A stretch of 64,000 nucleotides of DNA from Candidatus Saccharicenans sp. GTDB lineage: Bacteria > Acidobacteriota > Aminicenantia > Aminicenantales > Saccharicenantaceae. This document shows positions 1-64,000 of this stretch, in pieces. A program made the translations under genes and the position numbers. The notes under the pieces were generated by a model. It saw only the letters and a program-made list of their open reading frames with translations, was not told where the DNA came from and did not search any database. The stretch lies in the NCBI GenBank assembly GCA_024653215.1, contig JANLFU010000005.1, positions 124,001 to 188,000 on the forward strand, given 5' to 3'. Position 1 is the first letter of the stretch, and each line of letters begins with the position of its first letter.

Positions 1-15
1 GGTCATGATTCTCCC

Positions 16-43
16 GACAGGTTAGCCTCAACCTAACCCTGTC
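16..43. other. Imperfect hairpin downstream of rarA
   Basis: The arms at 16-25 and 33-43 pair over ten bases with one bulged base. They lie about 60 bases beyond the rarA stop. No U-tract follows in either direction, so this is not a standard intrinsic terminator. It could be a 3' processing structure or chance. Confidence 0.3.
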
Positions 44-104
44 CAGGATAAAATTAGAAAATATGTTGTTGACCTTAAGCAAGCAGCCCTAGAAAGTGGC
101 CAGC

Positions 105-1436
105 TCAGTCCTTTTTTCCGGAATTTTCCTGGCGGATTTTTTCCTTCAGGGCTTCCCACCAGTCAATTCTCTTCTTGATTTCCTTTTCAAAACCGAGATT
201 TCCAGGCTGGTAGTAGCGACGGCCCCTCAACCGCTCCGGAAAAGTCTCCATGTCGGTGGTGGACAGCGGGTGGTCATGAGCGTATTGATATTCCTGGCCG
301 TAGCCTATCTCTTTCATCAGCGGGGTTACCGGGTTGCGGATGTGGAGCGGTACCGGCTCATATGGGCTTTCTTCCACGTCCTTCATGGCCTGGCCAAAGG
401 CCACGTAAATTCGATTGCTCTTGGGCGCAGAGGCCAGATAGACCACAGCCTCGGCCAGGGCCAGTTCTCCCTCGGGCGAACCCAGGAAATCATAGGCTTC
501 CTTGGCCCTCAGGGCCACGGCCAGGGCCTGCGGGTCGGCCAGGCCCACATCTTCCGAAGCGAAACGGATCAATCTCCTGGCGATATAGAGCGGGTCTTCG
601 CCGGCATAGAGCATCCGGGCCAGCCAGTAGAGAGAAGCATCAACATCGGAGTTGCGAAGGCTCTTGTGCAGGGCGGAAATCAGGTTGAAATGTTCTTCCC
701 CGGCCTTGTCATAGAGCAAGATCCGCTTCTGCAGGGCTTCCTCCACTTCCCGGGCGGTAATTTCCTGGCCCCTGGTCAGGCTGGCCGCGATCTCCAGGGC
801 GTTGAGAATCCGCCGGGCATCGCCGTTGGACTGGTCGAGCAGCAGCTTCAGGGCCTCATCGTTGATCCGGAGTTTGAGCCGGCCGAGACCGTTAACCTCG
901 TCGGTCAGGGCATCATCGACGATTTTTTTCAGGGCAGCTTCATCCAGCGGTTTTAAGACCAGGACCTTGGTCCGGGAAAGCAGCGGGGCAATGACTTCAA
1001 AGGATGGGTTTTCGGTGGTCGAGCCGAAAAGGATGACATCTCCCCTTTCCACGTAGGGTAGAAAGGCTGATTGCTGGGCCTTGTTGAAGCGATGGATTTC
1101 ATCTATGAAGATGATTATCGGCTTGCCATATAGCTTTTTTTGCTGCTCGGCCTGGGCCATGACCTCTTTGATTTCTTTTATGCCGGAAAGAACGGCGCTG
1201 TAAAAAAGGCAGGTCAGGTCAAAATGCCTGGCCAGCATCATCCCCAGGGTGGTCTTCCCGGAACCGGGAGGGCCCCAGAAGATTATGGACACCAGGTGGC
1301 CCGATTCAATCAATTCGGACAGGATTTTGCCCGGTCCCAGCAGGTGTTCCTGGCCATAGAAGCGGTCTAAGGTCTGGGGCCGCATTCTCTCGGCCAGGGG
1401 GATATGTTGACTATCGACTTTGTCTGTTTTTTTCAT
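105..1436 (-). CDS. rarA: Replication-associated recombination protein A (RarA/MgsA), AAA+ ATPase
   Basis: This is a clamp-loader-like AAA+ ATPase. The family acts at stalled replication forks and single-strand gaps, and is related to eukaryotic WRNIP1. Walker A (GPPGSGKT) is near residues 55-62 and Walker B with the DEIHRF motif near 110-117. The C-terminal half has the typical RarA tetramerisation region (YLAR-like segment, then [14 protein letters not shown] and YYQP-like motifs). At 443 residues it is of normal family length. An AAGGAG lies about 14 bases before the ATG, a long spacing. The gene is monocistronic and divergent from the alpha-CTD-like gene. Confidence 0.95.
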
Positions 1437-1565
1437 CCGGGCTTTAGCCGCTCCTTAAATCATCCTCCACCGGGCATTTTTATTATAATATTCTTTCTCC
1501 CTTATTAAAAGTTAAGCGCCCCCTTTCCTTACCGCCACCATAATTTAGCTTCGATCAAAAACGAC

Positions 1566-1594
1566 TTGAAAAACGGACCAAGGCCTCTTAAGAT
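1566..1594 (+). promoter_or_regulatory. Sigma-70-type promoter for the alpha-CTD-like gene
   Basis: TTGAAA at 1566-1571 and TAAGAT at 1589-1594 are separated by 17 bases. They would give a leader of about 40 bases that contains a GGGAGG ribosome binding site before the ATG at 1643. Confidence 0.45.
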
Positions 1595-1642
1595 AAAGAA
1601 AATGAATTCTTTCCCTTTAACTTAATAACCGGGAGGCAAAAG

Positions 1643-2101
1643 ATGGGTGGTCCATTATCTCTTGTTCTCCGGGCCGTAGATGACAATACCCATTATCTGG
1701 AGATCGAAAGAAATGTCAGAATGAGGCGGAAAACGCTAATTCTGAGAATAGGATATCAGGGAGATCGGGGCTCTGAATCAGAGATCGAAGTAACGGAATG
1801 GGCCATGGTCAAGACCCTAAGACAATTGGATGTGGGCCGAGATGAACTTTTTTTTGATATCATGTTCAGCGATGAAATCAAAGAAAAGCTTTACCTAACT
1901 TTGCCCCTCGAAGTCTTCGGACTGTCACTGCGAGCTCAGCGATGCATGGATAGAGCCGGGATAAAGACTGTTGGTCAGCTCATCACATACAGCCCGTCTG
2001 AACTCATGAAGATCCATGCCTTTGGACGCAAATCCCTCTGGGAACTAAAAAAAATCCTTACCAGGCTGGGATTTGATTTTAAGAAGGAAGAAATCTGCTG
2101 A
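1643..2101 (+). CDS. Orphan protein with RNA polymerase alpha C-terminal-like domain
   Basis: The C-terminal part (about residues 85-147) reads as an RNA polymerase alpha CTD, a helix-hairpin-helix fold that binds UP-element DNA and activators. The equivalents of E. coli R265, C269, G296, K298 and S299 can be aligned at R97, C101, G128, K130 and S131. N268 is replaced by R100. The first 80 residues do not match the alpha N-terminal domain (no dimerisation region) and I do not recognise them. A GGGAGG sits 8 bases before the ATG. A role in transcription control is inferred only from the domain; DNA binding by another HhH protein is the alternative. Confidence 0.65.
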   Translation: MGGPLSLVLRAVDDNTHYLEIERNVRMRRKTLILRIGYQGDRGSESEIEVTEWAMVKTLRQLDVGRDELFFDIMFSDEIKEKLYLTLPLEVFGLSLRAQRCMDRAGIKTVGQLITYSPSELMKIHAFGRKSLWELKKILTRLGFDFKKEEIC

Positions 2102-2188
2102 GAAATCAAACCGGGCTCAAAAAACATCTTTTTCTGGCAGAAACAATTGATTAAAATGGAACAAGAGTTAGATAAGGAGCAATATGTA

Positions 2189-3082
2189 ATGAAAAGCGGC
2201 ACAATGCGAACCTCCCGATATTTCACCGGAGCTATACTCGTGGCCATTCTGATCTTGCTGGCCACCAGCCTGACCCAGGCTCAACCGAGGCCAAAAGGCT
2301 ACCTGTTCATTATCGGCGGCGGCAACCGCCCCGAACCGATGATGAAGCGCTTCGTAGAGATGGCCAGCCGCTCGGGCAGCGGACGAATCGTGGTCCTGCC
2401 CATGGCCAGTGCCACCCCGGACGAGACCGGGCGGAGCCTGGTGGAAGAGTTCAAGCAGCTCGGGGCCAAAGATGTTGCCTATTACAACTTCACCAGAAAA
2501 GACGCAGAAAATTATTCCAACGCCAGGCTCCTGGCCGAAAGCGGCGGCATCTTCTTTTCCGGTGGTGTCCAGACCAGGATAACCGAAGCCATCCTGGACA
2601 CTCCCATCCATAACATGATCAGGGAGCTCTACCAGAAGGGAGCGGTGGTCGGTGGCACCAGCGCCGGGGCGGCCGCCCTGAGCGAACTGATGATAACCGG
2701 CGACGAGGTCAGGAAACCGGAAGAAGGGCACGAATTTGAAACCATAGAATCAGGAAACGTCATCGTGGCCCGGGGCCTGGGACTGATAAAATCGGCCATA
2801 ATCGACCAGCACTTCGCCACCCGCAAGAGGCATAACCGGCTGATCAGCATAATCGCCGGCCACCCGGAAATCGTGGGGGTGGGCATAGACGAGGCCACGG
2901 CCATCATCGTCAACCCCGACGAGACCTTTGAAGTCATAGGCTACAGGAACGTAATCATCTATGATTCTGCCCGGGCCCAGGTGGAGGTCCGCGGCGACCG
3001 GGCCCTGTCCATCAGGAACCTGGTAATGCACGTGCTGCTGGAGGGTGAACGCTACGACCTTAAGAAGAGGCGTCCTCTATAG
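2189..3082 (+). CDS. Secreted cyanophycinase-like S51 peptidase
   Basis: This is a peptidase S51 family protein. Cyanophycinases cleave multi-L-arginyl-poly-aspartate to beta-Asp-Arg dipeptides with a serine nucleophile. The nucleophile motif GTSAGA places Ser near residue 158 of the 297-residue product. An N-terminal hydrophobic stretch ending in a TQAQP-like site suggests export. I chose the ATG at 2189, 14 codons inside the longest frame, because AAGGAG at 2174-2179 is correctly spaced and the signal peptide then starts properly. There is no cyanophycin synthetase in the window, so an external or different beta-aspartyl substrate is likely. Confidence 0.85.
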   Translation: MKSGTMRTSRYFTGAILVAILILLATSLTQAQPRPKGYLFIIGGGNRPEPMMKRFVEMASRSGSGRIVVLPMASATPDETGRSLVEEFKQLGAKDVAYYNFTRKDAENYSNARLLAESGGIFFSGGVQTRITEAILDTPIHNMIRELYQKGAVVGGTSAGAAALSELMITGDEVRKPEEGHEFETIESGNVIVARGLGLIKSAIIDQHFATRKRHNRLISIIAGHPEIVGVGIDEATAIIVNPDETFEVIGYRNVIIYDSARAQVEVRGDRALSIRNLVMHVLLEGERYDLKKRRPL

Positions 3083-3171
3083 ACCGGCCGAGCTGAGCCT
3101 GTCCTTCAGGCTGGCCTGCCCGTTCTTGACGAACTTCCGGTTAAATGTTAATGTTTTGAGGAAATCTGCTG

Positions 3172-3558
3172 ATGACCCAGGAACAGAAAGTCAACAACCT
3201 CAGAGACGCGATAAACAGGAAACTGATTTTTTCCCTGGAAGAAATCTGCCGCCTGATTAAAATCACACCGGAAACAGTAAAAGAATGGGAAAAAGAGTTT
3301 CCCCTGTTCTACGCCGGGCAGACGGCCGGAGGCAAGCAGATTTACCGGCAGAAGGACGTGCTGATCATCCTGAGAATCAAGGAACTGCTGGAAGAAGGTA
3401 CCCTGACCAGCGCCGGCATCAGGCGTAAGATCGAGGAAGAATTCGGCTTTAAGACCGATAAGATACCGCCCGAAAGGCTCTATTCGGCCCTGGCCCAGGT
3501 CAAGGAAGAATTGACTGAAATTCTCCAGGCCCTTGAAAAAAAACGCAAAAAAGGTTAA
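3172..3558 (+). CDS. MerR-like DNA-binding regulator
   Basis: This is a 128-residue protein with a winged-helix MerR-type N-terminal region: an HTH at about residues 20-45, then the wing and an IYRQKDVLII segment. A charged helix and coiled-coil tail follow (about 70-128). There is no cysteine cluster or recognisable effector domain, so it resembles the short MerR-like proteins often found beside IHF or tRNA genes rather than metal sensors. GAGGAAA precedes the start. The stop is 24 bases before tRNA-Pro, so the tRNA may be co-transcribed. Confidence 0.75.
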   Translation: MTQEQKVNNLRDAINRKLIFSLEEICRLIKITPETVKEWEKEFPLFYAGQTAGGKQIYRQKDVLIILRIKELLEEGTLTSAGIRRKIEEEFGFKTDKIPPERLYSALAQVKEELTEILQALEKKRKKG

Positions 3559-3582
3559 ATTTATTTACCCTTTTTCTCCAAT

Positions 3583-3656
3583 CGGGACGTGGCGCAGCCT
3601 GGTAGCGCACATGCTTGGGGTGCATGGGGTCAGCGGTTCAAATCCGCTCGTCCCGA
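3583..3656 (+). tRNA. tRNA-Pro (anticodon GGG)
   Basis: This is a full cloverleaf. The acceptor arm pairs 3583-3589 with 3649-3655, the D arm is GCGC/GCGC, the anticodon stem CATGC/GCATG encloses loop TTGGGGT, and the T arm contains GGTTCAAATCC. The anticodon is GGG. The discriminator is A3656 and no CCA is encoded, so it must be added after transcription. A T-rich run follows the 3' end. Confidence 0.95.
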
Positions 3657-3742
3657 TTTTTCTTTTTTTGACCGGACACGATTGAAAAGGCTGCTGGTCA
3701 TTCCCTGAGCCCATTTAAGCCCTGATTTTGCGCCTTCCTCTA

Positions 3743-3771
3743 TGGATAATCCTTCCCCGTTCATCTATAAT
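3743..3771 (+). promoter_or_regulatory. Promoter for surE
   Basis: TGGATA (3743-3748) and a perfect TATAAT (3766-3771) are spaced by 17 bases. Transcription would start near 3778, giving a leader of about 43 bases before surE. Confidence 0.55.
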
Positions 3772-3820
3772 TATTGTCTAATTGTCGAAGGCAAATTATT
3801 GAGAAGGAACCTTTGACCGG

Positions 3821-4645
3821 ATGAAAAAGAAAACTTCTGCTTCCCCCAAAAATTCTCCCCTGTTTTTGCTGACCAACGACGACGGTTATTTTGCCCCCGG
3901 GTTGACCGCCCTGGCCGAAGAGCTCGGACAGCTCGGACAGGTTTACGTCGTGGCCCCTGACCGGGAAAAGAGTTCCGTTTCCCTGGCCCTGACCCTGCGC
4001 CGGCCACTGCGGGCTGAAAAGATAGATCGTAATATCTACGCGGTTGATGGGACACCGGCCGATTGCGTCTATATCGCCCTCAGGCACATCCTGCCCCGGC
4101 GACCTGACCTTCTGGTCTCGGGCATGAACCGGGGCGCCAACCTCGGCTGCCAGGATGTTTCCTATTCAGGCACGGTGGCCGCTGCTCTCCAGGGAACATT
4201 TTTAGGAATTCCCTCCATTGCCGTTTCCTTGATGGGAGCCAGGACCGAAAATGGCCGCGTCTATGATTTCAAGCGGGCAGCCGCCCTGGTCAGGCCAATG
4301 ATTGAGACTGTTCTTAAAAATGGCCTGCCTCCTCGCGTCTACCTCAACATCAACATTCCTCCACTGCCCGTCAGGGGAATAAAAATAACCCGCCTGGGAG
4401 AAAAACGTTACTCCCCTGAGCTGGTCAGGAAACGCGACCCCCGCGGCAAGACTTATTTCTGGATTGGCTTCAGCAGTCCCAGGGGCGTCGGGCCAAGGGA
4501 TTCTGACGTTCACGTGGTCGACCGGGGCTGGATTTCCATAACTCCCCTGCAGATCGACCGCACCGCCCACCCGCTGCTGGGCCACCGGCTCCTGGAAAGC
4601 CTGAAAGATTGCTGGAAGAAAGATAAAACCCGGGAAAGAAGTTGA
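3821..4645 (+). CDS. surE: 5'/3'-nucleotidase SurE
   Basis: SurE is a divalent-metal nucleoside monophosphate phosphatase linked to stationary-phase survival. The N-terminal LLTNDDGYFAPG motif supplies the metal-binding aspartates (D20, D21). The conserved serine follows in DREKSSVS (about 51-52) and the asparagine loop in SGMNRGANLG (about 103-108). The length of 274 residues is normal for bacterial SurE. An AGAAGGAA sequence precedes the ATG at a workable distance. It is monocistronic, with its own predicted promoter. Confidence 0.95.
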   Translation: MKKKTSASPKNSPLFLLTNDDGYFAPGLTALAEELGQLGQVYVVAPDREKSSVSLALTLRRPLRAEKIDRNIYAVDGTPADCVYIALRHILPRRPDLLVSGMNRGANLGCQDVSYSGTVAAALQGTFLGIPSIAVSLMGARTENGRVYDFKRAAALVRPMIETVLKNGLPPRVYLNINIPPLPVRGIKITRLGEKRYSPELVRKRDPRGKTYFWIGFSSPRGVGPRDSDVHVVDRGWISITPLQIDRTAHPLLGHRLLESLKDCWKKDKTRERS

Positions 4646-4815
4646 TTTCGGTGCCTCCGGTTATATTGGCATCCCGATATCGCTAAAATAAAAAGACGAG
4701 CATCGACGGATAGTTCAACCTCCCCGGTAGTGACAATCCTCTTCTCTTGTTTCGAACTGAAGCCGTGAACAAGGCCTTTGCGTAGAAACGAAGAAGAATC
4801 CGGCTAACCCGAAAA

Positions 4816-5484
4816 CTAATCAGCCTGATTATTCCTGGCTGCCCTCTTGCGCCTTCTTTCCTTCCAGATACTGACCGCTGCCGGCACCAGGGAAATCAGA
4901 ATTATGGCCACAATGACCAGCGAGAAATTTCTTTTGACCACGGGAATGTTGCCGAAGAAATAACCACCGAACAGAAAGAGCGAGACCCACAACAGGCTGC
5001 CGATAAAGCTGTAAAGAAGGAACCTGAGGTAGGTCATACGCGCGATCCCGGCCACGAACGGAGCAAAGGTCCGGATAAAGGGCATGAAGCGGGCGATGAC
5101 GATGGTGATGCTGCCATATTTTCCGTAGAAACGACGGGTTTTTTCCAGGTACTCGCGGTTAAAAAACCGGCTTCTCTCCTTCTTGAAAATCCCCGGGCCC
5201 ACCTTTGAGCCAATCCAGTAATTGGTTATGTTCCCGACAAAGGCGGCCACGGTCAGCAGCAGAAAAAGGCCCAGGATGTTCAGATTGCCGATGGCGGCCA
5301 CGGCTCCAACCGCAAACAGCAGAGAATCCCCCGGGAAAAACGGCGTGACCACGAACCCGGTCTCCGAAAAAATTACCACAAACAGTATCAGGTAGGTCCA
5401 CAACCCGTACTGGTGAACTATGTCCACCACGTAGCGGTCAAGATGTATGGCAATGTCGAACAGCTTCTTGATGAAGTCCAGCAA
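4816..5484 (-). CDS. DedA family inner-membrane protein
   Basis: This is a DedA/SNARE-associated (VTT domain) protein of 222 residues with about five hydrophobic segments. The family is implicated in phospholipid flipping and membrane homeostasis. Recognisable DedA features are the ETGFVVTPFFPGDSLLF segment (about 41-57) and the region around ARFMPFIRTFAPFVAG (about 130-145), with the conserved arginines. The start is TTG: a good AAGGA lies six bases upstream and no ATG is available before the conserved region. A basic C-terminal tail (RRRKRAAR) is expected in the cytoplasm. Confidence 0.9.
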   Translation of the reverse strand: MLDFIKKLFDIAIHLDRYVVDIVHQYGLWTYLILFVVIFSETGFVVTPFFPGDSLLFAVGAVAAIGNLNILGLFLLLTVAAFVGNITNYWIGSKVGPGIFKKERSRFFNREYLEKTRRFYGKYGSITIVIARFMPFIRTFAPFVAGIARMTYLRFLLYSFIGSLLWVSLFLFGGYFFGNIPVVKRNFSLVIVAIILISLVPAAVSIWKERRRKRAARNNQAD

Positions 5485-5628
5485 TTTGATTCCTTCCCAA
5501 TCGGCCAGAGTCAGCTTTCTTGCAGAAAAATTACTATACTTATTTTCATCCCGGCTTACAAGGGATTTATTAGCCGGCGATATGAGTGAAAAAATTGGTC
5601 ATGGGAAGCTACCGGCTTTAATCGGCTC

Positions 5629-5637
5629 TGGTATAAT
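5629..5637 (+). promoter_or_regulatory. Extended -10 promoter for the radical SAM gene
   Basis: TGGTATAAT is a perfect extended -10 element (TGnTATAAT), 31 bases before the ATG. No good -35 is visible, as is usual for this promoter class. The short leader carries AAAAGAGG. Confidence 0.55.
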
Positions 5638-5667
5638 TAGCCTGGAAAAGAGGCTCATGTAAATAAA

Positions 5668-6657
5668 ATGGACAGGGAATTCTGGCTGCAACGAAAACTG
5701 GATGCCATAGACCGGGCCCTGGGCAGGCTATCTCCCCTGGAAGCTGACTGCACCCTCTGCCCGCGGCACTGTCACGTGGACCGCACCAGGGGAGAAACAG
5801 GAGTCTGCCAGACCGGCAGCCAGGCCCGGGTTTCGGTGGGCCTGCTTCATTTCGGCGAAGAACCGGTCCTCAGCGGCCGGGGGCAAGCGGCCGGGTCCAG
5901 GGGGTCGGGCACCATCTTCTTCACAGGTTGCAACCTGAAGTGCCTTTTCTGCCAGAATTTTCAGCTGAGCTGGCTCAACGAGGGCGAGCTGCGGACCGAT
6001 GAACAGCTGGCCGAACTGATGCTTCAACTTCAGCAGCGGGGAGCCCTGAACATCAATTTCGTCTCCCCCACCCATGTCATCCTGCCCATTCTCCGGGCCC
6101 TGAAAATTGCCTACCGCCGGGGGCTGTCCATTCCCCTGGTTTATAATTCCAACGGCTACGATTCCCTGGAGGTGGTGGAGCAATTGCGGGGAATTGTGGA
6201 TATTTACCTGCCGGACCTCAAGTACGTGTCATCAGAACTTTCCCGCAGGTATTCTTCGGCCCCGGACTACTTTGAACAGGCCAGGCTGGCCCTGCAGGAA
6301 ATGTACATCCAGCAGCCGGACCTGGTAATTGACGAGCATGAGATTGCCCGGCAGGGCCTGATCATCAGGCACCTGGTTCTTCCCGGCTCGGCCGACGATT
6401 CCATCCGGGTCCTGGAGTGGATAGCGGAAAACCTGTCAACTGGCGTGGGGCTCAGCCTGATGAGCCAGTACCATCCCTGCTACAAGGCCCCGGCCGAGAT
6501 CCAGCGGGAAATCACCCGGGAGGAATATCACCGGGTGATGCAGAGAGCGCTGGACCTGGGTTTTGAGCACCTTTTCCTGCAACCCGAACCCTTCCAGCAG
6601 GACGAACACCTGGTTCCGGATTTCCGGCGCAAGGACCCCTTCCGCTGGAAAAACTGA
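5668..6657 (+). CDS. PflX-like radical SAM protein (COG1313)
   Basis: This is a radical SAM enzyme related to pyruvate-formate-lyase activating proteins. The SAM cluster motif CNLKCLFC has cysteines 88, 92 and 95 in CxxxCxxC spacing. An N-terminal set of cysteines (28, 31, 35, 47; CTLCPRHC then GVCQ) is typical of the PflX/COG1313 group and may hold an extra metal site. At 329 residues it is of normal length. No glycyl radical enzyme is nearby, so the target is unknown. An extended -10 promoter lies just upstream and the gene is divergent from dedA. Confidence 0.85.
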   Translation: MDREFWLQRKLDAIDRALGRLSPLEADCTLCPRHCHVDRTRGETGVCQTGSQARVSVGLLHFGEEPVLSGRGQAAGSRGSGTIFFTGCNLKCLFCQNFQLSWLNEGELRTDEQLAELMLQLQQRGALNINFVSPTHVILPILRALKIAYRRGLSIPLVYNSNGYDSLEVVEQLRGIVDIYLPDLKYVSSELSRRYSSAPDYFEQARLALQEMYIQQPDLVIDEHEIARQGLIIRHLVLPGSADDSIRVLEWIAENLSTGVGLSLMSQYHPCYKAPAEIQREITREEYHRVMQRALDLGFEHLFLQPEPFQQDEHLVPDFRRKDPFRWKN

Positions 6658-7000
6658 GCGCTAAAAAATCCTAATTGACCGGGTATTTAACCATCTTGAA
6701 GGCCAAACCCTATAATCTTCGATAACGTTAACCTGACTGGAATCCCTTCGTAACGGTGCTGTCCTCTTATGCTCAGAGAACTTAAGCAACATTTCTCCGC
6801 TGTCAGGATACCGGCAGAGGCTTTAGTTCGATGCTGTCAGGCGAAGACTATTTCAGTTATAAACAAGCGGGTAATGACCTTTTAGAAAGCAGACGGGTAT
6901 TCCGCCCCACTCTCAGGCTGAAAGATCGGGGATATAGTTATTCTCCCCGGATCAAATACCGGTAGGGACAGACTCCAGTTGAAAAAGCCTGACTGCGGTC
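6658..7000. other. Intergenic region between convergent genes
   Basis: 343 bases between the 3' ends of the radical SAM and OmpA-like genes. I see no long open frame, tRNA or terminator with a U-tract. Confidence 0.5.
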
Positions 7001-7633
7001 TTACTCGTAGACCAGGATTTCCACCCTGCGATTCTTGGCCCGGCCTTCACGCGTGGTATTTTCGGCCACCGGCTTGGAGCTGCCCAGGCTGACCGCCGAC
7101 ATCCGGTGCAGCGGAATGCGGTGTGTCTTGTAGAGGTACATCATGACCGCTTCAGCTCTTTTCTGACCCAGGTAAATATTGACCTCTTCCGGTCCGGTGT
7201 TGTCGGTGTGGCCCTGGATTTCCAGGTAGACACCCTTGTTCTCTTCTATCAACCTCTGCACGAAGCGGTCGATGGCGGCCTTGGCCTCAGCACTGAGCTC
7301 GGCACTGTTGAAGGCGAACTTGGCCTCATCGTTGCTAAGGGTAGCGGTCATCACCAGGTTGCCGCGGATGAGGGTTTTGACCTCTTCGATCTTACCATCA
7401 ACCTGCTTGAACTGGGTATCGTGCTTGCCGATGAGCTCGCCGATGGTGGCCAGCTTCTCATCGTGCTCCCTGATTCTTTTCTGGGCTTCTTCGATTTCAC
7501 TGGAAACGGCTGCCACTTTCTGGTCAATGGCCGCCACTTCCGTGCTCACGTATTTCTTGGTGGCACAGCTGGTGCCGACAATGGCCAGAGCGATTACCAG
7601 GACCGATGCATAAAAAAGAAAACTCTTTTTCAT
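7001..7633 (-). CDS. OmpA/Pal-like lipoprotein
   Basis: This is a 210-residue outer-membrane-associated protein. Its N-terminal signal ends at a probable lipobox (VGTSC, imperfect at -3), followed by a coiled-coil stretch (about 30-90). An OmpA peptidoglycan-binding domain occupies about 105-208 and contains GHTDNTG and the RAKNRRVEI signature that binds meso-diaminopimelate. It would tether the outer membrane to peptidoglycan. It has a strong AGGAGG ribosome binding site and its own promoter with consensus spacing. It is larger than Pal because of the coiled coil, and no tol genes are adjacent. Confidence 0.88.
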   Translation of the reverse strand: MKKSFLFYASVLVIALAIVGTSCATKKYVSTEVAAIDQKVAAVSSEIEEAQKRIREHDEKLATIGELIGKHDTQFKQVDGKIEEVKTLIRGNLVMTATLSNDEAKFAFNSAELSAEAKAAIDRFVQRLIEENKGVYLEIQGHTDNTGPEEVNIYLGQKRAEAVMMYLYKTHRIPLHRMSAVSLGSSKPVAENTTREGRAKNRRVEILVYE

Positions 7634-7698
7634 GCCGACCTCCTTTCTATGTATTATGTCGGATTTTCCTGCCGGTTTAAGAAGTAATTCTTGTCTTT

Positions 7699-7727
7699 AT
7701 TATATTCCCTATTTTTCTGGTTGTCAT
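7699..7727 (-). promoter_or_regulatory. Promoter for the OmpA-like lipoprotein gene
   Basis: Reading the minus strand, ATGACA (7722-7727) and TATAAT (7699-7704) are separated by exactly 17 bases. The leader of about 60 bases ends in AGGAGG before the start at 7633. Confidence 0.6.
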
Positions 7728-7786
7728 CTATTTATTTTTGCTAATTTCACGGGTTTTTTTCAGTTCAACAGACCCGGTTATCAGCC

Positions 7787-8761
7787 TCAATAACCCTGCC
7801 TGGTACGAATTCGGTAATTGCCGCCTGGGGTGGTGACCATTATCCTTCGGTATTTATCGTCTTCCTTGTAGGAAGTGTATCCTATGATGTACTGGTGGCT
7901 CTGCTCTTTTTTAATCTCGTAAAGCGTTGATAATAAGCTCTCCAGGTCGTCGAGGAAAAAGGCTTTGCCCCCGGTAGCCTCGGCAAAAAGGTTCAAGGTT
8001 TCTACAATTCCCATGGCCGTCAGCCCCGACCTTCTCTTATGCCTGGCCAGGATTTCTTCGGCCCTGGGAATCTTGTAACCGATGACATAAATGGGCACAT
8101 CCACCCGTCTGGCAATTTCCAGGGCCTGCTCGGCCGAAGACTGGCTGTCGTTTTCTATGCCATCGGTAATCAGGATCAGGGCCCTCTTTTCGTTCCTGGC
8201 CCGGACCGCATACTGCGGCGACACGGCCACGGCATCATGCAGGGCGGTCTTGCCGTAGGCTTTCTCCCCGTCCAGGGCGGCTAAGAAAGCCGACCTGTCC
8301 TGCGAGTGCCTGGCTGCCACCTCAACCTCGCCGTCGGCAAAAACCAGCAGGGCCAGCTCGTCCTGTGGCGCCAGAATCTTTTCGGCCAGGACGTGCAGGG
8401 CCCGGCGACAGTCTTCAAACTTGTCTTCCAGGGCCATGCTCCCGCTGACATCCAGCAGGACGGTCAGGCTCAGGGGAGCTGACTGGTCGTGCTGGAAGTA
8501 ATTTATGGTCCGGCGTTCGCCATTCTCGTAGACGATGAAGTCTTTTTCTCCCAGGTCGTTGACATAACGGCCTTTCTTGTCCTGAACCGTCACGGCAATG
8601 GTTATGGCATTAACCGTCACATTATAGGCTGCCTTTTGCTGGGGAACTTTCTGCTCCTTCTCCTGGGCAATTGCCAGGCCGCCAACAATCAGACAGAAAA
8701 GAGCGGCCAAGAAAACTCCTGGCCTCCGCCTGGCCCTGTAATTTGAATTATGCATGGTCAT
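7787..8761 (-). CDS. Secreted VWFA-related protein of the Acidobacteria type
   Basis: A von Willebrand factor A domain protein of the VWFA-related Acidobacterial family (TIGR03436-like). An N-terminal membrane or signal segment ends near AIAQEK. The pattern is a short beta domain (VTVQDKKGRYVNDL) followed by the MIDAS motif DVSGSM and later the conserved T and D loops (LITDGIEND). The likely role is metal-dependent protein binding in the periplasm or at the surface. The start is uncertain: the longest frame begins at 8794, but the ATG at 8761 puts the signal peptide nearer the N-terminus. The ribosome binding site is weak. Confidence 0.82.
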   Translation of the reverse strand: MTMHNSNYRARRRPGVFLAALFCLIVGGLAIAQEKEQKVPQQKAAYNVTVNAITIAVTVQDKKGRYVNDLGEKDFIVYENGERRTINYFQHDQSAPLSLTVLLDVSGSMALEDKFEDCRRALHVLAEKILAPQDELALLVFADGEVEVAARHSQDRSAFLAALDGEKAYGKTALHDAVAVSPQYAVRARNEKRALILITDGIENDSQSSAEQALEIARRVDVPIYVIGYKIPRAEEILARHKRRSGLTAMGIVETLNLFAEATGGKAFFLDDLESLLSTLYEIKKEQSHQYIIGYTSYKEDDKYRRIMVTTPGGNYRIRTRQGY

Positions 8762-8807
8762 CTTAAAGATAGCACACGGGGGGCACCCCGGCAATCAAGC
8801 CGTCCCT

Positions 8808-8813
8808 ATTATA
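8808..8813 (-). promoter_or_regulatory. Possible -10 element for the VWFA gene
   Basis: A perfect TATAAT on the minus strand about 47 bases before the preferred start. I find no convincing -35 at 16-18 bases. Confidence 0.35.
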
Positions 8814-9110
8814 TTAGTCGGCCCGGTCAGGTTCTTTTCAAATAATCAGGCCAGCCTGGAAGCCGGACCGGTTCTAATGGATGGCCGAAGAGATCCTTTT
8901 ATGTTTTAAATCTGATTCTTACCTTTTTTCAGATTTAGTTCTGATATGATTTCCAGCCGCAATTTTTCCAGCAGGTTAAACATTTGGAGATACCGAGCTA
9001 CCCCGGTTTATTTTTCTTGTTCATTGACCAGCAGCGGAATTGCTGGCAATCAGAATTAAAAATTAGCCCTGCCAAATTTTTCTATAACTTCTTGTGGCTG
9101 GCCCTCTCCC
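8814..9110. other. Intergenic region downstream of phoU
   Basis: About 300 bases between the 3' end of phoU and the VWFA promoter. A hairpin with a ten-base arm and one bulge (9023-9033 with 9041-9050) could be a 3' end structure for the phosphate operon, but no U-tract follows. No coding frame is evident. Confidence 0.35.
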
Positions 9111-9779
9111 CTACTTCAGGCTTTCCGGGTGGTGACGAACCTGTTCGGCCTTGACCAGGTAAATCACGTACTCGGCGATGTTGGTGGCATGGTCGCAAAT
9201 TCTTTCCAGGTGCCTGGCCACCAGCAACAGGGCCACCGCCCGGGGAGCGGTGCCGGGGTCCTTGCTCATGTAATCGTTGATCAGCTCCGACTGCACCAGG
9301 TTGCGCAGGTTGTCAGCCTCGTTGTCCCTGAGGATAACTGACCTGGCCAGCTCGGTGTCCTTGTTGACGAAAGAATTGATGGCGTCCCGAACCATGCCCT
9401 GGGACAGGGTGGCCAGCTTGGGAATGTCAATCAGTGGTTTCAGCAGGGGCTGGTCGGCTATTTCCAGGACCCTCTGGGCAATGTCCACGGCCAGGTCGGC
9501 GATGCGTTCCAGGTCGGTGGCGATTTTCATCGACATCACGATAAAGCGCAGGTCGGCCGCGGCCGGCTGGTAAAGGGCAATCAGGTTCAGGCACTTTTCC
9601 TCTATGGCCAGGTCCAGGTTGTCGATGCGGTCGTCATCCTTGATAACCGCCTCCGCCTTCTCCCGGCTCAAATCCCTCAGTGCCTTGATGGAATTGCCTA
9701 TGGCCGCTTCGGCCTCGGCACTCATTTCCAGGATTTTCTTGTTAAGTTCCAGCAACTCCTCGTCAAAATATCTGGTCAT
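9111..9779 (-). CDS. phoU: Phosphate uptake regulator PhoU
   Basis: This is a 222-residue PhoU with two three-helix bundles. Each repeat carries the family's acidic metal-cluster motif, here E/DxxxD patterns around DDRIDNLDLAIEEKC (about 47-61) and RDNEADNLRNLV (about 150-161). PhoU links Pst transporter activity to the PhoR/PhoB-type regulators and limits phosphate uptake. It is last in the operon, 36 bases after pstB1. No sensor kinase or response regulator of the PhoRB type is in the window. Confidence 0.95.
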   Translation of the reverse strand: MTRYFDEELLELNKKILEMSAEAEAAIGNSIKALRDLSREKAEAVIKDDDRIDNLDLAIEEKCLNLIALYQPAAADLRFIVMSMKIATDLERIADLAVDIAQRVLEIADQPLLKPLIDIPKLATLSQGMVRDAINSFVNKDTELARSVILRDNEADNLRNLVQSELINDYMSKDPGTAPRAVALLLVARHLERICDHATNIAEYVIYLVKAEQVRHHPESLK

Positions 9780-9815
9780 TTTAGCCTCCTCTTCCAGCTG
9801 CCCTGGTCAGTTATC

Positions 9816-10583
9816 TTAACCAAAACGGCCGGTAATATAATCTTCAGTCCGCTTATCCCGGGGACTGGTAAATATCTGATTGGTCTCGCCGAATTCCACC
9901 AGGTCACCCAGCAGGAAGTAGCCGGTGTAATCGGACACCCGGGCCGCCTGCTGCATGTTATGGGTGACGATGATTATAGTATAGTCTCGCTTGAGTTCGT
10001 ACATCAAATCCTCGATCCGGGCCGTGGCCACCGGGTCCAGGGCCGAGCATGGTTCATCCATCAGCACCACCTCGGGCTCAACCGCCAGCAACCGGGCAAT
10101 GCACAACCGCTGCTGCTGCTCACCGGTCAGCTTCAGGGCATTATCGTGAAGCCGGTCCTTGAGCTCCTCCCAGAGGTTGACCGCCTGCAGGCTGCGGTGG
10201 AGCTTTTCTTCAAGAAAATTGGGTTCGGTCCGACCGTGAACCCTGAGCCCGTAGGTGATGTTGTCGGCAATGCTCAGCGGAAAGGGATTCGGCCTCTGGA
10301 AAACCATTCCCACCTTTCGCCGCAGTTCCAGCAGGTCGGTCCCCGGGTCGAAAATGTTCTTGCCCTCGAACAGGACCTCGCCCTCTGTCCGGCAACCTTC
10401 AATCAGGTCGTTCATCCGGTTGAGGGCTCTCAGGAAGGTTGATTTCCCGCAGCCCGACGGTCCGATCAGGGCGGTGATGCGGTTGGCCTGGATATCAAGA
10501 TTTATATCTCTGAGCGCCTGAAATTTGCCGTAAAAGACGTTTAAGTTCCTGACCTCGATAACATTCTTCCTGGTGGCGCTCAT
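9816..10583 (-). CDS. pstB: Phosphate ABC transporter ATPase PstB1 with degraded signature motif
   Basis: This is the ATPase of the high-affinity phosphate importer, 255 residues. Walker [10 protein letters not shown] is at 41-49, the Q-loop glutamine at Q96 (VFQRPNPFP), Walker B VLMDE at 173-177 and the switch histidine at H208 ([11 protein letters not shown]). The signature motif, normally LSGGQ, is LTGEQ (152-156), so the second glycine is glutamate. This should weaken the composite ATP site formed with the partner's Walker A. It is separated from the second pstB by a 329-base gap but lies directly before phoU. See pstB2 for the complementary defects. Confidence 0.93.
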
Positions 10584-10912
10584 GATGGCTGCTTCCTCAT
10601 CTATTTTCCAGGCCGGCCAACCAGCTGCGGACAGCCGCAGGGAATTTCTGGCCCCGGTTCATTCGCGGAAGTTTCTGCCGGCAATTTAACCGCTCCGGCT
10701 GATTTAAGTTCTCAAGCCAGCCCAATTCCATAGCAGGGGCACAACTCGTTTCCGGCCAGAGCTTAATGACGACTGCCATGATGATTAATCCAATCTCCAG
10801 TCTTTTATTCAATCTCCGTTAATATATGTTAAGCACTCCGTTAAAATTGCATAAAAACGGGATGGACTGAAGTGCCCATCGGTCTTAACAGGTTGCCTGG
10901 AGTCATCATTCC
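10584..10912. other. Intergenic region between the two pstB genes
   Basis: 329 bases on the template of the pst operon. A 71-codon frame with a TTG start exists here but has no usable ribosome binding site and no recognisable sequence, so I do not call it. The upstream end holds the TTAAC direct repeats described separately, so this may be a second promoter region for pstB1-phoU. Confidence 0.45.
10814..10844 (-). promoter_or_regulatory. Possible Pho-type box upstream of pstB1-phoU
   Basis: On the minus strand three TTAAC elements recur with start-to-start spacings of 12 and 10 bases. The outer two are identical nine-base copies (TTAACGGAG; plus-strand 10814-10822 and 10836-10844) exactly 22 bases apart, or two helical turns. 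PhoP of Bacillus binds TT(A/C/T)ACA direct repeats of about 11-base period, so the arrangement fits a phosphate-response operator. A TATATT lies within the array. Confidence 0.4.
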
Positions 10913-11671
10913 TCATCCAAACTTTCCTTCCAGGTAGGCCTCGGTCCGCTTGTCCGAAGGTCTGGTAAAGACCACTCGTGTTTCGTCTATCTCCACCAGC
11001 TCTCCCATCAGGAAAAAGGCTGTCCGGTCGGCCACCCTGGCCGCCTGCTTGGTATTGTTGGTTACCAGGATTATGGTGTAATCCTTCTTAAGGGTCCGCA
11101 GCGAGTCTTCGATTTTCATGGTGGAAATGGGATCCAGGCCGGAGGTCGGCTCATCCAGCATTATGTACTGCGGCTTCAGGGCCAGCACCCGGGCAATGCA
11201 CAACCGCTGCTGCTGACCACCAGACAACTTAAGGGCACTGGTGTGAAGCCTGTCCTTGACCTCCGCCCAGAGCCCGGCCTTTTCCAGCGAATCCTCCACA
11301 ATCCGGTCCAGCTCCCCGCGGTCATTGTTTCCCAGCAGGCGGACCCCGAAGACTATGTTCTCGTAGATGGTCAGGGGCAGCGGCACCGGGGTGGCAAAGA
11401 CCATGCCCAGCTTCCTTCTCAGGGCCACCACGTCCACTTCCGGCCCGTAGATGTCCTGGTCATCAACCAGGATTTTCCCTTCCACCCGAGAGCCGGGTAT
11501 CAGGTCGTTCAGGCGGTTGAGACAGGCCAGGAAGGTCGATTTACCGCTCCTGGCCGGCCCGATGATGCCCAGGATCTCATTGCGATAGACATCCAGGTTG
11601 ATGTTGTTCAGGCTGCGGTTCTCCCCGTAATAATGGCTGAAATCCCGGACCAGTATGCCTCTCTGTTTCAT
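10913..11671 (-). CDS. Second PstB-like ATPase lacking Q-loop Gln and switch His (PstB2)
   Basis: This PstB paralogue of 252 residues sits directly after pstA (3-base gap). Walker A is GPARSGKST (38-46), the signature LSGGQ (149-153) is perfect, and the Walker B glutamate E174 is present. The Q-loop glutamine is replaced by A93 (VFATP) and the switch histidine by N205 (VTNNTKQAARV). I read both changes in the DNA at about 11400 and 11055. These losses normally cripple hydrolysis at the site containing this Walker A. Its intact signature could complete the canonical Walker A/Q/H site of PstB1. A homodimer of this protein would probably be inactive. Confidence 0.9.
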   Translation of the reverse strand: MKQRGILVRDFSHYYGENRSLNNINLDVYRNEILGIIGPARSGKSTFLACLNRLNDLIPGSRVEGKILVDDQDIYGPEVDVVALRRKLGMVFATPVPLPLTIYENIVFGVRLLGNNDRGELDRIVEDSLEKAGLWAEVKDRLHTSALKLSGGQQQRLCIARVLALKPQYIMLDEPTSGLDPISTMKIEDSLRTLKKDYTIILVTNNTKQAARVADRTAFFLMGELVEIDETRVVFTRPSDKRTEAYLEGKFG

Positions 11672-11674
11672 TGT

Positions 11675-12532
11675 TTACGATTTCCGCTTTATGTACTTTT
11701 CCATCAAGTAATAGGTAACGATGTTGATGACCAGGATGGATATGACCAGCACCGCGGCCGTACCGTAGGCCTTGGGCATGGACACTCCCTCCTTGGCCAG
11801 GATGTAAAAATGGACCGACATGGTCCGCGAGGAAGAAAAGAGCGAGGTGGGCATTCTCAGGGCCGAACCGGCGGTAAAGATGACGGCCGCGGTTTCCCCG
11901 ATGCTCCGCCCGATGCTCAGGATGACCCCGGTCACGATTCCAGGGATGGCCGAGGGCAGGACCACCCGGGTAACCGTCTGCCAGCGGGTGCTGCCCAGAG
12001 AAAAGCTGACCAGGCGGTAAGCCGGCGGCACGGCCTTGATGGCCTCCTCGCTGGTCCTGATTATGGTCGGCAGGACCATGAAGGCCAGGGTCAAACCGCC
12101 GCTCAGGATTGACCAGCCAAACTTCAATTTATTGACAAAAAGGATAAAGCCAAACAGGCCAAAGATGATGGAAGGAATCCCGGCCAGGCACTCGGCTCCA
12201 AAGCGGATGATCCTGGTAATCCGGCTCTCCACGGTATATTCGGTAAGGTAAATGGCCGTGCCCACGCCCAGGGGGGTGGCTACCAGCAGGGCGATAAAGG
12301 TCAGAAAGATGGTGGCCACGATGGTGGACAGGATCCCGCCTTCCCGGCCCATGTCAGCGGGATTTTTTGTGAGAAATTCCAGGTTGAGCTGGGGCAGGCC
12401 GTTTTTCAATATGACCACCAGGATAAAGACCAGCACCAGGACAGCTATAGAGGTCATCAGATACATGAAGACCTGGATGACCTTCTGTTCCGTTCTCGGC
12501 TGCAATTTTAACTGCCCGCCCATCAGACTCAC
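11675..12532 (-). CDS. pstA: Phosphate ABC transporter permease PstA
   Basis: This inner-membrane permease of 285 residues has about six transmembrane segments and the EAA-type loop of binding-protein-dependent transporters (EAIKAVPPAYRLVSFSLG region, about 163-180), which contacts the ATPase. It pairs with PstC to form the phosphate channel. It lies one base from pstC and three from pstB2, so it is in the same transcript. Having a PstC/PstA heterodimer as the membrane part makes a matching heterodimer of ATPases structurally possible. Confidence 0.95.
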   Translation of the reverse strand: MSLMGGQLKLQPRTEQKVIQVFMYLMTSIAVLVLVFILVVILKNGLPQLNLEFLTKNPADMGREGGILSTIVATIFLTFIALLVATPLGVGTAIYLTEYTVESRITRIIRFGAECLAGIPSIIFGLFGFILFVNKLKFGWSILSGGLTLAFMVLPTIIRTSEEAIKAVPPAYRLVSFSLGSTRWQTVTRVVLPSAIPGIVTGVILSIGRSIGETAAVIFTAGSALRMPTSLFSSSRTMSVHFYILAKEGVSMPKAYGTAAVLVISILVINIVTYYLMEKYIKRKS

Positions 12533-12533
12533 C

Positions 12534-13394
12534 TTACTTTTTCCTCTGCCTGGTAGAAGTCACGTTGGCAATGGTATTAAGGATCATGATGATGATAAAC
12601 AGTATTACCCCGGTGGCAAACAGGGCCTCCCGATGTTCCTCGCTGGCGTAGGCCATTTCCAGGGCGATGTTGGAGGTCAGGGTCCGGACCGGGGCCAGAA
12701 TTGAACCGGGAATGTCAGCGGCATTTCCGGCCACCATGATGACGGCCATGGTTTCTCCTATGGCCCGGCCCATGCCCAGGATGATGCCGGCAATTATCCC
12801 GGAGCGGGCCGCCGGCAGGACCACCATTCTGACCGTCTGCCACCTGGTGGCACCCAGGGCAATAGAACCTTCACGGTAAGAATCGGGAACCGCCCTGATG
12901 GAGTCGATGGCAATGCTGATAACCGTCGGCAGGATCATTATCCCCAGGATCAGCGAGGCGGCCAGCACCGATAATCCGGGCCCGCCGAAGTTATCCCTGA
13001 TAAACGGCACCAGGAACATCAGCCCGATAAAACCATAGACAACCGAAGGAATGCCGGCCAGGAGCTCAATGACCGGCTTGAGAATGCGGGTCAACCGCCG
13101 GTGCGAGAATTCGGTCAGGAAGATGGCACTGGCCAGGCCCAGGGGAACACCTATAATCAACGCCCCGAAGGTCACCATCAGAGAGCCGACAATCATCGGC
13201 AGCAGGCCGAAACTCTTTTCCGACGGGTACCAGTCCTGTCCGAGCAGGAAGCTCTTGAACCCGTACCTGAACATGATGGGGGTTCCCTGCTCGAAGATAA
13301 ACAGGGTGATGATGGCCAGGACAGAAATGGCCGAGAGGGCAATCATCAACAGGCCCAGCCTGACCAGCCGGTCGTTTTTCTCAAGCCTGGTCAT
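12534..13394 (-). CDS. pstC: Phosphate ABC transporter permease PstC
   Basis: This 286-residue permease has an N-terminal segment (LVRLGLLMIALSAISVLAII) followed by about five further membrane helices. An EAA loop (DSIRAVPDSYREGSIALGAT region) touches the ATPase. The start overlaps the pstS stop by four bases (ATGA-type coupling), and pstA follows after one base. It works with PstA, PstS and the PstB ATPases to import inorganic phosphate. Confidence 0.95.
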   Translation of the reverse strand: MTRLEKNDRLVRLGLLMIALSAISVLAIITLFIFEQGTPIMFRYGFKSFLLGQDWYPSEKSFGLLPMIVGSLMVTFGALIIGVPLGLASAIFLTEFSHRRLTRILKPVIELLAGIPSVVYGFIGLMFLVPFIRDNFGGPGLSVLAASLILGIMILPTVISIAIDSIRAVPDSYREGSIALGATRWQTVRMVVLPAARSGIIAGIILGMGRAIGETMAVIMVAGNAADIPGSILAPVRTLTSNIALEMAYASEEHREALFATGVILFIIIMILNTIANVTSTRQRKK

Positions 13395-14290
13395 CGGCTG
13401 CCCTCCGGCCGGGAACCCCGTCTTACGGGGATTAAACCCTCTTTATGAACCAGCTCCTGGATTTCATCGGACAGGACAAAATCTATGAATTCCTTGGCCA
13501 GCCCGGACGGCGTTTCCCGCGTCAGAAACAGGAATGGCCGGACCAGCTTGTATTCCCTCTTGAGAATGGCTTCTTCTGTTGGTTTTACCCCGTTGAGAGC
13601 CAGGGCCTTGACCGAGTCATTGACCAGGCCCAGCGAGATAAACCCTATGGCGTTGGGGTCGCGGCTGACGATTTCCCTGACCGTGCCGTTGGAATCCTGG
13701 ACTATGGCCTTCTTGGTAATCCGTGATTTTCCCATGACCAGTTCCTGGAAGGCACCCCGGGTACCAGAGCCCTCTTCCCTGACCACCACGGTTATGGCCT
13801 TTTTCTGGCCGTTGAGGGTTTCCCAGGTGGTAATCTCGCCCAGGAAAATGCTCTTGACCTGTTCGATGGTGATATTTTCAAGCGGATTGCTGGGATGGAC
13901 GATGATGGCCAGCCCGTCGTGGGCCACTTCTATCTGGTATAGCTCTTTTTCGTCGCCTTTGAGTTCCCTGGAAGACATCCCGATGTGAGCCGCACCGGTC
14001 AGGACGGCCTGGATGCCGGCACTCGAACCCCCACCCTGGACATCAACGATTTCACCGGGCCTTTTCTCCATAAAAACTTCTGCCCACTTATCGGCAAAGG
14101 GCTGGATGCTGGTTGAGCCGGCCACCACCAGGCTGTGGCCACTGCGACCCGAGCGACAGGAAGGGAAAAGAGCCATAAGAACCAGGATCATGATGACCAG
14201 AAAGCGAGAATAATGGAAAAAGGAAGAGCTATTTTCCTGGCCAGCGGAAGGGGCCCCTACACGGCCTGGCTTGAATTCCTCGGTCTCCAT
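13391..14290 (-). CDS. pstS: Phosphate-binding protein PstS (probable lipoprotein)
   Basis: This is the periplasmic phosphate receptor. The mature part begins with VVAGSTSIQPFADKW and contains the conserved GGGSSAGI and EGSGTRGAF phosphate loops. A hydrophobic N-terminus ending in LFPSC suggests a lipoprotein. The longest frame runs to 14365, but I prefer the ATG at 14290 because AGAGG lies nine bases upstream and the extra 25 residues are hydrophilic. That gives 300 residues with a long cytoplasmic N-region before the signal, which is unusual. It is the first gene of the pst operon. Confidence 0.92.
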   Translation of the reverse strand: METEEFKPGRVGAPSAGQENSSSFFHYSRFLVIMILVLMALFPSCRSGRSGHSLVVAGSTSIQPFADKWAEVFMEKRPGEIVDVQGGGSSAGIQAVLTGAAHIGMSSRELKGDEKELYQIEVAHDGLAIIVHPSNPLENITIEQVKSIFLGEITTWETLNGQKKAITVVVREEGSGTRGAFQELVMGKSRITKKAIVQDSNGTVREIVSRDPNAIGFISLGLVNDSVKALALNGVKPTEEAILKREYKLVRPFLFLTRETPSGLAKEFIDFVLSDEIQELVHKEGLIPVRRGSRPEGSR

Positions 14291-14386
14291 GCTCAACAGC
14301 CTCTTTTCGCCTTTTTTCTCGCTCCCGGAACAGGCATAGTCCCGCACCTGTTTCTGACAGCTCACGGGAATCCTTACAGGTTTTTA

Positions 14387-14392
14387 ATTATA
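14387..14392 (-). promoter_or_regulatory. Possible -10 for the pst operon
   Basis: A perfect minus-strand TATAAT lies about 97 bases before pstS, in the gap after the ABC-F gene. It is flanked by TTAAGT and TTAAAA ten bases apart, a faint echo of the TTAAC repeats before pstB1. No clear -35 is present, which fits an activator-dependent promoter. Confidence 0.35.
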
Positions 14393-14435
14393 CTTAACTT
14401 TGAGAAAAAGAAAAGTTGCCACCCGGAACTATTAC

Positions 14436-16382
14436 TCAGGAAGACAACTTGTCAATTTCCTGGAGGCGCCGTTCAAAACTCTGGCTTTTTTCCTCGTAAT
14501 CCTGGTAGACCTGGGTGTATTCTTCGTAGAGAGAGTCCAGGTTCTTCCGGCTGGCATCAAGTTCTCGAGAGAGGCGAACCACCTCCTGGCCCCGGCCATC
14601 AACCGAGGCGGCTATTATCTCCTGGGTCAGCTGGTTGACCCTTTGCTCAATCTCTTCAATCTGGCTTTCCAGCCTGAGGACTCTATCTTCCAGGGGTTTA
14701 AGGACCCTGGATTTCTCTATTACGATTTCCGACCTGAGCTTGCGCAGCTCTCGCGGTGAGAGCTTGAACTTGAATGATTCGTCGGGAGAAGACGGGACGG
14801 TTCCGTTCTTGTTCCTGCTTGCTTTTTCTGGTGGCCTGGCTAACGTTTCTGCCGGCTCGCAGGTTCCGCCTGTGTTCTTTTCTGAGACCTCAGACTTCTC
14901 TTCATTCCAGCCAACCTTTTTCAAAAAGCTTTCGTAATCTCCCTCAAAAACGGTGATCCGGTCATCCTGGAACACTATCAGGCGCTCGGCCAGGGCCTTC
15001 AAGAACAGCTCGTTGTGGGTAACCATGACCACCGCCCCGTCAAAGTTATCGAGGGCGGCCAGCAGGGCATCGCAGGATTCCAGGTCCAGATGGTTGGTCG
15101 GCTCGTCCAGGAGAAGGAGGTTGACCGGGGTGGCCAGGATCTTGCCCAGGAGAACGCGGCTCTTTTCACCACCGGACAGGACCCGGATGGGCTTGAGGGC
15201 TTCGTCTCCTTCAAACAGCAGGGTGCCGGCTATGTGGCGTACCCTGGCCGGTTCCAGCTGGGGGTTGGCCGAACCTATTTCCTCAAGCACGGTGTTGACG
15301 CTGTTCATGTCCTCGGCAAAGCTCTGCTCGTAGTAACCGGCCGAAACCGATTTGGGAAAAGTTATCTCTCCCGACTGCGGCCGGAGCAAGTCCGCCATCA
15401 GCTTTAGCAGGGTGGTTTTACCGCGGCCGTTGGGTCCAATGACCATCACCCGGTCCCGGGCCCCGATATGGATGCTGAAATCTCTGATAAGTGGCTTATC
15501 CGGAGTATAGGCAAAGCTGACATTTTCCAGGCTCAGGGCATACTTGTGGTGAAACCTTTTCTCCAGAAAGGAAAATTCCATGTTCTTGATTTTTTCCAGC
15601 TTTTCCCGCTTTTCCATTTTTTCGATGTACTTCAGGCGGGATTGCACAAGGCCGGCCAGCCGGGCCTTGGCCCGGAAGCGGTTGATGAAGACCTCCAATT
15701 CCTTGCGTTTTCTCTCGTCGTTGATGCGGGTCTTCTCGTAGACTTCTTCTTCCAGGGCCAGCTGGTTGTAGTATTTTTCGGTGTTGCCTTCAATTTTGCG
15801 AATCTTGCGGCGGTGCAACCCCAAAATATGGGTGGCCACCCGGTCCATGAAGCTGCGGTCGTGAGTGATAAACATCAGCTCTCCCCGCCAGGATAGCAAG
15901 AATTTTTCCAGCCAGCGGATGGAGGTGATGTCCAGGTAGTTATTGGGCTCATCCAGAAGCAGTAGGTCATAATCAGACAGAAGCAGCCGGGCCAGGTTCA
16001 AACGGACCTGAAAGCCGCCCGACAGCTGTCGTGGATTCTTCTCGAAATCTTCTGGCGAAAAGCCCAGGCCGGCCAGGACTTTTTCCACCCGCCACAGCTG
16101 GTCAGAATCGCAGGCCGGAAGACCCGAGCCGGCTTCTTCCAGGACCGTGGATTTCCGGAAACTGGGCTCCTGTTCCAGATAACCAATGCGGTAGTTCCTG
16201 GGAATGACCACCCGTCCCTCGTCCGGCTCCTCCAGGCCGGCAATGATGCGGAACAGGGTTGACTTGCCGTGGCCGTTCTTGCCCACCAGGCCGACCCGTT
16301 CGCCCGGGTTAATCTTGAAGCTGATTTTTTCAAACAGGACCTGCCGGGCAAAGCTCTTCGATAATTCTTCAACCGCTATCAT
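14436..16382 (-). CDS. ABC-F family ATPase
   Basis: This soluble 648-residue protein has two fused ABC ATPase domains and no membrane segments. NBD1 has Walker A GKNGHGKST (about 34-42), LSGGFQV and Walker B LLLDEPNNYLD. A basic linker (about 225-290, rich in K/R) follows, then NBD2 with GPNGRGKTT, LSGGEKSR and LLLDEPTNHLD. The C-terminal tail (about 560-640) is a coiled coil like that of Uup/YfmR proteins. ABC-F proteins act on ribosomes (translation rescue or antibiotic protection). The domain order and coiled coil favour a housekeeping Uup/YdiF-like role. Confidence 0.9.
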   Translation of the reverse strand: MIAVEELSKSFARQVLFEKISFKINPGERVGLVGKNGHGKSTLFRIIAGLEEPDEGRVVIPRNYRIGYLEQEPSFRKSTVLEEAGSGLPACDSDQLWRVEKVLAGLGFSPEDFEKNPRQLSGGFQVRLNLARLLLSDYDLLLLDEPNNYLDITSIRWLEKFLLSWRGELMFITHDRSFMDRVATHILGLHRRKIRKIEGNTEKYYNQLALEEEVYEKTRINDERKRKELEVFINRFRAKARLAGLVQSRLKYIEKMEKREKLEKIKNMEFSFLEKRFHHKYALSLENVSFAYTPDKPLIRDFSIHIGARDRVMVIGPNGRGKTTLLKLMADLLRPQSGEITFPKSVSAGYYEQSFAEDMNSVNTVLEEIGSANPQLEPARVRHIAGTLLFEGDEALKPIRVLSGGEKSRVLLGKILATPVNLLLLDEPTNHLDLESCDALLAALDNFDGAVVMVTHNELFLKALAERLIVFQDDRITVFEGDYESFLKKVGWNEEKSEVSEKNTGGTCEPAETLARPPEKASRNKNGTVPSSPDESFKFKLSPRELRKLRSEIVIEKSRVLKPLEDRVLRLESQIEEIEQRVNQLTQEIIAASVDGRGQEVVRLSRELDASRKNLDSLYEEYTQVYQDYEEKSQSFERRLQEIDKLSS

Positions 16383-16927
16383 TCTTGATCAGTTTCTCCA
16401 ATTTGCGGCCTGGATCATCCATCAATTTTTTATCCAGGTCCTCTGGTTTTAATTCCGGATGGCCAGGCTTTCAGCTCGGCAATAGCCCGCGCCCGGCCAG
16501 AGAATTGGTTTATCTGATCTAATATCATAGCACGTTTTTAAGGGGATTTTTAGCTGCTGAATTGCCTTAATTAATATGTGTACCTACCGGAAAGAGATTC
16601 GCTTCCTCACGAGGAAACCCACAAAATATTCATTATATTCTGGCTGGCTCAGCCGTCAGGTTTAGCCGCAAGACGAGATAAGAGTGAGGCCATTTGTCTC
16701 AGATTAGAAAGTTAAGAAAACCATACTTGGGAAGCCCCGGTTTCTCAAGCACTAACCTGGTAAGTCTTCCTGCTTCCGCAACCCCAATTCCCTTCGCCGG
16801 CTCACGGCCGCGCTGCTTTTATATGCTCATCATGGATTGGACACTATGTGTTAACCGGAAAGAAATAATATATTGACTAAACAGGTTGCCTTAATAAATA
16901 ATAACTAAAAACAAATGGAGTGAGGGC
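16383..16927. other. Long intergenic region between divergent genes
   Basis: 545 bases between the ABC-F start and the receiver gene. A 60-codon plus-strand frame (16694-16876) lacks a ribosome binding site and protein-like composition. Apart from the receiver promoter at the right end I see no structured RNA or repeat that I can support. Confidence 0.4.
16873..16900 (+). promoter_or_regulatory. Promoter for the receiver-domain gene
   Basis: TTGACT (16873-16878) is followed after 16 bases by TAAATA (16895-16900) in an AT-rich stretch. The -10 match is modest. Confidence 0.4.
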
Positions 16928-17425
16928 ATGGCTGCACACATCGCCATCATAGATGATGACCGGGTAACTTCTTCCATGCTGGAGAAGCTATTCAGCGAGA
17001 AGGGTTATAAGGTGATCAAGGCTCACGACGGGGAAAAGGGCCTTAAACTGGTCAAAGAAGAGCGGCCGCGGCTGGTCATCTGCGACATGCTGCTTCCCAA
17101 GATCCACGGGGCTGACCTCTGCCGGAAAATCAAGGACGACCCGGAACTTAAAGAGACCAGGGTGGTGCTGATCACCGCCGTCTACAAGGGAGCCACTTCC
17201 AGGATCGATGTCAAGAGTTACGGAGCCGATAATTATTTCGAAAAGCCAATCAACACCAAAGAGTTGCTGAGCTGGGTGGAGCAAAATGTGCCGGCAGAAC
17301 CGAAACCGGCCCCGCCAGAAAAGAAACCAAATGATAAAAAAATAGACATAGAATCGCTCAACGTGGACGACGTGGTCAGCCAGCTTAAAAACATGGTGGA
17401 TAAAGAACCCGGCAAGAAAAAATAG
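16928..17425 (+). CDS. Single-domain response regulator with C-terminal tail
   Basis: The CheY-like receiver (about residues 4-122) has the acidic pair D10/D11, phosphoacceptor D53 (VICDMLLP), threonine in LITA and lysine in FEKPI. A proline/lysine-rich linker (about 124-142) leads to a short predicted helix (IESLNVDDVVSQLKNMVD). No DNA-binding or enzymatic output domain is present, so it probably acts through protein contacts. No kinase is adjacent. GGAG precedes the ATG. It is not a PhoB candidate despite its proximity to pst, because it lacks a winged helix. Confidence 0.9.
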   Translation: MAAHIAIIDDDRVTSSMLEKLFSEKGYKVIKAHDGEKGLKLVKEERPRLVICDMLLPKIHGADLCRKIKDDPELKETRVVLITAVYKGATSRIDVKSYGADNYFEKPINTKELLSWVEQNVPAEPKPAPPEKKPNDKKIDIESLNVDDVVSQLKNMVDKEPGKKK

Positions 17426-17700
17426 CGAGCATCACCGAGCGAGTCTGAGAGAAAATAGAGAACCAGTTGGGGGATCACCCCGAAAGATACTCAAATAGAA
17501 CGGCAAGAGGGCTCCGGCTACCTGCTTTAAAAAAACGGCAGGTCCTTAACTTATACTATTTAATTATTATTCATTGCCTGACGGCATTAATTAGCCACAA
17601 TATTAAAAAGTCAGGTTGTTTATCCCCTTGCTATCAGACTTAGTTAAATTAATTTATTCTTATTTAAGAATTATCTTATTTTTAAAAAATCTCCTTCTCA
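17426..17700. other. AT-rich intergenic region
   Basis: About 275 bases with a very AT-rich centre (17560-17700) between convergent genes. It ends at the terminator of the S46 peptidase gene. No gene is seen. Confidence 0.4.
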
Positions 17701-17745
17701 TAAAAAAGCCTGAAGCCCGGGGTCGTAATTCTCCGGGCTTCAGGC
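17701..17745 (-). terminator. Rho-independent terminator of the S46 peptidase gene
   Basis: A perfect 13-base stem (17708-17720 pairing with 17733-17745, GCCTGAAGCCCGG arm) with a 12-base loop is followed on the minus strand by TTTTTTA. It lies 80 bases beyond the stop of the S46 peptidase and is the clearest intrinsic terminator in the window. Confidence 0.92.
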
Positions 17746-17825
17746 TAAATAAATGAACTAAAGTTCCGGTTCTATTCCTGAGTCTTCAGCTCCCAAACCT
17801 GTATTTTTTAGTCTTCCTTCCTCCT

Positions 17826-20018
17826 TTATTTATGCTCCGCTTCGCACTGGCCGCTGCACAGATTCATTTCTTTGATAAGATGATGGGCACCGGAAAACTT
17901 TTCGGTGATGAACAGGACATAACGGATATCAACAGAAATCGAGCGCTGCCACTCGGGAATGATGTAGTAATCGCCGATGACGCTCTCGTAGGTCATGTCA
18001 AAGATGATACCCACCTGCTCACCCCTGGCGTTAAGGGTCGGAGAGCCGGAGTTACCGCCGGTGACATTGGTGGTGTTGAGGAAACAGGCTGGTACGTCTT
18101 TGAGGACCGGGTCTTCGAACTTTCCAAAATCTCTATTCTGGTAGAGTTCCTTCAGCTTGGCTGGAACATGGAACGGGAATTCGCCGGTTTCCTTTTCCAT
18201 TACTCCCGTCAGGGTGGTTATGGGCTTGTAAACCACGGCGTCTCTGGGGCTATAACCGATAACCGGGCCGTAGGTGAAACGGATGGTGCCGTTGGCATCT
18301 GGAGCCATCTTTCCTTCCTTCATCTCCAGGAGGGCAGCCTCGTAGAGCTTCTTTATGTCGGCTCTATCCTGGGCCCAGTTTTTGCTTTCCTCGCGGACCA
18401 CCTTGAGCTCTTTTTCCAGGTCAGCCGCCAGCTGAATGAACGGGTCGTTAAGTTTCATCAGGTCAGCCGGTTTCATTTCCAGGAGCTCAAGTCTCTTCTT
18501 CGGGTCCCCCAAAATAGTTTTGCTGTAAAGTCCATCGACATATTCGGAAATAGCTTTTTCAGATCTCTGGGTGAGGACTGGCCTGAAGGGCGCAGGAATC
18601 TTTTCGGCCGGCAGGTCAATCATCTTCTTCAGCTGATGCTTGAAAAACTCCCGGTCAGTGTTGAACACATAGCCGCGCTCGGCCAGCTGCACTCTCTGCT
18701 TGATGTAAGGCAGGTTGCGGTCCTGGTAAGAAGCCTCGCGGTCTTTGTCGGGTTTCTGGCGTTCTTCAACGGTGCGGTAAATGGTATAGGCCTGGGAAAG
18801 TACGGTTGAACCGAAATATGGGCTGATGACGTTGCTCAGAAGTTCGTTCCGGGAAGCATAGACATCATACCGTTTCATATACTCAGCCATCTGGTCGAGA
18901 ACCTTCCCATACTTTTTCTGGCGTTCGGGCGAGGCCTTAATCCAGGCCAGGAGCTCCTTTTCCTGTTCTTTTTTTCTGGTAATGAGATCAACCTTCTTCA
19001 TTCCCTCAACCTTGCCCTGCATGTTCTTGAGCGAATTGTAGAGGCCCTTGAGCATCGAGGCATAACGGATTTCGGTTTCCTTGTCTCCTTTGCTGGCCGA
19101 TTCTATGAAATTGATTATGTCCTGAAATTCAGCCATGCGCTTGACCATGGCGTTGAAATCGTATTCTATCTCCACGGCCATGTTATTTCTGTAAGTGCGG
19201 CCCGGATAGCCCATGACAAATGTAAAATCACCTTCCTTGACACCTTCGGTGGAGATCTTCAGCCAGACCTTGGGCTTGTAGGGCACGTTCTCCGGGCTGT
19301 AGTCCACACCGATTCCCTCCTTGGAAACATAGGCGCGAAGGAAAGAAAAATCGCAGGTATGGCGAGGCCACATCCAGTTGTCGATTTCGCCGCCATAATT
19401 ACCCAGGTCCTGGGGCGGAGCGTAGACCAGGCGAACATCTTTAATTCTTTTGAAGCGATACAGGTAATACTGGTTTCCGCTGTACATGCTGACCACATTG
19501 GCCCGGATGTCGGGGCCGGCTTTCTCGGCTTCAGCCACGATTTCTTTGACGGCCGCCTCAATGGCGTCATACTTCTGGCGCGGGGTCATTTTGGGCTTGA
19601 CCTTGGAGAGAACTCGAGCCGTGACCTCCTCATAGCCGAGCAGGATATCAGCGGTGTAGCCCTGGGCCGGGATTTCTTGCTCGCGGGTCATGGCCAGGAA
19701 GCCGTTGGTGATGTAGTCGTTTTCTTTGCTTGAAGCCCGCTGGATGGCCCCGAAAGCCACGTGGTGGTTGGTGAGTATAAGCCCTTCGGAGCTAACAAAC
19801 TCGCCGGTGCCGCCACCCAGGTTGACCACGGCACTCATCAGGCCGGTGCCGTCTTTCTTGTACAGGTCATCCGGGTTCATCTTCAGGCCGAGCTGCTGCA
19901 GGTTGAGCATCCGCATCTGGTGCGGCATCCACATCCCCTCATCCGCCCGGACCAGGAACGGCGCCAAGATTAATCCGATTAATAGAAACCCGATAAATAG
20001 TTTGGCTTTAAACTTCAT
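17826..20018 (-). CDS. Secreted S46 family dipeptidyl-peptidase (DPP7/DPP11-like)
   Basis: This is a serine exopeptidase of family S46, 730 residues with a cleavable signal peptide (FLVRADEG). The catalytic His lies in LTNHHVAFG (about H87) and the Ser in TGGNSGSP (about S657). The family removes dipeptides from peptide N-termini in the periplasm. At the position 18 residues after the serine, where DPP7 has Gly and DPP11 has Arg (Porphyromonas residue 673), this protein has Met (about M675, FDMTYESVIGD). The ATG at 20018 follows a perfect AGGAGG. An intrinsic terminator follows the gene. Confidence 0.93.
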   Translation of the reverse strand: MKFKAKLFIGFLLIGLILAPFLVRADEGMWMPHQMRMLNLQQLGLKMNPDDLYKKDGTGLMSAVVNLGGGTGEFVSSEGLILTNHHVAFGAIQRASSKENDYITNGFLAMTREQEIPAQGYTADILLGYEEVTARVLSKVKPKMTPRQKYDAIEAAVKEIVAEAEKAGPDIRANVVSMYSGNQYYLYRFKRIKDVRLVYAPPQDLGNYGGEIDNWMWPRHTCDFSFLRAYVSKEGIGVDYSPENVPYKPKVWLKISTEGVKEGDFTFVMGYPGRTYRNNMAVEIEYDFNAMVKRMAEFQDIINFIESASKGDKETEIRYASMLKGLYNSLKNMQGKVEGMKKVDLITRKKEQEKELLAWIKASPERQKKYGKVLDQMAEYMKRYDVYASRNELLSNVISPYFGSTVLSQAYTIYRTVEERQKPDKDREASYQDRNLPYIKQRVQLAERGYVFNTDREFFKHQLKKMIDLPAEKIPAPFRPVLTQRSEKAISEYVDGLYSKTILGDPKKRLELLEMKPADLMKLNDPFIQLAADLEKELKVVREESKNWAQDRADIKKLYEAALLEMKEGKMAPDANGTIRFTYGPVIGYSPRDAVVYKPITTLTGVMEKETGEFPFHVPAKLKELYQNRDFGKFEDPVLKDVPACFLNTTNVTGGNSGSPTLNARGEQVGIIFDMTYESVIGDYYIIPEWQRSISVDIRYVLFITEKFSGAHHLIKEMNLCSGQCEAEHK

Positions 20019-20283
20019 AAGAACCTCCTGAATAATTTTCAAACGGAATATAAGACTAAACTCTTGATCAGTTAATCAAGTTTAGCAAAAGCTAACATAG
20101 AGATTAGATGATATTCCAACATTCATATCAATTCAATATGAAATTATTATTACAATCTCGCTACATTTATGTAACAATTTGACCATGACCAATCGTTTCA
20201 TAAATAGATAATCATGATAATTGAGATGTTTATCATAGCTTGAAAAATCCAAACAGAAGAAGCTCTGGAAAAAGGAGGCTGGC

Positions 20284-22200
20284 ATGGTACAAACCAAAAC
20301 GAAAAATCACGTTCAGAGAATAAAACAGACTTCTCAGTTCTCCTTCAAGAATGATGATGCCGCTAAAAATATTTCGAGTTGGGCGTCTCTCTCTCTAGTT
20401 CTTTTGCTGGTCACGATAACCATGATTACAATCTCCACAGCCACCGAACTGCACGTTTATAACTACCAGGGTATCAATAAGAATGACATCCGGTTCCCAC
20501 AATCTGAAGTAGGCAAAAAGGCGGAGGGGTTCTGGCTGGCTTTTGAAAAAGTGGATGTGACCGGGCTTGAAGCATTTTTTAAGGCAAATGTTCCGCCGGA
20601 CAAGCTCCAACAGGTTACTGCAAAAGACAGGGCTCAACGGCTGCTCGGACTGAGGCAGCAGCTGGGCAAGGAATTAAGGCTATTAAAAATTATCTCCCCC
20701 TCGCCCGAGGAAATTAGCCTGATAATTGCCAACCTGGGCAACGAAATGTTCAAACTAAACCTCCTCTTCGAAAAGCAGGACAACAAGCTCTGGCTAAAGG
20801 GGCTGGCCGTTGATGAAGCGGGTCCAGAAGACCTGGCCCCTCCCCTGCCGGCCATGAACATTCAGCAGGCTCTCCAGGGTATAGAGCAGGAAATCGCCAA
20901 GGCGGTGCGGGAGGATCGATTCTCGGGAGTGGTGCTGGTGGCCAAAAACTTTACTCCGATATTCTTTAAGTCATACGGCCTCGCCAGCAAGGAATTTTCC
21001 GTCCCCAACCGTCCGGACACCCGGTTCAACCTCGGTTCCATCAACAAAATATTCACCAAAATAGCCATTGCTCAACTGGCCCAGGAGGGTAAACTCAGCC
21101 TGGACGATAAACTGGGTAAATTCCTGCCCTATTACCCGAATGCCGAGGCCAGGGAAAAAGTGACCGTCCGCCATCTGGTGAACATGACCTCGGGCATTGG
21201 CGATTTTTTTGGCCCCGAATTTGAGAAGACACCGAAAGATTTAATCCGCCACAACCGTGATTATCTCCAATTCTTTGCTTCAAAGCCGCTGGCCTTTGAA
21301 CCGGGAACAAGGCAGATGTACTCCAACGGCGGATACGTGGTCCTCGGAGAAATAATCAGCGTGGCCGCGGAAATGGATTATTACAATTACGTCAGAAAAA
21401 ATATATTCGAGGCAGCCGAGATGAAGGAATCCGACTGGTTTGAAGCTGATTCTATTGTTCCGAATTTGGCTGAAGGCTATACCAGGAAGGTTGAAGGGCC
21501 GGAAGATTCAACAACCCAGCAAAAAGACAAATCCAGCTCGCAGCAACAACCTGAAAAGCAATCGGCCAGTCAAGACTGGCGCAAAAATATTTATACCAGG
21601 CCAGCCCGGGGCAGCGCGGCCGGAGGTGGCTATGCCACGGCCGAAGACCTGCTGCGTTTTATCCGGGCCCTTTATGAATGCCGACTGCTCAACGAAGCCT
21701 GGACCAACTGGGTTTTCACCGGACAGGAACCCGGCCCTCAATCAACAGGGCCAGTGATTGACGACTCCCCGGCGCGATCTGGTTCTGGCGAAAACAATAA
21801 TATCCCTTCCTCTGAACCAGATAGCGAGGATGGATTATCTTCCCCTGTTCATTCAATAAGGGAAAATGAACCTCTGGCAGCCGCACCCATAAAAACCCAG
21901 ACTTCGGCAGCTTCAAGTTTCTTGTTAATGAACGGGAACAGGATTATTACTACAACAAAGGAAGATAATGAACCCTCAGATAATCCCGAAAATCCGGATC
22001 CCGGCCAATCAAACCAGTCAAGGATTGACCGCAGCCGCTGGAGCCTGGGAATTGCGGGCGGTGCCCCCGGCATTAACGCCGCGCTGGAGTTTGAAGCCCA
22101 GACCGGGTTTACCATCATAGTTCTCGGGAATTATGACCCGCCCGCAGCCACACAAATGGCCAGGATGATAAGAAGATACCTTGGCGCAGTAAAAAATTAG
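20284..22200 (+). CDS. Beta-lactamase-fold serine hydrolase with a long disordered insert
   Basis: A 638-residue class C beta-lactamase/PBP4-like hydrolase. An N-terminal membrane segment (about 33-52) anchors or exports it, and an unassigned domain (55-185) precedes the catalytic part. SxxK is S252-I-N-K255, YxN is Y346-S-N348, and a GIAGGAPG segment near 587 takes the place of the KTG/HxG strand. Between about 400 and 585 lies a Gln/Ser/Pro/Asn-rich low-complexity insert. AAAGGAGG precedes the ATG. The family includes esterases, D-amino-acid peptidases and carboxypeptidases, so the substrate is unknown. Confidence 0.82.
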   Translation: MVQTKTKNHVQRIKQTSQFSFKNDDAAKNISSWASLSLVLLLVTITMITISTATELHVYNYQGINKNDIRFPQSEVGKKAEGFWLAFEKVDVTGLEAFFKANVPPDKLQQVTAKDRAQRLLGLRQQLGKELRLLKIISPSPEEISLIIANLGNEMFKLNLLFEKQDNKLWLKGLAVDEAGPEDLAPPLPAMNIQQALQGIEQEIAKAVREDRFSGVVLVAKNFTPIFFKSYGLASKEFSVPNRPDTRFNLGSINKIFTKIAIAQLAQEGKLSLDDKLGKFLPYYPNAEAREKVTVRHLVNMTSGIGDFFGPEFEKTPKDLIRHNRDYLQFFASKPLAFEPGTRQMYSNGGYVVLGEIISVAAEMDYYNYVRKNIFEAAEMKESDWFEADSIVPNLAEGYTRKVEGPEDSTTQQKDKSSSQQQPEKQSASQDWRKNIYTRPARGSAAGGGYATAEDLLRFIRALYECRLLNEAWTNWVFTGQEPGPQSTGPVIDDSPARSGSGENNNIPSSEPDSEDGLSSPVHSIRENEPLAAAPIKTQTSAASSFLLMNGNRIITTTKEDNEPSDNPENPDPGQSNQSRIDRSRWSLGIAGGAPGINAALEFEAQTGFTIIVLGNYDPPAATQMARMIRRYLGAVKN

Positions 22201-22594
22201 ACAATAATCATCCATTCCCGAGATAAACAAAGATTAAACGGCATACACTGTTGCCTGACATATCTATAAAGGGTTTCTCACAGGATTTCTTTATTACTAA
22301 CATTGTTTGCAACCTGATAACCGGTGCAGACTGGTAACCCAACGAACCGATTGCTATTTAGGATCACCAGTAACTGGAGCTTTCAGGGAGATGCAATAAA
22401 GGAAGTTATTGCCTGGCGGATTACGAGCTGAGGTTGAACGGCCTGGCCTAAAATAAAAAATAGGACCTAAATTCAATAAGCCCTGAAGTTCAGGCCTCAA
22501 TCTGTATCCTCACCGAACCATCAGTAAAATAAGGAAATATGGATTGCGGCCCCCTTTTTATATAAAATAAGCTGCTGATCAATGGAGAAAAAAA
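22201..22594. other. Intergenic region upstream of asparaginase
   Basis: 394 bases with no supported gene. It contains an almost perfect palindrome around GCCCTGAAGTTCAGGCC (about 22480-22496) and a TATAAA stretch shortly before the asparaginase gene, without a well-spaced -35. Confidence 0.35.
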
Positions 22595-23587
22595 ATGGCT
22601 CGAAAACAAAAGGTACTGGTTCTTTTTTGCGGTGGCACTATCGTCATGGAAGAGCGACCGGACGGCTCACTGGCCGTCCCCGACAGCAAGGATTCGGCCA
22701 TAAAGATACTCAGGGACGTGGAACCACGGCTGTCCACCATCGCCGAGTATGACATCGAATTCATCGCTAACATAGACTCAACTAACATCACCCCGGCCGA
22801 CTGGGACCGAATTCTGCATTGCCTTAAAAAACACTATAAAAATTATGACGGCTTTGTCATAACCCACGGCACCGACACAATGGCCTACACCGCCGCCGCC
22901 CTGAGCATCGCCATCAAAGGCCTCGGCAAGCCCGTAGTCCTGACCGGAAGCCAAATACCGGGCGGACGGATAGAAAGCGACGCCAAGCGAAACTTGATCA
23001 ACGCTTTCAAATTGGCCACCATGGACCTGTCGGGCGTGTTCATCGTTTTTGACGAACGCATCATCCTGGGCAGCCGGGCCACCAAGGCTTCTGAGTCCAG
23101 ACTGGATGCCTTCCAGACGGTCAACGGCGAAGATGCCGGAGAAATCAACATAGAGATTAATATTAAGAGTTGGGTGCCGAAAAGAAACACCAAACCTCAT
23201 CACATCCAGGTCAGGCCGGGGTTTGAACCCGATATTTTCGTCTACACCCTGACCCCCGGCTGCGACCCGGGCGACCTGGAATTTCTGCTGAACAACAAGA
23301 AGATTAAGGGCATTATCATCCGGGCCTACGGCACCGGAAACATACCGTATGGGTTCGAGAGATTTTTCAAAAAAGCCCGGGCCAAGAAATTACCGGTGGT
23401 CGTGGCTTCACAGTGCCTGCACGGCAAGACCCTGATGCATCTTTATGATGTCGGCCGCAAGGTTCTGGAGCTTGGAGCAATTGAGGGCCGCGAACAGAGC
23501 CTGGAAAACCTGGCGGTCAAGCTGATGTGGGGCCTGAGACATGAGCCACATCGCATTGAAGAAATAATAAAAGAAACCGGCTATTGA
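22595..23587 (+). CDS. Type I-like L-asparaginase
   Basis: Asparaginase/glutaminase family enzyme of 330 residues hydrolysing L-asparagine to aspartate and ammonia. The first catalytic Thr is in CGGTIVM (about residue 14), with Cys replacing the usual Thr/Gly before GGT. The second signature, THGTDTMAYTA (about 89-99), carries the T-D pair. There is no signal peptide, so it is cytoplasmic. GGAG is well placed before the ATG. With the peptidase upstream and the transporter downstream it fits amino-acid catabolism. Archaeal-type GatD is less likely without a GatE neighbour. Confidence 0.9.
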   Translation: MARKQKVLVLFCGGTIVMEERPDGSLAVPDSKDSAIKILRDVEPRLSTIAEYDIEFIANIDSTNITPADWDRILHCLKKHYKNYDGFVITHGTDTMAYTAAALSIAIKGLGKPVVLTGSQIPGGRIESDAKRNLINAFKLATMDLSGVFIVFDERIILGSRATKASESRLDAFQTVNGEDAGEINIEINIKSWVPKRNTKPHHIQVRPGFEPDIFVYTLTPGCDPGDLEFLLNNKKIKGIIIRAYGTGNIPYGFERFFKKARAKKLPVVVASQCLHGKTLMHLYDVGRKVLELGAIEGREQSLENLAVKLMWGLRHEPHRIEEIIKETGY

Positions 23588-23813
23588 ATTTACGCAAAAT
23601 ACATAACCCACCTTGTTAGAAACGACAGATATGGATATGTATAGCCTGGCAACTTGCAGGCGGAATTTCCCGGTAAACCTAAATCTATCCCACTTCAATA
23701 TGTTACCGGCCAGCTCCCCGGCCTTCCGGTCTTAAGTCTACCTGGGTAAGCTGAAACGGAATTTGACTAAGAATTATAACTCTGGGCGACAGAAAACGAC
23801 CTGCCACCAGGTT

Positions 23814-25223
23814 TCAGTACGGCCCCCACTTCATCAGGACTGGCGGGATAAGGGCCAGCAGGCTAAAAACCATAAGGATCAACATCAGGGGCACAAACCA
23901 CTTGGCCCACCTCTCCCAGGGAATCCGGGCCACACCGAGCACACCCATGGTTACAGCCGAGGTGGGAAGAATCGGGTTTATAACTTCGCAGAGCTGAAAG
24001 GCCAGCACCGAGGTCTGGCGGGTAATTCCTACCAGGTCGCTCAGCGGAGCGATAATCGGCATGGTCAGGGCAGCCTGGGCCGTGCCCGAATGCACGAAGA
24101 AATTTATCACCGCCTGGACCAGAAAGATTATCTGGGCCGTCAGGATCGAAGGTACCGCCGAGATTACTCCCGCCGCTCCCTGGAGCATGGTGTCCAGGAC
24201 CGCTGCTTCCTTCAGGATGATTAGGACCGCCCGTCCGCCCGAAATAATTAGCGAAACATTCATCATGTCCTTGGCGCCATCAACAAAGTTTTTGGCCATG
24301 TCGGATGGTTTCATCCGGGCCAGGAATCCTGAAACCAGCCCGATGCCCAGAAACAGGGCGGCAATTTCTTCCATGTACCAGCCCTTTTTCAAAATGCCGA
24401 AAATCAGAAGACCCACCCCGACAAAAAGGCAGGCAATGATCAGCTTCTGGGATGTCCCCCACTGCAGGTTGGAAGATGAGTTTTCCTGGTGGTGAATTCT
24501 CTCCCGGTCAAGGTCATAGACCGGGCTGAGCTGCGGATTTTTTCTGACCCTTTCGGCATAAATCATTACAAAGGCAATGGCGATTATGGTGGCTATAATC
24601 CAGAGAATAAGCCGGTACCCCAGTCCGGAATAAAGCGGCAGCTCGGCAAAGCCCTGGGCGATGCCGACTGTAAACGGGTTGAAAAAAGCAGCCGCAAAAC
24701 CGACGGCCGAGCCCACAAACGGAATGGCCACGCCCACCACCGAGTCATAGCCCATTGAGATGGCAAAAGGTATAAAAATCAGCACAAAGGGGATGGACTC
24801 CTCGGCCATGCCGTAAACGCTTCCAGCCAGCGAGAAAATAATCATCAGGACCGGTATGACCAGAACCCTGAGCTTCGGATTTCGCCCAAAAAAAGCGGCC
24901 AGCCGGTGAATCCCGGCATCTATAGCCCCGGACCTGGTCAGGATGCCAAAAGTCCCGCCGAAAATAAAAATCAAAAAGATTATCAGGGCCGCATCCTGAA
25001 AGCCGCGAATGGGAGCAATCAGCAACCACTCGGGCCCCAGCCACTTCTTTTCCACCTGGTGGTAGGTTCCCGGAACGGTCACCAGCCTGGTTTTGCCCTG
25101 AACTGTCTTCTCGGCCCGGTTAAACTCGCCCGAAGGCAGGGCCAGGGCCAGCAGGTAAACCAGTATTACCAGCAAATAGATTAAAACCAGCGTATGCGGC
25201 AGCCTGAAACCCTTTTTCTTCAT
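23814..25223 (-). CDS. YfcC family (ArcD-like) membrane transporter
   Basis: This 469-residue membrane protein has about twelve hydrophobic segments, with the family pattern PHTLVLIYLLVIL at the N-terminus and GGTFGILTRSGAIDAGI. It resembles YfcC and the C4-dicarboxylate/arginine-ornithine antiporter group, so it may carry amino acids or dicarboxylates. The ribosome binding site is GAGGTCAGG. It is convergent with asparaginase. The substrate cannot be assigned from sequence, although the neighbouring asparaginase and peptidase make an amino acid plausible. Confidence 0.85.
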   Translation of the reverse strand: MKKKGFRLPHTLVLIYLLVILVYLLALALPSGEFNRAEKTVQGKTRLVTVPGTYHQVEKKWLGPEWLLIAPIRGFQDAALIIFLIFIFGGTFGILTRSGAIDAGIHRLAAFFGRNPKLRVLVIPVLMIIFSLAGSVYGMAEESIPFVLIFIPFAISMGYDSVVGVAIPFVGSAVGFAAAFFNPFTVGIAQGFAELPLYSGLGYRLILWIIATIIAIAFVMIYAERVRKNPQLSPVYDLDRERIHHQENSSSNLQWGTSQKLIIACLFVGVGLLIFGILKKGWYMEEIAALFLGIGLVSGFLARMKPSDMAKNFVDGAKDMMNVSLIISGGRAVLIILKEAAVLDTMLQGAAGVISAVPSILTAQIIFLVQAVINFFVHSGTAQAALTMPIIAPLSDLVGITRQTSVLAFQLCEVINPILPTSAVTMGVLGVARIPWERWAKWFVPLMLILMVFSLLALIPPVLMKWGPY

Positions 25224-25693
25224 CCTGACCTCATCATGAACAACGAATTCATCTATGTATTAGACTAGATACAAGATACAGGAAGATTTTCGCCAGAACT
25301 GGCTCCCGGGTCAATAAAAATATTTATTTTACTGCTGAGCCTTCTGTTGAACATTTCTCGGGATTCTCTTCTTCCCCACGAGCATAAGCCCCAGCTGATT
25401 ACCGCCGCTTTTCTGACTCTCGCCGGCTTTCTGGCCTCTTTCCGCCCGCTCCAGCCCAATTTGACAAGAGTCGGCTCCCCGGTATACCATCCCTACCGAT
25501 GGGGTGAGGCAAAATCGTTGCTCGAGAGACAATATGACCCACATAGCAGACAAAACCAATCTCTTGTCCCTTCAGATCACATCTCGAGTTACGCCAACCC
25601 CGGCTTAGAATCCTTAATATCGAGAGGGGGCGAAGATATTCTGATTTTGCAAAATCAACCCGCAGCGGTTTTGCGACCAGGAAAGGAAGGCAT
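25224..25693. other. Divergent intergenic region before the kinase-propeller gene
   Basis: 470 bases. Open frames of 64-116 codons occur on both strands, but they begin at poor starts without ribosome binding sites and do not look protein-like. A perfect 14-base palindrome, GATTTTGCAAAATC (25643-25656), lies 37 bases before the kinase gene, with a related GGTTTTGC about 20 bases later. It is a possible operator. Confidence 0.4.
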
Positions 25694-28480
25694 ATGATCG
25701 GTCAAACAGTATCGCACTACCGGATTCTGGCAAAGCTCGGGGGCGGCGGTATGGGGGTAGTTTATAAAGCCGAAGACACGAAGCTGGGGCGGACCGTCGC
25801 CCTGAAGTTCCTGCCCGAAGAGGTGTCCCGCGATGAGCAGTCCGTGGAAAGGTTCAAGCGAGAGGCCCGGGCCTCATCGGCTCTCAATCACCCGAACATC
25901 TGCACCATCTATGATATCGACGAATTCGAGGGACAACACTTCATTGCCATGGAGTACCTTGACGGGAGGACGCTCAAGAACGAAATCGCCGGCCGGCCCC
26001 TTTCCCTTGACCGGATCCTGGAGCTCTCCATCCAGATCGCCGACGGGCTCGATGCCGCTCACAGGAAAGGGATCATCCACCGGGACATCAAGCCCGCCAA
26101 TATCTTTGTCACCGACCGCGGCCAGGTCAAAATTCTCGACTTCGGGTTGGCCAAACTCGGGCCAGCCGGGCGCGAAGCCGGCCCCGACATCGCCGTGACC
26201 GAAACCATGGACCAGATGCTGACAAGTCCCGGGACAGCGGTCGGGACCGTGGCCTACATGTCGCCGGAGCAGGCTCTCGGCCTGGCCCTGGATCAGCGCA
26301 CTGACCTTTTTTCGTTCGGCGTGGTGCTTTACGAAATGGCGACGGGAGTTCTGCCCTTCCGGGGATCGACCTCAGCGGCGACTTTCGACGCCATCCTTCA
26401 CAGCGCGCCTACCCCACCGGTCCGGATCAACCCCGATCTGCCGGCCGATCTGGAGAGGATCATCAATAAAGCTCTGGAAAAGGATCCGAATCTGCGCTAC
26501 CAATCAGCCTCGGACCTGAGAACAGACTTGATGCGTTTGAAGCGGGACTCGGATTCGAGCCAGTCGGCGGCGGTGGCCACGGCTCCGCCAAAGCCGGGAA
26601 AGACCAAAAGCAAACGATGGATTCTCTGGGCCGGCCTGGCTGCTGGGGCGCTCATCATGGCATCGGGCTATCTGCTCATTTCCCGTTTCCTAACGATCCG
26701 CCCCGCCGCACCCGTCGCACGCGCCCTCTGGCGCTTGACCTACGACTCCGGTCTGCAGTGCGAGCCGTCCTGGTCCCCGGACGGCCGTTTTATCGCCTAC
26801 GCCTCGGACCGCGCTGGCAATTTCGATATCTGGGTCAAGCCCGCGGGCGAGGGAGATCCGGTGCAGATCACCAAAGACCGGGCTAATGATTGGCAGCCCG
26901 AGTGGTCGCCGAACGGCAACCTCCTGGTCTTCCGCTCCGAGCGCGAAGGCGGAGGTCTCTATACCATCCCCGTTCTAGGCGGGGCGGAGCGGAAGTTGGC
27001 CAGCTTCGGCTACCGCCCCCGCTGGTCTCCCGACGGCAGCCGGGTGTTATTCTCGAACTCGGCCCTATACGAGGCAAGCATTAAGGAGAAGGCCTATATC
27101 GTAGGCCTGGACGGAAAACCCCCGGTACAGGTATTAGCCGATTTTCTCTACGTGACAAGGGCCGTCTGGCACCCTGACGGTCAGCGCATCACATTCCAGG
27201 GGACGCACAGCAAGTTCGGGGCAGGCCTCTGGACCGTCTCCTTAAATGATGGGGTTCCCCATCGTATGGAACTTCGACCGGAAGTCGCCCAACGGGCCAA
27301 GGAAATGGAGATTGACATCAGCACTGCCTCTTCCATTCTCTGGGGACCTTCCGGCCGGGTCCTGTATTTTGTCGCTACATCGAAAGGCGTTACAAATATC
27401 TGGAGAGTGGCTGTAGACCCGCAGACCCTGTCCTTGGTGGCCGGCCCGGAGCGGCTGACCACCGGCCCAGGGGCGGATTCCGACATTGCGATCACGGCGG
27501 ACGGCCGAAGAATGGCCTTCACGACAAGAAGCGCCAGGGACCAGATTTGGTGTTTCCCCTTTAACGCTTCCTCCGGCATTGTCCTCGGAGAAGGCCACCC
27601 TGTTACAGAATCAGGAGTATGGGCAGGAGAGCCAAGCCTGACCCCGGACGGAAAGAAAATGGTCTTTATCGTCATGCGTGATACGAAAGAGGAGCTCTGG
27701 GTCAAATCGTTAGAGGATAACAGAGAGACGTTGTTGAAACCCCACGACGGCAGTGAACGCTTTGTGCCGCGCTGGTCCCGCGATGGCAGGCGCCTGGCCT
27801 ACCGCCGCACATCAAACATAAATCTGGAGCGGACAAAACGGGAACGGCAGATCGTGCTCCTGAGCGCGGAGGGAGGAGACGAACAGCCGCTGACCAGCCA
27901 CGTTGCTGGCGTGAACAATATCGCCTTTGATTGGTCGGCGGACGGAGAATGGATCCTCGGCTCATCAAATCTGGGTGCGTCACGCTTCAGGCTCTGCCTT
28001 TTTCCAGTTTCAGCGGCGCCGCACGCAGAGAGCCAGATGCGTGTCATAGCGGAACACCCGGAATTCAACCTCTGGCAGCCTAAATTCTCGCCGGACGAGC
28101 GCTGGATCATCTTCAATGCCACGCCCCCGGCAGATCCGGTCTCTATCATCTATGTCATCCCTTCGTCCGGCGGACCCTGGACGGCCGTTACTGATCCAAC
28201 CTACTGGGCCGACAAGGGACGCTGGTCTCCGGATGGGAAAACGATCTACTTCATCTCCAACCGGGTGACCGGGTTCTTCAACGTCTGGGGGATAAAGTTT
28301 GATCCGGTCAAGGGAAAGCCGGTCGGCGAACCCTTCCGGGTAACGAGTCTTGAGAGTCCGGGCCGAATGATCCTTCCTTCAGTCGGAGGCATGGAACTGG
28401 ATCTCTCCCAGCAGCGGCTCGTTCTTCCCATCGAAGAGATTTCCGGCAACATCTGGATCCTGGAGGGGATCGACCGATAA
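25694..28480 (+). CDS. Ser/Thr protein kinase fused to a TolB-like beta-propeller
   Basis: A 928-residue transmembrane Hanks-type kinase. The cytoplasmic kinase domain (about 9-275) has GGGGMG, an ALKF lysine, HRDIKPAN and DFG, with SPEQ closing the activation segment. One membrane helix follows (about 309-333). The extracytoplasmic part (about 340-925) is a run of WSPDG/DG-R repeats typical of TolB/WD40-like propellers, which probably senses ligands or proteins. This architecture is common in Acidobacteriota. GGAAGG precedes the ATG. Base composition is more GC-rich than the neighbouring accessory genes. No cognate phosphatase is adjacent. Confidence 0.93.
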   Translation: MIGQTVSHYRILAKLGGGGMGVVYKAEDTKLGRTVALKFLPEEVSRDEQSVERFKREARASSALNHPNICTIYDIDEFEGQHFIAMEYLDGRTLKNEIAGRPLSLDRILELSIQIADGLDAAHRKGIIHRDIKPANIFVTDRGQVKILDFGLAKLGPAGREAGPDIAVTETMDQMLTSPGTAVGTVAYMSPEQALGLALDQRTDLFSFGVVLYEMATGVLPFRGSTSAATFDAILHSAPTPPVRINPDLPADLERIINKALEKDPNLRYQSASDLRTDLMRLKRDSDSSQSAAVATAPPKPGKTKSKRWILWAGLAAGALIMASGYLLISRFLTIRPAAPVARALWRLTYDSGLQCEPSWSPDGRFIAYASDRAGNFDIWVKPAGEGDPVQITKDRANDWQPEWSPNGNLLVFRSEREGGGLYTIPVLGGAERKLASFGYRPRWSPDGSRVLFSNSALYEASIKEKAYIVGLDGKPPVQVLADFLYVTRAVWHPDGQRITFQGTHSKFGAGLWTVSLNDGVPHRMELRPEVAQRAKEMEIDISTASSILWGPSGRVLYFVATSKGVTNIWRVAVDPQTLSLVAGPERLTTGPGADSDIAITADGRRMAFTTRSARDQIWCFPFNASSGIVLGEGHPVTESGVWAGEPSLTPDGKKMVFIVMRDTKEELWVKSLEDNRETLLKPHDGSERFVPRWSRDGRRLAYRRTSNINLERTKRERQIVLLSAEGGDEQPLTSHVAGVNNIAFDWSADGEWILGSSNLGASRFRLCLFPVSAAPHAESQMRVIAEHPEFNLWQPKFSPDERWIIFNATPPADPVSIIYVIPSSGGPWTAVTDPTYWADKGRWSPDGKTIYFISNRVTGFFNVWGIKFDPVKGKPVGEPFRVTSLESPGRMILPSVGGMELDLSQQRLVLPIEEISGNIWILEGIDR

Positions 28481-28862
28481 AACATCAGACTTGTTTGCGG
28501 TTAATCTTAAGGGCGGGGACGTAACGAATGGGGCTGTTTTTTCTCCCATCTAAAATAATTAAAAATTCTGCTTCCTTTCTTTTCTCTTTTAGATTTCTTG
28601 CAGCTCCATCGATGGGTATGGTCCTTGTCAGCAATCGTTTCCTTTCTACTCGTAAATAGCAAAAGCCGGCTGAGACCTTCTCTCCCTTGTTCACCCTTCC
28701 AGGCAATAACCTACTGCCTTCTTTCAGGACGGCATAGTCTGTAAGGAAAGCAATAAGGCACTCCAGATATTATATTGACCTTTTTCCTGTCATTTGATGG
28801 GATTCTGTTTCATCGGTGTGCCAATTGCCCCACATCTGACATAAATTCGGAGGTTGAATAAA
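28481..28862. other. Intergenic region with a possible gene remnant
   Basis: 382 bases between the kinase and the PIN toxin. Apart from the minus-strand open frame listed separately and a TATAAT just before it (about 28770), I see nothing that can be supported. Confidence 0.35.
28485..28769 (-). pseudogene. Open frame without a good start, possibly a truncated gene
   Basis: The minus-strand frame is open for about 95 codons. Its composition is protein-like (LKEGSRLL, IPIDGAARNLKEKRKEAE, FLIILDGRK). The only usual start is TTG at 28706, with a weak purine-rich site, and upstream residues in frame look equally coding. I do not recognise the family. It could be a small gene, a 5'-truncated remnant beside the toxin-antitoxin locus, or chance. 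Confidence 0.25.
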
Positions 28863-29273
28863 TTAGGACCGCCCCCGAATATAAGAAAGAAATTCTTTCG
28901 GGCTCATAATTTTGATGTTCAGATAGTTCTTTATTCTCAGAAGGTTTTTATCGCCGCTTACAATTAGCTCGGCATCCAGGGCCACAGCACATTCAATAAA
29001 CTTGTTATCATCCGGATCATCAGGGATTATATTGAGCGAGGGCGTTTTAGCAGCAAATATCAGGTTAAAGCCTTCGGCCAGAAAATCAACCAGTTCTTTT
29101 AATTCGGGTTCCCCTTCCAGCCCCAATCTCTTAAGCACCGCGATATATTCATCTATGATCGGGCCCGATAAGCATATTACGACCTTTCCCTCTTTCCACA
29201 AATCTATAATCTTTTTGGGGTTGCCGCCAAAAAACGAAGAAATAAATACGTTGGTATCGAGAACGATTCTCAT
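28863..29273 (-). CDS. PIN-domain toxin (VapC-like, COG1569 type)
   Basis: This 136-residue PIN ribonuclease has the first acidic residue in LDTNVFISSFFG (D6). Later acidic residues lie around DDPDDNKFIECA and LDAELIVSGDKNLL, which complete the metal site. PIN toxins cut tRNA, rRNA or mRNA when released from their antitoxin. Its start overlaps the antitoxin stop by four bases (ATGA), so the two are translationally coupled. The gene is less GC-rich than the surrounding housekeeping genes, consistent with transfer. Confidence 0.88.
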   Translation of the reverse strand: MRIVLDTNVFISSFFGGNPKKIIDLWKEGKVVICLSGPIIDEYIAVLKRLGLEGEPELKELVDFLAEGFNLIFAAKTPSLNIIPDDPDDNKFIECAVALDAELIVSGDKNLLRIKNYLNIKIMSPKEFLSYIRGRS

Positions 29274-29518
29274 CGAGTTCTTTTCCTGGCTTCTTTAATG
29301 GCCGCGGGAACATCAGCCGGCCGAACTCCCCGCTCTTTCAGTTTCTGCCCAATTCTTTCCCATAATCCGTCCAGGTAAGAAGCTATGTCTCGATTCTTTA
29401 CATAATCCTGGATTAATTCCCTCACCATCTGGCTGGTGGTTTTTCCCTCCTGCCTGGCTAGGCGATCCAGCCGTTGTTTTAAGTCTTTATCAATTCTTAT
29501 GATCATCTGGCGTTCCAT
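29270..29518 (-). CDS. Ribbon-helix-helix antitoxin
   Basis: This 82-residue CopG/RHH-type protein has the fold in its first 45 residues (MIIRIDKDLKQRLDRLARQ, then KTTSQMVRELIQDYV). The C-terminal part would wrap the PIN toxin. RHH antitoxins dimerise, bind palindromic operators and repress their own operon. A strong GGAGGG ribosome binding site precedes the ATG, and a suitable operator and promoter lie just upstream. It precedes and overlaps the toxin gene. Confidence 0.85.
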   Translation of the reverse strand: MERQMIIRIDKDLKQRLDRLARQEGKTTSQMVRELIQDYVKNRDIASYLDGLWERIGQKLKERGVRPADVPAAIKEARKRTR

Positions 29519-29528
29519 TCAGCCCTCC

Positions 29529-29573
29529 TGTATAATTCGTATATACATTATATATTTTCAATTAAATTGTCAA
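29529..29573 (-). promoter_or_regulatory. Toxin-antitoxin promoter with palindromic operator
   Basis: The minus strand shows a perfect TTGACA (29568-29573) and TATAAT (29547-29552) with a short 15-base spacer. Just downstream is a palindrome with perfect six-base arms, TGTATA at 29529-29534 and TATACA at 29542-29547, separated by seven bases. This places an operator over the transcription start, as expected for RHH autorepression. Confidence 0.6.
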
Positions 29574-29654
29574 GTTCTGGAAATACCTGAAGATGTGTGG
29601 TGAAGATTGAGCAAGAAAAATAAATTCCCGTTTTGCTTATCTTTTCCCCTATGC

Positions 29655-30389
29655 TTACCTTTTCACCTGTCTTTTTAATGTTTCTTTTATAATAAGAATA
29701 ATCCCTGGATAATAATATTCTCTTCCCCTTCTTCCTGACCTCTTGGTCATTTCATAATCATGAACAAAATACCAAGCGACAGCGCTGAATTTTCCCTTAT
29801 TATTCTTTTCTATTATTTTTTCAAGAAACTCAGTTAGTTCATTTTTAATGATATCCCTTCCATTAACTTTATCAACAGAAATCCTGGGAACAACAAAACA
29901 AAGACCAAATCTACTTATGTATCTTGGTCTCGGCCTGAGCTCACCAGCCTCTACCTGGGCTTTATCCAGACTATGCCATATTTTTGCCAGAGCTTCCTTT
30001 TTAGTCTCGAGCCGGGCTCTTCTATCTAACTTTCCAAGATTTATTTGACATTTCTTCGCTTCGAATAAGAAGATTTTTTCTTTACAGATAATTCCAAGAT
30101 CACATCGGCCATAATAATTGGAAGAATCCTTTCTCCTTCCTTTCTGATCAGAGAATTCTTCAACGGTACAATATCCCGCCATCCATCCGGCTCCGGAAAG
30201 CATTCCAACCAGAGTCCGTTCATTATATTGCCAAGGCATTCGATTTATTGGAGGCCTGCTTGATTTGATTTTCTTAAAAAAGTCCCTGTTAATTTCGCAC
30301 CATTTTTCAAAGATTGACCCAAATTTCTTTAACTTACCACTAGTAATGAACTTTTTTTTGAATAAATCAGGATTAGTTCTTTTATCCAT
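29655..30389 (-). CDS. Unrecognised protein with a possible PD-(D/E)XK nuclease core
   Basis: I do not recognise this 244-residue protein. About residues 110-130 read GRCDLGIICKEKIFLFEAKK, where an Asp, a beta-hairpin and E-A-K match the PD-(D/E)XK metal-nuclease pattern, and basic segments surround it. It has no signal or membrane segment. The longest frame starts at 30482, inside the upstream SDR gene, but the ATG at 30389 has GGAGTAGGA seven bases upstream and avoids the overlap. It starts eight bases after the SDR stop. AT-rich codon use differs from the SDR, suggesting separate acquisition. Confidence 0.6.
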   Translation of the reverse strand: MDKRTNPDLFKKKFITSGKLKKFGSIFEKWCEINRDFFKKIKSSRPPINRMPWQYNERTLVGMLSGAGWMAGYCTVEEFSDQKGRRKDSSNYYGRCDLGIICKEKIFLFEAKKCQINLGKLDRRARLETKKEALAKIWHSLDKAQVEAGELRPRPRYISRFGLCFVVPRISVDKVNGRDIIKNELTEFLEKIIEKNNKGKFSAVAWYFVHDYEMTKRSGRRGREYYYPGIILIIKETLKRQVKR

Positions 30390-30397
30390 TACAGTTC

Positions 30398-31183
30398 CTA
30401 CTCCGCATAAATCATCTTGACGGTCATGCCACCATCGACCACCAGGTTGGTCCCGGTGATGAAGCCACTCAGCGAGGAGCAAAGGAAAAGCACGGCGTTG
30501 GCCACGTCCTCGGGCTTTCCCACCCGCCCGGCCGGATGCTGAAGATGGTCGGTTTCCTTGAGAACAGGAATTTTTCTTTCTCTTCTTTTCTTGTAAGCCA
30601 AAACTTCAATCCAGCCCGGACTGATGGCATTTACCCTGATCTTCCTTGAAGCCAGGGAAACTGCCAGGGAATGGGTCAGGGCCAGCAGTCCACCCTTTGA
30701 GGCCGAATAAGGTTCGGTATCAGCCTCGGACATCAGGGCCCTGGTTGAGGCGATGTTAACCACGGCTGCCCCTTCCGGCAGCCCTGGCAGCAGGTACCTG
30801 ACCATCAGGTATGGAGCCCGCAAATTGACATTTATCACTTCATCCCACTCGGCGATAGTTCTTTCCTCAAGCTTTTTCCAGTTACCAATACCGGCGTTGT
30901 TCACCAGGACATCAATTTTATTGGCTCTTTCCAGGATTTTGAGACAGCTTTCTTCTATCTGGCTTGGATCGGACAGGTCGCATTTTAAGAATTCAACCCG
31001 CCCGGAAAATTCTCCAAGAAAATCTGTCAGGGCGTCAGAAATGGCCTCTTCATCCCGGTCCAGAGCCATTACTCGGGCTCCGTTTCTTAATAAGCCAATC
31101 GCGGTGACCAGACCAATTCCCTGAGCTGCCCCGGTCACCACCGCAGTCTTTTGCTCGAATTCAGATATTGAAAGAAATTCCAT
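30398..31183 (-). CDS. Short-chain dehydrogenase/reductase
   Basis: This 261-residue classical SDR has cofactor loop TGAAQGIG (17-24), the NNAG motif in VLVNNAGIGNW, catalytic Ser in VNIASTRA and Tyr/Lys in YSASKGG. The C-terminal VDGGMTV is typical of FabG-like enzymes. It is an NAD(P)-dependent oxidoreductase of unknown substrate. The nuclease-like gene follows after eight bases, so they may share a transcript. The residue after the first beta-strand of the cofactor domain is Asp in MALDRDEEA, which usually favours NAD(H). Confidence 0.92.
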   Translation of the reverse strand: MEFLSISEFEQKTAVVTGAAQGIGLVTAIGLLRNGARVMALDRDEEAISDALTDFLGEFSGRVEFLKCDLSDPSQIEESCLKILERANKIDVLVNNAGIGNWKKLEERTIAEWDEVINVNLRAPYLMVRYLLPGLPEGAAVVNIASTRALMSEADTEPYSASKGGLLALTHSLAVSLASRKIRVNAISPGWIEVLAYKKRRERKIPVLKETDHLQHPAGRVGKPEDVANAVLFLCSSLSGFITGTNLVVDGGMTVKMIYAE

Positions 31184-31532
31184 CTTTTTTTCTCCTTAAC
31201 GCAATCATTTTTTCAATCGGAACATTTAAGATTAAACATAGAATATCCTATCCTCAATTTTTTATAAATCCTCAACCCCTGGAGTATTTCTAATATTCCA
31301 CGCTTTATATCCAGAGCCCAGAGGCAATTCTCTCCAGGGGCACGGGCTGGACAACTTTACAAGTGGGATCTCTCCCCTATCTATTCAATCTTTCCAGAGC
31401 TATTCAAAGTCAGCCTATTGTTTTATTTACAGATTTATAAGGCCTCGACACAAAATCAAAAATATTAATGATCAAATTAAGCGATTAAATCAATAATCCG
31501 GGAATCGAGCCTGCAGCAGCGCCCCCTAGACC
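31184..31532. other. Intergenic region between the esterase and SDR genes
   Basis: 349 AT-rich bases. I see no convincing open frame, tRNA or terminator. Confidence 0.4.
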
Positions 31533-32447
31533 TTACCGGTGGAAGCTTTCGCCGATGAACTTCAGGCCGTCCAGGATACCGGTACGCCAGTAGCTCCAGG
31601 TGTGGCCGCCATCCCGGACCCGGAATTCATGGGGGATTTTCCGGTCGCGCATGGCCACGTGCAGCGCGGCGTTGCCCTTGTAAAGAAAATCGTCGTCGCC
31701 GCAATCTATGTAAAAGCGCACCGTCTTAATCTTCTCCATGGGCAGCGTCTTGACCAGGTCCAGAGGATTATAACTTCTGAAATGAGCGTTTAGCCGGTCC
31801 TTGCCCTTCAAGCCGGGTCCGAAGAGCGGCGCAAAGATGCGCTCGTAGACCTTTTCGTCGGTGGCGATAACTTCTTCATCTGTCCAGACTGCCGCGCTGA
31901 AAGGAGCTGCGGCCGCAAACATCTCAGGGTGGCGCAGGGCATAAATCAGGGTCCCCCAGCCGCCCATGGACAGCCCGGCAATTCCCCGGTACTCCTTCTC
32001 CGACCTGGTGCGGTAGGTAGCATCTATGTAAGGAATGAATTCCTGGAAGAAAAAGTCTTCGTAGCGGACCTTATTCTGGTAATCGTTGATGTACCAGCTC
32101 ACTCCCCCGTCGGGCATGACTATTATCATCGGCGGTATCTGTCGCTCGGCTATGGCTTTATCCGCGGTCAGGTGAACTTCGCCAAACTGCAGCCAGCCGG
32201 TATCGTTATCGGTGTAGCCGTGGAGCAGGTAAACCACCGGGTAGCGACGGTTTGAGGTCTGGTAATCAGGCGGCAGATATATGGAATAGCGAACCTCTTT
32301 TCCCAGGATTTTGCTCTGGACGGTCAACCCTTCCTGAACCTGGCCTGATTCCTGCCCGGCCAGAACCGGGCTATTCAGGAAAAGACCAAGAGCGATGATG
32401 AAAGACAGGGTTGCTGCCAGCTTCAGGTTAAAATTAATCCTCTTCAT
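31533..32447 (-). CDS. Secreted esterase (esterase D/feruloyl esterase-like)
   Basis: This alpha/beta hydrolase of the putative esterase family has 304 residues and a signal peptide ending near SPVLAGQ. The nucleophile elbow is GLSMGGWG, the acid is probably Asp in CGDDDF and the histidine is in DGGHTWSYW. Family members include feruloyl and acetylxylan esterases and the antigen 85 group, acting on esters of carbohydrates. GGGAGG lies before the ATG. No carbohydrate-active enzymes are adjacent, so the substrate is open. Confidence 0.88.
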   Translation of the reverse strand: MKRINFNLKLAATLSFIIALGLFLNSPVLAGQESGQVQEGLTVQSKILGKEVRYSIYLPPDYQTSNRRYPVVYLLHGYTDNDTGWLQFGEVHLTADKAIAERQIPPMIIVMPDGGVSWYINDYQNKVRYEDFFFQEFIPYIDATYRTRSEKEYRGIAGLSMGGWGTLIYALRHPEMFAAAAPFSAAVWTDEEVIATDEKVYERIFAPLFGPGLKGKDRLNAHFRSYNPLDLVKTLPMEKIKTVRFYIDCGDDDFLYKGNAALHVAMRDRKIPHEFRVRDGGHTWSYWRTGILDGLKFIGESFHR

Positions 32448-32836
32448 ATCCGCTGCCTCCCAAATAAATATTCAAGACAATATATTTTCAATTTTCTGGT
32501 AATAGCTTTTCTGTCTTGCTTTAACTCTCTGAAATCGGAACCGATGTTCATGATCATCCCGGCAGGTATCAAATCCTTTTATATAACAGGTGACAGCAGG
32601 CAGTCAAAAGGTCGGCCATATAGTTACTTAATCCTGGGGCAAACGCTTCAGAAGGAAAAGAAAAACAAGTAATTATCCAGGGTGATGGTTACAGGTAATA
32701 ATAAAGAAAGCAAGTCAAGACAGGCAAATTATGGTAAATTGGTAAGTGAGAGTTGAAGAGAGAAAAACCGTAAAAAGGCAAAAACAAAGCTCTCTGGGCT
32801 TTTTGGCGTTAATTAAAGTTTGGAAAGGACGAAGCC
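32448..32836. other. Divergent intergenic region
   Basis: 389 bases between the esterase and cupin genes. A weak stem (AAAGC/GCTTT) followed by T residues at about 32788-32808 precedes the cupin gene. It could be a weak terminator or attenuator, but the stem is short. Confidence 0.3.
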
Positions 32837-33172
32837 ATGATTGAAAAAACCTACAATTTCACCCGCACCGATGACAAGGTGATCGAGAAAATAATTGCCG
32901 ACGACAACGTGAATATAAATCATATGGTTCTGAACAAGGGACAGGCCCTGCCCGAGCATTTTTCCAACTCCAACGTCTACATGATTGTAATCCGTGGCAG
33001 AGTAACCCTGCAGCTGGCCGACCAGCCCGCCCATCACTACCCGGCCGGGACCATAATCAACATACCCTACAACATCAAGATGAACGTCAGCAACCAGCAA
33101 GACGACACCCTGGAATTCTTCGTGGTCAAGGCTCCCAGCCCGTCGGCTTTTGAGAAGAAGCAAAGCCGCTGA
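32837..33172 (+). CDS. Small cupin-domain protein
   Basis: This 111-residue single cupin barrel has its first motif around LNKGQALPEHFSNSNVYMIVIRG (E/H ligands) and its second around HHYPAGTIINIPYNIKMNV. Metal binding is possible but only some of the usual histidines are present. Such small cupins act as sugar-phosphate binders, dioxygenases or regulators, and none of these can be chosen here. GGAAAGGA lies before the ATG. It is monocistronic. Confidence 0.8.
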   Translation: MIEKTYNFTRTDDKVIEKIIADDNVNINHMVLNKGQALPEHFSNSNVYMIVIRGRVTLQLADQPAHHYPAGTIINIPYNIKMNVSNQQDDTLEFFVVKAPSPSAFEKKQSR

Positions 33173-33425
33173 GCCCGGAGTCGGAACTTTGAGCTGCCGT
33201 GGCCAGGAGGTTCTGGCGATAGAAATTTTCGGTCTCGGCATGGAACTATCTAAATCATAAACTCCACTGCAATCAGCATTTCCTCGGATTCCCCCTCTGG
33301 TCGAAGGTCTATCTCAACTATTCTTGTTGCCCTGCAATTATTCCTAAGGCAAAAATGACCAGAAAAAGGCAAAATTTTCATTCCATAATGGGGTGCCCAA
33401 TCCAAAATAAAAAGCCAGCCGATGC

Positions 33426-33454
33426 TGGACATATCCGCCTGATTAATCTATAAT
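33426..33454 (+). promoter_or_regulatory. Promoter of tRNA-Pro(CGG)
   Basis: TGGACA (33426-33431) and a perfect TATAAT (33449-33454) with a 17-base spacer end ten bases before the tRNA. The predicted start is about 33461. Confidence 0.75.
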
Positions 33455-33464
33455 TTTTAGCCTT

Positions 33465-33539
33465 CGGGGAGTAGCGCAGCCTGGCCAGCGCACAGCGTTC
33501 GGGACGCTGGGGTCGTGGGTTCAAATCCCACCTCCCCGA
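33465..33539 (+). tRNA. tRNA-Pro (anticodon CGG)
   Basis: Acceptor 33465-33471 pairs with 33532-33538. The D arm is GCGC/GCGC, the anticodon stem CAGCG/CGCTG encloses loop TTCGGGA (anticodon CGG), and the T arm is GTGGG/CCCAC. The discriminator is A33539 and CCA is not encoded. It is the second prolyl isoacceptor in the window. Confidence 0.95.
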
Positions 33540-34306
33540 TTTTGTTTTTCTCTTATTTCCCCCGTTCGATATGCATAGCCACTTTTATGTTTTCTTGATC
33601 TTTTCTTTTAGTGTACTTGGACAAAACATGTCTAACTTTTCTTGAAATAGCAGGAAGGCATCGGGAGTTACCCTGTCAGCCAATACTTTTGGATTAACAT
33701 AATATAGGCTATTCCAGGATTCCACACTTAAATATCTTTATAAACTTAACCGCCCTCCACGCCAGAATAATGCCCTGTGTTCTGGTCACGAAGCTTGACG
33801 GTTTGACCAGTATGTACCGGGCCGGAATTGTATTGCCATCTATCTCGATGGACACTCCCGGGGATAGCCAGAACAGGACAGGAGGGAGCGGCGGCTCAGC
33901 CGATCGGCCATTACTCTACCCTTAACTCAGGCAGCCACTTTTGAGACCAGAAAAGAATTGCTGTCAATACCAGCCGGAAGCTTGCCGGTGAAATTTTACC
34001 CCATATATATGAATGGCTATTCATATGAAATCCGGGTGGCTGGAACCATGATAACCGTAGACAAAATATTTGATTTATTCTGATCCGATAACAAGATATT
34101 TTTACTCTCTTCTATTTAATTAATTAACCCGTTTGAAACTCCCGCCAATTTTTCACTAAGAGCCACAAACTGGCCTATGGTCATCCACCTTGAATCGAAG
34201 CCAGTCCTTCGGCAACATGCCCTATCCTCCAGGGCCAGATTTTCCAGTTGTATTTTCAGGCCATTTCAGTATATTCAAATTGTATATACAAGGAGGGCCT
34301 GTCCAG
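33540..34306. other. Long intergenic region
   Basis: About 770 bases between tRNA-Pro and the macro-domain gene. The left part contains the minus-strand remnant listed separately. The right part shows no supported gene. A TATACA lies at about 34283-34288 before the macro-domain gene. Confidence 0.4.
33585..33890 (-). pseudogene. Possible frameshifted gene remnant
   Basis: On the minus strand a 3' piece of about 50 codons (ending NPKVLADRVTPDAF, then FQEKLDMFCPST and KEKIKKT with a stop at 33585) has strongly protein-like composition but no start. A second piece of about 60 codons in another frame (VSIEIDGNTIPARYILVKPS) abuts it near 33740. This would fit a frameshifted remnant beside the tRNA gene. 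I do not recognise the family, and chance cannot be excluded. Confidence 0.3.
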
Positions 34307-34843
34307 ATGATCAAAGAGATTTCCGGCGTTACCATCGAATGTGTTATGGGGAACATAGCCGACCAGCCTGACATGATGGCCATAGTCAACGCGGCCAACG
34401 CTCACCTGCGGCCGGGTGGCGGAGTGGCCGGGGCCATCCACCGGGCCGCCGGGCCAGGCCTGGAGGAAGAATGCCAGAAGTATGCCCCGATCGAACCCGG
34501 CCAGGCCGTAATCACCGCCGGCTACAACCTTCCCAATAAATATGTCATCCACACTCTGGGGCCGGTCTATGGAGTGGATAAGCCGGAGGCAAAGCTCCTA
34601 TCCGACTGTTACCGCAACTCTTTGCTCCTGGCCGAACAGCACGGCATAGATTCCATTGCCTTCCCGGCCATATCCACCGGCTATTTCCGATATCCCCTGG
34701 AGCAAGCCACGGCCGTGGCCCTGAAAACGGTTATAGAAATGATCCCGCAGCTTAAACAGGTAAAGAAAATAAGGTTTGTCCTCTTCAGCGAATCAGACCT
34801 CGTGGTCTACGAGGCCGAGCTGGCCCGCCTGGCCGGAAGTTAA
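34307..34843 (+). CDS. Macro-domain ADP-ribose-binding protein
   Basis: This is a 178-residue stand-alone macro domain. The ADP-ribose site is visible as IVNAANAHLRPGGGVAGAIHRAAG split into NAAN (28-31) and GGGVAGAIH (37-45), with the later phosphate loop PAISTGYFRYP. Related MacroD/YmdB-type proteins remove ADP-ribose from proteins or hydrolyse O-acetyl-ADP-ribose. The longest frame starts at 34190, but the ATG at 34307 follows AAGGAGGG with good spacing and matches the family N-terminus. No ADP-ribosyltransferase is nearby. Confidence 0.92.
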   Translation: MIKEISGVTIECVMGNIADQPDMMAIVNAANAHLRPGGGVAGAIHRAAGPGLEEECQKYAPIEPGQAVITAGYNLPNKYVIHTLGPVYGVDKPEAKLLSDCYRNSLLLAEQHGIDSIAFPAISTGYFRYPLEQATAVALKTVIEMIPQLKQVKKIRFVLFSESDLVVYEAELARLAGS

Positions 34844-34989
34844 GTTAATGAAGGCATAAATTATCAAATGCCGGCCTTGTCTCCCTCCATGGCCAATTGA
34901 GCTTGAACTCTTAGAACCATCCGAGCTCAGCTTCTAAGCCGGCTCTTCTTGATCCTTCTTTTTATAAAGTCAACTGGCAGCGCCCTTAT

Positions 34990-35226
34990 TTAAGTTCCAT
35001 TTGAGATGACCAGACAAGAGCTGAAGCTAAAGCTTTTGAGGTCTTTCCAGTAGATAAATACTCGGGCTACCGCAGAGAAAACAGGAGTACAATGGAAACT
35101 TAATTCCTGCGCCTGGTCTGTTTTGTTTGCTTTAATGAAACTCAGTTCATCCTCTTTCAGAAAGTCGCTCTTAACAAGTTTTCTCGAATTCTCCGGGCAA
35201 TGCTTGAAATGGTAACTTATAAGATA
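34990..35226 (-). pseudogene. Open frame without a start, possible gene remnant
   Basis: A 78-codon minus-strand frame with no start codon encodes a charged, protein-like stretch (HCPENSRKLVKSDFLKEDEL, then KANKTDQAQEL) and stops at 34990. In a fairly AT-rich region a frame this long is somewhat unlikely but still possible by chance. No family is recognised. Confidence 0.2.
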
Positions 35227-35359
35227 TTAAACCTAAATCATCAGGCCTGCCCTATTAAGATTTCCGGGCATCAGGCACTCCGGCTTGAATTAAAATCCAG
35301 TAGCAGAGGATTGAAGAGAGGCACCAATAGCTGTTGCCTCTGGAAACGCAGGACGACAG

Positions 35360-35388
35360 TTGCCGGGCAGGCCCCGCGGACGTATAAT
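35360..35388 (+). promoter_or_regulatory. Promoter of the MFS transporter gene
   Basis: TTGCCG (35360-35365) and a perfect TATAAT (35383-35388) with a 17-base spacer. The expected start lies only about ten bases before the ATG at 35406, and there is no Shine-Dalgarno sequence. Confidence 0.65.
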
Positions 35389-35405
35389 CTAAGCTATTAA
35401 ATCGC

Positions 35406-36686
35406 ATGGACCAGGAAATCAACGAAACCTCAACCCAGTTTCTACCGCGGCTTCTGGCCCTGGGCAAGAAATTCTCCTGGCAACAAACCTTTTACGCCCT
35501 AAAATATCCCAATTACCGGCTGTGGTTCTGGGGTCAGCTGATTTCGGTCCTGGGCTCCTGGATGCAGATGACGGCCCAGGCCTTCCTGGTCTATGAACTG
35601 ACCCACTCCCCCGCTTACCTCGGTTACGTGGGCTTCGCCGCCGGCCTGCCCACCTGGCTTTTCATGCTCTACGGCGGCGTGGTGGCCGACCGCATCCCCC
35701 GCCGGCGCATTCTGATCCTGACTCAACTGATCATGATGATCCTGGCCTTTATCCTGGCCGGGCTGGTCTTTATGCGGCTGGTCCAGCCCTGGCACATTAT
35801 CATCCTGGCCTTCTGCACCGGAATAGTTAACGCCTTTGATGCCCCGGCCCGCCAGGCCTTCGTCATGGAAATGATTGAACCCGATGCCCTGACCAATGCC
35901 ATAGCCCTGAATTCAGCCATGTTCAACAGCGCCCAGGCCCTGGGACCGGCGGCCAGCGGTATAATCTATGCCGCCGTGGGACCGGCCTGGTGTTTCACCA
36001 TAAACGGCCTCAGTTTCATTGCCGTCATCGTGGCCCTGGCCCTGATGAAGCTCCGTCCCTTTGTTCCACGCCAGTCCCGAAACTCGGTTATCCAGGACCT
36101 CAAAGAGGGCGTTGAATATGTCCTTAAGCACAGCACCATCCGCCTCCTGGTCCTGACCGTGGCCATAACCACCCTGTTCGGCCGTGCCTTTATCACCTTG
36201 CTCCCGGCCTGGGCGGTCCAGATCCTTGGTGGCGACGCCCGCACCAACGGCTTCTTGCTGACCGCTTCCGGCCTCGGGGCCTTAACCGGGGCCCTGTTCA
36301 TAGCTTCTTTCAGCCAGCACCTATCTCGCGGCAAACTGTTTGTCCTGGGGATGTTATTCTACCCGGTGTCCATAATTCTTTTTGCCCTGTCCAGGTTCTT
36401 GCCTCTGTCGCTCCTTCTGCTGTTCATAAGCGGTGTGGGGGTAATCATAATTTATAACCTGGCCAACGCCCTGGTCCAGATTCAAACTCCAGAGAATATC
36501 AGGGGCCGGGTGATGAGTATCTACAGCTTTGTCTTTTTCGGGCTGATGCCTTTCGCTGCCCTGTGGATAGGAGCCGCCGCCAATAACCTTGGAGAAAAAA
36601 TTCCCGTCCTGGCCTCGGCCATTATTTTCCTGGTTTACGCCGTGGCCATCTTCATCTTTGACCGACGCCTGGTAAAGCTGCGCTGA
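35406..36686 (+). CDS. MFS exporter (EntS/MFS_3-like)
   Basis: This 426-residue major facilitator has twelve predicted helices. The N-terminal NYRLWFWGQLISVLGSWMQ and the loop GGVVADRIPRRRILILTQ (a motif-A variant) are typical of the EntS/MFS_3 group that exports siderophores or drugs. The start at 35406 has no ribosome binding site but sits about ten bases after a strong predicted promoter, so the mRNA may be nearly leaderless. The substrate is unknown and there are no siderophore genes nearby. Confidence 0.9.
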   Translation: MDQEINETSTQFLPRLLALGKKFSWQQTFYALKYPNYRLWFWGQLISVLGSWMQMTAQAFLVYELTHSPAYLGYVGFAAGLPTWLFMLYGGVVADRIPRRRILILTQLIMMILAFILAGLVFMRLVQPWHIIILAFCTGIVNAFDAPARQAFVMEMIEPDALTNAIALNSAMFNSAQALGPAASGIIYAAVGPAWCFTINGLSFIAVIVALALMKLRPFVPRQSRNSVIQDLKEGVEYVLKHSTIRLLVLTVAITTLFGRAFITLLPAWAVQILGGDARTNGFLLTASGLGALTGALFIASFSQHLSRGKLFVLGMLFYPVSIILFALSRFLPLSLLLLFISGVGVIIIYNLANALVQIQTPENIRGRVMSIYSFVFFGLMPFAALWIGAAANNLGEKIPVLASAIIFLVYAVAIFIFDRRLVKLR

Positions 36687-37008
36687 GTTTATATTTCTAT
36701 TCCGAGCTTTTCAGGGTTTAAGAATTCCATAAGCATAGAAATTACGGTAAGAATCTGTTGAGCGGCACACTTCCCTTCCCTACCTGAGACTTTCCGATTA
36801 ATTCCTTCTTAACAGACCTTTCTGTTATGAGTCTGAGAAAACGTGCTTCTGGCTGGAGTCGCACAATGGTTCAGGCAGAGGCAGTTGGTCAGTTGACCCG
36901 GGATTGGGCAGGCTGCGGTTTGTACTTAAAAAGTCCGGATTTTCGTTCAGCGAATCAGCAATCAGGGTTGGCCCGAACCCGAAGAGATTCTTACTCCAGA
37001 ATCCTTAT
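36687..37008. other. Intergenic region between convergent genes
   Basis: 322 bases. A plus-strand frame reading into the next gene is only its antisense. No terminator is recognised. Confidence 0.4.
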
Positions 37009-38088
37009 TCAGAATTCCTCGAGCTCCACCAGCTCGTATTTCTGGCGGCCAAGCCCTATCTTCTCCCCGTAGGCCAGCTGCACCGACCAGTCGATGTTGT
37101 AGCCCTGCTTGAAGGCATCGCGGCCGGCTGTCTTAACCACCAGGTCGGCCGAAGCCTGGTCCACCGCCACCGGGTCCAGGGAGCCGACTATCCCGACATC
37201 CGGAACAATGGCCGGCTGGTTCTTGGCCATGCAGTCGCAGTCCTTGGTGACCTGAAGGATAAAATTAATAAAGCCAATCTTATCGCCGAAATGGTTCTTA
37301 ACCGAAAGGGCATATTCCGCCATTTTTTCCTGCAACCGGCGGGAATCTTCATCCCACTTCATCTTGACCGCACCGTACTTGCAGACTACCAAACATTCGC
37401 CGCAGCCGATGCATTTTTCGTCATCGATCATCACGTAACTTTCGGCCTGGACGATGGCCTCGGCCGGACAATACCTGATACAGACCCCGCAGTTCCGGCA
37501 CTGCTTGGCATTCACCCTGGGATGGACAACCGAGTGCTGGTCCAGCTTGCCGGCCCGGGAAGCGCAGCCCATGCCCAGGTTCTTGATGGCCGCCCCCACC
37601 CCGGTCTGGACATGCCCGGTAACGTGGGTTAAACAGAGCATGGCCTCAGAATGGAGGAAGGCGCTGGCAATCCGGGAAGACTTGATTCTCTGTCCTTCTA
37701 CCTTGACTTCAGATTTTTCCCGGCCGACCAGGCCGTCGGCAATGATCACCGGTATCCTGACCACGTCCGGGGTAAAGCCGTGCTCCCAGGCCAGCCGAAT
37801 ATGGTCTACAGAATTAGAACGGTTGCCGACGTAGAGGGTGTTGCTGTCCGAGAGAAAGGCTCTCTGGCTCTTTTTCAGAATCTCGTCGATGATACCGGTC
37901 AACCAGCGGGGCTTGATATGCCCGGTATTATTTTTTTCCCCGAAATGAATCTTGAGGGCCACGAAATCTTCGGGCTGAATTTTTTCGTTCAGGCCGAGAG
38001 CCAGGTAGATGGCCCGGGCTTTCCTGGCGATTAGTTCGGGCTTCTCTTCGCGGTTGGCCTTGATAAAATAAACTCTGCTTTTCATCAT
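37009..38088 (-). CDS. DUF362 protein with two 4Fe-4S clusters
   Basis: This 359-residue protein has a DUF362 domain (about 1-190 and 270-350) with a two-cluster ferredoxin insert. The cluster motifs CRNCGVCIRYCP (about 196-207) and CIGCGECLVVCK (about 226-237) supply eight cysteines. DUF362-ferredoxin proteins are electron carriers of unknown partner. The first two codons are both Met and either could start; AGAGG lies close to the first. It is followed by the aminotransferase gene upstream on the same strand, with a 90-base gap. Confidence 0.9.
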   Translation of the reverse strand: MMKSRVYFIKANREEKPELIARKARAIYLALGLNEKIQPEDFVALKIHFGEKNNTGHIKPRWLTGIIDEILKKSQRAFLSDSNTLYVGNRSNSVDHIRLAWEHGFTPDVVRIPVIIADGLVGREKSEVKVEGQRIKSSRIASAFLHSEAMLCLTHVTGHVQTGVGAAIKNLGMGCASRAGKLDQHSVVHPRVNAKQCRNCGVCIRYCPAEAIVQAESYVMIDDEKCIGCGECLVVCKYGAVKMKWDEDSRRLQEKMAEYALSVKNHFGDKIGFINFILQVTKDCDCMAKNQPAIVPDVGIVGSLDPVAVDQASADLVVKTAGRDAFKQGYNIDWSVQLAYGEKIGLGRQKYELVELEEF

Positions 38089-38178
38089 GTAACCTCTAAT
38101 GATTGTGAACGCGACCGCGACCTGAAACAGTCATGGTGGCCAGGCCGGCTTCCGGTCATAGAATATTTACAACGTTTC

Positions 38179-39330
38179 CTATCTTACCAGAAGGGAGCGG
38201 ACTGTTTCCACCCCGTCGCCAAGGGTAAAGGCATAGCCCAGGTTCAGGAGAGTTTTTTCTATGGCATCAAAGGCAAAGATGACCTGTTCCCTGGTCAGGT
38301 TGCCCATGTGCCCCAGCCGGAAAACCTGGCCGGCCACCGGACCCAGCCCCCCGGCCACCACCACCCCGTTCTCGTAAAGCTTGCGCCTGAAGCTTACATC
38401 GTCCAGGCCCTCGGGGTAACGGACCACCGACAGGGTGGCCGCCAGGCAGGTTTCATCGGTAAAAATACTGAACCCGAGAGAGCTCAGACCGCTGCGGATA
38501 ACCGAAGCCAGGCGGTCATGCCTTTCAAACCTCTTATCCAGCCCTTCTTCCAGGACGATCCTGGTGGCCTCGTAGAAGGCCCTGATTTCATTAACGCAGG
38601 GGGTGGAAAAATACCTGTTTGGATTTTCCATGACCGGCAGCCAGCGCAGGATATCGGCATAATAGGCTTTGACCCGGTGAAGCTGGCGACGCTTGTCCAT
38701 GGCCCGCTTCGAAAAAACATCGATGGCCAGGCCCGGTGGAGCCCCCAGGCATTTCTGGGCGGTGGTCAGGATGACATCGATTCCCCAGTCATCCATTCGC
38801 TCCTCAATCCCTCCCGTGGCGCAGACTCCATCAACCACAAACAGCGCTTCGGGAGCCACCTGGCGTATAACTTCCGCGTATTCCCGGACGGGAGCGCAGG
38901 CCCCGGTGGCGGTGTCCACGTGGGTGCAAACTACAATCTCGTATTTATGTTTTTTGAGCTCGGCCCGGAGCTCCTCGGCCGTCACCACCCGGCCCCACGG
39001 GCTCTGCAGCAGGTGGTACTTGATGTCAAAAGCCTCGCAGATTTCGGCCATGCGGTTGCCAAAATAACCCTGGGACAGGACCAGGACCCGGTCCTGTTCG
39101 GCGGCAATGTTCAGCAGGGCAATTTCCATGGCCAGGGTGCCGGCCCCGGCCACGATGAACGGCTGGCCACTTGTGGTGAAGACGATCTTTTTCATATTCT
39201 CCAGGGCCCCACCCAGTTCCTTTTCCATCTGGGGACTTATATGGGAAACTGTCGGCTGGGCCAGGGCTTCCAGGATACGATCGACCACCGGGCTTGGCCC
39301 GGGTATTAAGAGAAGTTTTTGTTCTTTCAT
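38179..39330 (-). CDS. Class V aminotransferase (alanine-glyoxylate/serine-pyruvate type)
   Basis: This PLP-dependent aminotransferase has 383 residues. The Schiff-base lysine is K193 in TTAQKCLGAPPG and the cofactor aspartate is D167 in VVDGVCATGG. The fold and motifs match the archaeal/bacterial serine-glyoxylate, alanine-glyoxylate and phosphonate aminotransferase group. Since several members share these motifs, the substrate pair is not certain. An HOGA-like aldolase at 57 kb would release glyoxylate, a possible substrate, but the two genes are distant. Confidence 0.9.
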   Translation of the reverse strand: MKEQKLLLIPGPSPVVDRILEALAQPTVSHISPQMEKELGGALENMKKIVFTTSGQPFIVAGAGTLAMEIALLNIAAEQDRVLVLSQGYFGNRMAEICEAFDIKYHLLQSPWGRVVTAEELRAELKKHKYEIVVCTHVDTATGACAPVREYAEVIRQVAPEALFVVDGVCATGGIEERMDDWGIDVILTTAQKCLGAPPGLAIDVFSKRAMDKRRQLHRVKAYYADILRWLPVMENPNRYFSTPCVNEIRAFYEATRIVLEEGLDKRFERHDRLASVIRSGLSSLGFSIFTDETCLAATLSVVRYPEGLDDVSFRRKLYENGVVVAGGLGPVAGQVFRLGHMGNLTREQVIFAFDAIEKTLLNLGYAFTLGDGVETVRSLLVR

Positions 39331-39526
39331 CGACTTTTCCCTTCTGATTTTGTCGGCAGTACGAGTATCATTTTTCTCCAGGTTGAGAAAATTTTCAACC
39401 GCAATTTGAAAGTCCCAGTGACTGCCCCGGCTAACCCCTTACTTCAATGACAACCTGCCCAGGGCAAATTGTTTTTTCTCGGGGGTCATTGTGTTATCAT
39501 AGAGAAAATTTTTTCTGGAGACAGAA

Positions 39527-41221
39527 ATGAGAACAAGATTCGGATTGAAACCAACCATAATTTTGCTCCTGGCTCTCTTAAGCCTGTCCGGACTGGCGGC
39601 CGTGAGTTGCCAGAAGCAGCCGGCAACCAAGGCCAGCCTGGTAATCACCGGTAAAATTTTCACCGGCCTGGACTCTCCGGCCTTTGTGGAAGCCCTGGCC
39701 GCTTCGGAAGGCAAAATCCTGGCCACCGGCACCAGGAAGGAAATTAAAAAATATATCGGACCTGAAACCAGGCTCATCGAGCTCAAGGATGGCGTGGCCA
39801 TCCCCGGACTGATAGACGCCCACACCCATTTTTCATCCGGCGGTCGTTCTCTCATTGAACTCAGCTTCCGTGGGGTCGACTCGGTGGAAAAGGTCCAGCA
39901 GATGGTGGCCGAAAAAATAAAAGAGCTGCCGCCTGGCACTCCGGTCTTCGGCCGGGAATATGACCATACCCTTTTCCCCGGGCAGAAATGGCCCACGAAG
40001 GAAGACCTGGACAAAGTCTCGCCGCAGAATCCGGTGGTTATCCGGAGAGTCGACGGCCATTCGGCCTGGCTCAACAGCCTGGCCCTGAAAATTTCAGGCA
40101 TAGATAAAAAGACCAGGGATCCCTTTGGAGGGGAGATTGTCCGCGACCCAAAAACCGGTGAGCCAACCGGCATCCTCAAAGAATCGGCCATGGGCCTGAT
40201 AAAAGTCAGGTCCGAGATCAAGTCCACCCCTGAAGAAGACATCCTCCGGGCCCTGGACCATGCCCGGAAACTCGGCCTGACCGGTGTTCAGGCTGATGTC
40301 GGCTTGCGGGAACTGGAGATTTATAAAAAGCTCAATTCCGAGGGCAGGCTGACCCTTCGCGTCTATGCCTGGCTACCGATCGAGGGAATCGACCAGTATA
40401 TCAAGATGGGCCTTCGCCAGGGACAGGGTGATGAGTACCTGAAAGTGGGCTTCCTCAAAGCCTTCATCGACGGCACCCTGGGTTCCGGCACCGCCCTGAT
40501 GTTTGAGCCCTTTGCCGATGACCCGACCAAATCGGGTTTGCCCCAGTACCCGGAACAAGTTTTCTATGATCTCCTGGAGAAGGCTTATGCCAATGACTTC
40601 CAGGTGGGCACCCATGCCATCGGCGATAAAGGCGTTAATTGGGTGCTGAACGCGGTGGAGAGAGCCCAGAAAAAATATGGCAAAAAGGACCTGCGCTTCC
40701 GGGTAGAACATGCCCAGGTCATAAGGCCGGAAGATTTCCCGCGTTTTAAGGAACTGGGTGTCATCGCCTCCATGCAGCCCACCCACTGCACCACCGACAT
40801 GCGCTTTTGTGAAATCAGGGTGGGAAAGGAACGTTCCAGGTATGCCTACGCCTGGAGAACGCTGCTGGACAACGGAGCCGTGCTGGCCTTCGGGTCTGAC
40901 TGGCCGGTGGAACCGCTCGACCCGCGCCGCGGCCTTTATTCTGCAGTCACCAGGAAAAATATCGAGTTCGATTTCCCCGAAGGCGGCTGGTTCCCCGAGC
41001 AGAAACTTAGCCTGGCCGAGGCCATCAAGTATTTTACCTGGGGTTCAGCTTACGCTTCCTTCGAAGAAAACCTGAAAGGCACCCTGGAACCCGGGAAACT
41101 GGCTGACCTGACGGTCTTCGGGCGCGATATTTTCTCGGCGGAGCCAAAAGAAATTCTGACCGCCCCGATAGCCTATACCATAGTTGGCGGAAGGGTGGTC
41201 TACGAGCAACCGCAGAAATAA
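39527..41221 (+). CDS. Exported amidohydrolase (YtcJ-like)
   Basis: This metal-dependent amidohydrolase has 564 residues. The N-terminus is a lipoprotein-type signal (LAAVSCQK). Zn ligands are seen in DAHTHF, GTHAIGDKG and HAQV, and the catalytic Asp in FGSDWPVEP. The YtcJ/NfdA group acts on N-substituted formamides and amides, and the true substrate here is unknown. GGAGA precedes the ATG. Being lipid-anchored in the periplasm or outer membrane, it may act on nutrients before uptake. Confidence 0.9.
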   Translation: MRTRFGLKPTIILLLALLSLSGLAAVSCQKQPATKASLVITGKIFTGLDSPAFVEALAASEGKILATGTRKEIKKYIGPETRLIELKDGVAIPGLIDAHTHFSSGGRSLIELSFRGVDSVEKVQQMVAEKIKELPPGTPVFGREYDHTLFPGQKWPTKEDLDKVSPQNPVVIRRVDGHSAWLNSLALKISGIDKKTRDPFGGEIVRDPKTGEPTGILKESAMGLIKVRSEIKSTPEEDILRALDHARKLGLTGVQADVGLRELEIYKKLNSEGRLTLRVYAWLPIEGIDQYIKMGLRQGQGDEYLKVGFLKAFIDGTLGSGTALMFEPFADDPTKSGLPQYPEQVFYDLLEKAYANDFQVGTHAIGDKGVNWVLNAVERAQKKYGKKDLRFRVEHAQVIRPEDFPRFKELGVIASMQPTHCTTDMRFCEIRVGKERSRYAYAWRTLLDNGAVLAFGSDWPVEPLDPRRGLYSAVTRKNIEFDFPEGGWFPEQKLSLAEAIKYFTWGSAYASFEENLKGTLEPGKLADLTVFGRDIFSAEPKEILTAPIAYTIVGGRVVYEQPQK

Positions 41222-41557
41222 GTAAAGCTGAACGGTCTGCCGGATAAGCGCCCGAGCCCGGATAGAAAGGTTCTGAAAACTAAGTTGGTAAAAATTGTTG
41301 AAATTTTCCGTCCGCTACCCTTATTCGTGTTCATAACAACAATAAAGAAATAACCGGTTACGATCATCAACAGTTTGAAGTCAAAACCGGTCACTGCGAC
41401 CAGGCCGCAGATCAAAAATCTGATCATTTGCCCACCCCGGCCGCCGGCGGGAGGGACTGCTCTTTTCAAGGCGGTGTTGCGACCCGGAAAAGCATCTAAG
41501 GCTTAGGAGTTTTTTAGAAGGCTTACCTGAGGTGTTTAGTTTAGCGGCGACTGGCTT
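41222..41557. other. Intergenic region between convergent genes
   Basis: 336 bases. A 90-codon hydrophobic frame on the minus strand has only a TTG start without a ribosome binding site and overlaps the amidohydrolase end, so I do not call it. Confidence 0.4.
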
Positions 41558-42148
41558 TTACCCGGGAACCAGCCGTTGTATTCTCTCCCTTAATTCGTCG
41601 AAGGTGGCCACCAGCTCCGCTCCTTCCAGGTCAGCTGGAGTCATCGGGCTCTTTAAGATAAATACCATTTCTATACCGGCCCCACGGGCGGCCAGAAGGT
41701 CATAGTTGGTATCCCCAACCACCGCCGTTTCACTGGCCCTGACTCCAAAGTGTTCCATAACTTTAAGAAAGGGAGCCCCGGCCGGTTTATGCAGCCCGCT
41801 TTCCCTGGTGAGAACCAGGTCAAATTCCAGGCCAAACTTTTCCAGCAGGTGGCGGGTGTTGTCCTGGCTGTTATTGGTCACCAGCGCCCGGTTTACCCCG
41901 GTCGCGGCCAGCCAGTCAAGGAATTCCCTCACCCCTTCCTTCAACACCGAATTTTCGGTCTGCTCCTTCTCGTACCTTCTGAGCAGGGCGTACTTCTCAG
42001 ACTTCTGGGGTTCGGGCAGGCTGTCAAGATAGGCCAGGATGGAGCCGCCCTGGACACCCAGCTCCTTTTTTATCGCCGGCCAGTCGTAGCTGTTCTCAAC
42101 CACCGTGCCGTCCAGGTCAAAAATCACCAGTTTCAGTTTCATCTTCAT
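41558..42148 (-). CDS. HAD-family phosphatase (phosphoglycolate phosphatase-like)
   Basis: This is a haloacid dehalogenase superfamily hydrolase with nucleophile motif FDLDGTVVEN, motif II Thr in LVTNNSQ and motif IV in VGDTNYDLLAARGAG. The helical cap after motif I places it near Gph/phosphoglycolate phosphatase, but the substrate is not certain. The longest frame begins at 42187. The ATG at 42148 (or the next one at 42142) is preferred because the extra residues are not family-like. The ribosome binding site is weak. Confidence 0.85.
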   Translation of the reverse strand: MKMKLKLVIFDLDGTVVENSYDWPAIKKELGVQGGSILAYLDSLPEPQKSEKYALLRRYEKEQTENSVLKEGVREFLDWLAATGVNRALVTNNSQDNTRHLLEKFGLEFDLVLTRESGLHKPAGAPFLKVMEHFGVRASETAVVGDTNYDLLAARGAGIEMVFILKSPMTPADLEGAELVATFDELRERIQRLVPG

Positions 42149-42271
42149 GTCCAGGATAATGTTACCCGCCGGAGCCACAGAATTCAATCCGGTGGAGATG
42201 GGTCCTTCTTGCCTCCCCCGGCCAACAATAACCAGGTATTTGACTATCTTTCAAAAATTTTGTAAATAATA

Positions 42272-42280
42272 TGCTATGAT
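42272..42280 (+). promoter_or_regulatory. Extended -10 promoter for the sensor-kinase operon
   Basis: TGCTATGAT matches an extended -10 (TGnTATAAT with one mismatch). It lies 25 bases before the ATG at 42305. Confidence 0.45.
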
Positions 42281-42304
42281 GTGAATAATGAAGGGAGGTA
42301 CCGC

Positions 42305-42556
42305 ATGGGCAAGTACTTAGCCATCTTTCTGGGCATCGTGGCCATGATCGCCGGACTTTACCTGGTGATTTTTGTCTGGTGGAGAGAGTTTTACGAGCTG
42401 GTTTTCGGATTCATTCCGCCGATCCTGTTCTTCGGGGGACTGATCGCCATCATCGCCGGCATCTCCAGCATCAAGGATTCCATCAGGCAGAAAAAGCTGG
42501 AAGCTGAAGCTGCCGCCCTTCAGGAAGAGCAGAAGACCGAAGAAAAGAAGGCCTGA
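42305..42556 (+). CDS. Small two-helix membrane protein
   Basis: An 83-residue protein with two transmembrane segments (about 3-24 and 30-53) and a charged, Glu/Lys/Gln-rich cytoplasmic tail. The longest frame starts eight codons earlier, but GGGAGGT is ideally placed for the ATG at 42305. It is 69 bases before the next gene and may be co-transcribed with the sensor kinase. I do not recognise a family. Confidence 0.75.
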   Translation: MGKYLAIFLGIVAMIAGLYLVIFVWWREFYELVFGFIPPILFFGGLIAIIAGISSIKDSIRQKKLEAEAAALQEEQKTEEKKA

Positions 42557-42625
42557 TAACACCCGCTGGCAATTCATTTTCAAGCCTTCTGGAATTATCC
42601 ATAGATATTTATTAGAATCGTTATT

Positions 42626-43060
42626 GTGAATGCCTTTGCCGGGTTGGTTCTTTCTTTTCTCCTGCCTATAATTAACCAGTTCAATTTTTCCCTGGAGGGA
42701 GTCTTCCTCCAAAACGATCCGGCCAGGCTGGAACGATTGCTCCCTCTCGACTCCCCGGTCCTGATTACCCTGCCCGAACCTTTCCAGGTGTCTGACTGTT
42801 TTTCCCGCCAGCAGGCTTTCCAGATTATGAAAAGGCTCTTCCAGCACACCACCACCCTGGAATTTTTCATTGACCAGGAGAATCCGCCTCTACTTGACCG
42901 GAAAGGGGCCATCATCCAGGCCCGGTGGTCAACCGCCGACCGGCGGGACGGTCGCAAGTATCTCTTCAAGCTCTATCTTTATGTCTTTCCCGAGAAGACT
43001 GCGGGCCGCGATGATCTGAGCCGGTTGAAGATCCGGGAAATAAGGGCCGAAAAGCGCTAA
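42626..43060 (+). CDS. Hypothetical protein preceding the sensor kinase (DUF4390-like)
   Basis: This is a 144-residue protein with a hydrophobic N-terminus (FAGLVLSFLLPII) that may be a signal or anchor, then a beta-rich domain (about 20-130). Its size, position before an NtrY-type kinase and general pattern recall DUF4390 proteins, but I cannot confirm this. The start is GTG at 42626 without a strong ribosome binding site. The stop is nine bases before the kinase start, indicating co-transcription. Confidence 0.65.
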   Translation: MNAFAGLVLSFLLPIINQFNFSLEGVFLQNDPARLERLLPLDSPVLITLPEPFQVSDCFSRQQAFQIMKRLFQHTTTLEFFIDQENPPLLDRKGAIIQARWSTADRRDGRKYLFKLYLYVFPEKTAGRDDLSRLKIREIRAEKR

Positions 43061-43069
43061 GGAAAAAAT

Positions 43070-46000
43070 TTGAAAGATATGGCCAGCCTCTCAAACCTGC
43101 GGAATAACCGGTGGCTGCAACTCGCCGTCGGTTTCTTCCTGCTTGGTCTGGCCCTGTTGGCCGCCTCTACCCTTCTACTTAAGAGCCGGTCGGCGCAGAG
43201 TGAAGCGGAAGCTCTCTCCGGTCTCAGGCAAAGTGCCACCCGCATCAGGAGCGAATTTTCGACACTGGTGGAGCTTCTGAAAACAAGGCAAGCCCACTTC
43301 CAGGAAATTGCCCCCGGACTGACACCCGAGGAAATTTTTGCCATCTTCCAGAAAGCCCGACTGGAAACTGCGGTGGAAGGCGTGGCCTGGCTGGATAATA
43401 ATCTTAATCCCCTCCTCTGGCTGGGAAACGTGGCCAACCTCCCTAACCTCATAAAGGGCTGGCCGGATGGTTCAAGCCGATTCTTGAACGGAAGTTTTAT
43501 CGTCCAGGACCGGGCTTCTTATTTCCTGGTCCGGCTGGTGCCTGCGGGACGGGATCGTTACCTGGCCCTGTTTGAGCTGCTGGCTTTCCAGCCGCAATTT
43601 CAGTCGACCTATCTCCGGGAATTCATACGTCTGAAATCTGTACCCGGGAGCGGGGCCGACATCAACTTCTGGGACTTCGAACAGGACACCGAGGCCCTGG
43701 CCCGTTTTTTCTCCAGGACCGGCGATGAATACCTGAGTCAGCAAACTGAGGAAGTCGAGATCCGGACGCTCTATTTTCCGCTGCGCAACGAGCAGGGGCA
43801 GATCCTGGCCACCGTCACCCTGAATTCTCTGCAGCTGCAGCGACAGCGCTTCGCCCTGCCGGCGCTGCTAAGAATCCTGGCCATAGTCCTGGCCATAGTA
43901 GCCTTCATTCTGTTTACCGGCTGGCTCTACCGTTCCGGGCTCAGAGGTCCAGGAACCAGGTGGCTGGCCTGGCTCCTGACCCTGACTGGCCTGATGATAA
44001 TCAGGGTCCATCTCGGCATTCTGGCCAGGAACTACCCCGCTTCGAGCTGGAAAGTCTTCACCGCCGAAAAGCTGGGCCTGGGGTGGCCGCTGGGGCTGGC
44101 CGCCTCACCGGCCGATCTTTTCATAAGCAGTCTTCTGTTTTTTATCCTGGTCTTTTTTACCATCAAAATTTTTGCCGCCGGATATCTCCGTGATTCCGGG
44201 TCTGTGGCTTCTTGCTCTGCCGAGGCCCACCAGCCCGTGCTCAGGGTAATCATTCTGGGCCTGGCCTCGGCCCTATCGGTAGCTGCCCTGTCCTGGTTTA
44301 TCAGGGAGGCGGTGGATAACTGTAACCTGAACCTGCTGAGTTTTAGCCTGAGCCCATCCTCCCTGCTCATCTACCTGAGCCTGTTCCTGGTCATCTCAGG
44401 TTTGTTGCTGCCTGTGATCCTGTTCTCAAGGCAGATCTTGCCCGGGCTTCACCGGCAGCCGTCGTCACTGGTCGCTTTCCTGCTGGCCGGCCTGGTCTTC
44501 TTTTTCTTGCTTCGCCTGGTGACGGATATCAAGCTGACCGAAATCGCCATACTGCTCTTTTTCTGGCTGCTGCTCACCGCAGTTTCCACCCTGAACTGGA
44601 AAACCTGGGCCCTATCGGCTGTCTGCCTGTTATTAATTTCCGGCTTCAGCTACTTTAGGCTAAGAGAATTTACCGAGTCCAGGGCCAGGAACCTGACCGA
44701 AAACGTCCTGGTTCACCTGGTCTCATCCCAGGAAACCTGGGCCGGGATGGCCCTGAGGCAGTCGTTCGGCGAACTGCAGAAACGCTCCCGCGACCTTTTA
44801 AGCTATTTCAGGAATCCCGCTGACCCGGAGCTGGCCCGCAGACTCTGGAACCTGACCCTGCTGGCCAGGCTTAACTGGAATTCCTGTCTCTACCTTCAGA
44901 GCCAGGACCTGAAATTACTGTCCTCCTTCGGGCTCAACATGCCCGTCTTTGCCGAACAGACCAACGACCTTCCCTTCTCATCCAGCCCGGTCATCGAGAA
45001 ACAGTACCTTGATATCCTCGGCCAGGAAAAACATTTCCTGGTGGGCTACCAGGACTTCAGGGACGGGGAAGGCCACGGTGGTAGGCTGGCCATCTGGGCC
45101 AGCCTGGACCCCGAACTTTTGCCCTTCTTCTACTCGGCCAACCCCTACTTCGAGCTCCTGCGTCTAAATACCCTGCCCTCCCTGCAGCATTTCCCGGTTA
45201 GCCTGGCCATATTCAACAGCCAGGGACAAGCGATATTCACCCAGAATCAGCCCGGGTTTGCCTTGCCCTCAGACCTTCATAAAAAAGTCAGTGAGTCCCC
45301 GGCCGGTTTCTGGAGAAATTTCCGGGACGGCCGGGTTCGCTACCGGGCCTTCTTCATCACCCTTGACGATGGCAACACCTACGTTTTTTATCACCTGAAA
45401 AAATCCTGGCGAGGTCAGTTCACCGACTTCCTGAAACTCTTCTTTCTCCTGGCCATATTCCTGGCCATCGCCTTCGTGCCGCGAATCCTCCGGCAGGGTC
45501 AATGGCGGCTCTCCGGCCGCTCTTTTTCCTTCAGGGTCTACCTGGCCTTCCTGGTGACGGGACTGGTGCCGCTGTTTTTCTTCATTTTTTTCAGCCAGAC
45601 GGTGGTGGCCAGACTCTTTGCCGACCGCTTTGTCCGGGAAGCCACCAGCCGGGCCTATTTCGCCCGGAGCATCCTGCATGACTTCATCAGCCTGCAGGAA
45701 CAAAACGACCAGCCTGCGGCTGAGATGCCGGAAGACCTGGTTTTCTGGATAAGCAGCACTCTCAACAACGATGTCAACCTGTTCAAGAACGGGCGGTTGT
45801 TGTCCTCGAGCCGACGGGAATATTTTGAAACCGGTTTGCTTTCAGAAATGCTGGATGGAGAAACCTATTTCAGGCTGGCCGTCCAGAACCTGCCCCTGGC
45901 CGTCAGCCGCAAAACATTCGGCCGCTATTCTTATCAGACCCTGACCGTTCCCTATCATTACCGACAGGACATCTACTTTCTCAATCTTCCCTTTCCCTTT

Positions 46001-46960
46001 GAAAAGCAGGAAATCTCCCAGGCCCGGACCGAGCTGTTCGAGTTTTTCCTGTTTGCCTCCGTCTTCTTCATCCTGCTCATTGGCTTCCTGGTGGCCACCA
46101 TCAAGAAGATGGTGGTGGTGCCCATAAACCAGCTGATAAGGGCCACCCAGGAAGTCGGCCTGGGCAACCTGGATGTCAGGGTGGAACACCAGGCCCGGGA
46201 CGAGTTGCGGAGCCTGGTGGATGGTTTTAACACCATGGTTGAAAACCTTAAGGCCCATGAGAAGGAACTGGCTGAATTGAGCCAGCGGGTGGCCTGGACC
46301 GAGATGGCCAGGAAGGTGGCCCACGAAATCAAAAACCCCTTGACCCCCATCCAGCTCTCGGCCGAGCACATCCTGAAGGTTCATACCGACCGGCATCCAG
46401 ATTTTGACCGGGTCCTTAAAGAATCCATTTCCTACATCATCTCCGAGGTGGAAAACCTGCGCCGGATTGCCGGTGAATTCATGACCATAGCCAGGGAAAG
46501 CGGGGCCGTCAGGGAAAAGTTTGACCTGAAAGAGCTGGTGCTGGAGTTGCTGCAGCCTTTCAGAGAGACCCTGGCCGACCGGATCAAATTCAGGCTGCGC
46601 GAATCCGGCCTCAACTTCGAGCTGGTTGGCGACCGTGGCAAGATGAAGGTGGCCATTCGCAACCTCCTGATCAACGCCATCGAGGCCATCAGAGGCACCG
46701 GCCGGGTGGAAATTAACCTCCGGGATAAGGGAGCCGAGCTGGAGCTGGAAATAAAGGATTCAGGCTGTGGCATTCCTGAAGAAGTTGCCGTTCATATTTT
46801 CGAACCTTATTTTTCTACCAAGGAAAAGGGAACCGGCCTGGGGCTTCCCATCTGCAAGAGAATCGTGGAGGAACATGAGGGCACCATCAGGCTGGAGAGC
46901 CAGCCCGGACAGGGAACGACCGTGACCATCACCCTCCCTAAAAGACTGCCTGAAACCTGA
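43070..46960 (+). CDS. Giant NtrY-like sensor histidine kinase
   Basis: A 1296-residue membrane sensor kinase. An N-terminal helix (about 12-33) is followed by an extracytoplasmic domain (to about 260), a block of about eight membrane helices (260-550), a second extracytoplasmic region (550-790), another helix pair near 800-850, a third loop and a helix near 990-1015. HAMP is at about 1015-1065. The phosphoacceptor is H1085 (AHEIKNPLTP), with the ATPase boxes at about 1190-1290 (NLLINAIEAI, GTGLGLPICK). The start is TTG with AAGGA six bases upstream. No response regulator gene is adjacent. Confidence 0.9.
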   Translation: MKDMASLSNLRNNRWLQLAVGFFLLGLALLAASTLLLKSRSAQSEAEALSGLRQSATRIRSEFSTLVELLKTRQAHFQEIAPGLTPEEIFAIFQKARLETAVEGVAWLDNNLNPLLWLGNVANLPNLIKGWPDGSSRFLNGSFIVQDRASYFLVRLVPAGRDRYLALFELLAFQPQFQSTYLREFIRLKSVPGSGADINFWDFEQDTEALARFFSRTGDEYLSQQTEEVEIRTLYFPLRNEQGQILATVTLNSLQLQRQRFALPALLRILAIVLAIVAFILFTGWLYRSGLRGPGTRWLAWLLTLTGLMIIRVHLGILARNYPASSWKVFTAEKLGLGWPLGLAASPADLFISSLLFFILVFFTIKIFAAGYLRDSGSVASCSAEAHQPVLRVIILGLASALSVAALSWFIREAVDNCNLNLLSFSLSPSSLLIYLSLFLVISGLLLPVILFSRQILPGLHRQPSSLVAFLLAGLVFFFLLRLVTDIKLTEIAILLFFWLLLTAVSTLNWKTWALSAVCLLLISGFSYFRLREFTESRARNLTENVLVHLVSSQETWAGMALRQSFGELQKRSRDLLSYFRNPADPELARRLWNLTLLARLNWNSCLYLQSQDLKLLSSFGLNMPVFAEQTNDLPFSSSPVIEKQYLDILGQEKHFLVGYQDFRDGEGHGGRLAIWASLDPELLPFFYSANPYFELLRLNTLPSLQHFPVSLAIFNSQGQAIFTQNQPGFALPSDLHKKVSESPAGFWRNFRDGRVRYRAFFITLDDGNTYVFYHLKKSWRGQFTDFLKLFFLLAIFLAIAFVPRILRQGQWRLSGRSFSFRVYLAFLVTGLVPLFFFIFFSQTVVARLFADRFVREATSRAYFARSILHDFISLQEQNDQPAAEMPEDLVFWISSTLNNDVNLFKNGRLLSSSRREYFETGLLSEMLDGETYFRLAVQNLPLAVSRKTFGRYSYQTLTVPYHYRQDIYFLNLPFPFEKQEISQARTELFEFFLFASVFFILLIGFLVATIKKMVVVPINQLIRATQEVGLGNLDVRVEHQARDELRSLVDGFNTMVENLKAHEKELAELSQRVAWTEMARKVAHEIKNPLTPIQLSAEHILKVHTDRHPDFDRVLKESISYIISEVENLRRIAGEFMTIARESGAVREKFDLKELVLELLQPFRETLADRIKFRLRESGLNFELVGDRGKMKVAIRNLLINAIEAIRGTGRVEINLRDKGAELELEIKDSGCGIPEEVAVHIFEPYFSTKEKGTGLGLPICKRIVEEHEGTIRLESQPGQGTTVTITLPKRLPET

Positions 46961-47036
46961 TAGCTTTTTTCCCTGCTTTATAATGAACGGAAATTATGGC
47001 AAAATAGCCGGTGTGGCCTGAAGCTGAGAGGTGGAA

Positions 47037-47531
47037 ATGAGAATCCTGGTTACCTATCACAGCCTTAGTGGCAATACCAAAATGGTGGCCGAAGCCATTT
47101 ATGAAGTTCTGCCCGAGCCAAAGGAGATCAAGCCAATAGCCCAGGTTGCCGACCTATCCGGGTACGACCTGGTCTTCGTTGGATTTCCCGTGCACAGCCA
47201 CAGCGTTCCGGCCAGGATGGAGCCCTTTCTCAAGTCCTTGCCGGCTGGTCTTAAGACCGCACTTTTCATGACCCATGGCTCAATCCCTGGAACCAGGCTG
47301 GCCCGGGAAGCCATGGAACAGGCCCTGATACTGGCCGGGCAGACCCGGATACTCGGGACTTTTGCCTGCCGGGGCAAGGTGTCCGACCAGGCCATGGAAA
47401 TACTCAGCCGCTCCCCCGAGCATGAGCTCTGGACGGAAATGGCGGTGACCGCCAGGAATCATCCTGACCACCATGACCTGGAAGACGCCAGGACCTTCGC
47501 TCGCTGGGTGGTCAACCTGGCCAGGCAGTGA
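47037..47531 (+). CDS. Flavodoxin-like protein
   Basis: This 164-residue flavodoxin-fold protein has FMN phosphate loop SLSGNTKMVAEAI at the N-terminus and GSIPGTRLA in the region of the second FMN loop. It is probably an electron carrier or a flavodoxin-family reductase. GAGAGG fits the ATG at 47037 rather than the GTG six bases earlier. A TATAAT at 46979-46984 could drive it separately from the kinase gene. It is convergent with the NIF3 gene. Confidence 0.85.
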   Translation: MRILVTYHSLSGNTKMVAEAIYEVLPEPKEIKPIAQVADLSGYDLVFVGFPVHSHSVPARMEPFLKSLPAGLKTALFMTHGSIPGTRLAREAMEQALILAGQTRILGTFACRGKVSDQAMEILSRSPEHELWTEMAVTARNHPDHHDLEDARTFARWVVNLARQ

Positions 47532-47603
47532 AACTATTTAGCTAAACCCGCTCTTCCATGATTTTCTGATGTGTTTTTTCAGTTGCTTTAATCTTATATT
47601 TTT

Positions 47604-48569
47604 TTAAAGATGCCTTATTCTCTCAAAGCCCGACACGGCCACGACTTCCAGCCGCTCCCCCGATTCCTTTTCCAACTGGTCGAGCAACAGGTTCAGCCCC
47701 AGGGTATCGCTGGCGATATGGCCGGCGACGATGACGTTCAGGTTGGCTTTCTTGGCTTTTTCCAGGGCTTCCTCGCTGTAATGCATGCCGACCAGGGTGC
47801 TGATGCCGGCCGCGGCCTGCTTCTCGTAAATATCCTTGGAGCCCTCGGTCCCGCCGGTCATATCCACATAGATCTTCCCGGCCCGGCTGTTTTCTGAGCC
47901 GGAAAGTATCCTGGGGGGAACCGAGTTTCGACTGGAATTCTGGTACTCCGGAATGCCCTTGAGAATTTCCAGGACATCCTTCAACCTGTCCGGCGATTTT
48001 TCCCGGAAAAGGTCGCCGAGGTACCTGGTCACGCAGTTGTCGGCCGGGGTATGCAGGCAGGCCAGGGGCAGGTTCAGCAACCGGGCCACATCCACCGCCC
48101 GGTTATGATTTACGGGCAGAAGCCTTCTCTCTATCTCTCCAATCCTTTTTTCCATCAACTGTTCGGCCACGCTGGGAGTTACGCCAAAAGAAGTGAGCAG
48201 GTCAACTTGAAGGGCCATCACCTGCGACAGCTGGGCCAGGGCCCGGCCTGAAGGATGGTGGGCCAGCACCAGGTCAATCTTCTTATCCGCATCACGGTTG
48301 AGGGTATAGGCCAGGAGAATTTCGGCCGCGTCCATGTCAATCCCGGCCAGGATGCGACTGACTTCGGTCTCGGGATCGCCATAAAGAATCCTGCTATCAC
48401 CAAAGGGGTTGAACAGGCGGTCCCGGTCGAAGTTCTCCTTCTCCCCTGCTTCCAGTTTTTCAAAAGCCTTCTTTTCTTCCTGGAGCAATCGCTCTATCTC
48501 TTCCCGGGGTCTCGGGTCATTCTTTATGCCCACCTCGACCGCCAGGCGGTAAAAATCTTTAAGCTTCAT
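47604..48569 (-). CDS. NIF3/DUF34 family protein
   Basis: This 321-residue NIF3-like protein is recognised by the paired metal sites: LAHHPSG in the N-terminal half and VGMHYSEEALEKAK in the C-terminal half. Family proteins bind metals and are linked to cofactor or GTP cyclohydrolase biology, but the reaction is not settled. It is longer than E. coli YbgI (247 residues) because of an N-terminal extension and an insert, similar to some Firmicutes and Acidobacteria members. It lies directly downstream of the next unknown gene on the same strand. Confidence 0.85.
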   Translation of the reverse strand: MKLKDFYRLAVEVGIKNDPRPREEIERLLQEEKKAFEKLEAGEKENFDRDRLFNPFGDSRILYGDPETEVSRILAGIDMDAAEILLAYTLNRDADKKIDLVLAHHPSGRALAQLSQVMALQVDLLTSFGVTPSVAEQLMEKRIGEIERRLLPVNHNRAVDVARLLNLPLACLHTPADNCVTRYLGDLFREKSPDRLKDVLEILKGIPEYQNSSRNSVPPRILSGSENSRAGKIYVDMTGGTEGSKDIYEKQAAAGISTLVGMHYSEEALEKAKKANLNVIVAGHIASDTLGLNLLLDQLEKESGERLEVVAVSGFERIRHL

Positions 48570-48594
48570 GTTCCCTCTCCTGCGAAGAAATTTT

Positions 48595-49602
48595 TTACCC
48601 GACCCGGGCCGGCCAATGCCGCCAGGCCCTGGAAGCTAAGTGTAAACCTAACAGGCAGAGCTTTTCAACTTTTCTGGAATGGTAATCTCCAGGAATAGAC
48701 CGGCTCTGGCTAAAATGCAGGAGGCCATGCTGCAGCCGGCCGATTTCCGTGGCCAGGAAGGATATTTCCGCATCCAGTTCCTGGGATAAACTGCCGGCCT
48801 GCTTTCTTCGGACCAGCCCCAGCCACCCGGCCCGGGCCCAGCCCGAAAAGACCGCCGATAGCAGCAAAAAGTACGATTTAAGCCCGGCCTCGAACTCTTC
48901 TGCGGTCAGAGTCAAAATGGGTTCTATTTTCCAGGCCAAGACTGCCTCCCCGGCCCTGCGGCACATCGCTGGCCGGAAAGGGAAATACCATTTTACAACC
49001 GGACAGGGCTCAAAGTTCAGCTTTTCACCTGCAACCAGGTAATACACCACCCCGGGTCCTGGCCCGTTTTCTGCACGTGCAGGGGCGGGAATTAAGATTC
49101 TCTTATCCGCGGGCAGGTCAAAGACAGGTAGGTACCGGCCGCTGTGCTCTTCAATATCGGGCCTTCCGGACAGCGAGGTCGCGAGTAATTTTAGGGTTCT
49201 GCTGGCGGGTGGCGGCAGGAAGAAATGATTGTAAGCCAGGACCGGCTTTTCGGTTGTTGTCCGGGCCACACGGAGCGTCTCAATCCGGGTTCGGGCGAGC
49301 CCGGCTTTTTTTAAGACTGGAATAATCAGCGCCCACCAGACCACTTCTTTCAGGGCAGTTTTCGGGAATCCTGCGGCCAGCTCTTCCACCAGCCAGAGCA
49401 GTTCGACTGATTTCTTATGACCCGGCTTTAAAGATTCAGCCAGGGAGCTGAGCCTTTCGAGTAGGGGACCTATATCTGCTGGTTCCAATCCGGGCCGGAC
49501 TCCGGGCCAGCCGGAACCATGGCTTTCCTCAAAGCGCGAGGCCATCTCCCTGATTTTGACCCGGGTCTGCTGGATTCTTGATGGCAGAAGGCTATCGATC
49601 AT
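48595..49602 (-). CDS. Hypothetical protein
   Basis: I do not recognise this protein (335 residues from the preferred ATG; the longest frame begins with TTG at 49641). It has no signal peptide or clear membrane helix. Conserved-looking elements are an alpha-helical N-terminal region, a middle segment rich in Pro and aromatic residues, and a C-terminal pair of Cys near the end. The ribosome binding site is weak. It ends 25 bases before the NIF3 gene, so the two are probably co-transcribed. Confidence 0.6.
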   Translation of the reverse strand: MIDSLLPSRIQQTRVKIREMASRFEESHGSGWPGVRPGLEPADIGPLLERLSSLAESLKPGHKKSVELLWLVEELAAGFPKTALKEVVWWALIIPVLKKAGLARTRIETLRVARTTTEKPVLAYNHFFLPPPASRTLKLLATSLSGRPDIEEHSGRYLPVFDLPADKRILIPAPARAENGPGPGVVYYLVAGEKLNFEPCPVVKWYFPFRPAMCRRAGEAVLAWKIEPILTLTAEEFEAGLKSYFLLLSAVFSGWARAGWLGLVRRKQAGSLSQELDAEISFLATEIGRLQHGLLHFSQSRSIPGDYHSRKVEKLCLLGLHLASRAWRHWPARVG

Positions 49603-49702
49603 TTTCAGAGAAAATATAGCTATTCCTACCCGGCAAAGCAAGGGAAATGGCCCGGTTTACACTAATTGACAGAGGGCAGGATATCGAGTAAATTCTAACC
49701 TG

Positions 49703-49960
49703 ATGCTCATAAGACTAATTTTCCTGTTTCTCTTGTTTTACCTGGTCTTACTGGTGGTTCGTTTTTTTCAATCACTCGGGCAGCCGGCGGCCGGAAAACA
49801 ACGTCAGCCAGACTCTCTGCCCAGGAAGGCCATGGTCAAGGACGAGGTCTGCAACACCTACATTTCCGAGGACGAGGCCCTGAAAGAAACTAAGAACGGG
49901 CGCGTTTATTATTTCTGTTCTGAGGATTGTCGGAAAAAGTTCCTGGCTTCCGGGAAATAA
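49703..49960 (+). CDS. Small membrane-anchored TRASH-like protein (PP0621-like)
   Basis: This 85-residue protein has one N-terminal membrane helix (about 1-22) and a C-terminal cysteine motif. Cys in VCNTYI and the pair in FCSEDCRKKF resemble the TRASH/metal-binding fold seen in PP0621-type proteins. It may bind a metal at the membrane surface. It is short but has a clear hydrophobic start. It is divergent from the unknown gene and convergent with acylphosphatase. Confidence 0.75.
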   Translation: MLIRLIFLFLLFYLVLLVVRFFQSLGQPAAGKQRQPDSLPRKAMVKDEVCNTYISEDEALKETKNGRVYYFCSEDCRKKFLASGK

Positions 49961-49974
49961 GGGTATAAGTTCTG

Positions 49975-50259
49975 TCAGTAACCGGAAAATTTTATTGAAA
50001 AATCGAGAAACTCGTCCCTGAATTCTTCCCAGTCGAGGTCGACTTTCTCCACCCTGGCCATACGCGGTCCCTTTTTCAGCTCGGCCAGGAACAGCTCCAG
50101 CGCTTCCCGGTCACCTTCGGCCACCACTTCCACCCGACCGTCGTAAAGGTTACGAACCCAGCCGGTTATCCCCAGCTGGTTGGCCACGTGCTGGGCAAAA
50201 AAGCGAAAGGCCACTCCCTGCACCCTTCCCGAAATTAAAGCGTGAAACCTGGCCTTCAC
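49975..50259 (-). CDS. acyP: Acylphosphatase
   Basis: This is a small acylphosphatase of about 94 residues. The phosphate-binding loop [13 protein letters not shown] carries the catalytic Arg and GWVRNLYDG the Asn. It hydrolyses acyl phosphates such as carbamoyl phosphate and 1,3-bisphosphoglycerate. The frame is open to 50430, but family proteins begin about here. The only start at that position is GTG at 50259, without a good ribosome binding site, so the true N-terminus is uncertain. Confidence 0.85.
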
Positions 50260-50481
50260 GGGAAAAATTTTATCACAGGTGGAGCGATTAAAAAAATGGC
50301 GAACAGGAACAGGCCGAAGCACAGAAACTGGTCTCGAGGCAAATATCTCCTCTTCAGACCCGGAGTGGGCGCGGGGCAACATAGAAAAATATTTTCGGAT
50401 TTTGACCTCCAGGCCCGGGAAGCCACCCATGGTCGCCCGGCGCCACTAAAAATGTTCTTAGATTTGAGTTAGAATGAAGCC

Positions 50482-51246
50482 ATGAAGAAAGCTCTCTTAA
50501 CCCTGGCCGGTTTCGATCCTACCTCTGGAGCCGGAGCCAGCCTCGACCTGAAAGTCTTCAACCACCTGGGCTATTATGGTCTGGCCGTCCTGACCTCCAT
50601 CACCGTTCAGGATTCGCGCCGCGTTTATGACTACCTGACGCTGCCTCCACGGCTTGTTCTCCAGCAATACAGCAAGCTACGCTCGGATTTCAGGCTGGCC
50701 GGGATCAAGGTGGGCATGGTTGGAAACCGACGGCTCTTCCGGGCCATAGAACAGATTCTCGACGAGAGCCGGGGCCTGCCGGTGGTGGTCGACCCGGTTT
50801 TCCGCTCTTCCTCCGGCCACTGGCTGCTGGAAAGGCAGTACCTGCGAGGTTATCTCGAAACGATCAGAGGGAAAATATCGCTGCTCACTCCCAACCTGGA
50901 AGAAGCCTCCCTGCTCCTTGATAAAAAGATAGACAGCCCCGAAAAAATGGCCGAGGCAGCTAAACGGTTAAGCGAGCTGGCTTCGGCCCCCTGCCTGGTC
51001 AAGGGAGGACACCTCAGGGAGAAAGCCGTGGATGTCCTCTACGACGGCCATCGGGTTTTCCGGTTCAGGAAGCGAAAACTGCCGGTCGAGGTTCATGGCA
51101 CCGGTTGTTTTCTATCTTCAGCCTTACTCTGCTTCCTGGTTGATGGCTACAGCCTGCCGGTTGCCTGCCGCAAAGCCTCGGCGCTTCTGCATCGTCGGTT
51201 GCTATCTCCACTCCAAATCAGCCGCCGGGCCCTGTTCGACCTTTAA
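50482..51246 (+). CDS. thiD: Hydroxymethylpyrimidine/phosphomethylpyrimidine kinase (ThiD-like)
   Basis: This ribokinase-fold kinase has 254 residues. GFDPTSGAGASLDLKVF near the N-terminus and the C-terminal GTGCFLSSAL (anion hole and catalytic base region) match ThiD/PdxK-type kinases, which phosphorylate the thiamine pyrimidine or pyridoxal. No other thiamine genes lie nearby, so pyridoxal kinase activity cannot be excluded. The stop overlaps the stop of the penicillin acylase gene by four bases on the opposite strand. Confidence 0.85.
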   Translation: MKKALLTLAGFDPTSGAGASLDLKVFNHLGYYGLAVLTSITVQDSRRVYDYLTLPPRLVLQQYSKLRSDFRLAGIKVGMVGNRRLFRAIEQILDESRGLPVVVDPVFRSSSGHWLLERQYLRGYLETIRGKISLLTPNLEEASLLLDKKIDSPEKMAEAAKRLSELASAPCLVKGGHLREKAVDVLYDGHRVFRFRKRKLPVEVHGTGCFLSSALLCFLVDGYSLPVACRKASALLHRRLLSPLQISRRALFDL

Positions 51247-53585
51247 TCCCCCGGACCCTGCTCCTGCTTGGCTGGCTCGAGCTTTTCCGTCCGCTCCAGC
51301 ACCCGGCTAACCGCTGCCTCCGAAAAACTCCAGGGATGGTAAAGACTGTTTAAGTAAAGAGAAATCTGGTCTTTATAATGGGGGGCCAGGAAATGACCGC
51401 TCTGGCCGGAGGTAATAACCGATAGCGACCTGTCCAGGTCAGACAGGTCGACTATCAGCCGGCAGGAAGCCCCGCCGGTTGTCTCCCAGCCTTCGGTCCC
51501 GAAGCTGGCCCTGACTGTCGTTCCATCGCCGATCATGGGAAAGCGGCCGGCATTAAAGAAGCCCAGGAACCACTTCTGCCCCAGGATATGCCGGTAATGC
51601 AGGCTGTGCATTTCGGCCCAGTCCCATTTTTCCTGGTTGCGGCCAAATTTTTTCCTGAGGTAGGCCATAGTTTCCAGCAAGGCTTTTTCTATCATTTCTT
51701 CCCGGGTCTCAACTTTCTCAGTTTCCTTGTTGTCAAACCATCTGGAATCCGGCCGGTCCAGGATTCTCTCCAGCCCGGCCTCTTTCACCCGGAAGTATTC
51801 GGCAATCTGCTCATAATAGGTTCGGAAATCATCCCTGAAGGTTAAATCCTGCAGCCTGTCCCAGAAGACTTCAAAAATGGCCGGGGCCAGTCCGCCCCTG
51901 ACCTCGCCGTTCCACTGAACCAGCAACTTCCTGGCCTCCTCGGCCACCGGGTCGCTCAGCCTGACCTGGCTCAGGACATTCTTCAGCCGTTCCGCTTTCC
52001 TGGAATAAACATCATTCTGAATGGCCATCATCGTCTCGACCGAATGTTTCGACCTGGCCTGGATCAGCTCCCGGATTCTTTCTTTCCGGTCCGGGGAGAG
52101 CCAGTCATAGCTCAGGTAATGGGCATAGCCCTCGGGATAAAGATTGCTATTGGCGGTCACGATGAAACCGGACGGGGGGTTGAACTGGTTGGGCTTATCT
52201 TCTTCGGCCAGGTAGCCAGTCCACAGGCTATCCTCCCGCCAGCCCGGGTAGGGATAGACAGCGCTCTCCTTCTTGCGGACCGGAATCTTTCCGGACAGGT
52301 AGTAACCTATGTTCCCGTAGATATCAGCATAGACGAAATTCTGGGAAGGATTTTCAAACAGCCTGATGGCCTGGGTGAACTCGGTCCAGTTGCGGGCTTT
52401 ATTTATTAAGTACAGGCCGCAGACGGTCTGGTCGCCCTCGTAGATGGTCCAGCGCAGGGTGATGGGCATCTCACAGTTAAGGAGAAAGGGGGTGAGCATC
52501 GGGCCTTCTTCCACCCAGCGAACATTCATGACCGTGGGATTCTTCTCGCCCCGGACTTTGACTTCTTCCCGGCGGAAGGAAAAAGGCTTCCATTCTCCCT
52601 TCCGGAAATAGGATTCCTTATCCCAGTCAACCTGCTCGACATAGATATCCTGGACATCCACGTAGGAATTGGTCACACCCCAGGCTATATGCTGGTTGTG
52701 ACCGATGACCACCATGGGTACGCCCGGAACGGTAACCCCGGAAACCTGGTAATCTGGGCACTCCAGACTCATTTCCATCCAGATAGGTGGAAGGGAAATG
52801 GCCAGGTGCGGGTCGTTGGCCAGCAGCGGCTGCCCGGATTCGGTCAGGTTGCCCGAAATGACCCAGTTATTAGAGCCGGCCACGGCTGGCTGGTCCATCC
52901 AGCCCAGGAAAAGCAGGTCCAGCCTGACTTCCGGGTCCGGCGGGAAGTCTATGCCCGGCTCCAGGACTTCTAATCCCCGCTTCCCGGTTAATTTCATTAT
53001 ATTCATCCGCGGGAGCTCTGAAGTCAGGTCGGCAGCCAGCCCCAGGGCCAGCAGGTGCTTCACGGCCAGGGTATCCTCCACCCGCCAGGGCTCGGGCCGG
53101 TGCCTGAGAATGATGAACTCGGGCGGCCAGTCCCACTTAATGCTGTCGATGTAGGTATTTACCCCGCGGGCATAGGCTGCCAGCAGTCCTTTCATCTCGT
53201 CTGGAAGTTTCTGGTAGTCACGTTCAATGGCCAGCGGTATTCCCAGGACCCGGCTCCGGATGTCGAACCTGAGTCCGGGCTTTCCCAGGATCTCAGACAG
53301 GCGACCATGGGCAATCCGCCTTATCAGCTCCATCTGCCATAATCTTTCCCGGGCCTGAATAAAGCCCGAGGCCAGAAAAAGGTCCTGTTCATTCTCCGCC
53401 CTGATATGCGGAATGCCCCACTTGTCCCAGTTGATGGTCACCCCGGAACTCAGCCCGGGGATCCGGACGGTATCCTTTATTTCCGGCAGCGAGGAACGGA
53501 AAGCAAAGTAGATCAGGATGGACGCACCCAGTAGCATAAAAAAGAATACAAGCGCGATAACTTTTAAGAATCTTAATTTTTTCAC
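51243..53585 (-). CDS. Penicillin acylase family amidase
   Basis: This N-terminal-nucleophile hydrolase has 780 residues with a signal anchor (about 9-28). The precursor serine that becomes the nucleophile is S238 in AVAGSNNWVISG, marking the site of alpha/beta chain cleavage. The beta chain has the ANDPHLAISLPP motif. Substrates in this family include penicillins, acyl-homoserine lactones and N-acyl amino acids. Its start overlaps the preceding substrate-binding protein gene by four bases, so they are coupled. The transcript begins with an ammonia-lyase gene. Confidence 0.9.
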   Translation of the reverse strand: MKKLRFLKVIALVFFFMLLGASILIYFAFRSSLPEIKDTVRIPGLSSGVTINWDKWGIPHIRAENEQDLFLASGFIQARERLWQMELIRRIAHGRLSEILGKPGLRFDIRSRVLGIPLAIERDYQKLPDEMKGLLAAYARGVNTYIDSIKWDWPPEFIILRHRPEPWRVEDTLAVKHLLALGLAADLTSELPRMNIMKLTGKRGLEVLEPGIDFPPDPEVRLDLLFLGWMDQPAVAGSNNWVISGNLTESGQPLLANDPHLAISLPPIWMEMSLECPDYQVSGVTVPGVPMVVIGHNQHIAWGVTNSYVDVQDIYVEQVDWDKESYFRKGEWKPFSFRREEVKVRGEKNPTVMNVRWVEEGPMLTPFLLNCEMPITLRWTIYEGDQTVCGLYLINKARNWTEFTQAIRLFENPSQNFVYADIYGNIGYYLSGKIPVRKKESAVYPYPGWREDSLWTGYLAEEDKPNQFNPPSGFIVTANSNLYPEGYAHYLSYDWLSPDRKERIRELIQARSKHSVETMMAIQNDVYSRKAERLKNVLSQVRLSDPVAEEARKLLVQWNGEVRGGLAPAIFEVFWDRLQDLTFRDDFRTYYEQIAEYFRVKEAGLERILDRPDSRWFDNKETEKVETREEMIEKALLETMAYLRKKFGRNQEKWDWAEMHSLHYRHILGQKWFLGFFNAGRFPMIGDGTTVRASFGTEGWETTGGASCRLIVDLSDLDRSLSVITSGQSGHFLAPHYKDQISLYLNSLYHPWSFSEAAVSRVLERTEKLEPAKQEQGPGD

Positions 53586-54643
53586 TCCACCCCCCTCGCC
53601 GGGGACCCCTCTCGGCTCCCGGCCCGGCCAGAATTACTTATTATCCGATCGGCCATTCCGGTTAAAGACGCCGGCAGCTTGATGCCCTGCATCCTGGCAG
53701 CTTCTTCGTTCACATAGAATTGGACCCGGTCAATATACTGGAAGGGAATGCGGGCCGGGCTTTCTCCGTTTTTGATCCGGATGACCAGCTCGGCAGTCCT
53801 GTGGCCAATGTCGTCGAAGCCGAAGCCCATGGAGGCACAGGCTCCCAGTTCAGCTCCGGTGGCGAAGGCAGCAAAGAGCGGCAACCGGTTTTCGGCGGCC
53901 AGTTTGCCTATAACCTGGAAATTGGAGTTAATGGTGTTATCAGAGACCGGAAATAAGACTTCAACCCGGTCGCGGATCAGGGCCTGGACGGCCTGGACAA
54001 TATCCCCGGCACTGCCTATGGGCTGGCCCACTATTTCCAGCCCCATCTCGTCAGCTGCCTCTTTCATTAATTCAAGATAGTATTCCGAGTTGATTTCCGA
54101 GGGTGTCCAGATTGTACCGACTTTTCTGGCAGTCGGCAGGGCCCGGTGTATTAATTGCAGCACCTGCCTGATCGGGGCGGTCGAGCAGACACCGGTCACC
54201 CGGGGGTCGTGGTCAACCGCCGTTCGGCCGGCCCGGACGATATAGGGATTGGCCACCGAGGAAAAAACTATTGGCTGACGACTGGAGGCAATCAGGGCGG
54301 CCTGCAGAGCGGCCGTTGAAATCGGCACCAGCAGGTCTGACCGGTCCACCAGCCCCTGAACCAGTTCCGGAAGAATAGCCACCTGGCCGTTGGCCTTTTT
54401 GATTATGACTTCCAGCTTCTGACCGCTGGTCTTCTCATAGTCAGCCAGCTTCTCCTCCAGCCCCCGCAGGACTTCAAGTGATGTAGGTGAATCGTAGGCC
54501 AGGATGACGCCCACGGTGAAGTGGCCTGAAACTTTTTCTTCTCTTCTCACCTTTTCTTTACATCCTGTCAGCACCAGGGCCGGAATAATAATGGCTGTCA
54601 TCAAACATAATAAGAAACGCCCGGAGATGATAATTTTTCTCAT
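53582..54643 (-). CDS. Orphan ABC transporter substrate-binding lipoprotein (COG2984-like)
   Basis: This 353-residue periplasmic binding protein of the TrpX/COG2984 type has a good lipobox (VLTGC). Two lobes are joined in the type I fold, with a DNTINSN segment in the ligand cleft. The ATG at 54643 has GGTGA upstream, and the longer frame to 54706 would overlap the ammonia-lyase. No permease or ATPase gene is adjacent, so it may work with a transporter elsewhere or act as a sensor. It overlaps the acylase gene by four bases. Confidence 0.85.
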   Translation of the reverse strand: MRKIIISGRFLLCLMTAIIIPALVLTGCKEKVRREEKVSGHFTVGVILAYDSPTSLEVLRGLEEKLADYEKTSGQKLEVIIKKANGQVAILPELVQGLVDRSDLLVPISTAALQAALIASSRQPIVFSSVANPYIVRAGRTAVDHDPRVTGVCSTAPIRQVLQLIHRALPTARKVGTIWTPSEINSEYYLELMKEAADEMGLEIVGQPIGSAGDIVQAVQALIRDRVEVLFPVSDNTINSNFQVIGKLAAENRLPLFAAFATGAELGACASMGFGFDDIGHRTAELVIRIKNGESPARIPFQYIDRVQFYVNEEAARMQGIKLPASLTGMADRIISNSGRAGSREGSPARGVE

Positions 54644-54665
54644 GTTCACCACGTTTTTTATAATT

Positions 54666-55634
54666 TTATCGCGAAAATACCAGTTTTTCCCAGAGACGGT
54701 CTTCAATGTTACCCCCGCTGATTATGGCCACGAGCCTCTTGCCCCTGAAAAGTTCCGGGAAGGAGCGGATCCCGGCCAGGGACAGGGCACCCGCCCCCTC
54801 GACCTGGTGGTGATGGTTTCGAAAACAGATGATAATGGCCCGGATTATCGCTTCCTCGCTGACGGTCAGTATCCGGTCCACATATTTTTGAATGAGCCCA
54901 AAGGTGACCGAGCCTTCCTCCAGCCCTCCGGCCACGGCCTCGGCAATGGTTGGCCTTTCCCTAAAACTATTATCCAGCCGGCCAAGCTCCAGGGAATGCT
55001 TGATGAAGGCTGAATGCTCGGGTTCAACGCCGGTAATCTTTATGGCCGGATTTTTCTCTTTCAGGTAGCAGGCTATTCCGGCGATCAGGCCTCCCCCGCC
55101 CACCGGCACTACCACTTCTTCCACCTCGGGCCAGTCCTCCCATATTTCCAGTCCACAGGTCCCCTGGCCGGCAATGACCTCTTCGTCGTTGTACGGCGAC
55201 ACAAATATTCGGCCACTGCGGCCGGCCTCCTCCCTGGCCAGCTTCTCCGCCTGTTCGCAGGGGCCATCTATCATCCTGAAGGAGACGCCATAATCCTCCA
55301 GGTTCTTTTTCTTAAAATCCGAGATGGTGCGGGGAACGAAAAGCTCAAGCGACAGTCCTTCTTTCTGGCAGACCTCGGCCGTGGCCAGGCCGTGGTTCCC
55401 GGTGGAGGCGGCCACCGCTCCTCGCCGGCGGGCCTCTTCCAGGTTGGCCAGAATCTTGTTGCTGGCTCCGCGAATCTTAAAGGAACCGGTCGGCTGAACA
55501 TCCTCCCACTTCAAGAGTACCCGGCCCTGGAGCCGGGCCGATAGCTCCAGGGATTCGGTCAGCGGAGTCCGCTGCGCATATCGTCGGATGCGGAGGCTGG
55601 CCACTTCGACCTGGTTCTTGAGCCGGTTATTCAT
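54666..55634 (-). CDS. Threonine/serine ammonia-lyase (PLP fold type II)
   Basis: This 322-residue PLP enzyme is related to catabolic threonine dehydratase and serine racemase. The Schiff-base lysine is K53 in GSFKIRGASNK and the glycine-rich phosphate loop is PVGGGGL. There is no C-terminal ACT regulatory domain, which distinguishes it from biosynthetic IlvA and fits a catabolic role producing ammonia and 2-oxobutyrate or pyruvate. It is first in the operon with the binding protein and penicillin acylase. Confidence 0.88.
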   Translation of the reverse strand: MNNRLKNQVEVASLRIRRYAQRTPLTESLELSARLQGRVLLKWEDVQPTGSFKIRGASNKILANLEEARRRGAVAASTGNHGLATAEVCQKEGLSLELFVPRTISDFKKKNLEDYGVSFRMIDGPCEQAEKLAREEAGRSGRIFVSPYNDEEVIAGQGTCGLEIWEDWPEVEEVVVPVGGGGLIAGIACYLKEKNPAIKITGVEPEHSAFIKHSLELGRLDNSFRERPTIAEAVAGGLEEGSVTFGLIQKYVDRILTVSEEAIIRAIIICFRNHHHQVEGAGALSLAGIRSFPELFRGKRLVAIISGGNIEDRLWEKLVFSR

Positions 55635-55663
55635 CTTGTTTAACGCGCAGTTACCGCCCTTCC

Positions 55664-55693
55664 CTTATAACATACGATTAAAATTTGACTCAA
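55664..55693 (-). promoter_or_regulatory. Promoter of the ammonia-lyase operon
   Basis: Minus strand TTGAGT (55688-55693) and TATAAG (55664-55669) with an 18-base spacer, start near 55657. The -35 overlaps the -35 of the divergent cobO promoter. Confidence 0.5.
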
Positions 55694-55713
55694 GTTTTAT
55701 CTTCGCTTATAGT
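55685..55713 (+). promoter_or_regulatory. Promoter of the corrinoid adenosyltransferase gene
   Basis: TTGACT (55685-55690) and TATAGT (55708-55713) with a 17-base spacer, leaving a leader of about 40 bases. Its -35 overlaps that of the divergent ammonia-lyase promoter. No cobalamin riboswitch is seen in the short leader. Confidence 0.65.
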
Positions 55714-55760
55714 TTTAGCCTGAAAACATTCTGAGCCCGAAAAGACAGGACTTATCTAAA

Positions 55761-56330
55761 ATGAACAGTAATAAAAAGTCGGATAAGCCGGAAAGAAAAC
55801 CCTGCGCCTTCCGCGGTTATGTTCAGGTATATACAGGCGAGGGCAAGGGAAAGACCACGGCCGCCCTGGGACTGGCCCTGAGAGCGGCCGGCCACGGCTT
55901 CCGGACCTACGTCGGACAGTTCCTCAAAGGCCAGCCCAGCGGGGAAATCCTGGCCGTCAGGAAGCTTGCCCCCCTCATTACCATAGAACAATTCGGCCGG
56001 AAAAAATTCCTGAAAGTAACCGAAGATTTTGAAGAAGAAGACTACCGGCTGGCCGAAGCCGGGCTTAAAAAATGCCTGAAAGCCATGCTCTCGGGCAAAT
56101 ACCTGATTGTTGTCCTGGACGAGGTCAACGTGGCCATCAATCTCGGGCTGTTGCCTGAAAAGAAAGTGCTGGAATTCCTGGACAGGAAGCCGGAAGAGGT
56201 GGAGGTTATCCTGACCGGGCGCTATGCCCCCGAGTCGATACTGGCCCGGGCCGACCTGGTCACCGAGATGGTCTGCCGTAAACACTACTACGAAAAAGGG
56301 GTCAGGGCCAGAAAAGGTATTGAGAAATAA
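55761..56330 (+). CDS. cobO: Corrinoid adenosyltransferase (CobO/BtuR type)
   Basis: This is a 189-residue ATP:cob(I)alamin adenosyltransferase. The nucleotide loop GEGKGKTTAALG lies near residues 20-31 and the LDEVNVAINLGLL segment in the middle. It makes adenosylcobalamin from cobalamin or salvaged corrinoids. No other B12 genes or B12-dependent enzymes are in the window. It may be co-transcribed with the downstream metallopeptidase, although the 200-base gap argues against tight coupling. Confidence 0.92.
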   Translation: MNSNKKSDKPERKPCAFRGYVQVYTGEGKGKTTAALGLALRAAGHGFRTYVGQFLKGQPSGEILAVRKLAPLITIEQFGRKKFLKVTEDFEEEDYRLAEAGLKKCLKAMLSGKYLIVVLDEVNVAINLGLLPEKKVLEFLDRKPEEVEVILTGRYAPESILARADLVTEMVCRKHYYEKGVRARKGIEK

Positions 56331-56533
56331 CAGAGCCGCTTAAAGTCAGTCCCCAAACCGGGCCTGTTACCATAATTAATAAATGAGCAGGACGGGAGGC
56401 TAATTCGTTTCGGGCCGGGTGAAAAAAACTATTTGATATTATCCTTTTGGACTGGCTACCGCAGACTTCCGGCTTTCATATTTATCAAATTTTGGCTACG
56501 ATATTGGTTGATTTAATTACGAGGGAAAACACC

Positions 56534-56911
56534 TTGATTGAGTTGAGCCGGGAAAGATTCCAGGAGCTGGTGGAAGAGGCTCTCAAGAGCATCCCCCGCC
56601 GCTATGCCCGGCAGATAAAGAATGTGGCCGTGCTGGTGGAAGATTTTCCCCCGCCCGGGCAAAACCTCCTGGGACTGTATCACGGAGTTCCGCTGAAGCA
56701 CCGCGGTTCTTATTACGGGAACGTCCCGCCCGATGTCATAGTCCTGTATAAAATTCCGATAGAAAGCCTTTGCCAGGATGAAGACCAGGTCCGGGAAAAA
56801 ATCGAAGAAGTCCTGTTGCACGAGATCGGGCATTACTTCGGGATGGACGAAAGGACGCTGCGGGAAATCGAAAACCAAAGATTCCGTAGAAAAAGAGATA
56901 AGATCGGTTAA
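56534..56911 (+). CDS. Small zinc metallopeptidase family protein
   Basis: This is a minimal metallopeptidase of about 125 residues. HEIGHYFGMDE carries the zinc ligands and catalytic Glu in the HExxHxxGxxD-like arrangement. Family members are short, soluble and of unknown substrate. The longest frame begins at 56447, but the TTG at 56534 has GAGG upstream and matches the family N-terminus. The aldolase gene follows after 25 bases with a strong GGAGG. Confidence 0.8.
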   Translation: MIELSRERFQELVEEALKSIPRRYARQIKNVAVLVEDFPPPGQNLLGLYHGVPLKHRGSYYGNVPPDVIVLYKIPIESLCQDEDQVREKIEEVLLHEIGHYFGMDERTLREIENQRFRRKRDKIG

Positions 56912-56936
56912 AAAAAGAGGACGGAGGAGAAAGTAA

Positions 56937-57827
56937 ATGGATAAAAGGCTCAGAGGAATTTTCGCCGCCCTGACCACGCCCTTTGCCGAAGGCCGGATAT
57001 CGGTCGAAAAATTCAGGGAAAACATCGAGAAATTTAACAGAACGGGACTGGCCGGCTACGTGGTCATGGGCTCAACCGGAGAAGCTCCTTTTGTTGACGA
57101 CGAGGAATCAGAGATCCTGGTCAGAGAAGCCAGAAGAGCTGCGGGCAACGACCGGGTCATCATCGCCGGGACTGCCCGGGACTCGGCTGAATGGACGGTG
57201 AAGGTAACCAACCGGCTGGCCCGGGCCGGAGCTCAGTATGCACTCATCAAGCCTCCTTCTTATTATAAGAGCCGAATGAACTACGAGGCCCTGAAGGTTT
57301 ACTATTCGGAGGTTGCCGACAGGGCCGAAATCCCGGTCATCCTCTACAACATTCCCCAGAATACTCAAATCTGGCTGCCCCTGGAGCTGGTGGTTGATTT
57401 ATCGAAGCATGTAAATATCATCGGGCTGAAGGAAAGCGGCGGCAGCTTGGCCTACCTGGGCGAGGTGGTCAGCCGGGTATCGCCCGACTTCCATTACTTT
57501 ACGGGTTCGGGCAGCATCCTGTACTCTGCCCTGGACATGGGAGCCTGCGGGGCCATTCTGGCCCTGGCCAACGTGGCTCCCGAGTTGTGTGTCAGGCTGT
57601 ATGAGCTTTTCACCGCTGGCAAAAAAGATGAAGCCCGGGAGCTTCAGTACAGGTTGATTCCCCTGAACCGGGCCCTTACCGAAACCTATGGTATTGCCGC
57701 GGTCAAGTATGCCCTGGACCGGCGCGGGTATTACGGCGGCCCCTGCCGCCCTCCTCTGCTCTCTCTCGAGGCCGGGGCCCGTGCTGAGATAGAAAATTAT
57801 TTACGAGGATTAGACCTGATTAATTAA
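56937..57827 (+). CDS. DapA-superfamily aldolase resembling 4-hydroxy-2-oxoglutarate aldolase
   Basis: A (beta/alpha)8 aldolase of 296 residues. Schiff-base K165 is in GLKESGG, Y137 in LYNIPQNT and the GSTGEA loop at about 45-50. True dihydrodipicolinate synthases have an Arg in YNVPxRT that binds the semialdehyde carboxylate; here it is N142. The C-terminal GYYGGPCRPPL and the middle NT variant closely recall HOGA1-type enzymes that cleave 4-hydroxy-2-oxoglutarate to pyruvate and glyoxylate. A lysine-pathway role is therefore doubtful. It is convergent with the propeller gene. Confidence 0.85.
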   Translation: MDKRLRGIFAALTTPFAEGRISVEKFRENIEKFNRTGLAGYVVMGSTGEAPFVDDEESEILVREARRAAGNDRVIIAGTARDSAEWTVKVTNRLARAGAQYALIKPPSYYKSRMNYEALKVYYSEVADRAEIPVILYNIPQNTQIWLPLELVVDLSKHVNIIGLKESGGSLAYLGEVVSRVSPDFHYFTGSGSILYSALDMGACGAILALANVAPELCVRLYELFTAGKKDEARELQYRLIPLNRALTETYGIAAVKYALDRRGYYGGPCRPPLLSLEAGARAEIENYLRGLDLIN

Positions 57828-57829
57828 AA

Positions 57830-58858
57830 TTACAACCTGGACTTGACCCGGTAAATCCGGCAGCCCTCGTCCCCTGAAAAATAGACGAGATACCTCCCAT
57901 CGAGCCAGAAGCGGCAAGTCCGCGGGTCAAGACTTAAAGGAATCAGCCAGGAGGACCGAAGCTGACCATCAAACCCGAAGCAATCAAGCCGCGGCTGCCC
58001 CTTCTTAAAATAGTTGCCGACAGCAGCCAGCCCGTCCGGCAAGCCGAACATATCGCCGATGGCATAAGCTCTGAATTCCTTATTAACGCTATTAAATACT
58101 GAGTTGCCAAATTCAGGCTCGGGGGCTTCAAACTTCCAGGTATCCGTTTCCCGTCCTTCCAGGTCAAAAAAGCGAATAGAATAGGAGCTTCCGGCCGCGG
58201 CCGCCAGCCGGTCTCCAAGGAAGGCAAACGCAGGCGCGGACAGGGTAACGAGACCTCCGCCGGCAATTTCTCTGCCGTCCAGAGAAAAAGCCTTTGTTCT
58301 CATGACAACCAGGGGCATCTTGCACAGACTGACCGGTTCCTCCCCTTCCTGCCACCTGATCACTTCATTCTCAAATTGGCCCTCTTGTGAAACTGTCCGG
58401 CAAACCAGGAAGAAAACCTGGCCAGAACGGCCGAGCAATTTTAGAGCGGTAAAAGGTAGCTTCAGGACTTGCTGCAGCCCACCCTCAAAACCATATTGCA
58501 TAAGTCGACTGCGAGCATCCAGTATCCAGAGGCCATCATCATCGACCAGGAGATCGCGCACCTGCCGGTATTCTCCGGGACCGTCACCGAAAGAACCGAT
58601 TGTTCTGACCTGCCGCCCGTCGAGCGACATGACCATCAAGCGTCTCAGCCTGGCATCGAAGAAAACAAATTCATCTTCTTTGGTTATCTTTCCGAGGCTG
58701 GGCAAGGCCACATCCGTTCTCTCGGACAGATCCAGCACCAGCTCCAGCTTTAGTTCTTTCAGCGAATTGATGTCGGGCAAACGCCGTGGTTGAAGAGCGG
58801 CCAACCAAAAGAAAGAAGCGAAAATTGCAAGAATTGTCAGAACCTTTATTTTCATCAT
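57830..58858 (-). CDS. Exported 6-bladed beta-propeller-like protein
   Basis: This protein has an N-terminal signal segment (LTILAIFASFFWLAAL) and a run of propeller-like repeats (FFDARLRRLMVMSLDG, GDGPGEYRQVRD, LWILDARSRLMQYG) of the 6-bladed type common in Bacteroidota and Acidobacteriota. It is probably a periplasmic binding or sensing protein. The ATG at 58858 follows GAGGGG, and the longer frame extends into the permease gene. It is the last gene after the ABC permease. Confidence 0.75.
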   Translation of the reverse strand: MMKIKVLTILAIFASFFWLAALQPRRLPDINSLKELKLELVLDLSERTDVALPSLGKITKEDEFVFFDARLRRLMVMSLDGRQVRTIGSFGDGPGEYRQVRDLLVDDDGLWILDARSRLMQYGFEGGLQQVLKLPFTALKLLGRSGQVFFLVCRTVSQEGQFENEVIRWQEGEEPVSLCKMPLVVMRTKAFSLDGREIAGGGLVTLSAPAFAFLGDRLAAAAGSSYSIRFFDLEGRETDTWKFEAPEPEFGNSVFNSVNKEFRAYAIGDMFGLPDGLAAVGNYFKKGQPRLDCFGFDGQLRSSWLIPLSLDPRTCRFWLDGRYLVYFSGDEGCRIYRVKSRL

Positions 58859-58916
58859 AACCCCTCTTAGATAAATTATATTCAGCCTGACCAACCGGAT
58901 CAAAAGCACCTGGTTT

Positions 58917-60647
58917 TCAGGTGGCATGAAAGAGTTCGGCCGGCGAGATGTCGGGCGAGTCTTCGTAAATGATGCAGTTTTTCGGATAGAAACAATGTTT
59001 GTGATATAACCTTAGGGCGGCCAGGACCAGGACTATAGCCAGGTAAAGGAAAATCAGTCGCCAGGGCCTGTTCAGAAAGGCCGGCTCTATCGCCCGAGGT
59101 ATCGAAACATAAGCGACAAAAGAGAAAACATACACCAGCCAGAGGTAATGCACCTTGCTTTTCCCCGGAACGTAGGAACAGGCAAAAGGAAATTTCCGGT
59201 GCTGGAAAAACAGAACCTCCAGCAGCAGGATGGCAAAAACCAGGCAATACAGGCCATGAATCCCGGCCATCCTCCAGCCCCAGAGGAAGGAGTAAAAAGC
59301 AAAAATGGCCAGATATAATGGAAGAATAAGAAGGATGAACACACTTTTTCTGAGGGCCGAAAAATACGGCCACTTTTCTTTTGCCTCACTTATGATGAAG
59401 GCCCAGCTGGCCGGCTGATCCACCGGCAGACTGCTGGCCTCCCTGACGCCCACCAGAAGAAAGAAGGTCAGAACCAGAGGCAGCGAAAGCATGCTCCCTG
59501 AATGATACTTCCAGAAGTATTTTCCGGTCGACACCAGCATAATCAGGCTGATTCCAAGTCCCAGTCCAAGATAAGACATAATTCTGTGGCGATGCATCCG
59601 GCTCCGGGTCAGGACGCTGTGGTAGAACCAGAACATAGCTCTCTGCACACTGTTTCTGAGAATGGTGAAGTTGAAGATGGGTTCGATAATTCCTCGCAGC
59701 CAGGATGGCCGAAAATGCCTGGCCCCTTCGGGCGAAACTTTCTTAAGGTATCGGCCGTAAGAAACCACGGTAATAAGAAAAAAGCCCCCGACAACTGAAG
59801 CCAGGGACACCAGGGCCCTTGAAGCCAGGCTCCGGAAAAACGGCTCACGGTTGCCCATGAGCACCTGGTACAGTCCGGTAAACCAGAGCGGCGGGAAGTT
59901 CATCATGAAAGAAGTTGGCGTATCCTTGAGGGCCTGAATGTTCTCAAATCTTTGCCCGATCCACCTGGTGTCCAGAACGAAAAAATAAATTATGAAGATG
60001 TGGGCCACGATCAGGCCAAAGCGAATTATCTCCAGCAGCCGCTGGAAAACCCTGCCTCGAAGCAGGATATTGAACAGGCCCACCAGCAGGGCCATCGAGA
60101 AAAATATGAAGCAGCCGGCGGCCAGCATTACCAGCAGATGGACCAGCAGGAGGACGAACGCGGAAAGCAGGCCATAGGCCCTGGATTCAGAAAGATACAT
60201 GGCAAAGACCAGCGAAGAAATAGAGTTAATGCCAACCGTGAACAGCCCGATGAACATTACCAGGCTGATGAACTTGGCCGAAAAAACGGTGAGCGGCCTA
60301 ACGGGCAGGGGCATAAGGTTCAGATAATCCCTGCGGTCCAGGAACATCACTTCCCATTCAAAAAGAGTGATCAGACCTATTAAGAGCATGATCAGGGTGG
60401 TAAACATGGCGGTCTCGGCCCAGGCTGCCCCCCGTTCGGGAAATAGAAGGTAAATAAACATGAGGGAATCAGCTATATAAGCGGGGAAAATGGACAGGAT
60501 GGCGATGATGCCTATGGTCTTCTGCACCATCTGTTCTTCGAAAAAGACCGTTTCGTTCAGAAAGAGGCGTCTAAAAAAGTGGCGGGTGAGAATAAGCGGC
60601 GCCCAGCCGTTGAGCTTCTTTTCTTCTGCGTTACTGATAATACTCAT
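58917..60647 (-). CDS. ABC-2-like transporter permease
   Basis: This 576-residue membrane protein has about twelve hydrophobic segments in two halves. It forms an exporter with the ATPase gene 28 bases upstream. Its large size and lack of an NBD suggest a full-length ABC-2 type permease of the YhaP/NatB or ABC_export class. The substrate is not identifiable. Possible export of a small molecule or membrane component is inferred only from the class. Confidence 0.8.
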   Translation of the reverse strand: MSIISNAEEKKLNGWAPLILTRHFFRRLFLNETVFFEEQMVQKTIGIIAILSIFPAYIADSLMFIYLLFPERGAAWAETAMFTTLIMLLIGLITLFEWEVMFLDRRDYLNLMPLPVRPLTVFSAKFISLVMFIGLFTVGINSISSLVFAMYLSESRAYGLLSAFVLLLVHLLVMLAAGCFIFFSMALLVGLFNILLRGRVFQRLLEIIRFGLIVAHIFIIYFFVLDTRWIGQRFENIQALKDTPTSFMMNFPPLWFTGLYQVLMGNREPFFRSLASRALVSLASVVGGFFLITVVSYGRYLKKVSPEGARHFRPSWLRGIIEPIFNFTILRNSVQRAMFWFYHSVLTRSRMHRHRIMSYLGLGLGISLIMLVSTGKYFWKYHSGSMLSLPLVLTFFLLVGVREASSLPVDQPASWAFIISEAKEKWPYFSALRKSVFILLILPLYLAIFAFYSFLWGWRMAGIHGLYCLVFAILLLEVLFFQHRKFPFACSYVPGKSKVHYLWLVYVFSFVAYVSIPRAIEPAFLNRPWRLIFLYLAIVLVLAALRLYHKHCFYPKNCIIYEDSPDISPAELFHAT

Positions 60648-60675
60648 AATAGCCTGTCTTGCGCAGTTAATCCGC

Positions 60676-61452
60676 TCAATCCCGGGAACCTTTTTTCATC
60701 AGGGTCACCAGCTCCGAGGACAGGACCTGCGGGTCATCATGCTTCACCAGTTGATTGAATATATCCTCCAGCGAAGGCAACTTCATCAACTGGCGGAGAT
60801 TCTCCACCGAGTCGTCAGCCTGCACCCTGCCCTGGTACAGGATAATAACCCGGCTGGCCACCTTCTCCACGATTTCAAGAATATGAGATGAGTAAATGAC
60901 CAGCTTGCCTTCGGCCGACAACCGGCGCACCAGCTCCCTGATCACCAGGGCCGTGGTAACATCAAGCCCGGAGAGTGGTTCGTCCAGAAGCAGGACTTCC
61001 GGGTCATGAAGAAGGGCCGCCGAAATCAGCACTTTCTGGACCATGCCCTTGGAAAAGGAAGCAATCTCCGAATGGACATCACCCGACAGGTCAAAGATTT
61101 CCATGAAGCCCATGATCTTTCTCTTGAGAATGGAGTCTTCAAGTCCACGCAGCCTGCCAACCATCAGCAGGTAATCATAGGCGCTCATGTGGGAATAGAT
61201 GGCCGGTTCTTCCGGCACATATCCAATCCTTTGCTTGAACCAGACCAGGTTTTTCCAGATATTTCGGCCGTTATAGAAAATTTCGCCATCAGTCGGCTCA
61301 AGCAGTCCGGCCAGCATCTTGATGGTGGTGGATTTGCCTGCCCCGTTGGGGCCCAGGTAGCCGACCGACTCCCCCGCCCGCACCGTAAAACTCACCCCGT
61401 CCACGGCCTTAAAATATCCATATTTCTTGGTAACCCTTTTTAACTCCAGCAT
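60676..61452 (-). CDS. ABC transporter ATP-binding protein
   Basis: This 258-residue ABC ATPase has Walker A GPNGAGKST, a signature in the degenerate form FSKGM (about 137-141) and Walker B LLLDEPLSGLD, with a switch His in SSHILE. This pattern is usual for ABC-2 exporters such as NatA/CcmA. The longest frame starts at 61599, but the ATG at 61452 fits the family N-terminus and has a G-rich site upstream. The permease gene follows after 28 bases. Confidence 0.9.
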   Translation of the reverse strand: MLELKRVTKKYGYFKAVDGVSFTVRAGESVGYLGPNGAGKSTTIKMLAGLLEPTDGEIFYNGRNIWKNLVWFKQRIGYVPEEPAIYSHMSAYDYLLMVGRLRGLEDSILKRKIMGFMEIFDLSGDVHSEIASFSKGMVQKVLISAALLHDPEVLLLDEPLSGLDVTTALVIRELVRRLSAEGKLVIYSSHILEIVEKVASRVIILYQGRVQADDSVENLRQLMKLPSLEDIFNQLVKHDDPQVLSSELVTLMKKGSRD

Positions 61453-61652
61453 GACCCGTCCCCGAATACTTGAATCCAGTTGCTTCTTTGCTAATTCTAA
61501 TGAAAAATTGGCCCGCCCAACAAGTCTTTTTATAAAGCGCCGGGCTCGATTATGATACGCCACCGGGGGGCGATTATGTTTACAAACAAAAAAGGCCACA
61601 GGGCTGGCCTGAATAAGAATTCCAGGAAAAACGAGCGCGCCCGCCCAGAATC

Positions 61653-63992
61653 TCAGGACAGGGCCCGCTCCAGTTGTTTAAAGAACTCTGAAGCTGTGCC
61701 CGGGCGCTTCGAACGGTCAACGGCCAGCGCCCGGGCAAAGAACTCTTCCAGCCGGCCCGTAACCCCCTGGAGTCTCTGATTCAGGGGAACATACTCACCC
61801 GCCAGCACCGAGCGGCGCCACGTTTCCCTGTCTTTCACGGGAAAGGGCAGGCTTCCGGTCAGCGATTCGTAAACTGAAACGGCCAGGGCCCAGAGATCCC
61901 AGGTCACCGAGGGCCTCTCACCCAGGAGTTGTTCTGGAGACATATAGGCCGGGGTGCCCACCAGGACTCCGGAAGCCGTGGTCATCAGGTCCTGGGCTGC
62001 CCCGCTTTCCTCGGACAGGTCCAGAAACTTGGCCACGCCAAAATCGAGGACCTTAACCAGGACTTCTTTCGCTTCCGTCCCGGCACAGATAAAAATATTC
62101 TCCGGCTTCAGGTCGCGGTGGATGAGTCTATTCCTGTGGGCGGCGCCGACTGCCTGACAGACCTGGCGGAAGACTTCTAAGATAAACTCCGACTCCAGTT
62201 TCCCCCGGGACCACAGATAATCGCGCAAAGTTGAGCCCTGCAGCAGCTCCATAACCAGGAAGGCCCTGGTGCCACCTTCGACACCGTAATCAAAGACCGA
62301 AACCACATTGGGATGGTCCAGGGCCGCGGCGGCCCTGGCTTCACGTTCAAACCGGCTGGCCGCGGCGGCACTATGGACATAATCTTCCCTCAGGACCTTA
62401 ACCGCAACTTTCCGACCCAGGGCCCCGTCTCTGGCTTCATAGACGGTACCCATGCCGCCGGTGCCCAGGCGCCGTTCAAGACGATACCTTCCGGCCAGGG
62501 TCCGCGGCAATGGGACAACCGTCAGAGAAGCTCCATCGTGCTCACAACAGCTGGAGCCGCTATCCCAGCAGGTCCCGCACCGGGGACATTCTTCAAATAC
62601 TCCGGTGCTCGGCGTCGTTGGGTGAGACTGCCTTTCCAGTGGTAGAACCAGGTTGGAGGCCACGGCCTCGAGCAGCTCCCGGTCCTCTCTGGTATAGGGC
62701 TCTTCTGAGAGCTTCTGACCGAGAACCAGTATGGCCTCGTTCCCATGAGGATTCATGGCTATCGGCACCAGCAGGCTGGCACTGGCCACTCTAAGCCACT
62801 CCGTTTCATATTCGGTCGGTCTGGTGGTGTGTGTTGAACCCAGGGTCCTGGTGGCGGTTATGGCCACGGAGCCAGGTTGCTGGCTGACAGTCCCATCTGC
62901 CAGCAGTTCAATCTGAGTTAGGTCCAGGGTCCTGTCGGCCGCACGCAACCTGCTGGCAAAACTTCCCTCGGCCGCCATCGGGGGGACATTCCGGTCAGGG
63001 GGCGAGACAGCCAGGCACAGGAAAGCTTTCTGACCGGCAGCCCGGTACATGACAGAGACAAAGGACGGATGGAGAGCCCGGCTTATACGGACCACGGCCA
63101 CCTCGGCCGCGGACGGGAAACTCCTGGCCCGGGCCGATTCAACTGCCAGTTCCCGCAGCAGCTGTCGGGCATCGTATTGCTCCCTGAAAAACTTGCGGTC
63201 GATGGCCCGCGCCCAGCGCCGCCGCTGGGAATGGAGGCCAGCCGCCAGTCCGAGCACCAACAGATATATCCAGCCCCTGATTTTAAGAATTTCGATAAAG
63301 GGCTGGTGGCCGTGAACCAGGAGGTCGGCAACCAGGACAATACCCAGGACGGGAACGACTGCCAGCAGGGCTCCTCTGGCCAGCGCATACCGCAGGCCCT
63401 GACGGACAAGGAGCCGGATGTCAAGCAGATGATGTTTTAAGATCGAATAAGCAAATGAAAGTGGAAAGAGTATAAATATCACAGCAATTATAACGTCCGG
63501 CACCCCGGAGGCCAGCCAGCGAAATAGACCGGGCGGCCAGTTCGACTCCCAGATGATATACCTCAAGACACCGGGGAGAACTCCGACGGCTCCCCCTACC
63601 AATAACACCCGAAGACGCCGCCTCTCATTCAGGTCCTTAAGCTGGAAATAATTGAAGATCAAAGCCAGCAGGGAAGCCAGAAAATACAGGCCAAGTATCC
63701 TGACCGGCCGAATAGCTAATATCTCATGACCGAAGGCCTGAGCTGGCCTGTAAACCAGGTTAAAGAAATAAATGAGATAACCGGGCACCCAGGTCAGAGC
63801 GGGCAACCAGACTGCCAGAAACGGCCAGGACCGTCGGAACAAAGGACGCGGAAAGAGGGCAAAAAAAGTGAGCATGATTGGCCCGACCAGGTATGAAGCC
63901 AATCGGGGCAGCCATAAAAGAGCACCCAGCAGAATGGGCAGTTTTCTCCAGATGGCCGCCCCTCCCCAGGGCAACGTGTCCCACCAGGCCAT
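61653..63992 (-). CDS. Membrane Ser/Thr kinase with GAF domain and zinc ribbon, probably 5'-truncated by the window
   Basis: Several N-terminal membrane helices (about 20-260) are followed by a GAF-like domain (about 270-455). A cysteine cluster (CPRCGTC plus SCC, about 470-485) suggests a zinc ribbon. A Hanks-type kinase domain (about 505-775) has HRDLKPEN, DFG and SPEQ. The frame is still open at the window edge, eight bases upstream of the first ATG, so an N-terminal part may be missing. The likely role is sensing at the membrane, with cytoplasmic GAF control of a kinase. Confidence 0.85.
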   Translation of the reverse strand: MAWWDTLPWGGAAIWRKLPILLGALLWLPRLASYLVGPIMLTFFALFPRPLFRRSWPFLAVWLPALTWVPGYLIYFFNLVYRPAQAFGHEILAIRPVRILGLYFLASLLALIFNYFQLKDLNERRRLRVLLVGGAVGVLPGVLRYIIWESNWPPGLFRWLASGVPDVIIAVIFILFPLSFAYSILKHHLLDIRLLVRQGLRYALARGALLAVVPVLGIVLVADLLVHGHQPFIEILKIRGWIYLLVLGLAAGLHSQRRRWARAIDRKFFREQYDARQLLRELAVESARARSFPSAAEVAVVRISRALHPSFVSVMYRAAGQKAFLCLAVSPPDRNVPPMAAEGSFASRLRAADRTLDLTQIELLADGTVSQQPGSVAITATRTLGSTHTTRPTEYETEWLRVASASLLVPIAMNPHGNEAILVLGQKLSEEPYTREDRELLEAVASNLVLPLERQSHPTTPSTGVFEECPRCGTCWDSGSSCCEHDGASLTVVPLPRTLAGRYRLERRLGTGGMGTVYEARDGALGRKVAVKVLREDYVHSAAAASRFEREARAAAALDHPNVVSVFDYGVEGGTRAFLVMELLQGSTLRDYLWSRGKLESEFILEVFRQVCQAVGAAHRNRLIHRDLKPENIFICAGTEAKEVLVKVLDFGVAKFLDLSEESGAAQDLMTTASGVLVGTPAYMSPEQLLGERPSVTWDLWALAVSVYESLTGSLPFPVKDRETWRRSVLAGEYVPLNQRLQGVTGRLEEFFARALAVDRSKRPGTASEFFKQLERALS

Positions 63993-64000
63993 ACTGATAG

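Follow-up and report, generated by a model that had tools for sequence, protein, structure and literature searches.

In Escherichia coli phoU lies within the pst operon, and the primary promoter is located before pstS. Alternative internal promoters have also been reported for this operon (cited in PMC12096839). The pho box bound by E. coli PhoB consists of 11-nt direct repeats (PMC4415409, PMC1906773) held at a strict spacing to the core promoter elements (PMC10294691). In Synechocystis, the Pho boxes of SphR are tandem CTTAACCT 8-mers with 3-bp linkers, located upstream of pst operons (PMC1906773). PhoU is a negative regulator of phosphate signalling, and Enterococcus faecalis carries tandem pstB1/pstB2 genes with unequal roles (PMC12096839). 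In a model of the Bacillus subtilis Pst importer, PstBA and PstBB are its two distinct ATPase subunits (PMC11466899). Comparisons made below with these systems refer to the cited passages of the papers. No paper was found on Saccharicenans in connection with phosphate or on an acidobacterial Pho box with PhoB, and none of the matches listed for Aminicenantes, 10 of 339, bears that name. The present analysis offers a first sketch of a Pho regulon, with a computed Pho box, for Saccharicenans.

The window (the whole stretch of 64,000 nt of Candidatus Saccharicenans sp. that was analysed) carries on its minus strand, in this order, pstS, pstC, pstA, pstB2, a 329-base gap, pstB1 and phoU (Table 1). 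The preliminary description had reported a triple of TTAAC elements in this gap at spacings of 12 and 10 bases, and all of its elements are present on the minus strand where it had placed them; the outer two share the nine-mer TTAACGGAG and lie 22 bases from each other. Its register was revised by comparison with relatives, which gives four 11-bp units. The middle TTAAC is shifted by one base from the 11-bp register in this genome, hence the spacings of 12 and 10. The −10 element that follows is weak in this genome.

Table 1. Coordinates of the pst cluster, its predicted regulatory elements and candidate Pho box sites elsewhere in the genus
Feature	Coordinates	Strand	Remarks
phoU	9111..9779	-	TIGR02135 above cut-off
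pstB1	9816..10583	-	TIGR00972 397.6 bits, above cut-off
pstB2-pstB1 gap	10584-10912		329 bases
Possible leader ORF	10597..10779	-	60 codons; ends 13 nt before pstB1; unproven
−10 element TAAAAG	10802..10807	-	First base 15 nt after first base of last unit
Pho box (predicted), four 11-bp units	10812..10855	-	TTTATGCAATT, TTAACGGAGTG, CTTAACATATA, TTAACGGAGAT; from blind motif finding and cross-trained model
TTAAC elements, three	10844-10840, 10832-10828, 10822-10818 (within 10814..10844)	-	Spacings 12 and 10
Terminator-like hairpin with T-run	10861..10880	-	Between pstB2 and box
pstB2	10913..11671	-	TIGR00972 340.4 bits, just below 343.2 cut-off
pstA-type permease	11675..12532	-	Named from gene order and sequence
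pstC-type permease	12534..13394	-	Named from gene order and sequence
pstS-type phosphate-binding protein	13391..14365	-	PBP_like_2; start codon uncertain
−10 (TATAAT) of conserved pstS promoter	14387..14392	-
GT21 glycosyltransferase operon preceded by candidate Pho box	L180:1501-2756, L219:52-2642
Box before PHP-domain gene	L181, site at 1501-1547

Judged by its architecture, the element is a putative PHO box, closest to the cyanobacterial SphR box. With the SphR boxes it shares tandem direct repeats of 11-bp period upstream of pst genes; it differs from them in its four units, its fixed distance to a −10 and its additional location inside the pst cluster, before pstB1-phoU. With the E. coli PhoB box it shares direct repeats of 11 nt and their constant spacing to a sigma-70 −10, whereas its core is TTNAC and that of E. 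coli is CTGTCAT. The original reading is supported, with the refinement that the sequence is nearer to the SphR box than to the Bacillus PhoP box that had been quoted. Initiation inside the pst operon, predicted here, also has a parallel in the internal promoters of E. coli; unlike the latter, the Saccharicenans internal promoter bears a conserved Pho box, and the pstS promoter of this genome has no clear one. The best explanation of the gap, in which we place high confidence, is that the pstB1-phoU promoter contains a Pho box of the PhoB type, and these two genes are very probably under a predicted PhoB-dependent promoter.

The same gap was sought across the genus in 19 genomes including this one, and was read in 18 of the 19 (all except G023). 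Gap lengths range from 99 to 338 bases, and the flanks of the box are widely different and largely unalignable. A blind EM motif search in 15 of the 18 gaps, the near-duplicates L053, G019 and L059 being excluded, returned the same box in 14; once the three near-duplicates were added by alignment the Pho box was present in 17 of 18 gaps, which settles in favour of conservation the comparison with relatives that had been proposed as a check. Relatives share ancestry, so that these counts of genomes are not counts of independent events. The one gap with no recognisable box, either by EM or by the cross-trained model described below, is that of L061, and the box of L055 is weak. At width 28 the EM log-likelihood was 153.8 for the real gaps versus 79.7 ± 1.3 for shuffled ones, and at width 40 it was 247.8 versus 109.0 ± 6.3 (40 starts each; 12 shuffles). 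Another run with unequal starts (80 real, 20 shuffled) gave the same picture; L055, L064 and L065 were out of register in it at width 28 and in register with equal starts. EM on the sequence 3′ of the box in 12 gaps reached only 87.6 versus 73.9 ± 3.0 (60 starts versus 15).

In the gaps the first unit is T-rich, the second is TTAAY, the third is degenerate in several relatives and the fourth is mostly TTAAC. The box therefore contains at least two direct 11-nt repeat units, as a PHO box does. The −10, often TATAAA-like, begins 15 nt downstream of the base at which the last unit starts, and TA stands there in 15 of the 17 aligned boxes. This fixed distance points to a promoter for pstB1-phoU. 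A separate, phosphate-responsive promoter for these genes had been suggested from the repeat alone; the conserved box with its −10 at fixed distance supports the promoter, and we infer the phosphate response.

A scan of the genome for the repeat at other phosphate genes, also suggested at the outset, led to a second operon. On contig C30 of the same genome a porin-like gene, pstS, pstC, pstA, pstB, phoU and a gene for a PhoB-like regulator follow in a row (all except phoU and phoB named from sequence and order; the porin-like protein had no Pfam or NCBIfam match), and the box recurs upstream of this operon. The upstream region was read at 12 of 15 loci (this genome and 14 fetched); of the others, L134 starts inside the porin gene, L138 has no porin or pstS match and L140 has a distant pstS. 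Four 11-bp units, in a common architecture, are found in all 12 regions read: TTAAC followed by TTAAC in 12 of 12, TTCRC in 11 and TTYAY in 12. All 12 also have TAT at +15, and the spacing to the −10 is thus fixed in both sets of promoters, as it is in a PHO box. The box is likewise common to other phosphate genes of the genome, namely the porin-pstSCAB-phoU-phoB operon, with the limit that profiles of full length do not detect each other's class.

Units and −10 learnt from nine porin promoters only (L142, L141 and L145 excluded) chose the pre-set position in 16 of 18 gaps, and the units alone, without the −10, agreed in 14 of 18. Thirteen of the reference positions were taken from EM, and those of L053, G019, L059 and L055 were hand-set; for L055 the choice lies one base from the hand-set position and equals the EM position, and L061 was negative. 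Against dinucleotide shuffles the porin-trained scan gave p of 0.04 or less in 17 of 18 gaps. With full profiles, neither promoter class detected the other. Profile R1, made from 16 of the 18 gap boxes (L055 and L061 excluded), recovered nothing but itself at a meaningful E-value among the 150 candidates scored, the next having E 3.6; the pstB1 site was absent from the matches of profile R2, made from 11 of the 12 porin promoters (L145 is identical to L144 over the segment), among the 150 candidates scored. The two promoter classes therefore share architecture and not full sequence.

Of the 19 genus genomes, 17 encode a PhoB ortholog, either full or split, and the two without are 79–80 % complete. 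This genome yielded just two OmpR-type DNA-binding domains. One belongs to the PhoB-like protein encoded at C30:61541-62251, whose best NCBIfam match is TIGR02154 at 246.1 bits, below the PhoB equivalog cut-off of 296.2; the other is encoded on contig C11, where its gene directly follows one that matches a histidine kinase. No PhoR scored above its cut-off in this genome, the best match (279.9 bits versus 334.2) being on another contig. The likely regulator of the box is the PhoB-like protein encoded in the second pst operon. A different OmpR-family regulator, such as that of C11, could instead bind the conserved promoter, which would then not answer to the phosphate regulator. The existence of the C11 gene beside a kinase match and the sub-threshold score of the C30 protein are compatible with this, yet the same architecture stands before the C30 operon, whose products include the PhoB-like regulator, PhoU and a complete Pst importer, and the gap box is located by units learnt there; binding by another regulator is for these reasons improbable.

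An ordinary constitutive internal promoter, in which the TTAAC repeats would be AT-rich promoter DNA serving no activator, would account for AT-rich, promoter-like DNA with a −10. It would also account for the two-element core, which taken alone is at background level genome-wide: TTAACN5-7TTAAC has 13 matches versus 11 for the reversed control pattern, and four of the 13 are the window triple (two), the porin promoter and a PHP gene. The evidence beyond chance thus lies in the triple, its conservation, the spacing to the −10 and the recurrence at another phosphate operon. Since the 11-bp phasing and the unit sequence are conserved amid largely unalignable flanks, and both match the porin operon promoter, a constitutive promoter is very unlikely. 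A chance repeat with no function, to which the near-background count of the core pair would be congenial, is ruled out by conservation in 17 of 18 gaps and by shuffling of the gap, in which a TTAAC triple at 10–12 spacing on either strand appeared in 0 of 20,000 dinucleotide shuffles and a triple of any 5-mer in 6 of 3,000.

The promoter of pstS shares the sequence CTTTTCTTTTTCTCAAAGTTAAGTATAAT in this genome, L053, L054 and L059, and TTNAC repeats in register were not seen there by eye. The porin-trained scan gave p of 0.075 (mononucleotide shuffles) and 0.15 (dinucleotide shuffles) for it in this genome. Upstream of pstS across the genus, p was below 0.05 in 4 of 15 regions with mononucleotide shuffles and in 4 of 16 with dinucleotide shuffles (L058, L059, L062 and L065). 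The former scan covered 15 of 18 genomes (without L057, L061 and G019), with L062, L064 and L068 cut to the first 260 bases, which in L068 leaves the region next to pstS outside the bases read; the latter covered the 230 bases directly before the gene in 16 of 18 (without L057 and G019). A degenerate Pho box at pstS is thus possible in some relatives, and that the pstS promoter of the cluster is without a clear Pho box in this genome is less firmly established than the box in the gap. The pstS promoter region (14280-14438) is strongly conserved in close relatives, and a different regulator may act there.

A terminator-like hairpin with a T-run lies between pstB2 and the box, and the 41-nt fold around it has a z of −3.4. 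It is clear in this genome, L053 and G019, weaker in L068 and weak or missing in L054 and L056; the hairpin of L057 is stable but its T-run is poor. A genus-wide terminator before the box was considered and set aside, as the hairpin is confined to this genome and close relatives.

Different control seems to act on pstSCAB2 and pstB1-phoU in this genome. The proposal that the ratio of PstB1 to PstB2 is set separately is plausible in so far as no clear box is present at pstS in this genome. In the mechanism favoured here, that of a PhoB-type box, the PhoB-like protein, whose gene closes the other pst operon, would in its phosphorylated form bind the tandem 11-bp half-sites head to tail and recruit sigma-70 RNA polymerase to the −10, which begins 15 nt downstream of the last half-site's first base. 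pstSCAB2 would be transcribed from its own promoter, which has no clear Pho box, and in this genome and close relatives the hairpin would separate pstB2 from the box. Phosphate shortage would then raise PstB1 and PhoU, not PstSCAB2, and a phosphate promoter would separate one ATPase subunit and PhoU from the remaining Pst importer. The arrangement would hold PhoU in PhoB feedback even if pstS is outside it. In G017, G027 and G031 (90–92 % complete) the other operon lacks a phoU, phoB following pstB directly, and no PhoU was detected apart from the one behind the gap box. The purpose is probably that PhoU, a negative regulator, is kept in PhoB feedback and that the limiting half of a PstB1–PstB2 pair is supplied.

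The two ATPases of the window are altered in complementary motifs. PstB1 has intact Walker A, Q-loop, Walker B and H-loop motifs and the signature LTGEQ; PstB2 has an intact LSGGQ, with Ala in place of the Q-loop Gln, Asn in place of the H-loop His and Arg in place of one Walker A Gly. An altered PstB1 signature together with altered Q- and H-loops of PstB2 is found in 39 of 39 aligned pairs from two phyla, 17 of them from Saccharicenans and 22 from Omnitrophota, where loci were picked for having a PstB2-like neighbour (the PstB2 of L058 contains unknown bases). Across the pairs the PstB1 signature is LTGEQ, or LSLEQ/LTLEQ, and the other motifs are intact save one variant residue beside the H-loop His; PstB2 keeps LSGGQ and has Gln to Ala in the Q-loop, His to Asn in the H-loop and one Walker A Gly changed. 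Each subunit thus lacks catalytic motifs that the other keeps, as in a heterodimeric ABC ATPase of which one ATP site is canonical and the other degenerate. This suggests that PstB1 and PstB2 form a heterodimer, with the promoter lying between their genes. If so, the subunit ratio of a Pst ATPase pair occurring in two phyla becomes a testable control point.

Adjacent pstB paralogues are shared with E. faecalis, whose copies keep the four ATPase motifs compared (PMC12096839), whereas the Saccharicenans copies are degenerate in complementary ones. B. subtilis resembles the present reading in having a Pst importer modelled with two different ATPase subunits; in the passages of that paper cited here, the discussion of degenerate ATP sites concerns the fused RbsA and NupO and does not extend to PstBA/PstBB (PMC11466899). 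No description of complementary degenerate PstB motifs was found among the matches listed for PstB1/PstB2 heterodimers and for PstB with degenerate sites. The altered H-loop pattern of the PstB2 type occurs in 27 of 297 sampled Acidobacteriota genomes, with 0 for the reversed control. At six such loci from sister genera or families the PstB1 partner could be read in three, within 7 bases of PstB2 or overlapping it, and in Omnitrophota the matches are under 30 bases apart in 19 of 22 pairs and 55–82 apart in three. The PstB genes being so close together elsewhere, the promoter-bearing gap appears particular to Saccharicenans among the loci seen, and what sets the box apart is its position, separating the two genes of a probable ATPase pair. 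A further-reaching model, to which we give somewhat less than even weight, is that the PstB1–PstB2 heterodimer is obligate and has just one canonical ATPase site, that in Saccharicenans a Pho box promoter now lies between both genes, and that starvation would set the number of complete pairs, and PhoU, via one subunit, the remaining transporter being made independently.

A wider candidate Pho regulon was outlined with profile R2, which matches the porin promoter at E of 1e-6 or below in 18 of 19 genus genomes. These 18 comprise 11 training genomes, one identical to a training row and six others, and in all six of the latter the match is just 5′ of the porin gene. A match on G032:C10 inside a coding sequence was set aside as chance. 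The next-best sites, five in four genomes with E from 1e-4 to 7e-4, all precede one orthologous glycosyltransferase operon. Its first gene is of the GT21 family and HpnI-like, below cut-off, and its second gene weakly resembles diglucosyl diacylglycerol synthase, again below cut-off. Caulobacter makes a glycosphingolipid by means of two sequential glycosyltransferases (PMC6445935), and by analogy the operon could serve lipid remodelling under phosphate shortage. In this genome the second gene of the operon is apparently split into fragments. A PHP-domain gene, its PHP match just under cut-off, carries a box in two genomes at E of about 0.02. On reading, TA is present at +15 in all seven glycosyltransferase and PHP sites. 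The supposed −10 of the glycosyltransferase promoters ends a few bases before the ATG and leaves hardly any leader, so that their mRNAs would be leaderless or start elsewhere.

The leader ORF before pstB1 is a possible coding sequence, and it has no Pfam match. Leader ORFs of 56–71 codons are found in 9 of 18 gaps, with the stop 10–16 nt before pstB1 in eight and an overlap with pstB1 in one. Their dN/dS is 0.4–1.1 over seven pairs, and each has a 1.6–36 % chance of staying open. In the nine genomes the leader ORF is fast-evolving.

The PhoU of the window has 61–67 % identity to PhoU of mostly Omnitrophota records versus 48–55 % to most sister-genus PhoU. This pattern of identity may reflect horizontal transfer of the cluster.
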